From positions 1-30,393 of IMG/VR virus record IMGVR_UViG_3300050821_005225: a DNA stretch of 30,393 bases. One strand, 5' to 3'. The position numbers and the translations under genes were made by a program. This DNA is from a virus. Shown here one piece after another: positions 1 to 30,393 of the stretch. Positions within the stretch are counted from its first letter, which is position 1. The number at the start of each line of letters is the position of its first letter. The notes beneath the pieces were generated by a model. That model had not been told where the DNA came from, made no database searches, and was given only the letters and a program-made list of their open reading frames with translations.

Positions 1-1289
1 AGCAGCGCACCAGGATCAAGCTGGGCAGTTTGCCCGACCTTGTCGTGTTTCACTTTGGTGTGATCGCCAATCAGACCCAGCTTGTCCAGGTTCATCGCGG
101 CCCGCTTGCTGGTGCGTCCCTGGTACAGATTGTTATAGCTCGACATCAAACCGTTACCGACGCCAAAGCCGCCCAGCTCCTGCACCAACGGTTCCAGCTC
201 ATAGTAAAACGACTTTTCGTCCATGCCCTTGGCCGCAATGCCGCCGGTCTTAATCAGGTTCAGCCACTCGGTAGGACCGACACGCCCGCCCGTGGCCGAA
301 ATGACCTTTTGCACCATGTTGGCTTGTTCGTGGAATTTGGCCGAGCTGGCAGTGCCGCCTCGTACCTCGATAACTTTCAGCATGTCCATGAACTTGCGCT
401 CATTCTCGCCGCCGGCTTCCTCGCCGTAAAACGCCTTATTGGCAAATTTCATCTTCGCCAGCATGGGCGCGACCATCTGTGCATGCGGCAGATCGCCGAA
501 CACGGACATGCTGTCTCTGACTAGCTCCAGGTTCTCGGCGTGGCTGGTGCCGTAGGTTTTCATGCTGCGGGCGTATTTTTCCGCGTCGGCGCTGACTTTG
601 GGACCAAGACCCAGGGCGGTAACTCGTGCTTGCTCGGTCTGGTAATGCTTCGCCTCCTGTAAGCCTTTCACCAGGGGCGCGCCCACGGCGGCGCCGGTGA
701 CGGTTGCACCGATGCCGGCGGCGGCCATGTTGCCGGCGGTTGTCCGCAGCTTGTCGGCATGCTGGCGGGCAGCGCTGACCTTCAACTGCTGCGCACCGAC
801 CGCCGCCAGCTTCTTCTGCTGTGCTGTGAGTTCTGCATTGGTAAAAGCAATACTGTCTTTCAGCCAGGTTTGTGCCGAGCCCAGCTTGCGCGTATCGATG
901 CCGGCGCCGGACAAGCGTGTGCGCAGGATCTGCATTTGTTCACCTTGCTGCTGGCCGGCCTGCTTCAAGGCGGTTGCCGATTTTACTGCTGCATTAAATT
1001 CGCGGGTCATGGCGCGCGTAGGCTGTGCCGTCTGCTGCATCTTTTGCGCCAGGGCGGCAATCTGCTGCTGCGTCTCGCGCAATTTACTGGAGCTGGCCTG
1101 TAGCCCGGCGCCCAACTCGCGGAAGCGCCCAACATCCTTCTGTTGGGCGTTGAGTTCTTTCAGTCGATCGTTGTTGGCCTTGATGGCTTTACCCAGGGCG
1201 GACGATTCGCCAGTGATCTTCTTAAGCGGGCCGGTCAGCTTGTCCAGCGCCGCAAAGACCACCTGTAACCGCAATTGCTTGTCACTCAT
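1..1289 (-). CDS. T: Phage tail tape measure protein (P2 gpT-like), N-terminal part
   Basis: Minus-strand reading frame open from an ATG at 1289 to the left window edge, giving about 429 residues of an incomplete protein. It begins MSDKQLRLQVVFAALDKLTG and continues with long Gln/Ala/Lys-rich helical stretches (roughly residues 40-190) typical of the coiled N-terminus of tape measure proteins, followed by a small Gly/Ala-rich hydrophobic segment around residues 195-215. The protein sets tail length and occupies the tail tube lumen. Its place directly downstream of the E/E' chaperone genes is exactly that of T in P2. An AGGA-type ribosome site precedes the ATG. The rest of the gene, and U and D, should lie to the left. 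The family call rests on synteny and composition; the position is very well supported. Confidence 0.9.
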   Translation of the reverse strand, partial: MSDKQLRLQVVFAALDKLTGPLKKITGESSALGKAIKANNDRLKELNAQQKDVGRFRELGAGLQASSSKLRETQQQIAALAQKMQQTAQPTRAMTREFNAAVKSATALKQAGQQQGEQMQILRTRLSGAGIDTRKLGSAQTWLKDSIAFTNAELTAQQKKLAAVGAQQLKVSAARQHADKLRTTAGNMAAAGIGATVTGAAVGAPLVKGLQEAKHYQTEQARVTALGLGPKVSADAEKYARSMKTYGTSHAENLELVRDSMSVFGDLPHAQMVAPMLAKMKFANKAFYGEEAGGENERKFMDMLKVIEVRGGTASSAKFHEQANMVQKVISATGGRVGPTEWLNLIKTGGIAAKGMDEKSFYYELEPLVQELGGFGVGNGLMSSYNNLYQGRTSKRAAMNLDKLGLIGDHTKVKHDKVGQTAQLDPGAL

Positions 1290-1298
1290 CCTAGTTTC

Positions 1299-1415
1299 CT
1301 ATTCTTCCGCGCCGCTGCGCACCCTGGCGCGTTCGCGCCAGGCCATCAAGTCAGTAATATCCAGTTCATCCATGGCCTGCGGCGGCCAGTGAAACACCAC
1401 CGCAATATCGGCCAT
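1299..1415 (-). CDS. E': GpE' tail assembly protein (38 aa), -1 frameshift partner of E
   Basis: A 38-residue frame that starts MADIAVVFHWPP and ends RVRSGAEE. It matches the short GpE family (FHWPP, then a WRERAR block), which in P2 is expressed mainly as the E+E' fusion. It lies in the -1 frame relative to gene E. That frame is open from the slippery site at 1466-1472 through the stop at 1299, so a 153-residue E+E' fusion (98 + 17 + 38) can be read. The frame is too short for most ORF callers. The E/E' products act as tail-assembly chaperones on the tape measure protein, analogous to lambda G/GT. The ATG at 1415 may not be used independently. Confidence 0.85.
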   Translation of the reverse strand: MADIAVVFHWPPQAMDELDITDLMAWRERARVRSGAEE

Positions 1416-1423
1416 CGGGTCTT

Positions 1424-1759
1424 CTACTCGGTCCGGAAGGCCGCCAGACGATCTGCTCTCTTCACCAAAAAAATGGCAACCTCCGACCCGATCTCGGTCA
1501 GGTCCGCCGGGTCCATGCCCGCGACCTCATGCGCGGTCAAGGTCGGCTGCGTGATACGCGGCAAAACGGTCTGCAAGGCGGCCACGTTGAGATTGCCCAG
1601 CTCCATCAGGGAAATGCCGCGTAACTCTCCCGCTTTGGGGCGCCGGATGGTGATTTCGCTGATAACGGTATCGCCGCGCTTGATCGGTTCATCCAGAGGG
1701 ATCGGCTTGGAGTAGATGCCGGCGGCGTTGTTTGAGGCGGTGACTGGTGTGGTTTTCAT
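1424..1759 (-). CDS. E: Phage tail assembly protein gpE
   Basis: 111-residue protein immediately downstream of the tail tube gene and upstream of E' and T, the conserved P2 position of gpE. The sequence has a PIPLDEPIKRGD start region and an ITIRRPKAGELRG block typical of the phage tail assembly chaperone (gpE/gp41-like) family. Near its 3' end codons 96-98 read ATT TTT TTG, creating a T-TTT-TTG heptamer for -1 slippage into E'. By analogy with P2 and lambda, E and E+E' both bind tape measure protein during tail assembly. No ribosome site stronger than an AGGA-like motif is visible. Confident by synteny and motif. Confidence 0.9.
   Translation of the reverse strand: MKTTPVTASNNAAGIYSKPIPLDEPIKRGDTVISEITIRRPKAGELRGISLMELGNLNVAALQTVLPRITQPTLTAHEVAGMDPADLTEIGSEVAIFLVKRADRLAAFRTE
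1466..1472 (-). promoter_or_regulatory. Programmed -1 ribosomal frameshift site (T TTT TTG)
   Basis: On the minus strand gene E contains a run of seven T followed by GG. In E's frame it is read ATT TTT TTG, so the heptamer T TTT TTG has the X XXY YYZ phase. After slipping back one base the new frame runs without stop through 17 codons into the E' start at 1415. P2 uses the same heptamer at this place. Confidence 0.85.
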
Positions 1760-1814
1760 GGTGTGGTCCTAACAGTGAAATAAAAAAAGGGGTTGGGGTT
1801 GTTCTTGACCTGGA

Positions 1815-2324
1815 TTACAGGCCGATAGCGCGACGGAGACCTGCGTTACGATCCACGCCGCCGACCTTCTCGACGCCGTTGATGAAATCGAATTCAAAGA
1901 TAGGGCGGTTATCGATGGTCAGCTTGTAGTAGCTGCACGCGGTCGTGTATTTCTGGTTCGTGTCTTCGGCAGACTTGGCGTTACCCATGTCGACTTCCTT
2001 GTGACGGCCACGCACGACGATTTCCACGGTTGATACGGTGCCATCATCGTCATCTTCATAGGCGCCGGAGAAGCGGAGCTGGGTCGCGTTGTGACTGCGG
2101 GCGCCATACTGCAGCAAGGCATCCAACAGGATGCCGCCAGCAGTCCATTCCAGCGTGATCGCTTCGTTGCCCAGATCAACCGATACCGGTCCGGTCATGC
2201 CGGCGGCGCGGTATTCTTCCATCTTGCGAGAGAGTTTCGGTAAGGTGATTTCCGTGACCTGGCCGAAGTAGGAATTGCCGCTATCGAACAGATTAAACAG
2301 CTTGAGTTTTTTAGGCATGCCCAT
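1815..2324 (-). CDS. FII: Phage major tail tube protein (gpFII-like)
   Basis: 169 residues, close to the usual length of P2-type tube proteins (about 170). It starts MGMPKKLKLFNLFDSGNSY; the P-K-K-L-x-x-F-N-L-F start and the later YYKLTIDNRPIFEFDFIN segment (about residues 131-149) are typical of phage major tail tube protein FII. Subunits stack into the non-contractile inner tube of the myovirus tail. The gene sits between the sheath gene and gpE in a continuous late operon. Two in-frame ATGs (2324 and 2318) are possible starts; the second gives MPKKLKLFN, a common start in the family. Confidence 0.93.
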   Translation of the reverse strand: MGMPKKLKLFNLFDSGNSYFGQVTEITLPKLSRKMEEYRAAGMTGPVSVDLGNEAITLEWTAGGILLDALLQYGARSHNATQLRFSGAYEDDDDGTVSTVEIVVRGRHKEVDMGNAKSAEDTNQKYTTACSYYKLTIDNRPIFEFDFINGVEKVGGVDRNAGLRRAIGL

Positions 2325-2351
2325 GGTGTGATGCTCTCTTTCTGTAAATGG

Positions 2352-3524
2352 TTAAGCGTTGACGGCGGCGGCGAAGTCGGCCAGATAGCGGTCGGTAATG
2401 CGCTGTTGGAACATCAGGTTTTCCAGGGGCGGGACTGGCGTATAGTCGTAATCGATCGTCAGCCGGCCGTCTTTCAAATTCTCTTTGCTGTTGAACTGTT
2501 CGTCACACCAGGCGCTGCCGCCGATCAGGTAGCCACGCTTGACCAGGTCGCGGAATTTGGCGTTGATGCTCTCAACGAGATCTTTCGCCAGCGACGGATG
2601 CAGCGGCTTGTCGGCATAGCTCATATGGGCTTCCGCGATGGTGTCGGCCAAGACCTGGGCGGTGCGCGTGTAGTTCTCAAAATAGAAGAATTCCGGCGTT
2701 TCGCAAGTACGCGAACCCCAGAAGCGGAAGCCGCCGCTGTTGATCAAAGTCGTGACTTCCTTGCTGTTCAGGTAACCGGCATCGGTGGCCGGATCTTGCA
2801 GATCCCAGAACACGTCGGCAGAGATACCGGTCGGACCGTTGACAACCATATTCGACAGAGATTTGTGCCAGCCGACCTCTTCGTCGATCTTGGCGCGCAG
2901 ACCCAGGGCATAGGCCACTGCCGAAATACTGGCGTCCGCATTGGTGGCGGTATCCCAGCCCACAAAGTCCGGCCAGATCAGCATCAGCTCGCGCTGTCCA
3001 AAATCCTTGCGATACAGGGCGGCGTCTTCTTTGGTTAAACAGCCGTGTGCTGCCGCATAGGTAAAGCCGCGCAGTTGTTGCGCGACACTGACCATGGCAT
3101 TCGTCACGGCCTTGGTGTCCAGCCCTGGCGCGCCCAGAATGCGCGGTTTTATCCCGAGCTTGCTCTGGGCCGCCAGCAGCGCCTTGACGCCGGTGTACTT
3201 GCCCGATGCGGTTGTGGTGCCGATAACATTGGACGTGGTTTCGGCTTCGTCCTTGCCCTCGGCCACACGCACCACCACCGTAAACGGCTTTGTCTGCGCG
3301 CCGATGGCGTCTAGGGCGCGCCGCAATGTACCCTTGACGCCAGCCTTACCGACAGCAGCGGGGACGTTGGTTAGCAGTACCGGCGTATCGAGTGGGAAGG
3401 CGACAGGGTCGGCATCCTCGGCGGTGGCGACCAGGCCGACGACGGCGGTGCTGATGGTGCGGATTGGGCGGGTGCCATCGTTCTTTTCGATGACGCGCAC
3501 GCCATGGTGATAATCAGTAGGCAT
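2352..3524 (-). CDS. FI: Phage contractile tail sheath protein (gpFI-like)
   Basis: 390-residue protein, the normal size for P2-like FI sheath subunits. It begins MPTDYHHGVRVIEKNDGTRP, matching the conserved N-terminus with DYHHG and VxE. It carries the internal GWDTATNADASISAVAYALG and RFWGSRT blocks (FWGSRT around residues 273-278), which are well-conserved in tail sheath proteins, and a C-terminal region ending DFAAAVNA. It forms the contractile outer tail sheath. A good AGGA-type ribosome site lies just upstream of the ATG at 3524. It starts the FI-FII-E-T operon; no moron gene is inserted between it and the fibre chaperone gene, the spot where P2 carries fun(Z). Confidence 0.95.
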   Translation of the reverse strand: MPTDYHHGVRVIEKNDGTRPIRTISTAVVGLVATAEDADPVAFPLDTPVLLTNVPAAVGKAGVKGTLRRALDAIGAQTKPFTVVVRVAEGKDEAETTSNVIGTTTASGKYTGVKALLAAQSKLGIKPRILGAPGLDTKAVTNAMVSVAQQLRGFTYAAAHGCLTKEDAALYRKDFGQRELMLIWPDFVGWDTATNADASISAVAYALGLRAKIDEEVGWHKSLSNMVVNGPTGISADVFWDLQDPATDAGYLNSKEVTTLINSGGFRFWGSRTCETPEFFYFENYTRTAQVLADTIAEAHMSYADKPLHPSLAKDLVESINAKFRDLVKRGYLIGGSAWCDEQFNSKENLKDGRLTIDYDYTPVPPLENLMFQQRITDRYLADFAAAVNA

Positions 3525-3551
3525 ATTGGCTCCTGTAAATGAGGTAAATAA

Positions 3552-4148
3552 TTAAATGGCTGGGGTGTCAGGGGCGACCGGCCAGGTGAGTTGATGCGGA
3601 TAGTTCGCCTGGTCCGGTAGACGGTTCAAGCCGACGCGGTAGGTTTTCCAGGCGCGTAACATGGCGATATCGAGGTCGCTGGCGTCGTCAATGTCGACGC
3701 GATCCTGGTACTTGGTCACTTCGCTATTAGCGCGACGCAGTTCGCGGCTGACACGTTCCTGCGCCGCCTCCAATAGTTCGGCGTCGGTCGGGAAGTAATG
3801 CGGCGTATCACCCCATTGGCCCGATTCGCACGCGACATAGATGGCACGTCCGTGTACCTCGACATCGTCGGCGGTAGCCAGGAACGACAGATAGTCATCC
3901 CGGCAATCAAATTTCACCAGGCATTGAAAGCCCATCGGCAATCGGACGATGTCTTTGATGTCCGAGAAGGCGAACGGATCTGCTGGCTCTGACGCAACTG
4001 TTGGTGTCGGCAATGGTGGCGGCTCGATCACCTGCTGCGCCGGAATAGGTGCCGGATCGATGATGATCGGCAATTCCGTATCAGTCATTGTCTCCTCAGC
4101 TGGTTCATTTTCTGGAATAAGTGCCACCTGTTTTTTTATCTTTCCCAT
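3552..4148 (-). CDS. G: Tail fibre assembly chaperone (gpG-like, Caudo_TAP)
   Basis: 198 residues from the preferred ATG at 4148, which overlaps the stop of the fibre gene (TAATG) and has an AAGGG ribosome site; an upstream in-frame ATG at 4166 would add six residues. The N-terminal 70 residues are low-complexity and rich in Pro, Glu and Ala. The C-terminus has the tail-fibre-assembly signature: LRAWKTYRVGLNRL, then NYPHQLTWPVAPD. These proteins help fibre trimers fold and attach but are normally not in the virion. The position directly after the fibre gene fits P2 gpG. The proline-rich N-terminal extension is unlike P2 gpG and may be lineage-specific. Confidence 0.85.
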   Translation of the reverse strand: MGKIKKQVALIPENEPAEETMTDTELPIIIDPAPIPAQQVIEPPPLPTPTVASEPADPFAFSDIKDIVRLPMGFQCLVKFDCRDDYLSFLATADDVEVHGRAIYVACESGQWGDTPHYFPTDAELLEAAQERVSRELRRANSEVTKYQDRVDIDDASDLDIAMLRAWKTYRVGLNRLPDQANYPHQLTWPVAPDTPAI

Positions 4149-6430
4149 TACGCTACCCTTTGCCATAAAGCTGTTCGTGATCCGATGCCGCCATCACCAC
4201 CCGACCCAAAGTCATAGGCATAGCCGCGCAACTCCCAGGCACCACCAGCTTCGGGCGCCGTATAGTTTTTGTTGAGTCGGTAAGAACCGATGGACCCATC
4301 CTGCAAGCCTGGCCCTGTCAGCTGATTGGCGAATCCGACTGCCAGCGATCCGCGGTTGTACAACGACATTTCGACCCGGCCAGGTTCGCAGCCATAGACG
4401 TAATAAGGTTGTGCGCCAGGATTTTCTTGAAAGCGCATCGAGACGTTGCCAACTTTGTCGGCGTTACCCGCACCCGTCGCATAGCCGGCGCTATTGGCGT
4501 AGTTGACGCTGAAGTTGGAGGGGTTGTAGACGTTGACGTCACCTGGCGAGGTTCCGCCGAACAGCCATGGCGGCTGACCGCCAAAACCGCTCCAGTTCAA
4601 ACGGATTGATTGAATCCCGAAAACGACCGACCCCATATCGGTGGCATCCACCGTGACCTTCACTCCGCTGCCATTGGACCACCCGATTTTGACGGTATTT
4701 GGTATTTGCCCGATGCCTGTGCCTTGCTGCACAGGCGAATAGCCGAGTGTGTCTTGTTTGGCAGCTGGATTGAAATTTCCCGAATGCCATAATTTGCTCC
4801 AGCCTCGCCACTCCGCATTTTTACCTGAGCGATGCCAGATGTTGTCATTCTCAGTGAAGCCAAGTTGATGGGCATACCCGCCAGTGAAATCTGCGCCAAT
4901 GCCCCACGGCCTGAAATTCATTACGCCGTGATAGTTCCCGCCATCTGTCAGGCCGTCGCTTTGATTGCCTTGCATGGCAAAGGTGGCACCACAAATCGTA
5001 TCTTGTGGCGCGAAATTGGTGTCGCGGGTATCTTTAGACAAGACCATGTCTGCGGCGGCTGCGTTCGTGGCAACGCCGGCACCTGCGGCATAACCGACCC
5101 GCAGTTGGGAGGTGGTCATCAGTCTGGCGCTTGTAGGGTCGTCGCTTCCCCATAGCCAAGCCGTTTGTCCTCCAGGATCGCCCCAGTTCAATCGCATATA
5201 GCTTATGCCATTGCTGATTTTTTCAGCGGCCTGTGCACCACCGGCACTATCGGCATAGTTAACTCTAAAATTCGATGGGTTGTAGACGTTCACGTCATCG
5301 GCATACGCGCCACCAAATAGCCATTCAGGCTGTCCAGCGAGGCCACGCCAATTAAGACGCATCGCACGGTCGCCAAAAACGAAACTGCCCTGGTCGCTAG
5401 CGTCAACCGTCGCCTTTAGCCCCTTACCATCAGACCAACCAATCTTGACGATATTTTGTGTTTGAGCAATGCCGGTACCTTGCTGAACCGGAGTAAAGCC
5501 AAGCGTGTTTTGCTTCGATGTTGGATCAAACGTCACCGAATCCCACAGCAGTTTCCAGGCACGTCCGAAGAATGGCGGTGTCGAGTCCAGGTATCCTGTG
5601 CGCTCCCAGGTTCTGCGGGTAGTGCCGCCTTCGCTGTAGCGTTGGCGGACGAACTGCCCGCCGTTCACTGTCGTCAGCGTGCCGTAGCCGTCGCCGCCAA
5701 CGGGGAGATGTGTGGCGGCGACAATGCCGCGATCATTGGCGACGGAGACATCGCGCACGCCTGTTTCCAACAAGGTATCGCAATCGGTGTCACTGTTGGT
5801 GACAGCGGGTAGCCTGCGAAAATACAACGCGTTTGCGCGGTCCGATGTTAAATATTGCTTGTGCGGATCAGCGTCCGCCCTGTGATTGGCAATGGCCTGA
5901 TCCATGGCCGGCGCCAGAGCGGCTGGCGTAACTGCACGTACGCCATCTTTGCCGGCCTTGGTTTCCTCGACGGTTGCCAGTTCGACCACCCCTTGGCGAT
6001 CCACGGTTGCCGGCGGATTCGTAAAGTTGGCGTCGCCAAATGTCAGGGAGGTGGCTTTGATATTGGCAAAAACGACGTCAGCGGCCAGCAGCATCATCGA
6101 CTGCGTGGACTTTTGCAGTATCGGATCTGGCTGGCTGTACACGCCCAGCAGGACGCCATTGCTTAACCAATAGCCAATACCGCGCATCGTATAGGTGTCG
6201 GTGCCATCGTCGCGAATGGTGACGTGCATCGTATCGGGTGCGACGACTTCGCCGGAAATGGTCTTGATGCGTTTGATCTCGCCTGGCAAGGCGTTCGTGT
6301 CTTCGTTAGCCGTAAAGACGGCAGCAGTAATGCCGATCTCCGTGATCTTGAGCGGCGCCGTGCCGTTATGTTCGGCATTGACCAGGGCGGCACGGCCGGC
6401 CTTGGTGATGATGATTTGGAGTCCAGGCAT
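4148..6430 (-). CDS. H: Tail fibre protein (gpH-like) with duplicated internal module
   Basis: 760 residues. The N-terminus (MPGLQIIITKAGRAALVNAE) is the conserved P2 gpH-type baseplate-attachment domain spanning about residues 1-160. Residues 160-205 hold a short coiled connector with HRADADPHKQYLTSDRA, a common fibre motif. The distal part (about 290-760) is a beta-rich receptor-binding region in which one module occurs twice (residues 306-398 and 558-650). The C-terminal 50 residues (RLNKNYTAPEAGGAWELRG and on) resemble adhesin tips of other phages. It determines host-receptor choice. The stop overlaps the chaperone gene start. The fibre is the most variable part of such phages, so only the N-terminal domain assignment is firm. 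Confidence 0.92.
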   Translation of the reverse strand: MPGLQIIITKAGRAALVNAEHNGTAPLKITEIGITAAVFTANEDTNALPGEIKRIKTISGEVVAPDTMHVTIRDDGTDTYTMRGIGYWLSNGVLLGVYSQPDPILQKSTQSMMLLAADVVFANIKATSLTFGDANFTNPPATVDRQGVVELATVEETKAGKDGVRAVTPAALAPAMDQAIANHRADADPHKQYLTSDRANALYFRRLPAVTNSDTDCDTLLETGVRDVSVANDRGIVAATHLPVGGDGYGTLTTVNGGQFVRQRYSEGGTTRRTWERTGYLDSTPPFFGRAWKLLWDSVTFDPTSKQNTLGFTPVQQGTGIAQTQNIVKIGWSDGKGLKATVDASDQGSFVFGDRAMRLNWRGLAGQPEWLFGGAYADDVNVYNPSNFRVNYADSAGGAQAAEKISNGISYMRLNWGDPGGQTAWLWGSDDPTSARLMTTSQLRVGYAAGAGVATNAAAADMVLSKDTRDTNFAPQDTICGATFAMQGNQSDGLTDGGNYHGVMNFRPWGIGADFTGGYAHQLGFTENDNIWHRSGKNAEWRGWSKLWHSGNFNPAAKQDTLGYSPVQQGTGIGQIPNTVKIGWSNGSGVKVTVDATDMGSVVFGIQSIRLNWSGFGGQPPWLFGGTSPGDVNVYNPSNFSVNYANSAGYATGAGNADKVGNVSMRFQENPGAQPYYVYGCEPGRVEMSLYNRGSLAVGFANQLTGPGLQDGSIGSYRLNKNYTAPEAGGAWELRGYAYDFGSGGDGGIGSRTALWQRVA
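4481..4759 (-). repeat. Fibre module copy B (codons 558-650 of the fibre gene)
   Basis: Second copy of the 93-residue module, encoding KQDTLGYSPVQQGTGIGQ... to NYANSAGY. It aligns without gaps to copy A at 5237-5515. Protein identity is clearly high while many codons differ, indicating an older duplication. Confidence 0.85.
5237..5515 (-). repeat. Fibre module copy A (codons 306-398 of the fibre gene)
   Basis: Encodes KQNTLGFTPVQQGTGIAQ... to NYADSAGG. It is paired with copy B at 4481-4759. Both share TLG, PVQQGTGI, VKIGWS, G-V/F-VFG, RLNW, WLFGG and DVNVYNPSNF in the same order and spacing, so this is a tandem-type intragenic duplication separated by about 160 residues. Confidence 0.85.
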
Positions 6431-6434
6431 AGGA

Positions 6435-6989
6435 TTAGGCTTCAGTCAAATTTAAGCGGGCATAGATCACAGGGCGGACAGTCGCTGCCACAGCAATCGC
6501 GGCTTGCGTATGTAGACCCTGGGTAAACGTAAAATGGCTGCGGATCGATTTCGTGCGATTGACCTCGGCGATCACGTCATCGACAAATTCAGCGGTAGCA
6601 GATTGGCCGCCGGCGCCGGACAGCGTTAGCACCAAGTCGAACGTGTACGGCTCGCCCATCGGCGCTTTTTGCCACCACTCACGCAGCAGGATGGAGCCGC
6701 CAAAGGCGGCCACCACATCCTTGACCGCCTTGGCGGTTCCCTTCTGCCGGTGGATCTTCATGGCGTTGCGCACGCGGGCGCGTTTGACCTCTTCCGTCCA
6801 GTAGGATTTCCAGCTGTCGACCGACCAGTGCCAGGCTAACCAGGGCAGCAGATCGATGTCGATGGTGTCTGGGTTATGCAGCGTGCGCAGCGGTACCGGT
6901 ACATCGGAGATTCGTGCCGTTGCCGCTTCCAACGCCCGTTCCAGCGGCGTGGCGTTCGGCGGCAACAGGGATTTGATTTTCTTGCTCAT
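6435..6989 (-). CDS. I: Phage tail protein I (baseplate)
   Basis: 184 residues from the ATG at 6989, which overlaps the J stop as ATGA; an in-frame TTG/GTG-type start four codons upstream is less likely. The start MSKKIKSLLPPNATPLERAL and the segment LLPWLAWHWSVDSWKSYWTE (about residues 46-66) are hallmarks of phage tail protein I. It joins J and W in forming the P2-type baseplate wedge. It lies four bases from the fibre gene, and the W-J-I genes are translationally coupled by overlaps. Confidence 0.93.
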   Translation of the reverse strand: MSKKIKSLLPPNATPLERALEAATARISDVPVPLRTLHNPDTIDIDLLPWLAWHWSVDSWKSYWTEEVKRARVRNAMKIHRQKGTAKAVKDVVAAFGGSILLREWWQKAPMGEPYTFDLVLTLSGAGGQSATAEFVDDVIAEVNRTKSIRSHFTFTQGLHTQAAIAVAATVRPVIYARLNLTEA

Positions 6990-7876
6990 GACTTGCCCCA
7001 AATGCCGGCGTACTCGATGTGCATGTCATCGCAGTAATACGCCACCAGCTTGGAAATTTCCGGATCGACGGTCGGAGTGATCAGGATGACACGCTCGACA
7101 CCCGGGACATGGACCGCCGCATCAATACCGGAATGGGTAGGTACGCGACCCAGCTGGTGCGCGTCCTTCGCATATTTCTGCATGCGTTTGATCGCTTCGG
7201 CCAGTACCACCGTTGGGTCTGGGCCAGAGAAGCTATACAGCTTGGCATGTACCTGGTAGCGGACGATTTGCGCGGCGCGCACCAGGACGTAGTCGGTGAG
7301 CGGTCGAATGCCGTCCTCGGCCATACGAGTGGCAACAATATCCATCAGCTCCTGCGAGGGTGTGCCGTCACCCTCATGCGACAAAATCGTGACGATGACT
7401 GTGCCGGGCGATGGACTGGTGGCCGTCGCGTTGCGCACGCGTCCGTCGCTACTTAAGGCGTGGAAAATATAGGCGCCTTCCGGCCCAGCGACGGACATGC
7501 CTTGCGGCGCCAACTGGATGCGGCGCCGGTAGTCGTCATCCTCTTCCATGACGGCAGCAATTCCCTTGTCGGGATCTGCCGGCCAGATCTGCAAGCGCGG
7601 CACGTCCATATTGGCGCCGATCTGGTCCAGGTCGGTGCCCACCGCGTAAGCCAGCATCAAAGCGCGAGCGGCTTCGTTGATGCGCTTGCGCAGCTTCAAT
7701 TCACGGTAGGCGCTCAGTTGCACCACCTTGATGGCCGGATCGGATTCCGTCAGCGCGTCAAGATCGACGCCTTCCGCTTCCAGGTCAACCAGGTGGGCAG
7801 CCAGGATAGTTTCGTAGTCCAGCGGCTCGATGACATTCGGCGCCGGCAATTGCGACAGATCGATAGCGGCGCTCAT
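6986..7876 (-). CDS. J: Baseplate assembly protein J
   Basis: 296 residues, the standard size for the gpJ (Mu gp47-like) family. Features include LPAPNVIEPLDYETILAAHL near the N-terminus, the ELKLRKRINEAARALMLAYA helix (about residues 79-98), a DDYRRRIQLAP block (about 134-144) and a GAYIFHALS stretch. All are conserved in baseplate J proteins. It builds the baseplate wedge with W and I. Four-base ATGA overlaps link it to W upstream and I downstream, so the three are one coupled operon. Confidence 0.95.
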   Translation of the reverse strand: MSAAIDLSQLPAPNVIEPLDYETILAAHLVDLEAEGVDLDALTESDPAIKVVQLSAYRELKLRKRINEAARALMLAYAVGTDLDQIGANMDVPRLQIWPADPDKGIAAVMEEDDDYRRRIQLAPQGMSVAGPEGAYIFHALSSDGRVRNATATSPSPGTVIVTILSHEGDGTPSQELMDIVATRMAEDGIRPLTDYVLVRAAQIVRYQVHAKLYSFSGPDPTVVLAEAIKRMQKYAKDAHQLGRVPTHSGIDAAVHVPGVERVILITPTVDPEISKLVAYYCDDMHIEYAGIWGKS

Positions 7877-8211
7877 GGTGCTGCCCCAGAGCCGACAGGC
7901 ACATCCAATTGGACGCTCTGTTCATTGGTGACGCCGTCCAGGATCAGCGTGGCCTGTCCGTCAGCGCCGCGTTGCAATTGCACGCCGGTCAAGGCAATGC
8001 GACGCTCCCAGCGCAGCACAGCGTAAGCCGTGGCGGCATAGATGCGCAGCACCGTGGCGCCATTCAAGGGTTGGTCGATCAGTTCCGGCACTTCCGAACC
8101 ATAGTCGCGGCGCATGACGCGAGAACCGATAGGCGTGGTGAGAATGTCGGCTAAGGACTGGCGGATGTGTGCAAGCCGAGACATGGTGCGGCCGGTACGG
8201 GCGTTCATCAT
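7873..8211 (-). CDS. W: Baseplate protein W (GPW/gp25 family)
   Basis: 112 residues with the core GPW/gp25 signature: SLADILTTPIGSRVMRRDYGS (about residues 15-35), then PELIDQPLN and the RWERRI segment. The family resembles T4 gp25 and is a wedge component linked to sheath initiation. Two adjacent ATGs exist (8211 and 8208); the first overlaps the stop of V. Coupled to V and J by four-base overlaps. Confidence 0.95.
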   Translation of the reverse strand: MMNARTGRTMSRLAHIRQSLADILTTPIGSRVMRRDYGSEVPELIDQPLNGATVLRIYAATAYAVLRWERRIALTGVQLQRGADGQATLILDGVTNEQSVQLDVPVGSGAAP

Positions 8212-8873
8212 TTCGGACCACCTGTATCGTCGTCGCCCTTCTTCACGCCGCTATGCGGGTGCTTGACCAGGCTGATGCCGGCAGCGACCACGTCCATGGT
8301 GGCTTGAATGATGCCTTGCACCACGGCGGCGGGGCCGCCAGCCTTACCGGCTTGGACGTTCATGCCGGCATTCAGCGCAGACATACCGTTGACGGTCAGG
8401 TTCTTGTTGACGACCAGATTCTTTTGCACCAGCAGGTTGCCGGTGCATTCCGTATCTTCGGCGTTCGAGGTGACTTTACCTGGTGCGAGTGTGACGCTGG
8501 TGCCATCCGGCAGCGTGGCCGTCAACGTATGCGTTGCACTGTCGTACTGGACCACGGTCCCGTCCACGTAGCGGGTCGTATGGTGTGCGGGATTGGTTGA
8601 CGGCGATTTGTATTTATCGGAATAGATCGCCGGCAGGATCGCGGCATTGGCGAAATCGCCCTCGGGCGACAACACTATGACCTGTTCGCCCAGTGAGGGT
8701 GGAAACCAGGTCTGTGAATCGCCGGCCCGTAACGTGATCCAGGGGCGCCATGTGGTGACGTTCTCGCCAACCTTGACGCGCACGCGCTGGGTGTCGTGAT
8801 TGATGTCGGCAATGGTGCCGAATCGAATCAGATTCAGGATTAAGCGCAGCAGGTCGGAGTAGTCGGCAGTCAT
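8208..8873 (-). CDS. V: Baseplate assembly/spike protein V
   Basis: 221 residues from the ATG at 8873; an ATG three codons upstream (8882) is equally plausible and neither has a strong ribosome site. The N-terminus (LLRLILNLIRFGTIADI) and the WRPWITLRAGDSQTWFPPSL and GEQVIVLSPEGD blocks match P2 gpV, the membrane-piercing tail spike. The middle is a beta-helix-like stretch; the C-terminus ends in HPHSG...DTGGPK, resembling the tip that binds metal in P2-type spikes. This gene starts the V-W-J-I-H-G operon. Its promoter must lie in the 8.9-9.1 kb gap because the accessory cassette upstream runs the opposite way. Confidence 0.93.
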   Translation of the reverse strand: MTADYSDLLRLILNLIRFGTIADINHDTQRVRVKVGENVTTWRPWITLRAGDSQTWFPPSLGEQVIVLSPEGDFANAAILPAIYSDKYKSPSTNPAHHTTRYVDGTVVQYDSATHTLTATLPDGTSVTLAPGKVTSNAEDTECTGNLLVQKNLVVNKNLTVNGMSALNAGMNVQAGKAGGPAAVVQGIIQATMDVVAAGISLVKHPHSGVKKGDDDTGGPK

Positions 8874-9004
8874 GCGTTGCATGTTGCCGCGTCGCCGGAA
8901 TCGGCGCACCTGGTAGCGGGTTGATATGAGGCATACCAACTGCTGGAGGATGTTTTGTTGCGAGGTGGCGTACTACAGTGCCGGTCTGGAAAAAAGAACG
9001 CGGC

Positions 9005-9038
9005 GACGTGGTCAGTGCTTGTAACACTCGCCCACGTC
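9005..9038. repeat. Nested inverted repeat between V and com
   Basis: Outer arms GACGTGG (9005-9011) and CCACGTC (9032-9038) enclose inner arms AGTG (9014-9017) and CACT (9025-9028). No T-tract follows, so it is not a classical terminator. It may be an operator or activator site for the divergent V and com transcripts. Confidence 0.5.
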
Positions 9039-9081
9039 ACCGTGCCAGCAGCCTATCCTGCAAGCAAGGCCAAGGCCGCGC

Positions 9082-9095
9082 CACCTGTACAGGTG
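9082..9095. promoter_or_regulatory. 14-bp perfect palindrome upstream of com
   Basis: CACCTGTACAGGTG is perfectly symmetric and lies about 37 bp before the com start. A possible -10 (TATCAT, 9106-9111) places the -35 region at 9083-9088, inside the palindrome, so a dimeric regulator bound here would interfere with RNA polymerase. Promoter identity is inferred; the palindrome is seen directly. Confidence 0.5.
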
Positions 9096-9131
9096 ACGCG
9101 AAGGCTATCATATTTGCGCAGGTATACCAAA

Positions 9132-9344
9132 ATGCAGGAAATCCGTTGTGGGAATTGTTCCCGAAAGCTTGGGCAAGGTGAATACATCACCCTGTCCATC
9201 AAATGCCCGCGTTGCGGCACATTAAATCATCTGAGAGCCACGCGCCCCATACCCGCATGCCATCGAGCATCTGACTATGGAGCAGTACGTGCAAGCAAGT
9301 CCGATCATTCCTTGGATGGGTGGCAAACGCCGCCTAGCCGATAA
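9132..9344 (+). CDS. com: Com-like zinc-finger translational regulator
   Basis: 70 residues from the ATG at 9132. The N-terminal 30 residues, MQEIRCGNCSRKL then LSIKCPRCG, carry two CxxC pairs (C6/C9 and C25/C28). They match the pattern of phage Mu Com, a small zinc protein that binds mom mRNA and opens a hairpin covering the mom ribosome site. The C-terminal 35 residues are unrelated-looking and overlap the methylase start by 68 bp, the same kind of overlap seen for com/mom in Mu. The methylase ATG has only a weak ribosome site, which fits activation by Com. That it regulates the methylase here is inference; the family assignment is firm. Confidence 0.85.
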   Translation: MQEIRCGNCSRKLGQGEYITLSIKCPRCGTLNHLRATRPIPACHRASDYGAVRASKSDHSLDGWQTPPSR

Positions 9345-10083
9345 ACTCATCCCCATATTTCCGCCGCATGAATGCTATGTCGAGGTGTTCTGTGGTGGCG
9401 CCGCACTGTATTTCTTGCGGCCGGTGCCGGCGCGTGTCGAGGTCATCAACGACATCAACGGCGAACTGGTCAACCTATATCGAGTCGTGCAGCATCACAT
9501 GGCGGAGTTCGTGCGACAGTTCGAATGGGTGATCAGCAGCCGCGAGCTATTCAAATGGTATCAGGATGCGCGGCTGGAAACCTTGACCGACATCCAACGC
9601 GCCGCCCGTTTTTATTATCTGCAGCAGCACGCATTTAGCGGCAAGGTCGCCGGGCAGAATTTCGGCACCGCGACCACCGCGCCGGCCATCGATCTCAGTC
9701 GAATTGAAGAAAATCTGAATGCGGCACGATTGCGCCTGGCCGGTACCTATGTCGAAAACCTGCCCTGGTTGGAATGCATGAAGCGCTATGACCGGGAGCA
9801 CACATTCTTTTACTTGGACCCGCCGTATTGGCAGATGGCTGGCTATGGCGTGGATTTTGGGATCGAGCATTATGAACAGATGGCCGAATTCATGCGGACG
9901 TGCAAAGGCAAAGTCATGGTCAGCATCAACGACCATCCGGATATTCGCAGGGTGTTCGAAGGTTTTACGATGATGGGACTGGATATCAAATATAGCATCG
10001 GCAGCACGCATGGCCAGCCCGTGGTCAGTAAGGAGTTGGTCATTACCAACTGGGATGCTGCTGTTGTGACGCAACTATTTTGA
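9277..10083 (+). CDS. D12-class DNA adenine methyltransferase (Dam-like)
   Basis: 268 residues. The N-terminus has PIIPWMGGKRRL (the WxGGK motif at 13-17), the SAM-binding motif I YVEVFCGGAAL (34-44), and the catalytic DPPY motif at 181-184 within FFYLDPPYW. These three mark the MethyltransfD12 family, which methylates N6 of adenine, often in GATC. The later VMVSINDHPDIRRVFEGF segment is also typical. It is preceded by and overlaps com. It likely protects phage or host DNA from restriction or modulates gene expression; no cognate nuclease is adjacent, although the ATPase gene 190 bp downstream runs the same way. GC-rich codon use resembles the phage backbone, unlike the downstream ATPase. Confidence 0.92.
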   Translation: MEQYVQASPIIPWMGGKRRLADKLIPIFPPHECYVEVFCGGAALYFLRPVPARVEVINDINGELVNLYRVVQHHMAEFVRQFEWVISSRELFKWYQDARLETLTDIQRAARFYYLQQHAFSGKVAGQNFGTATTAPAIDLSRIEENLNAARLRLAGTYVENLPWLECMKRYDREHTFFYLDPPYWQMAGYGVDFGIEHYEQMAEFMRTCKGKVMVSINDHPDIRRVFEGFTMMGLDIKYSIGSTHGQPVVSKELVITNWDAAVVTQLF

Positions 10084-10166
10084 TGTTGATTTGATATGTC
10101 ATAAGTTGCATGAATCGTTATTTCATAGAAACGTTAGTAATTATTGTAAATATTGAATGATTGTCT

Positions 10167-10195
10167 TGTGGAATGAAAAATTGCTAACTACTATG
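10167..10195 (+). promoter_or_regulatory. Possible promoter of the RloC-like ATPase gene
   Basis: The 192-bp gap 10084-10275 is strikingly AT-rich. TTGTGG (10167-10172) and TACTAT (10190-10195) are separated by 17 bp, a weak sigma70-like match. A clear ribosome site, AGGGGG at 10263-10268, precedes the ATG at 10276. The rest of the gap shows no gene and no hairpin I can support. Confidence 0.3.
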
Positions 10196-10275
10196 AATGC
10201 TGCCAATTCGGCATCTTGGGCAAATAGGTGTTTTTAAGAACGTAAAAATCGGCACACCAATAAGGGGGAAATGAA

Positions 10276-12897
10276 ATGGAAGCTCCTGCTGTTGCAATGG
10301 CACATGATTTACCTGATGCATTTGAGCTCTGGCTTGGAGAGCGCCCCAGATGGCTACAGACTGCCGCTAGAAATTTGATCGACACGAAGCACATGCCGAG
10401 TGAGGACGAGATTAGTTTGCTTGTGGATTTGTGCAAAGGCGAGGCTGCTAGCACAAAGGGCTTAGTGTTTGCAGCACCTCAGCCCGGATCGTTGGTTGGT
10501 GCATCAGCGAGGCCACGTTTGCGAATTGCCGGATTGTCTAATGTGAGTGGTGTAAATGCAATCAAGGAAGGGGCCGACTTAACTTTCGGTGATGCAAATA
10601 TTACCGTGATTTATGGTCCCAACGGTTCGGGGAAAACCGGCTTCGCTCGCTTGCTAAAACATGCGTGCAATTCTCGCGCTAAAGAAGAGATATTTTCAAA
10701 CGTATTTGAAGACGCAAAAAAAACGTCGACCGCAAAGATTCATGTTCTATTAGGGAAGGAGGAGCACGTCCTTGATTGGAGCCATAATGGTCCAATTATT
10801 AAACAACTGCGCGACGTTCACATCTTTGATTCGAAATCAGCCAGTATGTATGTCGGGATGAAAAATGAGGCAACCTATGAACCACGTAGGATGCGATTTT
10901 TGTCGGCTCTAATTACCATTTGCGATCATATCGCCGCTTGTATTGACGCTGACAAGCAAGCTCTTCAAAAGAAAATTCCAACTTTTCCCGTTGAGTTTAT
11001 GGGAACACTTTCTGCCAAATGGCTCAATGGATTGAAATCAAGCACGCCCTTGGTTGACGCCAATAAATTTTGCGATTATCCGAAAGAGCTTGATGATGAG
11101 CGAGTCGCATTGGAACATGCTCTTGCGCAGAAAGATATAGCGGCTAGGCTACAAGCAATTGCCAAAAGCACCGCCACATTGTCACAAGTTAAGACTAGTT
11201 TCGCATCGCTAAAAGCTGCGCTGAGTGACAATCAACTCGGGCAAATCGCAAGTGCTCGACTTGACGCCAAAACAAAACGAAAAACCGCAACGGAAGACGC
11301 CGCCAAAGTATTCGCTCAAGCACCTCTGGGCGGCGTAGGTCAGCCATCATGGATGGCGCTTTGGGAGCAAGCAAGGAAATATTCTGAGTCGCATGCATAC
11401 TCTGGAACATCGTTTCCAGTAGTCCAGGATGGTAGCTTGTGCGTCCTCTGTCAACAGGAGTTAAATGTTGACGGGAAACAGCGCCTTTCCCATTTTGAGG
11501 CTTTTGTAAAAGGTGGTTTGGAAGCAGAAGCTAAAGCAGCAGAAAATAGGTTATTGGAACTATGTAAAAAATTACCGACTCTTCCTCAGTTGCCTGGCTG
11601 GATGGTTCAAACAGATTTTTTGAAGGTAGATGAGGGAGAAGCAAAACTGAATTTTGCGTCCCTCCAGGCTCGTCGTGTCGCCGCTGATAGTGCAGTGCAA
11701 ATGGATGAGATTCCCCACTTCGAATGGGCGCAGCTTGAGCAAGCGATTACGACGCAGGAACAGGCTAATGCGAGCGAAGAGAAGGCCCTGAAAGAATTGC
11801 AGAGTGATGGTAAGCGTAAAGAGAAGGAAACCAGGGTTGTGGAACTTAAGGCGACTCAGTGGCTAAACCAAAACAAGCAGTCGATCATTGACGAGATCTC
11901 GCGCTTAAGTGCGTTGGCAATATTAGACAAAGCATCTGCTTTGACGAAAACAAATGCACTTACTACAAAAAAGAATGAGCTTGCGAAACAGGAGGTTGAT
12001 GCTGGCTATCAAACTCGCTTTTCACAAGAGATTGAGTCACTTGGTGGAAAGCGAATCAAGGTTAAGCCGGAGAGCAAACAAGAAGGAAAAGGCAGGATTA
12101 GTTTCGGATTGTCTTTGCAAGGTATCAAGAAGCAGGCAAAGGCAGGCGAAATATTAAGCGAAGGGGAAACTCGTATCGTGGCGTTGTCCGCTTTCCTTGC
12201 TGATATAACCGGATCTGGAGAACCTACCCCTTTTATATTTGACGATCCTATTTCGTCGCTGGATCAGGATTTTGAAGAGCGGGTTGTCACTCGCCTTGTA
12301 GAGTTGTCAAAAAATCGGCAAGTGGTGGTCTTTACGCATAGACTCTCATTGTTGACTCTCATTGAAACGGCTGTAGGTCGTTTAGAGCAGCAGGCGAAGC
12401 TCGAACAAGTTCCTCCACCCGTGACCGTAAATGTGAAGGCACTGCGTTGCTTAGGCAATGCTGTAGGAATTACGCATCAACTAAATATGCGCGAAGCGAA
12501 GCCCCAAAAAGCCGCAAATAGATTGCGGGATGAGACCATTCCACAGTTGCGTAAGCTGATTGAACAAAACGATATTGAGTCATATGACGATAGGGCAAAA
12601 AGCGTCTGTAGCGATTTTCGGATTTTGGTGGAGCGTTGTGTCGAGAAAATTCTGTTTAATGATGTTCTACAACGATTCCGACGCTCTGTTGAGACTAAAG
12701 GGAAAATTGGCGCACTGGCGAAAATCACTACAGACGATTGTGCTTTTATCGATGATCTTATGACGCGCTATTCTGCTTTTGAGCATTCTCAGCCTGATGA
12801 ATTGCCGGCAAAGTTACCAGAGATCGATGATCTACAGGCCGATGTCGAAAAGCTAGCTACATGGATCGCAGATTTCGAAAAACGTGCGATTGTCTAG
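10276..12897 (+). CDS. Rad50/RloC-like ABC ATPase, probable anti-phage effector
   Basis: 873 residues. After an approximately 100-residue N-terminal region comes Walker A, GPNGSGKT (114-121). A long helical section follows with a central CVLC pair (C389/C392), as in the zinc hooks of Rad50 and RloC. The ABC signature (LSEGE, 627-631), Walker B FIFDDPISSLD (653-663) and switch histidine (H688 in VVVFTHR) complete the split ATPase. The C-terminal 160 residues contain R782-x3-E786 and H837, reminiscent of the Arg-Glu-His triad of PrrC/RloC anticodon nucleases; this is my inference. Such proteins sense phage DNA disturbance and cut tRNA. Codon use is visibly AT-richer than the tail genes on both sides, suggesting separate acquisition. 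It sits at the orf30 position of P2. Alternatives: another AAA_13-type defence ATPase without tRNase activity. Confidence 0.75.
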   Translation: MEAPAVAMAHDLPDAFELWLGERPRWLQTAARNLIDTKHMPSEDEISLLVDLCKGEAASTKGLVFAAPQPGSLVGASARPRLRIAGLSNVSGVNAIKEGADLTFGDANITVIYGPNGSGKTGFARLLKHACNSRAKEEIFSNVFEDAKKTSTAKIHVLLGKEEHVLDWSHNGPIIKQLRDVHIFDSKSASMYVGMKNEATYEPRRMRFLSALITICDHIAACIDADKQALQKKIPTFPVEFMGTLSAKWLNGLKSSTPLVDANKFCDYPKELDDERVALEHALAQKDIAARLQAIAKSTATLSQVKTSFASLKAALSDNQLGQIASARLDAKTKRKTATEDAAKVFAQAPLGGVGQPSWMALWEQARKYSESHAYSGTSFPVVQDGSLCVLCQQELNVDGKQRLSHFEAFVKGGLEAEAKAAENRLLELCKKLPTLPQLPGWMVQTDFLKVDEGEAKLNFASLQARRVAADSAVQMDEIPHFEWAQLEQAITTQEQANASEEKALKELQSDGKRKEKETRVVELKATQWLNQNKQSIIDEISRLSALAILDKASALTKTNALTTKKNELAKQEVDAGYQTRFSQEIESLGGKRIKVKPESKQEGKGRISFGLSLQGIKKQAKAGEILSEGETRIVALSAFLADITGSGEPTPFIFDDPISSLDQDFEERVVTRLVELSKNRQVVVFTHRLSLLTLIETAVGRLEQQAKLEQVPPPVTVNVKALRCLGNAVGITHQLNMREAKPQKAANRLRDETIPQLRKLIEQNDIESYDDRAKSVCSDFRILVERCVEKILFNDVLQRFRRSVETKGKIGALAKITTDDCAFIDDLMTRYSAFEHSQPDELPAKLPEIDDLQADVEKLATWIADFEKRAIV

Positions 12898-12952
12898 TGG
12901 ATGCAATGCGCAATTGAGATATCAGTAGAATCATATGTGAAGTTTTCGACAC

Positions 12953-13420
12953 TCAAAAATTGGCAAAGTGCCGCAGCATGGAATCGCGAATTAATGCTTG
13001 ATCGGTCGCACTGAATCCAAGTAAGGGCCGGGCCGGATAGCGATATTCCGGCCCTTTTTTTGCGACCTTGTCGGTCAATCCTTCCTGGTGCACGCGGGCA
13101 ATCCGCGCCGCACGCCCGAAGAAACCGACCGATAGCTGGTTTTCGTCCTGCTCTATCTTGAGATTTTTTTGTGTGCGGATCTTCTCAAACATCGCCGCTT
13201 TCTGCCGTTTGATCCTTCCTTTTTTACCGCGTAGGTTCTTGCGCTGCTTACGCGCCGCGTAGGGCGCGCCGTCCGGCGCCTGTTGGCTGGCGATACGTTG
13301 CGCCTGGCTGCGGCGCAAGTCCTGCGCAATGCGGCGTGTGATGATTCTGCGCTGACCAGGTTGCAGCTGGGCCAGCAGTGCGCCGGCCCAGGCTTCGAGG
13401 GTAGATAGATCGTCGCTCAT
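12953..13420 (-). CDS. S: Tail completion / virion morphogenesis protein S
   Basis: 155 residues from the ATG at 13420, chosen because it overlaps the R stop as ATGA; the frame is open eight codons further up. Features of the phage virion morphogenesis family include an early LEAWAGALLAQLQPGQRR helix, the basic ARKQRKNLRGKKGRIKRQKA stretch and the C-terminal YRYPARPLLGFSATDQ motif, all conserved in P2 gpS-like proteins. It acts in tail completion together with R. It is the last gene of the minus-strand O-to-S operon; only 55 bp separate it from the convergent ATPase gene. Confidence 0.92.
   Translation of the reverse strand: MSDDLSTLEAWAGALLAQLQPGQRRIITRRIAQDLRRSQAQRIASQQAPDGAPYAARKQRKNLRGKKGRIKRQKAAMFEKIRTQKNLKIEQDENQLSVGFFGRAARIARVHQEGLTDKVAKKGPEYRYPARPLLGFSATDQALIRDSMLRHFANF
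13025..13061 (+). terminator. Rho-independent terminator for the accessory cassette, inside gene S
   Basis: On the plus strand GGGCCGG (13030-13036; an alternative arm at 13025-13031) pairs with CCGGCCC (13048-13054), followed immediately by seven T (13055-13061). This is about 130 bp past the ATPase stop. It would stop rightward cassette transcription before it opposes the lysis/head operon, although it is encoded within the antisense of S codons reading KKGPEYRYPARP. Confidence 0.75.
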
Positions 13421-13905
13421 TCGGGATTGGCCGGCGTATGCCACTCGGCCAGCAGCGTGTCGCCCGCATAGGCTTGCCAGAATTCGTCGGTGAATGCCGG
13501 CGAGGGTTGCGGTTCGGCCAGGTGCGTGACTTCTAGTCGACCGGCACCAGCCGGCTTCACCACGACGCGCTCAGTGAGCGCCAACGTGATGGCCAGATCT
13601 ATCGATGTGTGGTTGTTGTAATCTACATCAAAGCCGATACCGGTCTTGCGCGACTCGGCATTGTCCAGCAAGTCGCGCTGGTGTATTTGCACCCAGGCGA
13701 GTAACGGGACCATGAGCGCATCCTCGCTGCCGCTATAGTCGGTAATGATGATATTGAGCTTATAGCGATATTCAAAGGACAGGGAGGCGGTGCCGGTCGC
13801 CACCGTGTTGCCGCTCTCCGCAAAGATCAGCAATTTGTCGGGATTCTGTCGCAACTCGGCGCTGACCGCCGTCAGATGCGCTCTAAGGCTTCTTGGCTTG
13901 TACAC
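13417..13905 (-). CDS. R: Tail completion protein R
   Basis: 162 residues starting at a GTG (13905): MYKPRSLRAHLTAVSAELRQ. This start is chosen because an AGGAGG ribosome site lies nine bases upstream and because P2 gpR begins with a similar MLKP-SLR sequence; an ATG at 13914 directly abuts that ribosome site. Internal FEYRYKLNIIITDYSG and VPLLAWVQ blocks are typical of P2 phage tail completion protein R. The gene overlaps the 3' end of the Rz1-like gene by 23 bp and S by four bases. Confidence 0.92.
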   Translation of the reverse strand: MYKPRSLRAHLTAVSAELRQNPDKLLIFAESGNTVATGTASLSFEYRYKLNIIITDYSGSEDALMVPLLAWVQIHQRDLLDNAESRKTGIGFDVDYNNHTSIDLAITLALTERVVVKPAGAGRLEVTHLAEPQPSPAFTDEFWQAYAGDTLLAEWHTPANPE

Positions 13906-14161
13906 GCTCGGCATCCTCCTGACAATCAACTGCGGCGTCTACCTTGGCCGCACACGTCGCCCATGCCGCCTCTGCGCGTTCCAGGTCAAACAGCAAGGCG
14001 CCGTTAGTCTTGGGTGCGGTCGCCGGTAGTTGGCAGCGGGTGATCGTCGGACAGGCGTTGACGGTAATCGTCGGCGCCAGTGGCGACTGGATGCTCCCGC
14101 AGGCGGGCAACAGCATCAGGCAAAGGAGTATTGGCCCAGCTGCGTATCGTGGGATCGTCAT
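13883..14161 (-). CDS. lysC: Rz1-like outer-membrane spanin lipoprotein (LysC)
   Basis: 92 residues from the ATG at 14161. It starts MTIPRYAAGPILLCLMLLPA followed by cysteine 21, a classical lipoprotein signal with lipobox L-P-A-C. The mature protein is short, with several cysteines and prolines. It lies in a different frame, with its first half nested in the 3' part of the Rz-like gene, the hallmark architecture of spanin pairs. The outer-membrane lipoprotein would contact the inner-membrane Rz partner to fuse the two membranes in the last step of lysis. It extends past the Rz stop into the R start. Confidence 0.88.
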   Translation of the reverse strand: MTIPRYAAGPILLCLMLLPACGSIQSPLAPTITVNACPTITRCQLPATAPKTNGALLFDLERAEAAWATCAAKVDAAVDCQEDAERVQAKKP

Positions 14162-14426
14162 GTTGAAGGCTTTCAAGCAGGTTTTCTCGTTCGGCGAGGG
14201 TGGCGGTGATGTGGTCATGGGCGGTTTGCAACTTAGCGGCGGCTTTGCTGTTCCTGGTCGCGGCATCCTTCAGCGCGGTAATGACGGTGTCGCGCTTGCC
14301 GATCTCCTGTTCGGCCCGCTCGGCGCGTTCCTTGGCAGCGGTCAGACCGTCGCGCTGGACGTAAATCACCAGGCACAGCGCGCCAATTCCCAGGATGGCG
14401 ATCAGGCTCTTGGTGATCAATTCCAT
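14004..14426 (-). CDS. lysB: Rz-like inner-membrane spanin (LysB)
   Basis: 140 residues. An N-terminal membrane anchor (about residues 7-24, SLIAILGIGALCLVIYV) is followed by a long charged helix likely to be a coiled coil (about 30-95, rich in Ala, Glu, Lys and Arg), then a C-terminal tail. This is the topology of Rz-type i-spanins and P2 LysB. The start overlaps the endolysin stop by 10 bp. The Rz1-like gene is embedded in another frame. Together they disrupt the outer membrane after the endolysin degrades peptidoglycan. Confidence 0.88.
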   Translation of the reverse strand: MELITKSLIAILGIGALCLVIYVQRDGLTAAKERAERAEQEIGKRDTVITALKDAATRNSKAAAKLQTAHDHITATLAERENLLESLQHDDPTIRSWANTPLPDAVARLREHPVATGADDYRQRLSDDHPLPTTGDRTQD

Positions 14427-14881
14427 AGGCCGATCCGTGTGCCGCGGTTGTCGATCGTCAGCACCTGACGGCGCGGTGTTTTACCCTCAACTGCAATGCC
14501 CAGGTGCACCCATACCGCGCCGCTGACTCGTTCATAGATCAACTGGTCGAATTGCAGATAGGACTTTTCCAACTGCAAGCAAATCTCCATCGGCGTGCCG
14601 AACGCCGGTGCGGTGAAGTCGCACGCCAGGCCATCCAGATGGGCGCTATTGGCAGCGCCGCCGACCACGCGGTTCAATGATGGGCAACGATAGCCGCTGG
14701 AAATGACCATGGCAGCGCCGCTCAGTTCCAGGCGCACCAGCTCGTTAAATTTTGCCAGGCGCCGCAGGTTGGCAATGATGGCCGGCGCCGGCGTGTTGTC
14801 GATGGAGAGAACACGCGCTTTGTCGCTACGGGTGAATTCTTCCAGGGTGAAATGCGGGGTCAGTGGTGTGGAGGTGGTCAT
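14417..14881 (-). CDS. Endolysin, M15 family peptidase (D-Ala-type/VanY-like)
   Basis: 154 residues from the ATG at 14881, which overlaps the upstream holin stop (ATGA). The PHFTLEEFTRSD start, the SSGYRCPSLNRVVGG segment (about 61-75) and SAHLDGLACDF (79-89) followed by VWVHLGI are typical of peptidase M15A. H81, D88 and H126 are the expected zinc ligands. It cleaves peptidoglycan peptide crosslinks. It replaces P2's K endolysin, which is a glycosidase, in the same slot. No signal peptide is visible, so release to the periplasm should depend on the holins just upstream. Confidence 0.9.
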   Translation of the reverse strand: MTTSTPLTPHFTLEEFTRSDKARVLSIDNTPAPAIIANLRRLAKFNELVRLELSGAAMVISSGYRCPSLNRVVGGAANSAHLDGLACDFTAPAFGTPMEICLQLEKSYLQFDQLIYERVSGAVWVHLGIAVEGKTPRRQVLTIDNRGTRIGLWN

Positions 14882-15147
14882 TGAAATCCTCGAATGATGT
14901 TGGCAACGTTGCCCTGGGCGCGATGCACCAGGACGCACAAAGTGAGGGCGATACAGGTTTGCCCGAAGGATGGATGGCCGTGGCCCAGCAGGATCTCCAG
15001 GGCGCTGGCGCCTGTTGCGACAATCAACAGCCACGCCACCAGGGAAATGTGCAAGCGGTGATTCGCCAGGCCGCGTCGGTAACACAGCAGCCGCAGGCAG
15101 GTGCTGGCGTAGGAGAGCAATGCCAGCATGGTCAGAAATTTAGTCAT
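14878..15147 (-). CDS. Small membrane protein, probable holin or antiholin
   Basis: 89 residues from the ATG at 15147, with a near-perfect GGAGG ribosome site five bases upstream. Three hydrophobic segments are visible (about residues 4-22, 36-58 and 63-75) with basic turns, a holin-like topology. It overlaps the 118-aa membrane protein upstream by 8 bp and the endolysin downstream by 4 bp, so the three form a tight lysis cassette. Which of the two small membrane proteins is the pore-former cannot be told from sequence. Confidence 0.75.
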   Translation of the reverse strand: MTKFLTMLALLSYASTCLRLLCYRRGLANHRLHISLVAWLLIVATGASALEILLGHGHPSFGQTCIALTLCVLVHRAQGNVANIIRGFQ

Positions 15148-15496
15148 GACCGCCTCCCTTGCGCAGCCACGCCGGCAGTTCAATGGTTTTAATCAAGTCG
15201 ATGCCGTGCAGCGTCAACGCAATGGCAGCCGCCGATGCGAAGAAGGCGGCCACGCCCGATTGTTTCAACGGCGTATTGTTGATGACTTCCGGCGCGGCCA
15301 GGTAGCCAATCGCCAGGGAAATGACCATATACGCCAGGCGTTGCAGGACCGGCAGGTTCTTGCTGGAGATCGCCACCAGCGTGGCGCCGGCAAAGGCGCC
15401 GATGAGCGCATTACCGTCAATGCCGGGGAATAGTGCCGACAAGCCGATGCCGGCAGCGCTGGTGACGACCAGGGTGGTGGTGCTGGGTTCTGCCAT
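15140..15496 (-). CDS. Putative phage holin (118 aa)
   Basis: 118 residues from the ATG at 15496, preceded by GGAG at a suitable distance. The sequence MAEPSTTTLVVTSAAGIGLS begins the protein; hydrophobic segments lie at about 8-24, 30-46, 53-70 and 81-98, and the C-terminus is charged (LRKGGGHD). This is the layout of a family of putative holins in Burkholderiales P2-like prophages, in the slot of P2 gpY. It would set lysis timing by permeabilising the inner membrane so the M15 endolysin can exit. Confidence 0.8.
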   Translation of the reverse strand: MAEPSTTTLVVTSAAGIGLSALFPGIDGNALIGAFAGATLVAISSKNLPVLQRLAYMVISLAIGYLAAPEVINNTPLKQSGVAAFFASAAAIALTLHGIDLIKTIELPAWLRKGGGHD

Positions 15497-15511
15497 AGGT
15501 AAATGCTCCAA

Positions 15512-15721
15512 TCAATCCCAAAGGTTCACGACCTGGGCGGTTTTAGTAGGGGTTGCGGTAGGTTCTGGCAGGTTGACCAGGAGGCCATGCGGCAGGATCG
15601 GCCCGTAGTCGGCCAGGCCGGGATTGAGTTCGAGCGCCGCCTCGACCACGTTGGCGGTCGCGCCCAGGTGACGCCAGCACAGCAGGTCCAGCGTGTCATG
15701 CTGTTGGGCGCGTACCTGCAT
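15512..15721 (-). CDS. X: Tail protein X (LysM-like)
   Basis: 69 residues from the ATG at 15721, which shares one base with the stop of L (TGATG). MQVRAQQHDTLDLLCWRHLG, then the LNPGLADYGPILPHGLLVNLP segment, are diagnostic of phage tail protein X, a small LysM-like domain. In P2 it is needed for tail assembly. It lies between L and the lysis cassette as in P2. Confidence 0.93.
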   Translation of the reverse strand: MQVRAQQHDTLDLLCWRHLGATANVVEAALELNPGLADYGPILPHGLLVNLPEPTATPTKTAQVVNLWD

Positions 15722-16200
15722 CAGATCAGTTCCACCGTGACATGAGGCCGGCCAATGATGTCGGCAATGGCCCAATGGGCATTACGGCGTTGCTCGGCGG
15801 GCGCGTTATCCAGCGCTTCCATCATCTTCTTGTCGGACAGGGAAGAGGCGGTACTGTCGTAGTCACGGTAATGCTCGATCAGATCCGCCTTGGCCCAGCA
15901 GTAGACGGCACGCCGATAGTGGGCATTGAGGATGCTTTCACGATTGACCCGGTCCGCCGGCACGGCAGCCAGCGCCGCGAAGCCGGCGGCAATCTGCAGC
16001 AGCTTCCAGTCGCGCAGCTCGGCATTGACATGCAGAACGGCGGCAACAATTGCCTGGATCAGTCGGGGACTAGTGACGGTGCCGTCCAGGCGCATGTTGT
16101 CGCGCATGTCCTGCAGCACGATATCGGGATAAAAGCCGTCGTTTTCGACGTTGGAAGTGCCGGCGCAGGTGGTAGGTGGCGCGATAGCAATAAAACTCAT
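15721..16200 (-). CDS. L: Head completion/stabilisation protein L
   Basis: 159 residues from the ATG at 16200; another in-frame ATG at 16215 adds five residues and neither has a clear ribosome site. The sequence FYPDIVLQDMRDNMRLDGTV (about residues 23-42) and RRAVYCWAKADLIEHYRDYD are conserved in the phage head completion (GPL) family. It closes the packaged head before tail joining. An 87-bp gap (16216-16302) separates it from M; nothing recognisable is in it. Confidence 0.92.
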   Translation of the reverse strand: MSFIAIAPPTTCAGTSNVENDGFYPDIVLQDMRDNMRLDGTVTSPRLIQAIVAAVLHVNAELRDWKLLQIAAGFAALAAVPADRVNRESILNAHYRRAVYCWAKADLIEHYRDYDSTASSLSDKKMMEALDNAPAEQRRNAHWAIADIIGRPHVTVELI

Positions 16201-16302
16201 GGGGTAATCATCCATAATTAAATCGGCGGTGGGCGGGCATCAGAAAGAAATCGCAATGATTCAGTCATCGACCCGCGCCGCCGTGCGCCAGGGGGTGCTC
16301 GT

Positions 16303-17016
16303 TTAGCCAGGGACGGCTTTAATAATGCGTGTGCGCAGGCGCTCCATCGTCGGTTTAACGCCCACGCCAGGAAACAACTGGACTGCGCGCTCCATCAGTT
16401 GATGGGCCGTTTCCGCCTGCGGTAGCTGGGACGCCTTCAGCAGTTCGTCACCAGCCTGGTCGAGAGCGGCAAGCATGGCGTAAGCGGCCGCTTTCAACAG
16501 CTTGGCGCGTGCCTGGTCCGGCGCGTCGCAGTGTTCAGTCATTTTCTGCACCTGAGCCAGAATCTCGACAGCGCCGACCGGGTCGCCGGCCAGCTTGCCT
16601 TTCAGGAAGGCTGCGGAAAACTCATCCAGCAGCATCGTCGGAATATCGCGGTTGAACTGATCCGGCAAGGTCAGCTTGTGAGCGACGGCATAGCGCGCCA
16701 TCTCGACCGCCCGTACATACTCGCCGCAGTCGATATGCCACACCAGGAGCGCGGTAAACACATCGTCCTGGCCGCCTTGCCCCTTCGACAGCACACCGTC
16801 AATCCAGTCCTGGTATTCGGGCAGCAAAGTGGCCTTGACCTCGATCTTCCGTTCCATCGACTGGATACTGCTCAAGCTACGGCGGTCGTTCGCCAACTTG
16901 TAGAGCATCATTTCGTAGGCGCTGCCACCCGTAACGCCACCAGGGGCGGCGTCGGCGGCAGCGCGTTCGGCTAAGACGCGTGCCTTATGACGCTGGGCGG
17001 GAGAAAGATCCGCCAT
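16303..17016 (-). CDS. M: Terminase small/endonuclease subunit M
   Basis: 237 residues from the ATG at 17016, two bases after the N stop. It starts MADLSPAQRHKARVLAERAA, and the central VFTALLVWHIDCGEYVRAVE segment with the repeated helical C-terminus is typical of phage small terminase subunit (P2 gpM). In P2 gpM is the cos-cutting endonuclease subunit acting with ATPase gpP. Located between capsid and head completion genes as expected. Confidence 0.93.
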   Translation of the reverse strand: MADLSPAQRHKARVLAERAAADAAPGGVTGGSAYEMMLYKLANDRRSLSSIQSMERKIEVKATLLPEYQDWIDGVLSKGQGGQDDVFTALLVWHIDCGEYVRAVEMARYAVAHKLTLPDQFNRDIPTMLLDEFSAAFLKGKLAGDPVGAVEILAQVQKMTEHCDAPDQARAKLLKAAAYAMLAALDQAGDELLKASQLPQAETAHQLMERAVQLFPGVGVKPTMERLRTRIIKAVPG

Positions 17017-17017
17017 C

Positions 17018-18025
17018 TCAGGCCGCCAGCGCAATATTTTCGATCAGGGCGCCGAGTCCCAGATCCTCGATCACATACGCGTCGTTGGACGATTCGTAGT
17101 TTTCGATACGGTCGCGCTTAGCCTCGTCGACCACCCTGCGCCGGCGGGCCGACTCTTGCCAGTAGATCGACAGGTTATCCAGGCGGGTAATCAGGATCGT
17201 GTTGTCGGGGAAGAACGGTACGGCAATGGCTTGCAGGCCGCCGATGCGCTTCTGGCTGATGACGATGTCGGTGGCCAGCGTCTCGGTCGGCGCCTGCTTG
17301 GTGTTGACCAACGGGAAATACTTGTCGTGCAACAGATTGCGACTGACGATCACCACCAGGCCGGCATCTTTCTGATACCAGGGGTCCAGCAAGTTGACCG
17401 CATCAAACACGACTGCGTCCAGATTCTCATAGTCGCCACCAGCGCCGACGATCACCTTGCCGGAATCCTTTTTACCTTCATGCATCACGCGTTCCGGCGC
17501 CTGTTCGCGATAGTGCTGCAACCAGCCCTTGTTGACGTCTTCCAACAACGGATTTTTTACGATGTCGGTGTCTGCGGCAACACTACGGCCATTAAAGCCG
17601 ATCATCATACGGTCCAGCGCCTGACGGGCAAGGATGGCGTTCGCGATGCGTTGCTGGAAATCGGCAAACTTGGCCCAGGCATCCAGCGTTTGATACTTGA
17701 TGTGCGTATCGAAGTTCGTTTTTTCGCAGCGATAGCCACGGTTATCCAAAGCGGTCAGGTCGCGGGTCTTGCGGTCGGCCTTGTCGGTATTGGTGCGGCC
17801 AGCAATCGGGCCGGAAATGCCCAGGCCGATCTTTTCGCCTTCTTGCTCGGTGACGCCGTAAATATTGATCTTGCTCAGAAACTCGCTGGATTCCTGGATC
17901 TTGGTTTCCAGCTTTTGCTGCACACTCGGCGCCACGCTGAACATGCTGGCGACGTTGCCGGTGTCGTTCAGTTGCGCCAGGCGGGTCGTGTATTTATCGA
18001 AGGCGACGCGGGTGATTTTTTTCAT
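17018..18025 (-). CDS. N: Major capsid protein N
   Basis: 335 residues. The start MKKITRVAFDKYTTRLAQLN, the PSVQQKLETKIQESSEFL segment (about 33-50) and INIYGVTEQEGEKIGLG are signatures of the P2 family major capsid precursor. Also conserved are FADFQQRI and the IYWQESARRRRVVDE segment near the C-terminus. The protein forms the icosahedral shell and is cleaved by gpO at its N-terminus in P2. A good AGGAG ribosome site precedes it. Confidence 0.95.
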   Translation of the reverse strand: MKKITRVAFDKYTTRLAQLNDTGNVASMFSVAPSVQQKLETKIQESSEFLSKINIYGVTEQEGEKIGLGISGPIAGRTNTDKADRKTRDLTALDNRGYRCEKTNFDTHIKYQTLDAWAKFADFQQRIANAILARQALDRMMIGFNGRSVAADTDIVKNPLLEDVNKGWLQHYREQAPERVMHEGKKDSGKVIVGAGGDYENLDAVVFDAVNLLDPWYQKDAGLVVIVSRNLLHDKYFPLVNTKQAPTETLATDIVISQKRIGGLQAIAVPFFPDNTILITRLDNLSIYWQESARRRRVVDEAKRDRIENYESSNDAYVIEDLGLGALIENIALAA

Positions 18026-18085
18026 GCGGGTGACTCCTGATTGTATGGGACGGTAATCGTGTTAGGGCAGACTGGGTGGCGCGAA

Positions 18086-18940
18086 TTAAAAATCAGTTTC
18101 CGCCAAGCCGTCGCCGCCAGTCGCGGCAGGCCGGTGCGAGGAGTTCGCATCGGTCGTTTCGACCTGCAGGCGGAATGCCGCGAAATCCTCATTCGTCTTT
18201 TGCAAGGCTGCCTCCAGCGTGTCGACGCGCTTCTTTTCTTCCGCAAATTCGTCAGCGGTCAGATTCGCGTGCGTTGCCAGGGTTTCGACGGCGCCGACCA
18301 GTTCGCCGAAGCGCGCATCGTCGCCGGTCGTCTTGGTAGAAAAGCGTTTCAACAGGTTTTTAATGGTGTCGGACAATGTGATTCCTTCGGGTTCAGGTTG
18401 GAGAGCATCCTCGAATTCCAGCGCAGTTTCCTCCGCCGCCGTAAACAGGTTGTCGGGGGATTGCTTGCGGGCTGCAAACGGATTGGATTCGGGATGTTGG
18501 GCGGCAAACGATAAAACCTCGGTGCCTAGGCTGGCAGGGCTGTCGGTAACGGCCAGGCCGACCAGGTAGGCTTCGCCCGTATCGGCAAACTTCGGATTGA
18601 TTTCAATGCTGGTGTAGATTTTTTGGCGGGCCTTGTTCATGGTCACCAATTCCGGCGTGGGCGAGATCTGCGCGAACAATGCCAATTTCTTGACGCCGCC
18701 CAGCTCGACTTCCTCGGCCTTGACGGCGGTCACGTCGCCATAGGCTTTGAATTCGCCAGCGGACCAGGTACTGCGCAGGTGTTCCATCCAGATACGGGCG
18801 CCGTAGACTTGCGGATCAAAATTGGCGGCCATCTGTTCGATGAAGGCGCGGTCGATGACGCGGCCATCGGTGGTGGCGCCTTCGACGGCGACGCGGAAGA
18901 ATTTCGATTTTGTTGGAGCTGTGCTAGTCGGCTTTGCCAT
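18086..18940 (-). CDS. O: Capsid scaffolding protein with internal protease, O
   Basis: 284 residues, the family's usual length. The N-terminal half resembles the P2 gpO serine protease: Asp25, His54 (in RIWMEHLRS) and Ser111 (in IYTSIEI) sit where the P2 catalytic residues Asp19, His48 and Ser107 would fall. The VGLAVTDSPASLGTEVL segment (117-133) is also a conserved family block. The C-terminal half is a charged helix expected to act as scaffold. The start abuts the divergent O/P intergenic region, so this is the first gene of the minus-strand head operon. Confidence 0.93.
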   Translation of the reverse strand: MAKPTSTAPTKSKFFRVAVEGATTDGRVIDRAFIEQMAANFDPQVYGARIWMEHLRSTWSAGEFKAYGDVTAVKAEEVELGGVKKLALFAQISPTPELVTMNKARQKIYTSIEINPKFADTGEAYLVGLAVTDSPASLGTEVLSFAAQHPESNPFAARKQSPDNLFTAAEETALEFEDALQPEPEGITLSDTIKNLLKRFSTKTTGDDARFGELVGAVETLATHANLTADEFAEEKKRVDTLEAALQKTNEDFAAFRLQVETTDANSSHRPAATGGDGLAETDF

Positions 18941-19077
18941 GGTGTCGGTATTGGGGAAGTTCGAATACCGCCATGGTCGACGTTGCTGCGCGTGGAAACA
19001 ATCGGCAGCGGGTTGATAACCTATTTACTGACTTCTTGCCGAGGGCTTTTACAAGCGTTGCCCTCTACGCTTGCGGC
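18941..19077. promoter_or_regulatory. Divergent O/P promoter region
   Basis: The 137 bp between the divergent starts of O and P should hold both late promoters, as in P2 where Ogr activates them from TGT-N12-ACA sites. I find only one imperfect candidate, TTG-N12-ACA at 18983-19000, so the binding site is not assigned. Confidence 0.4.
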
Positions 19078-20925
19078 ATGTCAAAAATCGTTCTCACTCC
19101 ACCATCGTCACGTCCGGCCACGCGCGCGCCAGGCCACCAACGCAAGTCGGAAATAGCCAAGGTGGCCAGCGTTGTCGATGATCCTGCCGGGTTACGCGAC
19201 GCCGCCCGCGCCTTGTATTGGCAGGGCTGGCGCATCTCGTCCATCGCCAAACATCTGAAGATCAAACGCAGCACGATTGCCAGCTGGAAGCAGCGCGACC
19301 AGTGGCATTTATCGACGGCCATCGACCGCGTGGAAGGAACGATTGAGGCGCGCATGGTCCAGCTGGTCGGCAAGGATGTCAAGACCGGCAGCGACTTTAA
19401 GGAAATCGATCTACTCACGCGCTCCCTGGTGCAAATGTCGCGCAAGCGTCGCTATGACGGCGGTGGCAATGAGGCGGATCTCAATCCGAACCTGGACAAC
19501 CGTAACGCGGGGCCGAAGAAGAAACCGACCCGCAACGAATTCAGCGACGAACAGCAAAGCCAGCTACTCGATGCCTTCCGAGATTCGCTGTTCGACTACC
19601 AGAAGGTCTGGTATCGCAATGGTCATGAACGTACCCGCATAATCCTGAAATCGCGTCAGATCGGCGCGACCTGGTACTTCGCCCGCGAGGCGTTAGCCGA
19701 CGCGCTGGCAACTGGCCGCAATCAGATCTTCCTGTCGGCGTCGAAGGCACAAGCGCATGTGTTCAAGCAATACATCGTGCAATTCGCCAAGGAAGCGGCG
19801 GGCGTGGAATTGGCGGGCGACCCGATTGTGCTGCCGAATGGCGCCCATCTGTATTTCCTGGGGACTAGCGCCAGGACCGCCCAGGGTTACCACGGCAATT
19901 TCTACTTTGACGAGTTTTTCTGGACCCACAATTTCACGGAGCTGAACAAAGTGGCGTCCGGCATGGCGATTCAGAAGAAATGGCGCAAAACTTATTTTTC
20001 GACACCGTCATCGGTTAATCACCAGGCGTACCCATTCTGGACGGGCAAGGACTTTAGCGACCGTCTGCAGAAAGCGCAAAAGGCAAAGATCGATATCTCG
20101 CATTTGAAGCTGTCGAGCGGCTTTACTGGTGAGGACAAGATCTGGCGACAGATCGTCACCATTCTGGATGCCGAGGCGGGCGGCTGCAATCTGTTCGACC
20201 TGGATCAACTGCGCGACTTCGAATACAGCCCAGACCAGTTCGACAACCTGCTGATGTGTAATTTTATCGATGACACCAAGTCGATATTCCCGCAGGCGGA
20301 GTTACAGCGCTGCATGGTCGACGCCTGGGACGCCTGGGAGGATGTGAAACCGTTTGCGGCGCGCCCGTTTGGTTATCGACCGGTCTGGATTGGCTACGAC
20401 CCGTCACTCTCCGGCGATAGCGCCGGTTGCGTGGTTCTGGCGCCGCCGCTGATTGCCGGCGGCAAGTTCCGCGTGTTGGAGCGTCACCAATGGCGCGGCA
20501 TGGACTTTGCGGCCCAGGCGGAAGCCATCCGCCAAATGACCTTGCGCTACCAGGTCGAGTACATCGGCATCGACACCACCGGCATGGGGATCGGGGTGTT
20601 TCCTATCGTAAGACAGTTTTTCCCTGGCGCCACCGCGATCAACTATTCGCCCGAAGTCAAGACCCGCATGGTTTTAAAAGCCAAGGACGTCATCAGCAAG
20701 GGCCGTCTTGAATTCGACGCCGGCGCCACGGACCTGTCTGCGGCTTTTATGGCAATCCGCAAAACCATCACCGCCAGCGGGCGGCAAGTCACTTTCGACG
20801 CTGGCCGCACCGCCGAGACCGGTCACGCCGACTTGGCCTGGGCCTGTATGCACGCGCTCGATCACGAACCGATAGAAGGCGTATCGGAAAGCACCACCTC
20901 ATTTATGGAGATTTTTACATCATGA
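19078..20925 (+). CDS. P: Terminase large (ATPase) subunit P
   Basis: 615 residues from the ATG at 19078 (MSKIVLTPPSSRPATRAPGH). The frame is open further upstream but would enter the divergent promoter region. An N-terminal helix-turn-helix (about 38-72, ALYWQGWRISSIAKHLKIKR) precedes the ATPase: Walker A-like KSRQIGAT (191-198), Walker B FYFDEFFW (275-282), and the C-terminal nuclease with acidic residues in GYDPS (D441) and GIDTTG (D499). It powers DNA translocation into the prohead with gpM. It overlaps Q by four bases. Confidence 0.94.
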   Translation: MSKIVLTPPSSRPATRAPGHQRKSEIAKVASVVDDPAGLRDAARALYWQGWRISSIAKHLKIKRSTIASWKQRDQWHLSTAIDRVEGTIEARMVQLVGKDVKTGSDFKEIDLLTRSLVQMSRKRRYDGGGNEADLNPNLDNRNAGPKKKPTRNEFSDEQQSQLLDAFRDSLFDYQKVWYRNGHERTRIILKSRQIGATWYFAREALADALATGRNQIFLSASKAQAHVFKQYIVQFAKEAAGVELAGDPIVLPNGAHLYFLGTSARTAQGYHGNFYFDEFFWTHNFTELNKVASGMAIQKKWRKTYFSTPSSVNHQAYPFWTGKDFSDRLQKAQKAKIDISHLKLSSGFTGEDKIWRQIVTILDAEAGGCNLFDLDQLRDFEYSPDQFDNLLMCNFIDDTKSIFPQAELQRCMVDAWDAWEDVKPFAARPFGYRPVWIGYDPSLSGDSAGCVVLAPPLIAGGKFRVLERHQWRGMDFAAQAEAIRQMTLRYQVEYIGIDTTGMGIGVFPIVRQFFPGATAINYSPEVKTRMVLKAKDVISKGRLEFDAGATDLSAAFMAIRKTITASGRQVTFDAGRTAETGHADLAWACMHALDHEPIEGVSESTTSFMEIFTS

Positions 20926-21977
20926 AGAAACAGCGATTCAAACGAACCCAGCAGGCGGCGACAGCGCCGCCCAGCCAAGTAGCGCCCCCGGCGCCGTCCA
21001 TGGAGGCGTTTTCGTTTGGCGACCCGACGCCGGTGCTGGATCACGCCGACATCATGGAAAGCCTGGAATGCTGGCTCAATGGCAAGTGGTACGAACCGCC
21101 TGTCAGTTGGCAAGGGCTGGCGAAGTCGTTTAACGCCAGCGTCCACCACAGCAGCGCTATTCACTTCAAGGCCAACATCCTGACGTCGACCTTCGTGCCC
21201 AACAAATACCTGTCGCGGGATGCCTTTAAACGGTTCGCGCTGGACTTCCTGACTTTCGGTAATGCCTATCTGGAAAAGAGGATAAGCCGCACGGGTCAGA
21301 TGGTGCAACTGACACACGCCTTAGCCAAGTACATGCGACGTGGGAAGGATCTCGATACCTATTATTTTGTGTCGGGCTGGCAGCAAGAGCATGCGTTTGC
21401 CAAGGGCGCGGTATTTCACCTGATGGACCCGGATGTGAACCAGGAGGTGTACGGCCTGCCGCAATACCTGTCCGCGTTGCAATCGGCGTGGCTCAACGAA
21501 TCGGCCACGCTGTTCCGTCGCAAATACTACAAGAACGGTTCTCACGCGGGTTTCATCCTCTACATGACCGACGCCGCCCAGAACATCAAGGACGTCGACA
21601 ACTTGCGCACGGCGCTACGGGATAGCAAGGGACCAGGCAATTTCCGCAATGTCTTCATGTACGCACCAGGGGGCAAGAAAGACGGCATCCAGATCCTGCC
21701 TGTTTCTGAGGTTGCGGCCAAGGACGAATTTTTCAACATCAAGGGCGTGACCAGGGACGACTTGCTGGCCGCGCATCGGGTGCCGCCGCAGTTGATGGGG
21801 ATCATGCCGAGCAATGCCGGCGGCTTCGGCGCGGTCGAGCCGGCGGCACGCGTGTTTGCCCGCAACGAGCTGGTGCCGCTGCAATCGCAGTTTTTAATGA
21901 TTAATGAATGGATGGGAGAGGAAGTCGTGAGATTTGATGAATACACATTAGGGAACATGGAAGGGAAAGCAGCATGA
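20922..21977 (+). CDS. Q: Portal protein Q
   Basis: 351 residues, the usual length of P2-type portals. It includes MEAFSFGDPTPVLDHADIME (27-46), WYEPPVSWQGLAKSF, the DFLTFGNAYLEK block and, near the end, HRVPPQLMGIMPSNAGGFG (about 286-304), which are hallmarks of the PBSX/P2 portal family. Twelve copies form the vertex channel through which terminase packs DNA. Four-base overlaps join it to P upstream and a small zinc protein downstream. Confidence 0.95.
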   Translation: MKKQRFKRTQQAATAPPSQVAPPAPSMEAFSFGDPTPVLDHADIMESLECWLNGKWYEPPVSWQGLAKSFNASVHHSSAIHFKANILTSTFVPNKYLSRDAFKRFALDFLTFGNAYLEKRISRTGQMVQLTHALAKYMRRGKDLDTYYFVSGWQQEHAFAKGAVFHLMDPDVNQEVYGLPQYLSALQSAWLNESATLFRRKYYKNGSHAGFILYMTDAAQNIKDVDNLRTALRDSKGPGNFRNVFMYAPGGKKDGIQILPVSEVAAKDEFFNIKGVTRDDLLAAHRVPPQLMGIMPSNAGGFGAVEPAARVFARNELVPLQSQFLMINEWMGEEVVRFDEYTLGNMEGKAA

Positions 21978-22183
21978 GCGACGTAGCCGACCGCGCCGAC
22001 TGGCGCATTGCCCACGACATCAAAGTCGGCAGGGCGCATGCAAGTCGAACGCCGCAGCTTGAGGCGGACCGGCATTGCCACTATTGCGATGAGCATGTCG
22101 CCCATGGAGCGCTGTTCTGCAATACGGATTGCCGGGATGACTACCAAAAGGAACAGGAGGCGCTCAGGCGCGCCGGACGCTGA
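21974..22183 (+). CDS. Small zinc-ribbon protein downstream of portal
   Basis: 69 residues starting at an ATG that overlaps the Q stop (ATGA). A Cys4-type motif is visible: CHYC (about residues 35-38) and later FC-N-TDC, resembling DUF2116-like zinc ribbons often found beside Q in Burkholderiales P2-like phages. The C-terminal tail is charged (KEQEALRRAGR). Function is unknown; co-translation with P and Q suggests a role in packaging or late expression. It is followed by the operon terminator. Confidence 0.75.
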   Translation: MSDVADRADWRIAHDIKVGRAHASRTPQLEADRHCHYCDEHVAHGALFCNTDCRDDYQKEQEALRRAGR

Positions 22184-22236
22184 AGGTATATTTGCCCCGC
22201 TGCCATGTTGTTACGGCAGCGCCTGCATCGTCTCAC

Positions 22237-22257
22237 GCCGCTTTACGCGGCTTTTTT
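22237..22257 (+). terminator. Rho-independent terminator of the P-Q operon
   Basis: Stem GCCGC (22237-22241) pairs with GCGGC (22247-22251) around a 5-nt loop, followed by six T (22252-22257). It is about 55 bp after the zinc-ribbon gene stop. Confidence 0.85.
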
Positions 22258-22323
22258 AACGCCTGGGCATTGTTGCCTTGCCATGAAAAAAAGCCGTCGA
22301 CTGCGACCTTTCAATCGCAGTCC

Positions 22324-22372
22324 CCCCACGCCTGCCCGCCCCGTTAAATGTACTGGTTTTAACGCAGTTCGC
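22324..22372. repeat. 49-bp direct repeat copy 1, possible cos-related site
   Basis: It begins CCCCACGCCTGCC and ends TTTTAACGCAGTTCGC. It aligns without gaps to 24162-24210 at 38 of 49 positions. A perfect 8-bp inverted repeat (GACTGCGA at 22299-22306, TCGCAGTC at 22315-22322) sits directly to its left. In P2 the cohesive-end site lies just beyond Q, and the complement GGCAGGCGTGGGG looks broadly like the GC-rich P2 cos strand, so a packaging-site role is possible but unproven. Confidence 0.6.
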
Positions 22373-22438
22373 AAAAACGGCAAGCTTCCTGGCCACGCGG
22401 GGTTCGCGGAGAATTTGGCTGCAACAGTTTGACGCAAA

Positions 22439-22476
22439 ATGACGCATTTTTGGTCAAATGCCATAATAGTTTGACC
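22439..22476 (+). promoter_or_regulatory. Promoter with symmetric operator upstream of the SRAP gene
   Basis: ATGACG (22439-22444) and CATAAT (22462-22467) are spaced 17 bp apart, matching sigma70 at 4/6 and 5/6. A perfect inverted repeat GGTCAAA (22452-22458) / TTTGACC (22470-22476) straddles the -10 box, and another half-like TTTGACG lies at 22428-22434. This suggests repression by a dimeric regulator. The ATG follows at 22497 with AAGGG as ribosome site. Confidence 0.6.
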
Positions 22477-22496
22477 TCCACATAAAGGGCACGAGC

Positions 22497-23177
22497 ATGT
22501 GCGGACGAATCACCCAAACTAGAGAAGCCAGAGCATACGCCAAGGAAGTCGGCTGGACCAACGTTGACTACCGCGACCGTGATTGGCATCCAGACTGGAA
22601 TATGCCGCCTGGTCGCAACCCGTTCGTTTTGCATCTGCTTGGCAGGAAGCCAGCAATTGATTCTGTACACTGGGGATATCACCCCAAATGGGCTGTCGAG
22701 CGAAAGCTGCCGATGATGATTAATGCACGGCTTGAAAAAGCAGCTACCGGCCCGGCCTGGCGCAGCATGTTTAAGTCGGGACGGGTGATTGTCCCTGCCG
22801 AGGGGTGGTACGAGTGGATAGGTGAGAAGGGCCACAAGCAGCCTTGGTACATAAGGCTCAAGTCAGGCCAGCCTATGTTCATGGCAGCAATCACCGATTT
22901 CCGACCAGGCCGAGAACCGCAAGTAGGCTCGGGCTTCGTAATAATCACTGCGGCAGCGGAAGGTGGCTTGGTCGATGTGCATGACCGGCGTCCCGTAGTT
23001 CTGGCGCCTGACGACGCAATGCTGTGGATGGACAACTCACTGCCGCCAGAGCAGGCGGAACAGATTGCGCGACAAATGGCGCTCGGCCCCGAGGCGTTCG
23101 AGTGGTACAAGGTGTCTACCGCTGTCAATAAGGCGGACCATAGCGACCCTCACATGGTCGAGCCAATTCCCGGCTAG
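22497..23177 (+). CDS. SRAP family abasic-site protein (YedK/HMCES-like)
   Basis: 226 residues beginning MCGRITQTRE. After removal of Met the catalytic Cys2 forms a thiazolidine crosslink with abasic sites in single-stranded DNA, shielding them from error-prone repair. The other active-site residues are present: N76 in INARLEK, E106 in EGWYEW, and H162 in VHDRRP. All match YedK Cys2/Asn75/Glu105/His160. It stands alone behind its own promoter and converges on the 105-aa minus-strand gene, overlapping it by 53 bp. In phages such genes may protect replicating DNA. The nearby LexA box gives the cassette a DNA-damage theme. Confidence 0.93.
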   Translation: MCGRITQTREARAYAKEVGWTNVDYRDRDWHPDWNMPPGRNPFVLHLLGRKPAIDSVHWGYHPKWAVERKLPMMINARLEKAATGPAWRSMFKSGRVIVPAEGWYEWIGEKGHKQPWYIRLKSGQPMFMAAITDFRPGREPQVGSGFVIITAAAEGGLVDVHDRRPVVLAPDDAMLWMDNSLPPEQAEQIARQMALGPEAFEWYKVSTAVNKADHSDPHMVEPIPG

Positions 23178-23442
23178 TAATAAGCTGTTCCTCGGCCCAC
23201 TCTACTGCCGCCGCGCAACCATGTAGGTCAAGCGTCTCGCCGGCCACATAGCCCAATCCGCGCCTGGTTTCGCCGTACACAAAGCGGCTTCCGGTCGGAT
23301 CTTCCATCGGCCTTAGTAAAATGCCACGAATCATCACCGATTCGCCTCTCGTCAACGCCATGATGAGGCTGTGTCGCGTTTCGGTATTGATCGGGGTTTT
23401 TGTTCTGATTTTCGCCGCCGACCGCCATTCTTCCTGTCGCAT
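23125..23442 (-). CDS. Hypothetical protein, 105 aa
   Basis: Starts at an ATG with a good ribosome site (AAAGGA) and follows the 82-aa gene on the same strand after 26 bp, so the two are probably one operon. No motif I recognise; the central ESVMIRGILLRPMED and FVYGETRRGLGYVAGE segments look beta-rich, and the C-terminus (DLHGCAAAVEWAEEQL) forms a helix. Its last 53 bp overlap the convergent SRAP gene. Function unknown. Confidence 0.55.
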   Translation of the reverse strand: MRQEEWRSAAKIRTKTPINTETRHSLIMALTRGESVMIRGILLRPMEDPTGSRFVYGETRRGLGYVAGETLDLHGCAAAVEWAEEQLITSRELARPCEGRYGPPY

Positions 23443-23468
23443 GGCTTTTCCTTTGGGTGTGATCGAAA

Positions 23469-23717
23469 CTATTTGAGCTTATCGCGTCCGGGCGTCCCGG
23501 TGTGGAAGCGACTAAACCCGTTTCTTTTATTGAAATCAATAGGGTCGTATCCGACAACGCGATCCTCCTTGCCAAGCTGCACGACCTCATATTCCTGGCC
23601 CTCGTACCGCTTGGCGGCGTCTTCTTCGGTCATGCGCCAGCGCGTTTTGACCCACTTCTTGCTGATCGGATCGAGGTAACGAATAAAATACATTGAAACG
23701 GTGTGTTCGGTTTCCAT
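23469..23717 (-). CDS. Hypothetical protein, 82 aa, divergent from the LexA-box gene
   Basis: Starts at an ATG (23717) preceded by TTGGAG; the frame is open further upstream into the operator, but the inner start has the better ribosome site. METEHTVSMYFIRYLDPISK is followed by a W-x-K-T-R-W-R-M-T-E-E-D-A region and a basic C-terminus (KRNGFSRFHTGTPGRDKLK). A similar WxxTRxRM pattern appears in small phage proteins of unknown role. The start lies about 50 bp from the SOS box, so it could share LexA control with the divergent gene. Confidence 0.6.
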   Translation of the reverse strand: METEHTVSMYFIRYLDPISKKWVKTRWRMTEEDAAKRYEGQEYEVVQLGKEDRVVGYDPIDFNKRNGFSRFHTGTPGRDKLK

Positions 23718-23764
23718 AGTGTCAACTCCAATTCTGGCTTTTGCATAGCGCCAGTAAGCATATA

Positions 23765-23784
23765 TACTGTACATACATACAGTA
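23765..23784. promoter_or_regulatory. LexA/SOS-box-like operator
   Basis: TACTGTACATACATACAGTA contains perfectly symmetric 7-bp half-sites TACTGTA and TACAGTA and fits the CTGT-N8-ACAG LexA consensus. It lies between the divergent 82-aa and 102-aa genes, overlapping the promoter zone, 23 bp before the plus-strand ATG at 23808. Confidence 0.85.
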
Positions 23785-23807
23785 TATTTCAAATTTTGGA
23801 GAACACC

Positions 23808-24116
23808 ATGCGCCTTACCGATATGAGCGAATTTGATGCAGTAATTGCCCGGGCAGAGCCAATTATTGCCACGATAGTTACCCGCCACCGCACGGAGGGG
23901 CAACCCCTTACCTGGCGATTGATCCATTCAATTGAAGGCGAAGTTCTGGATGAATTGAATCGAGCCGAAGACCTGAAGCCGGCCTATATCAATTTGATTA
24001 AGCATTCGGGGGTTCTCAACTACCCGCTAAATGACGACCCGGTGGATTTTGGCAAATCAAATGCGATTGCCTGCGCGTTCTCGATGATCTACGAGGCATA
24101 TCACCGCCTGCATTGA
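23808..24116 (+). CDS. Hypothetical protein, 102 aa, probably SOS-regulated
   Basis: Starts at ATG 23808 with GGAG eight bases upstream. The protein reads MRLTDMSEFDAVIARAEPII and is mostly alpha-helical, without a recognised motif, signal or membrane segment. The end AFSMIYEAYHRLH overlaps the left arm of the 13-bp inverted repeat. The LexA box just upstream is the main clue: it should be repressed in healthy lysogens and induced by DNA damage. Candidates include an inhibitor of a host function or a prophage induction factor (antirepressor-like, as small SOS-controlled P2-type proteins can be), but sequence gives no evidence for either. Confidence 0.7.
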   Translation: MRLTDMSEFDAVIARAEPIIATIVTRHRTEGQPLTWRLIHSIEGEVLDELNRAEDLKPAYINLIKHSGVLNYPLNDDPVDFGKSNAIACAFSMIYEAYHRLH

Positions 24117-24157
24117 CTTCCTGCGCGGCAGCCGCCACCCATGCAGTCAATGCAGGC
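24106..24157. terminator. 13-bp inverted repeat, probable bidirectional terminator
   Basis: GCCTGCATTGACT (24106-24118, including the stop codon of the 102-aa gene) pairs perfectly with AGTCAATGCAGGC (24145-24157). The loop is 26 nt and no T-tract follows, so it may be an inefficient terminator or another structural site next to the cos-like repeat. Confidence 0.5.
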
Positions 24158-24161
24158 ATCG

Positions 24162-24210
24162 CCCCACGCCTGCCGCGTAAGTTAAAGACGCTGCTTTTAA
24201 CGCAGTTCGC
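24162..24210. repeat. 49-bp direct repeat copy 2
   Basis: CCCCACGCCTGCC...TTTTAACGCAGTTCGC, the second copy of the sequence at 22324-22372, same orientation and length. The two copies bracket the SRAP/SOS-box cassette (1.8 kb). A weak third resemblance lies at 28269-28301. Confidence 0.65.
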
Positions 24211-24237
24211 CGGCTCGTGCTAGCACCCCTAATCCCC

Positions 24238-27200
24238 TCATTCGACCATTTCTTCCGCCTCAACCGTCGGCAATGTCGAATCCGCCCCCTCGATCATAGC
24301 GATCTCGCTCGGAGAAAGCTCGTAGAGCTGATATAGATGGTCGTTTATTGCGCGTTCGTACTTTTCAATATCAGCACTATGATTTTCCTCTTTTCGCTGC
24401 AATATTTTTTCCACCGCAACAATTATCGGGCGCATCTTTTTGCGACTTAATGGCAGGGGAATGGAATTGATCATATCTTTTGTAAATGTCACGCCCCCAT
24501 TGTAACTAGCTGACCCGTACTTAGCTTTGACATAGAAAATCGCAATCGGGCTATTCAGGATAGCAGAAACGTACTTGAGAACGTCATCGTCCTGTGATGT
24601 AAGCACAAGTGTAGTTTTTCCTGGAATCATTTCACCGCGAAGATCGAGCGTAGCGTCCAAGAGAGTTAGTCCCTTCACTATGATTTTCTTTGCGTCGCTC
24701 TTCAGCTTATACGTATTCGTGAAATAGGCGGCGAAATCGTCGCGGCTAACCATTGGTCTCAAGTATTTGCTCTTAAGATAGGTCATTGGTTTCATGCCCC
24801 ACCGTGACACGTACTTTCCTAACGTCCCGGTATTAACCACCAAGTACTGTTTCTTCGCATTAAATTTTGCAGTAATGTCGGCTACGAAAGGCTTTAGCTT
24901 GTATGCATCGGCTGTTGCGCATGCACTTTCACACTGAATAATATCTCTGATACGACCATGTTTTTTGTCGAGTTTGCAAACGAAATCGTAATGCACCGAT
25001 AGCAGTGGATCTAAAAAATATGGAGGTTCTATTTCCGTTTTTGAAACCTGATTAAGTTGAATCAAGCTACCACCTTGGAATGCTGCGGTGGATATGTTGG
25101 TGGTAGGAAGCTTTGAGACCTGCGTGATGATTGAATCCACTATAGCGCTCTCAAAAACGTCTCTTCCAAGCATGACTACCGTTTCTATCCCTCCAATGTG
25201 CTGCATTCGAAATTCATTACCGAAAGGTTTCGATATCCATTTGTCGGGTGTAATAAAAGTCATGGTCCCTGTCTGCTTCAACAATTTCAGGCCAAGTTCC
25301 ATGAATACAATATACAAGTCCCAGTTCCCCTTTGCGCAGGAATAGGTTTCTGTCAAATGTTGACGAATGTCTCCATGCCCATCATTCAACATTTTTTCTG
25401 AATCTATATATGGAGGATTAGCGATTACTGCATCAAAACCGACAAACTCACCGCCGTCGTCCAGAACCTCAGGAAATTCGAAACGCCACTCAAAAGCGTC
25501 TTCATAAATTTTACTGATCTTGATAGCTTCGATTTGTTTTTCCAACTTCTCAATAGCAATACGCAGGGACTCCAGTTCTGCCTTACGGGTCGCTTTCTCT
25601 TTAGCACTTTCCTCGAAAAGAGATTGCTGTCCTTTTCTTGCGTTGAACTTGTCTCTCGAAGTATTTAATCTCCGCACTACAGGGTCATTGTTCTGAATTT
25701 CCTGGCGAAAACTTTTTTTCGTTTCATCTATGAGCTGTTCCATCTTCCGCTTTTCCGACTTACTCTTGGCATCTCTATATGTTGAAACTGCCAATTGATA
25801 GTCTTTAAGTGTTCGCCCACTTTTCTTCAGCGCTGACTTCAAATCCTCTTCTAAGCCAAATCGACTAATAGTTGAGTTTCCCTTTTTGATATTTATGTCG
25901 ATATTAGGAAGGGTCTCAAGATTACCGTTTGCATCGTAATAGGCATTTTTCAATAGTTCAATCCATAGACGCAACCTACAAATTTTTACGGAATTTTGAT
26001 TGATGTCCACTCCAAACAAGCAGTTTTCAATGACTGTTTGCTTTTCATGAAATAGTGCTTCCTGGATGCGCTGACTTTCTTTGCTTGCCGGTTTGTATTC
26101 CAGCAATTCGCCATCTTCGTCGCTCACTATCAGCTCATCACCAATTACCTCAATTTGATATTCCTTTAGTCTCTTCCCGGATCTATCTAACAGCACGAGA
26201 AGGTCATTCTTGAGAGATATAATTTCGTTTAGAGCGGAAACGAGAAAGTGACCAGAGCCGACAGCTGGATCACAGATTCTAAGACTATTAATTATTGTAT
26301 TTGCTTCCTTTTTGTCTGTAATTTTTTCGTATAAATCTTCTACCGACTTGCAGTCCCAATTTTTGACTTCATTAAATTTTTGAATCGCTGCTTTTCTGAT
26401 TGTCTCTCGGCACATATGCATCGTTACGAAGCCAGGCGTGAAAAAAGAACCATCTTTGTAGCCGTTGATTTTTTCGAAAATCAGACCTAATACTGAAGCA
26501 TTAATTAGCCTCTTGTTCTCTTCTTGAATTTGTCCTGCAGTGTCTGCTGAGAAGTCAAATGCACTTAGGAAATCAAGTATGTATTGCAGTGGACTTAAGT
26601 ATCCCTTGAGTTTTTCTCCAGAAGAGTCTTTAAGAACGGTCGTTTTGAGTACTCTAATTTTCCTATCGCCAGACAGATTACTAATTGGGATGGCTTCGTG
26701 TTCCAATTCTGTTGGCTCGAATAGCGAACTGTTCAAGTAAGGGACACGCGGGAATTGCCGCTGTATTTCCGGATCACGATCTGCCGGACGGCGAGCTAAT
26801 ACCTCGAAAAATAACTCATTGAGTCCAGCGAAACTTTTCACTTTTTCGCTATTCAAAAAAGCTAAATCTTTGTCGCCCTTATGGAAAGCGAGGAGCTGCG
26901 CTTCTAAGAGCTTAAGAAACAAAATCCGATTGATCCAGGTAATTGACAATTCAAGCGAGACGTTGAATAGTTGGTCATCTCTGGTCAAGCCGTAATTTTT
27001 AAAATTCTGAATTCGCTCAAGCTTTTCCAAGGCGTCGATCTGATACATCGCATTCTCAACCAGTGAACCGCTATCTCGCTCTTTTCCGGTCCGTCTCACG
27101 ATCAATTCTTTTCCGCCAACTTGTACCTCAACTAAACCGATGATGTGGAGAAGTTCGGTATAAAACCCTTTGTCTAGGCGATTACTGTCGTTGTTAATTT

Positions 27201-27915
27201 GCTGCTTCAGTAGATGCTTCGGGGAAAGCAGCTTAAATAAAGAAATTAGTTGAGCATCGTCATTTTGCGAGTCACTACGCAATGCTTGCTCGTAATCTCG
27301 GATGTCGAAATAGGTGTACTCAATTTCGCTTTCGATGGCTTTTATTGCTGGCGCAGCGATCTCGCGATAAAAGAACGGCGTTCTTGTATCAACTAGCCCT
27401 TTTTTCACGAATTCTTTGAATTGATTCACGAAAAAAATATCTTGAGCAAAATGGCGCTCAAAAAATATGGCGTCAAAAATGAACCACTCATATATATTTG
27501 TACAGATGAGGTATTTGATCTCGATATTTTTCGAGATGAAGCGCTCACGCATGTAGTACCACACCAGCTCCTGGAATCCCTTGGAATTCAAGGTCGACTG
27601 AGATGGCATTTCAGCGGTGTTGGTGGGCTTCTTGGCCTCAATGATAATGCCGACATGGTCTTGTGCATTTGGCCCAAGGTGTATCACCAGGTCGTTGCGC
27701 CCTTTGGTATTGATGAAATTGGTTTGCCCGTAGTAAGTCTTCTTGAGGAAATCCGCTGCCAGATTTTTATGGAACTCTTCAGATTCATGATCGTTTGAGC
27801 GATCAAGCAACTCAACTAAGTTGCTTTTGAAGGCCTCGATCTCGCTCCGCGCAGGCCTCATTTTCAGAAATGCTTTATTTAACGCCTTTTTAGGTGTCAG
27901 CTTTTTCTCATTCAT
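24238..27915 (-). CDS. Type IIG (Eco57I-like) restriction-modification enzyme
   Basis: 1225 residues. The N-terminus carries a PD-(D/E)xK-like nuclease pattern: D75 in GRNDLVIHL and E93-x-K95 in IIIEAKK. The methyltransferase core has SAM motif I CDPAVGSGHF (548-557) and catalytic IANPPYID (NPPY at 833-836), marking N6-adenine methylation. A lysine/glutamate-rich coiled coil spans about 700-800, and the C-terminal 380 residues form a TaqI_C-like specificity region (GGVTFTKDMINSIPLPLS). One polypeptide thus methylates and cuts. The gene is AT-rich and far larger than backbone genes, a typical transferred defence module. The ribosome site is GAGG upstream of the ATG. Related single-chain methylase-only enzymes exist, but the intact nuclease residues favour restriction. 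Confidence 0.85.
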   Translation of the reverse strand: MNEKKLTPKKALNKAFLKMRPARSEIEAFKSNLVELLDRSNDHESEEFHKNLAADFLKKTYYGQTNFINTKGRNDLVIHLGPNAQDHVGIIIEAKKPTNTAEMPSQSTLNSKGFQELVWYYMRERFISKNIEIKYLICTNIYEWFIFDAIFFERHFAQDIFFVNQFKEFVKKGLVDTRTPFFYREIAAPAIKAIESEIEYTYFDIRDYEQALRSDSQNDDAQLISLFKLLSPKHLLKQQINNDSNRLDKGFYTELLHIIGLVEVQVGGKELIVRRTGKERDSGSLVENAMYQIDALEKLERIQNFKNYGLTRDDQLFNVSLELSITWINRILFLKLLEAQLLAFHKGDKDLAFLNSEKVKSFAGLNELFFEVLARRPADRDPEIQRQFPRVPYLNSSLFEPTELEHEAIPISNLSGDRKIRVLKTTVLKDSSGEKLKGYLSPLQYILDFLSAFDFSADTAGQIQEENKRLINASVLGLIFEKINGYKDGSFFTPGFVTMHMCRETIRKAAIQKFNEVKNWDCKSVEDLYEKITDKKEANTIINSLRICDPAVGSGHFLVSALNEIISLKNDLLVLLDRSGKRLKEYQIEVIGDELIVSDEDGELLEYKPASKESQRIQEALFHEKQTVIENCLFGVDINQNSVKICRLRLWIELLKNAYYDANGNLETLPNIDINIKKGNSTISRFGLEEDLKSALKKSGRTLKDYQLAVSTYRDAKSKSEKRKMEQLIDETKKSFRQEIQNNDPVVRRLNTSRDKFNARKGQQSLFEESAKEKATRKAELESLRIAIEKLEKQIEAIKISKIYEDAFEWRFEFPEVLDDGGEFVGFDAVIANPPYIDSEKMLNDGHGDIRQHLTETYSCAKGNWDLYIVFMELGLKLLKQTGTMTFITPDKWISKPFGNEFRMQHIGGIETVVMLGRDVFESAIVDSIITQVSKLPTTNISTAAFQGGSLIQLNQVSKTEIEPPYFLDPLLSVHYDFVCKLDKKHGRIRDIIQCESACATADAYKLKPFVADITAKFNAKKQYLVVNTGTLGKYVSRWGMKPMTYLKSKYLRPMVSRDDFAAYFTNTYKLKSDAKKIIVKGLTLLDATLDLRGEMIPGKTTLVLTSQDDDVLKYVSAILNSPIAIFYVKAKYGSASYNGGVTFTKDMINSIPLPLSRKKMRPIIVAVEKILQRKEENHSADIEKYERAINDHLYQLYELSPSEIAMIEGADSTLPTVEAEEMVE

Positions 27916-28014
27916 ACGACCGTGACCTCAATCTTATTTTTGTCTGCAGGGTTACAAATTCCCGTCCAGAGCATTTTGATTTATTCCAACTGATGGACTT
28001 TACGTCGAGCACTT

Positions 28015-28257
28015 TCATACGCTAGATAGGCAGCTCGTGGCTATGCTTAAATTGAATTCACTAATTATGACGCTGTTGATTTCAGAATTTGCTACTTCCA
28101 TCTCCGGAACATGAGGCATTGTTATTGGCAATGGGCCTAACATTTCCTCTATTGCAACGCTAAGTATAGCTGCCAAAAGCGGCGTATGGTCGTTGTCGAC
28201 GGCGTTTAGCGCACGAACGAGAAGCTGGTCTAGCAGATCTATTAGCCTGGCGTGCAC
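28015..28257 (-). CDS. Possible small protein, 80 aa, GTG start
   Basis: The 490-bp gap between the restriction gene and the PIN gene contains one open frame on the minus strand. A GTG at 28257 with AGGGG five bases upstream would give MHARLIDLLDQLLVRALNAV..., with a helical, leucine-rich first half and a less structured end. No recognised family. It could be a small regulator of the restriction gene or a remnant. The rest of the gap (27916-28014 and 28258-28406) holds no supported feature beyond the weak third repeat. Confidence 0.35.
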   Translation of the reverse strand: MHARLIDLLDQLLVRALNAVDNDHTPLLAAILSVAIEEMLGPLPITMPHVPEMEVANSEINSVIISEFNLSIATSCLSSV

Positions 28258-28406
28258 AATCACCCCTGCCACGCGTGCCCGCTACATAGGGTGCTTTTGA
28301 CTCAAATTTGCGCTATCTGCAGAAGCCGGACAGATTTGATGCGCGCCGGCAGATGGGCCAGGAAAATGTTGACGCGTTTTTCCTGATTCTGGTGGTGGGG
28401 TGTTAA

Positions 28407-29009
28407 TCAATCATCAGTTGGCAGTGCGGCAGGCGGATGCGGCTTATTTTCCGCCTGATGTTTTTCCCCAGGATCTGAACCAGGGGAGGGGAGCGCCATA
28501 GCGCCTTGATCTTCCTCGACTTCATTTGCAAAATCGATATTAATCTGTTTGGTTTTTAAAGGAATCTCAGTCGATCGTATTGCATCAATGCCTAATCTAG
28601 TTGCCTCGGCAATCATGTTGTCATCATCCGTATAAATTATTTTTACACCGTGCTGGCGCGCGATAGCAAGAATTTGACGATCAACCTTAATTTGTTGCCA
28701 AGGAGCCTTGGAATGTCCCTTTTTTTTGCCGGTGTTGATTGCACCACGATGGATAAATGCTGCTTCAAAAGCTGATGCTTCATCAAACGGAAGTATCCGT
28801 ATAGCGCTACGTTTTCTCATCAACGAAATGATGCCTGACGTAGCAATATCAGTCCCACACAAAACCTCAGCCCAAGCTGGTGCGGGAACACCGATTGCCG
28901 TTTTTGATTTGACTAAATCCTGAATTAATCCTTCGAGTCGTTCGTAAAGTACACTTGAATCTTTTTCGGTGGCGAGCGTTATAAATATATTTGCGTCAAA
29001 AAAAATCAT
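28407..29009 (-). CDS. PIN-domain nuclease (VapC-like), 200 aa
   Basis: The first 150 residues form a PIN fold. Acidic residues are in the expected order: D5 in FFDANIF, E48 in AWAEVL, D110 in KVDRQILAIA and D128-D130 in YTDDDNM. These bind metal and cut RNA in VapC toxins. A proline/acid-rich tail (about 165-200) is unusual for VapC and may be an interaction tail. The ATG overlaps the stop of the 246-aa gene by four bases, so the two are co-translated. The upstream partner is far larger than a VapB antitoxin and unrelated in sequence, so this may not be a classical toxin-antitoxin pair. Confidence 0.8.
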   Translation of the reverse strand: MIFFDANIFITLATEKDSSVLYERLEGLIQDLVKSKTAIGVPAPAWAEVLCGTDIATSGIISLMRKRSAIRILPFDEASAFEAAFIHRGAINTGKKKGHSKAPWQQIKVDRQILAIARQHGVKIIYTDDDNMIAEATRLGIDAIRSTEIPLKTKQINIDFANEVEEDQGAMALPSPGSDPGEKHQAENKPHPPAALPTDD

Positions 29010-29746
29010 TCAAGGCCTCGTAACTTTCTCCATTCCTCTATCGGGAATTCCATGCTTCCCCAGCCATTGTTGGACACACTCTTGAAGTCGGCCAGTATTT
29101 CGTCTAATGGCGTGGTATCTAGTTCTTCATACGATTGAATAGTAAGCAGCTGGATTTCCCAAGTACCATCTCCATGCCGGACCCACTTGCCCGATCCATG
29201 TGCTCTAATCGGATTGCCTAGGTAGTGGCGCGACAATTCTTTGGCGTAGGCTTCACCGCGAATTTCGCAGCGAATAACCTTACCCTCTTGATCTCTGAGA
29301 TGAACAGGAATGGTGGCATCCTTGCCACCAATTTTAATAACGACACCATCAACGGTAGTAGGTTGGATGATCGTCACTGTTTCTTGAATTGCTAGTTTCC
29401 GGCCGAGAAATTCGAGAATTTTCCCGCCCTTTTTTCCTGTGCTAATTGTTCCAACCGCGTTATCAGCTCTCAGTAGGTTGTCTAAGGTCTGATAAGCTCT
29501 TTGTGCATCTTGTACAGCGGATGCGCTATTTACACTTTGCAGACGCCACATAACTTTTGGCACGGCTGGCTCATCAATAGAAACATTCAGCTTGGCACTG
29601 CCTTTTGTAATGCTGTCAAAATGCACAGACTCCTCGCTGCCGTACAGGGCAGCGAGATTGGATAGGTATTCAGCCAGACGAGCCATCGGCAGGCTCTCAG
29701 GGGTATAGCTATCAATTCTGAATGTTAGCTTTTCTTTAATGTCCAT
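29006..29746 (-). CDS. Unknown 246-aa partner of the PIN protein
   Basis: Starts at ATG 29746 (an upstream GTG at 29758 lacks a ribosome site), with GAGG about 11 bases before. MDIKEKLTFRIDSYTPESLP opens an alpha/beta region with a helical MARLAEYLSNLAALYG segment. Residues 120-200 look beta-rich (VDGVVIKIGGKDATIPVHL, then GSGKWVRHGDGTWEIQLLTI), possibly an OB-like or double-psi-like domain. I recognise no family. It is co-translated with the PIN protein and has a consensus -10 in front. It could be an antitoxin, a sensor or a nucleic-acid-binding regulator of the nuclease. Confidence 0.7.
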   Translation of the reverse strand: MDIKEKLTFRIDSYTPESLPMARLAEYLSNLAALYGSEESVHFDSITKGSAKLNVSIDEPAVPKVMWRLQSVNSASAVQDAQRAYQTLDNLLRADNAVGTISTGKKGGKILEFLGRKLAIQETVTIIQPTTVDGVVIKIGGKDATIPVHLRDQEGKVIRCEIRGEAYAKELSRHYLGNPIRAHGSGKWVRHGDGTWEIQLLTIQSYEELDTTPLDEILADFKSVSNNGWGSMEFPIEEWRKLRGLE

Positions 29747-29770
29747 AGTGTATTGCACCTCATAAATGCC

Positions 29771-29776
29771 ATTATA
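29771..29776 (-). promoter_or_regulatory. -10 element of the 246-aa/PIN operon
   Basis: The minus strand reads TATAAT exactly, 24 bases before the ATG at 29746; the -35 region, which would overlap the 3' end of the nucleotidyltransferase gene, is not convincing. Confidence 0.45.
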
Positions 29777-29779
29777 GCT

Positions 29780-30190
29780 TCATGTTAGGCACCCAACATC
29801 GAAGTCGACCTTTGTAACTTCATTGTGCTGCTTTTCCATTGAAAGGCGCACGGACTCGATGGCTTGATCGTCTTGTAACGTCGGCTCGCGGGTCAGGATC
29901 AAGGTGACGTCCAAGTCCGATGTGCCAGCCGTCGCATCACCTCTCGCGACGCTGCCGTACAGGTACACGCTGTCAATCAAAGACCCCAAACAATCAAGCA
30001 GTGTGCCACACAGATCATCGGCAGCTGAACGGAAGGCCGGCTGGATTGGTCCACGGGATATGGTCCGAATGAACCCCTCCGCATCTACGCCTTTTGAATC
30101 AAGCAAATCTGTCCTCCCGGTCCACACAATATCCGATGCCAAAATCGGCGCCTTTATTAGGTGGAAGACAGCGCGTAAATCACTCCGCAA
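29780..30190 (-). pseudogene. Nucleotidyltransferase-domain protein, likely truncated
   Basis: 136-codon frame with the polymerase-beta-type nucleotidyltransferase motif: GSVARGD (79-85), DLD (92-94) and a third acid in VDFDV (D129/D131). These are the three metal-binding positions. Relatives I know continue after VDFDVG... with a helical domain, while this frame stops five residues later at 29780, just before the PIN-operon promoter. No ATG exists; a TTG at 30106 has GGGAGG six bases upstream. It may be a truncated host or island gene, or alternatively a small stand-alone MNT-like protein. Confidence 0.5.
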
Positions 30191-30251
30191 AAATATCTTA
30201 ACCCGCGCAATTGCTGGGGCGGAGGGCGGAAAAATTTGGATATTTGCGGAG
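30183..30251. repeat. 9-bp inverted repeat near the attachment junction
   Basis: CTCCGCAAA (30183-30191) and TTTGCGGAG (30243-30251) are perfectly complementary and are flanked by similar AT-rich bases. The region 30191-30295 carries no gene. The pair could be a recombinase or regulatory site near the tRNA junction, or incidental. Confidence 0.35.
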
Positions 30252-30295
30252 CGGAAACCGGCCGAAAAGCCCCGTCATATATGGAAAACTAGATG

Positions 30296-30335
30296 AGCTT
30301 GGGAAGCTTTCGTTCTACCATTGAACTACACCCGC
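30296..30335 (-). tRNA. tRNA-Gly(CCC), 5' 40-nt fragment only
   Basis: On the minus strand GCGGGTG (acceptor), TA, GTTC-AATGGTA-GAAC (D arm), G, AAAGC and loop TTCCCAA give a tRNA-Gly with anticodon CCC (30301-30303). After GCT the anticodon stem fails to close (GCTCA instead of GCTTT) and no T-arm or acceptor 3' strand follows. The break is sharp. It is best explained as an element junction within the anticodon stem, with the tRNA 5' half and promoter on the host side. Confidence 0.8.
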
Positions 30336-30344
30336 GATAGGCGC

Positions 30345-30374
30345 ATTTTACGCGGGATTTGATGGGGTTTGCAA
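30345..30374 (-). promoter_or_regulatory. Promoter of the tRNA-Gly gene
   Basis: Minus strand: TTGCAA (30369-30374), 18-bp spacer, TAAAAT (30345-30350), then a GC-rich discriminator leading to the tRNA 5' end at 30335. This is the expected layout of a stable-RNA promoter. Confidence 0.6.
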
Positions 30375-30393
30375 ACTTGAAAGATGTTTGAGG

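Follow-up and report, generated by a model that had tools for sequence, protein, structure and literature searches.

In a P2-like phage, the interval between the tail genes V and S holds, on the strand opposite to the late genes, three plus-strand open reading frames, which encode a Com-type regulator (com), a D12 adenine methylase (dam) and an 873-residue zinc-hook ABC ATPase (Table 1). All positions refer to the window, that is, the whole stretch of viral DNA analysed (30,393 nt). Open reading frame coordinates and family matches agree with the arrangement described in an earlier note on this DNA, and the gap in front of the ATPase gene, given there as 190 bp, measures 192 bp. The same note had equated the interval with the variable slot that holds orf30 in P2, and this assignment stands: orf30 lies on the minus strand of the P2 record, where it adjoins V in opposite orientation, and Orf30 is listed between V and S in a table of PMC3091744.

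Table 1. Features in and around the V-S interval, in window coordinates
Feature	Position	Strand	Basis
Tail gene V, left slot border	8208..8939	-	TIGR01644, 153.8 bits, above curated cut-off
com, 70-aa translational regulator of the Mu Com type (zinc ribbon)	9132..9344	+	PF10122; phrog_6417 'translational regulator'
Predicted Com target hairpin, 3' coding end of com	9257..9270	+	arm 9257-9260 AUGC, loop 9261-9266 CAUCGA, arm 9267-9270 GCAU
dam-like D12 class adenine methylase	9277..10083	+	PF02086, 89.2 bits; start by comparison with relatives
AT-rich gap between dam and ATPase gene, 192 bp	10084..10275	+	no Com-type hairpin found
RloC-like zinc-hook ABC ATPase, 873 aa; C-terminal anticodon-nuclease domain predicted	10276..12897	+	PDC-S06 PDLC04893; motifs; structure models
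Tail gene S, right slot border	12953..13444	-	TIGR01635, 107.1 bits, above curated cut-off

A location inside the tail region might suggest that the genes serve essential or late structural functions of the phage. However, 26 of 66 S-V loci have a gap of less than 150 nt, the others differ in content, and the P2 gene at the same place is annotated as 'nonessential', so that this reading is barely credible. No promoter-like site was found on the plus strand upstream of com or of the ATPase gene. Two patterns were used to look in the window for a repeat that relatives have upstream of V; one gave 0 matches and the other 8 (versus 6.7 expected).

A predicted Com hairpin ahead of the methylase gene

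That a Mu-type Com precedes a Dam-like methylase, as previously noted, was borne out by family matches. The com product matches Zn_ribbon_Com (E 7.8e-17; PF10122, 60.9 bits versus a cut-off of 22.9) and the dam product matches MethyltransfD12 (E 4.6e-25; PF02086, 89.2 bits versus a cut-off of 22), which assigns it to the D12 class; at 110.0 bits it stays below the curated cut-off of the NCBIfam Dam model TIGR00571 (114.85). Given a methylase start at ATG 9277, the genes overlap by 68 nt. This ATG is missing in many relatives, while the in-frame GTG or ATG common to them corresponds to GTG 9289 of the window, which is preceded by GGAG at 9279-9282; by this comparison, GTG 9289 is the likelier start. 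GATC counts were uninformative as to avoidance (164 sites versus 168 expected from trinucleotides).

The one gene whose translation Com is known to activate is mom of phage Mu. The hairpin predicted in the window, AUGC-CAUCGA-GCAU, ends six nt 5' of the first possible dam start, and its stem is identical to that of the Mu mom site (AUGC-CUGCGA-GCAU). According to the parts of PMC6483171 consulted, Com bound the native Mu 19-mer in EMSA in vitro, binding to target RNA and activation of translation have been demonstrated in Mu only, and an older study cited there had found Com to bind a duplex rather than a hairpin. Taken alone, the window hairpin is not significant (3 such hairpins versus 1.6 expected), and no Rfam match was obtained for positions 8900-10400 up to E 1. 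In all 16 loci retrieved with a com pattern (15 slot contigs and the window), CC(N)3GAG stands at com nt 128, the same position ahead of three unrelated methylase types.

We compared 62 com representatives, chosen at <90% identity after L126 (frame not found) and L171 (short) had been removed. L148, L163 and L174 were left out as not anchored; L149 and L177, misplaced by the protein pattern, stayed outside alignment A3 but were kept in the Arg/Gly codon counts. Among 57 aligned com loci, 98.7% of the stem cells were paired (84.3% when shuffled), stem covariation was 0.543 (0.235 shuffled, at most 0.149 slid), and 40 stem cells were changed on both sides versus 8.3 in shuffles, with none of 500 shuffles reaching 40. 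The weak one of five covariation measures was the number of pairs with changes on both sides, which 34 of the 500 shuffles reached. The hairpin recurs at a fixed place in com ahead of enzymes of four unrelated kinds (D12, N4/N6, C5 and Mom), and its stem shows compensatory changes. CC(N)2-3GAG was absent from the scored stretch in 6 of the 62 com loci, and altered patterns were also common: GAG(N)2-3CC, which is part of the published bipartite motif, in 47 and CC(N)2-3GCG in 29. In named phages (Mu and 14 of 27 records, with 7 duplicate records and 6 different phages left out), the motif occurred in 15/15 and a 4-bp stem, G-U allowed, in 14/15.

The site lies within the com frame and residues such as ERxRAS recur, as would be expected if conserved C-terminal residues of Com kept the letters in place and the hairpin were a by-product of coding with no selection on RNA. 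Yet the stem changes are compensated, the Arg/Gly codon within the site is A-ending in 53/57 loci, a form used at 11-12% in the ORFs behind com, the hairpin is kept where the encoded residues differ (e.g. L015 and L124), and the site equals the Mu Com target. We consider a coding by-product highly improbable and favour an RNA target of Com. By analogy with Mu, from which binding, activation and timing are carried over, Com would attach to the hairpin at the 3' coding end of its own gene and thereby free the ribosome site of the overlapping methylase gene; synthesis of the enzyme would then wait for Com, presumably until late. The methylase would presumably protect outgoing phage DNA from restriction. 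For the 103-nt dam leader, folding was no stronger than in shuffled sequences (z 0.63), so that an inhibitory structure like the Mu TIS is not demonstrated.

As in Mu com/mom, a gene for a small Com zinc protein overlaps the downstream modification gene, and the hairpin (AUGC-NNNNNN-GCAU) is nearly the same, but the payload here is a D12 adenine methylase instead of Mom and the phage is P2-like. In the Burkholderia P2-like phages KS5, AP3 and Mana (com with an N4/N6 methylase) and in Pseudomonas phage B3 (com with dam), com likewise overlaps or adjoins the methylase gene and has the same kind of hairpin. There, however, com has the late-strand orientation and is flanked by the tail-fibre assembly gene and FI (KS5, AP3, Mana) or lies among tail genes (B3), not in the V-S slot. 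Our literature search for a general Com hairpin, in which subscription journals were poorly covered, listed Mu work, genome reports and unrelated papers.

Of 60 loci, 35 encode a D12, 12 an N6/N4, 4 a C5 and 2 a Mom enzyme behind com (L169 and L172, at contig ends, were not tallied). A tree of the com core (111 nt; 60 loci, of which 53 were labelled), built with a quick method, requires at least 9 changes of enzyme class, which is an indication only because the tree has no support values or shuffles. Com most likely activates translation of the methylase, as in Mu, and phages most likely swap the enzyme behind the hairpin. Since the hairpin belongs to com and not to the enzyme gene, another modification enzyme can be attached downstream. 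We lean, with some reserve, towards com and its embedded hairpin as a portable docking switch, in which recombination just 3' of the hairpin would exchange whole enzymes (D12, N4/N6, C5, Mom), leave regulation intact and rotate the DNA marks to counter restriction by the host. Its reach may extend beyond modification genes: in Pseudomonas phage DVM-2008, a colicin M-like gene stands behind a com-like gene and may be under the same control. A covarying hairpin shared by dozens of com loci speaks for a general RNA switch that several phage groups use for their DNA modification enzymes. Targets of this candidate switch can now be predicted, and it would explain how phages change their DNA modification without rebuilding its regulation.

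An RloC-like zinc-hook ATPase

The ATPase matches PDLC04893, the model for PADLOC's candidate defence family PDC-S06, almost end to end, at a score well above chance (1070 bits; ATPase residues 13-871, model positions 5-860 of 862). The model was also matched in 9 of 14 control genomes, so that a match to it at E 0.001 is unspecific by itself; the slot loci match at E 2.4e-73 or better. Walker A, signature, Walker B and H-loop motifs are present in 19/19 aligned sequences including the window, as are a CXXC hook and C-terminal R, E and H residues, which are invariant in the 17-sequence viral-contig set (A2). In the window, the hook (C389/C392) is located between long predicted helices of a coiled-coil insert, and the C-terminal triad reads R782-X3-E786-X50-H837. 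RloC of Geobacillus kaustophilus and Acinetobacter baylyi was defined, in the part of PMC2610378 consulted, by ABC motifs, a CXXC hook, R-X3-E-X36-52-H and 658-897 aa. The earlier description as an RloC-like zinc-hook ATPase agrees with these published sequence criteria, in size as well as in motifs; unlike RloC, the window protein is phage-borne. Two of 16 viral relatives with the motif have an R-E-H spacing of 56, above the published range.

Structure comparison of the model gave an SMC/Rad50 fold for the ATPase head (Z about 20). The C-terminal domain was modelled with a pLDDT of 88.1, and its top Foldseek hit, the HEPN protein 2hsb, was weak (E 0.46). The HEPN toxin 7ae6_A aligned with it at Z 7.8 (rmsd 4.5, 115 residues), a score to be read against unrelated helical bundles that reach Z 9.4. 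A PDB sequence search with this domain returned two unrelated matches only (E 0.19 and 0.43), and it has no Pfam match. With a head and coiled coil resembling SMC/Rad50 and no significant HEPN match, the protein could be an SbcC/Rad50-like DNA repair or DNA-binding ATPase that lacks a nuclease and aids, for instance, phage recombination. This is unlikely, since the invariant R, E and H residues fit the RloC triad and the gene behaves as sporadic cargo of a candidate defence family: 16 of 399 genomes of one order match at E up to 1e-20.

By the published RloC criteria, the ATPase is probably a defensive anticodon nuclease. Its Rad50/SMC-like ABC head with the zinc-hook coiled coil would presumably sense DNA damage or phage DNA and, as suggested by RloC, switch on the C-terminal anticodon nuclease, which would stop translation and abort infection by competing phages. 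Prophage ABC-HEPN proteins, which likewise combine an ABC ATPase with a nuclease domain, have been proposed to exclude other phages (PMC3710099); that account, in the part consulted, has neither the V-S slot nor a com-dam neighbour. Neither named phages nor viral contigs yielded a match to the ATPase sequence as a single query, while a profile search gave 26 viral loci, six of them (L205, L207-L211) partial matches only.

Probably separate cargoes in a variable slot

Comparison of the V-S interval across relatives confirmed the variable cargo that had been suspected. Close slots hold com in 16/21 and dam in 11/21 cases (L013, with a partial com match and no methylase match, is included here but not among the com-pattern loci), and the ATPase gene was matched in 0/80 gpS loci of relatives. 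In four other P2-like contigs (L196, L201, L204 and L206, the last with a split gene), the S-V interval does hold an RloC-like gene, and no com or dam match was obtained in any of the five P2-like contigs that have such a gene within or close to this interval.

The earlier claim of a single defence/counter-defence unit comprising all three genes is not supported. In such a unit, the methylase would mark lysogen DNA as self and the ATPase would attack unmarked incoming DNA, and it is true that com-dam and the ATPase gene are neighbours on one strand, 192 bp apart, and that both enzymes belong to defence-linked families. But com-dam occurs in related slots without this ATPase, RloC-like genes occur in other P2-like slots without com or dam matches, GC differs (0.46 for the ATPase gene, 0.54 for com-dam and 0.58 for the phage core), a Com hairpin was found before dam and none before the ATPase gene, and the RloC trigger described in the part of PMC3874168 consulted is DNA breaks, RloC being activated by their inducers. 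We therefore rate an integrated unit as very unlikely. Instead, the Mu-type translational switch of com-dam and the RloC-type defence ATPase are likely two independently acquired cargoes in the V-S (orf30) slot. A transposon origin of the ATPase gene was dropped, since none of the direct repeats around the gene brackets it.

With RloC-like genes at this place in four further P2-like contigs, the slot appears to be a recurrent defence site. It resembles the defence hotspot of E. coli P2-like phages (Rousset et al. 2022, PMC9122126, as far as consulted) in holding variable anti-phage cargo at a fixed place, but that hotspot is flanked by gpA and gpQ, at cos. Besides this cos-side hotspot, P2-like phages offer the V-S interval as a place to seek defence genes; other V-S cargo includes an OLD nuclease, AbiTii and an Mrr-type domain.

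Cargo between the tail genes V and S

In the window, com, a D12 adenine methylase gene (dam) and an ABC ATPase gene share one strand and are flanked by V and S on the other. GC content rises from 0.46 in the ATPase gene to 0.54 in com-dam and 0.58 in the phage core. As the earlier note proposed, this slot is the place of P2 orf30: in the P2 record, orf30 ('nonessential') adjoins V on the opposite strand, and PMC3091744 tabulates it between V and S, its site being one of three gene-acquisition places in P2-like phages.

Features of the window (virus record, 30,393 bases)
Feature	Position	Strand
V, tail gene (slot border)	8208-8939	-
Inverted repeat, 4 bp, between V and com	9014-9028	
Palindrome CCTGTACAGG	9084-9093	
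com	9132-9344	+
Predicted Com hairpin ATGC-CATCGA-GCAT	9257-9270	
D12 adenine methylase (dam)	9277-10083	+
ABC ATPase, 873 residues	10276-12897	+
S, tail gene (slot border)	12953-13444	-
Type IIG-like restriction-methylase, 1225 aa	24238-27915	-
PIN-domain protein	28407-29009	-
PHROG of unknown function	29006-29758	-

A gpS scan of viral contigs gave 564 loci, of which the best 80 were retained; 66 of these contained both S and V. Cassette presence varied across these intervals, as had been expected: the S-V gap was below 150 nt (empty) in 26 and at least 300 nt in 40. All 21 S-V loci with at least 70% gpS identity were loaded (slot at least 1,064 nt), 16 with com and 11 with dam. A C5 methylase was found in three slots (L017, L021 and L024), and an N4/N6 methylase comes first in another (L015). 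Further cargo included an OLD-family nuclease (L019), AbiTii (L024), an Mrr-type domain (L050), an SMC-like ATPase (L032) and a DUF6602 protein resembling NucC models (L056). Among 20 payload proteins tested, 10 of them also compared with PADLOC, 7 had no Pfam family. From the first base past the dam stop codon onward, the 12 loci that contain a dam end have no apparent sequence in common. Translations of two slots (L005 and L010) revealed additional pieces resembling the dam 3' end amid the cargo, perhaps scars of former cargo exchange.

The AT-rich right end of the window, comprising the last three genes of the table, is a second cargo region; its restriction-methylase matched PADLOC REase_MTase_IIG with 745 bits.

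The predicted Com hairpin and the genes behind com

According to PMC6483171, Com recognises CC(N)2-3GAG within a hairpin loop and in vitro bound GAAUGCCUGCGAGCAUCCC, the native mom 19-mer; an earlier study cited by that paper reported binding to duplex, not hairpin. Taken by itself, the window hairpin was not significant (three such hairpins versus 1.6 expected), and the leader in the window folded no better than shuffles. CC(N)3GAG was present at com nt 128 in the window and all 15 slot contigs found by com pattern. From a com scan (best 80 of 240 loci, on contigs overlapping in part with those of the gpS scan) we obtained 62 representatives of less than 90% identity, window included, whose scored stretch contained CC(N)3GAG in 51 and CC(N)2-3GAG in 56 cases. 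Altered patterns occurred in 0 to 29 representatives, save GAG(N)2-3CC (47), which belongs to the published bipartite Com motif (PMC6483171).

Anchoring 59 com loci by protein alone, we found the two outer stem pairs formed in 111 of 118 cells; shuffling gave 80.7 on average and 90 at most. The Arg/Gly codon inside the hairpin site was A-ending in 53 of 57 cases, against backgrounds of 12% and 11%. For 57 aligned sites the covariation score was 0.543 (shuffled 0.235, slid at most 0.149), with 40 versus 8.3 shuffled cells changed on both sides; three pairs changed on both sides, a number reached by 34 of 500 shuffles. Stem variants included ATGC/GCAT, AAGC/GCTT, GCGC/GCGC, GCAC/GTGC, AGGC/GCCT and TCGC/GCGA.

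Mu and 14 of 27 com-matching phage records served as a separate test. The Com motif was found in all 15 and a 4-bp stem, G-U allowed, in 14 (Chuche: 2 bp). The stem of the Mu hairpin is that of the window; by the NC_000929 annotation, this hairpin falls within the mom ORF, at its 5' end.

Among the 60 ORFs behind com, Pfam placed 35 in D12, 12 in N6/N4, 4 in C5 and 2 in Mom; a GDSL hydrolase and a weak ABC match turned up once each. Eighteen close loci (15 dam, 3 C5) aligned closely through the hairpin and diverged just behind it, and a com-core tree (quick method, weak resolution) required at least nine enzyme-class changes. Judged from these sequence comparisons, com-dam appears to be a com/mom-type switch with another payload, with comparative RNA support; Com binding, late timing and a methylation motif are predicted for it.

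A second hairpin, some 20 nt upstream, occurs in many loci. In 31 of the 62 representatives a further CC(N)2-3GAG stands about 22 nt before the main site, at com nt 106 (L106-L185), suggesting tandem Com sites. Pseudomonas phage DVM-2008 (L223) encodes two com-like genes, the second of which, with two Com-type hairpins, precedes a colicin M-like gene; Com may thus act on non-modification genes.

Upstream of V and about 118 nt before com, the arms of the inverted repeat change together in relatives (CAATG/CATTG, ATTAGTG/CACTAAT, GGTCGGTG/CACCGACC), with a stem of at least 5 bp in 9 of 16 loci. The palindrome, about 40 nt before com, takes the form CCTGTGCACAGG or CCTGATCAGG at other com loci and is a possible operator or leader hairpin.

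The RloC-like ATPase

The ATPase fitted the PADLOC PDC-S06 model PDLC04893 over near-full length (1070 bits), a model that also gave matches in 9 of 14 control genomes. PMC2610378 describes RloC as a protein of 658-897 residues that combines ABC motifs with a CXXC zinc hook and the pattern Arg-X3-Glu-X36-52-His. The window protein has its hook at C389/C392 and its triad at R782-X3-E786-X50-H837. All 19 sequences of a set drawn from genomes, plasmids and the window carry the RloC motifs, and a set of 17, from viral contigs and the window, shows no change in the hook cysteines or in R, E and H. Triad spacing in the 16 viral relatives ranged from 37 to 56, exceeding 52 in two.

In an AlphaFold2 model (pLDDT 83.7, pTM 0.58) the head is SMC/Rad50-like (5h68_A: Z 21.1, rmsd 3.9, 272 aligned; Rad50 3qku_A: Z 19.9, rmsd 4.9, 307 aligned). 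The C-terminal 140 residues, modelled alone (pLDDT 88.1), gave a HEPN protein as top Foldseek match. Since this match was weak (E 0.46) and other helical bundles scored equal or better, a HEPN fold is no more than suggested. In PMC3710099 the RloC nuclease is classed as HEPN, and exclusion of other phages is already proposed there as a role of ABC-HEPN proteins encoded by prophages.

The earlier note had joined com, methylase and ATPase into one defence/counter-defence unit. A Com-fed methylase and an RloC-like ATPase find support, the single unit does not: the ATPase had no match in the best 80 of 564 gpS loci, and neither com nor dam was matched in five loci with RloC-like genes (L196, L201, L203, L204 and L206). 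We take the ATPase for a defence candidate of its own, RloC-like and with tRNA cleavage and phage exclusion as predicted activities. We regard this two-part reading as probable, our confidence being slightly lowered by the weak covariation measure, the control-genome matches and the two long triad spacings.

An ATPase profile search yielded 26 viral loci, and seven (L189, L196, L199, L201, L203, L204 and L206) matched PDC-S06 at E 2.4e-73 or better. The S-V interval contains an RloC-like gene in L196, L204, L201 and L206, in L201 on the opposite strand, as in the window. The window ATPase is 20-22% identical to the L196, L201 and L204 proteins; L196 and L201, whose RloC-like genes are oppositely oriented, are 79% alike. 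This points to repeated arrivals at one slot. In L203 the RloC-like gene lies about 2.5 kb from V on a contig that stops before any S, and in L199 it adjoins Q. The slot gene of L206 (5956-8562) is split over two overlapping frames and apparently inactivated.

Follow-up and report, generated by a model that had tools for sequence, protein, structure and literature searches.

The stretch of viral DNA analysed here, 30,393 nucleotides in length and referred to as the window, carries two overlapping genes, one for a protein of 246 amino acids (X) and one for a PIN-domain nuclease (PIN). The following features were located in and around the pair.

29006 to 29746, minus strand: X, 246 amino acids, proposed antitoxin; ORF starting with ATG and matching phrog_19868
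28407 to 29009, minus strand: PIN-domain nuclease, 200 amino acids, proposed toxin; ORF starting with ATG and matching PF01850 and phrog_21691
29006 to 29009, minus strand: ATGA overlap of the X stop and the PIN start, read from the sequence and suggesting translational coupling
28407 to 28493, minus strand: proline-rich C-terminal extension of PIN, specific to the window copy
29771 to 29776, minus strand: perfect TATAAT -10 box, read from the sequence
29780 to 30190, minus strand: NTP_transf_2 nucleotidyltransferase ORF, 136 amino acids (PF01909, E=5e-7), a neighbour outside the module
24238 to 27915, downstream of the pair: Type IIG restriction-methyltransferase, 1225 amino acids (DUF7149/DUF7814/Eco57I; PADLOC E=4e-224)

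An earlier inspection of the letters alone (the sequence-only reading) had described a two-gene operon with an ATGA overlap behind a consensus -10 box. The operon was borne out, since both genes lie on the minus strand and share ATGA at 29006-29009, and a GAGG-type ribosome binding site is found about 11 nt 5' of the X start. The -10 box is indeed a perfect TATAAT, but no acceptable -35 box accompanies it at 29776-29771 and a sigma-70 scan did not report the site, so that the putative promoter of the pair is defined by the -10 hexamer alone. In Collimonas (L010), X is preceded by the same arrangement of TATAAT and ribosome binding site, next to a different flanking gene. No consistent operator palindrome was detected upstream of X in the 24 loci searched, and the palindrome ATGTTGGG-TG-CCTAACAT upstream of X in the window is within chance expectation.

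The NTP_transf_2 ORF ends 33 nt before the X start. Its protein contains a GSVARGD...SDLD motif and is weakly similar to MntA-type antitoxins and PDC-S09, and no gene for a HEPN partner was seen next to the ORF. A role of the nucleotidyltransferase as an MNT-type partner in the module was ruled out, because the DNA similarity shared with relatives does not extend beyond the ribosome binding site of X. At about 30300-30338, a tRNA-Gly(CCC) gene breaks off within its anticodon arm, so that its 5' half is present and no 3' half follows; the sequence matches a Massilia tRNA (L015) and then departs into the prophage. This half gene therefore marks the prophage edge, in agreement with the placement of the pair at such an edge, beside the Type IIG gene, in the sequence-only reading. 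In the Massilia locus, 1.1 kb separates an X-PIN pair from a tRNA-Gly(CCC) gene that is intact. The structural genes of the window show a match of ∼68% to the P2-family Burkholderia phages KS14 and KL3.

PIN matches PF01850 above the cut-off (E=1.1e-8) as well as phrog_21691 (E=2.7e-29). Its catalytic acids D5, E48, D110 and D129, which had been judged intact from the window, are invariant in 59 relatives. The AF2 model (pLDDT 88) has VapC and FitB as its top fold matches (3zvk: Z 15.0, 2.3 Å over 128 residues), Nob1 and HARP also being among the fold matches, while PADLOC 2.0 returned a match at chance level only (E=0.024). The toxin half of the pair is an ordinary PIN. The proline-rich tail pointed out in the window copy is real, with a pLDDT of 60-65 over most of its length, but the significance given to it did not hold: about 95% of relatives lack the tail, which was ruled out as a functional feature because it is not conserved.

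For X, phrog_19868 was the sole match among Pfam, NCBIfam, PADLOC and PHROGs (E=9.5e-56), and the partner was rightly called unrecognised and far larger than VapB-type antitoxins. No credible Pfam family was obtained for 72 X relatives, and profile searches with X and these relatives detected no VapB-type DNA-binding domain (RHH, AbrB, Phd or HTH). Likewise, no defence model of PADLOC 2.0 matched X, and no solved structure was matched by the X profile at the sequence level. The structure prediction suggested for the 246-residue protein was run and gave an AF2 model with a pLDDT of 93, comprising an N-terminal alpha/beta domain (residues ∼1-115), an OB-fold (124-210) and a C-terminal arm (211-246) modelled with lower confidence than the rest of X. 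The OB-fold resembles PriB/SSB (Z 9.8, 2.8 Å over 75 residues) and also the anticodon-binding domain of Lys/AspRS. Among viral fold matches of X, a DUF6575 protein ranks first (E=2e-9), with a TM-score of only 0.35 for the whole model; the DUF6575 profile (PF20215) was absent from the families found in 72 X proteins at E up to 0.1, and we regard the modelled resemblance as a structural hint only.

The C-terminal arm of X carries a tryptophan and an arginine that stand out by their conservation:

29009 to 29116, minus strand: codons of the arm, residues 211-246, proposed PIN-inhibiting segment
29060 to 29062, minus strand: W229 codon, 89% conserved
29018 to 29020, minus strand: R243 codon, 97% conserved

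These values, from 93 sequences, compare with an average of 38% for the other columns of the arm. The spacing of 14 between W229 and R243 is kept in 74 of 81 sequences, and the motif lies near the C-terminus. In Shigella VapBC, Trp47, Trp50, Phe51 and Phe60 of VapB pack into VapC, and Arg64 of VapB enters the active site of VapC in place of a metal ion; the spacing from Trp50 to Arg64 is likewise 14 (PMC3384007). Since the profile of the X arm found no VapB match among PDB sequences and Pfam, the likeness is one of functional analogy, and the shared spacing may be a coincidence. In a mean-field DCA of the 93 paired X and PIN sequences, the couplings were dominated by a phylogenetic hub at PIN position 122.

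X-PIN loci were gathered from phages, plasmids, viral contigs and species genomes, yielding 93 non-redundant loci in which both genes are intact. These loci come from the Alpha-, Beta- and Gammaproteobacteria (Pseudomonadota) and from the Acidobacteriota, and the pair is found on chromosomes, plasmids and phages. X is situated directly upstream of PIN in all 38 viral loci that were found from PIN alone. Among 385 genomes of one class, X occurs in 11 and PIN in 11, ten of which have both; in the two unshared cases, X is accompanied by a truncated PIN and PIN lies where a contig ends, respectively. In another class, the pair was present in 3 of 369 genomes. The intergenic gap is -4, -1 or 0 nt in 60 of 79 pairs, comprising 25 copies with the -4 overlap seen in the window and 35 more with -1 or 0. 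On average, about a third of the residues are shared across the set, both for X and for PIN, and the distances of the two proteins correlate strongly (Mantel r 0.79, compared with a null maximum of 0.11). Because an overlapping or abutting pair recurs in dozens of divergent genomes, the pairing is far beyond chance. The co-occurrence check proposed with the sequence-only reading thus found the pair strongly conserved together elsewhere, the opposite of the outcome named there as speaking against the idea. Between the window copy and those of Collimonas or Herbaspirillum, DNA similarity covers the two genes only, from the ribosome binding site of X into PIN. No third conserved gene was detected, the flanking genes varying between loci. 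We therefore consider the module to consist of two genes and to be mobile and self-contained.

The two genes are not lost alike. At least 10 loci have an intact X and a broken or absent PIN, a count that has to be read with the bias of X-anchored searches toward loci that keep X. PIN is frameshifted in four of these loci (L004, L008, L046 and L074), where some of the frameshifts are possibly sequencing errors; it carries a nonsense mutation in L029, an internal deletion removing E48 in L017, and is truncated in L025, L028, L044 and L068. For L004 (NZ_CP104131), the sister plasmid NZ_CP104127 shows an uninterrupted PIN match at the site of the frameshift. No locus combined an intact PIN with a broken X, and none of the 38 PIN-anchored loci had an intact PIN without X. 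If lesions fell according to gene length (PIN, ∼170 of 416 codons), the chance of finding 10 out of 10 in PIN would be ∼1e-4 by our own arithmetic. X is cut short in L059 and L073, and PIN is missing there too. In the former, from Methylobacterium (5001-5402), X is cut after ∼107 residues by unrelated sequence and no PIN is found, making it a fully decayed copy. Start codons also differ, as TTG is the only possible start for PIN in 24 of 93 copies compared with 1 of 93 for X, a bias in the sequences that would be consistent with lower synthesis of a toxin. The order of the genes, antitoxin first, fits an assignment of X as the antitoxin and PIN as the toxin.

We propose that X and PIN probably form a type II-like toxin-antitoxin module in which a VapC-like toxin is paired with an antitoxin of a new kind. 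The toxin-antitoxin-like character claimed by the sequence-only reading is well supported, since the two genes are obligately paired in a fixed order, loss is asymmetric and falls on PIN, PIN is predicted to fold like VapC, and X ends in an antitoxin-like arm. Counting against it, none of the known antitoxin DNA-binding domains was recognised in X, and a conserved operator palindrome was not found upstream. In the proposed mechanism, X would bind PIN with its arm lying across the PIN domain; W229 would pack on the hydrophobic core of PIN, like Trp50 of VapB in VapBC, and R243 would enter the four-acid metal site, like Arg64 of VapB. Loss or titration of X would free PIN, which may then cut RNA and thereby cause growth stop or cell death. 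On a prophage, such a module could act through post-segregational killing to stabilise the element, could abort infections by other phages, or could do both, and the OB-fold of X might bind nucleic acid as part of autoregulation or as the trigger of the response. The role of the pair is probably that of prophage stabilisation or defence cargo.

A part in defence is suggested by the genomic position of the pair. In the Ostro and Kingella phage loci, the pair is co-directional with an S24/CI-type repressor and lies downstream of it, and such a repressor accounts for 7 of the 10 upstream ORFs tested in other phage or prophage loci, these ORFs having been pre-selected by size and strand. This place after a co-directional CI-type repressor points to expression in lysogens. 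In several phages the pair thereby shares its position with RexAB-type exclusion genes, which are lysogen-expressed; genes in the RexAB position protect lysogens. The likeness to RexAB is one of position, and the window pair sits at the attachment-site end with no adjacent repressor.

The pair might accordingly be read as a prophage anti-phage system for superinfection exclusion, whose OB-fold would sense phage nucleic acid or an SSB-like product, so that PIN is released or activated and infection is aborted. We hold this to be possible, although at less than an even chance; it agrees with the toxin-antitoxin anatomy, and what sets it apart from our proposal is its purpose and trigger. In its favour are, besides the repressors upstream in several unrelated phages, the location of the window pair at the attachment-site end, where a Type IIG enzyme and a nucleotidyltransferase are its neighbours, and the likeness of the OB-fold to ssDNA-binding proteins. 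The DUF6575 domain of the best viral fold match was moreover reported in a functional anti-phage screen (PMC9519451), a paper in which PIN is not mentioned. However, X itself has no DUF6575 sequence match and a low whole-model TM-score, the repressor count comes from the pre-selected ORFs, and the chromosomal copies lie mostly among unrelated (housekeeping) genes. Restriction neighbours occur beside these copies, but no defence family was enriched, and no family of any kind was found in more than 2 of 146 ORFs. The defence role put forward in the sequence-only reading is therefore no more than possible: neither PADLOC matches above chance level nor enriched defence neighbours were found, and only the prophage positions suggest it. 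In a more elaborate version, which we think unlikely, X would be a dual antitoxin and sensor whose Arg arm plugs PIN while the OB-fold binds phage nucleic acid or ssDNA-binding protein; infection of the lysogen would then release PIN and abort the infection, making the pair a PIN-effector defence of a new class, expressed together with the prophage repressor.

There is rather little to recommend the idea that X is a targeting subunit and not an inhibitor, its OB-fold recruiting RNA, DNA or a tRNA anticodon to PIN. The likeness to PriB/SSB and to the anticodon-binding domain of Lys/AspRS as well as the obligate co-inheritance of X and PIN would suit such a subunit, but X repeatedly outlives PIN, which would be odd for a mere targeting subunit, and the near-invariant Arg is placed at the tip of a flexible arm, as it is in PIN antitoxins. 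A degenerate or housekeeping RNA-processing pair without a toxin role is very improbable, for although toxicity does not follow from a PIN domain by itself, rRNA and tRNA are also processed by PIN proteins, and Nob1 and HARP are among the fold matches, the pair is rare and patchy (3/369 and ∼11/385 genomes), occurs on plasmids and phages, has no fixed neighbours and keeps its catalytic acids invariant.

The proposed toxin-antitoxin module resembles VapBC and FitAB in being a two-gene operon with the antitoxin first and an overlapping or abutting toxin gene, in its PIN toxin with four acids and a VapC fold, and in the C-terminal arm of the proposed antitoxin, where a conserved Arg follows a Trp at a spacing of 14 residues as in Shigella VapB. 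In contrast to VapBC and FitAB antitoxins of about 75-90 residues, X has 246, and it combines an alpha/beta domain with an OB-fold in place of RHH, AbrB, Phd or HTH, with neither a conserved operator palindrome nor a VapB sequence match. Since no VapB-type DNA-binding domain was found, we do not count the pair as a member of VapBC, although it would work in a VapBC-like manner. DUF6575 proteins, in turn, are linked to X by fold and not by a profile match in 72 X proteins.

Few toxins of bacterial toxin-antitoxin systems are as common as those of the PIN type, and the antitoxins known for them are small DNA-binding proteins. A search of mostly open papers, outside toxin-antitoxin databases such as TADB, found no relevant literature on a PIN toxin with an OB-fold antitoxin. 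The novelty claimed for the pair holds for the architecture of the partner and less for the rest, as the toxin is an ordinary PIN and two PHROGs without annotation already represent the family. X and PIN are direct members of PHROG 19868 and PHROG 21691, respectively, both listed with unknown function, and what is new here is that the two are linked as a pair with a proposed mechanism. If the proposal is true, a large two-domain OB-fold antitoxin would widen the known range of PIN regulators, Arg-plug inhibition would be seen to work from an unrelated scaffold, and a function would be given to two phage protein families that lack annotation. The place beside CI-type repressors makes a role in defence or addiction directly testable in lysogens.

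Two further genes of the window deserve mention. An AAA ATPase of 873 amino acids (10276-12897) gives a full-length match of 1070 bits to the PADLOC candidate PDC-S06; its gene lies on the opposite strand amid P2-like tail genes, adjoins a Dam-like methylase ORF (9277-10083) and is likely to be defence cargo. The product of the ORF at 22497-23177, starting MCGRITQ, resembles by eye a DNA-protein crosslink protein of the SRAP/YedK type.
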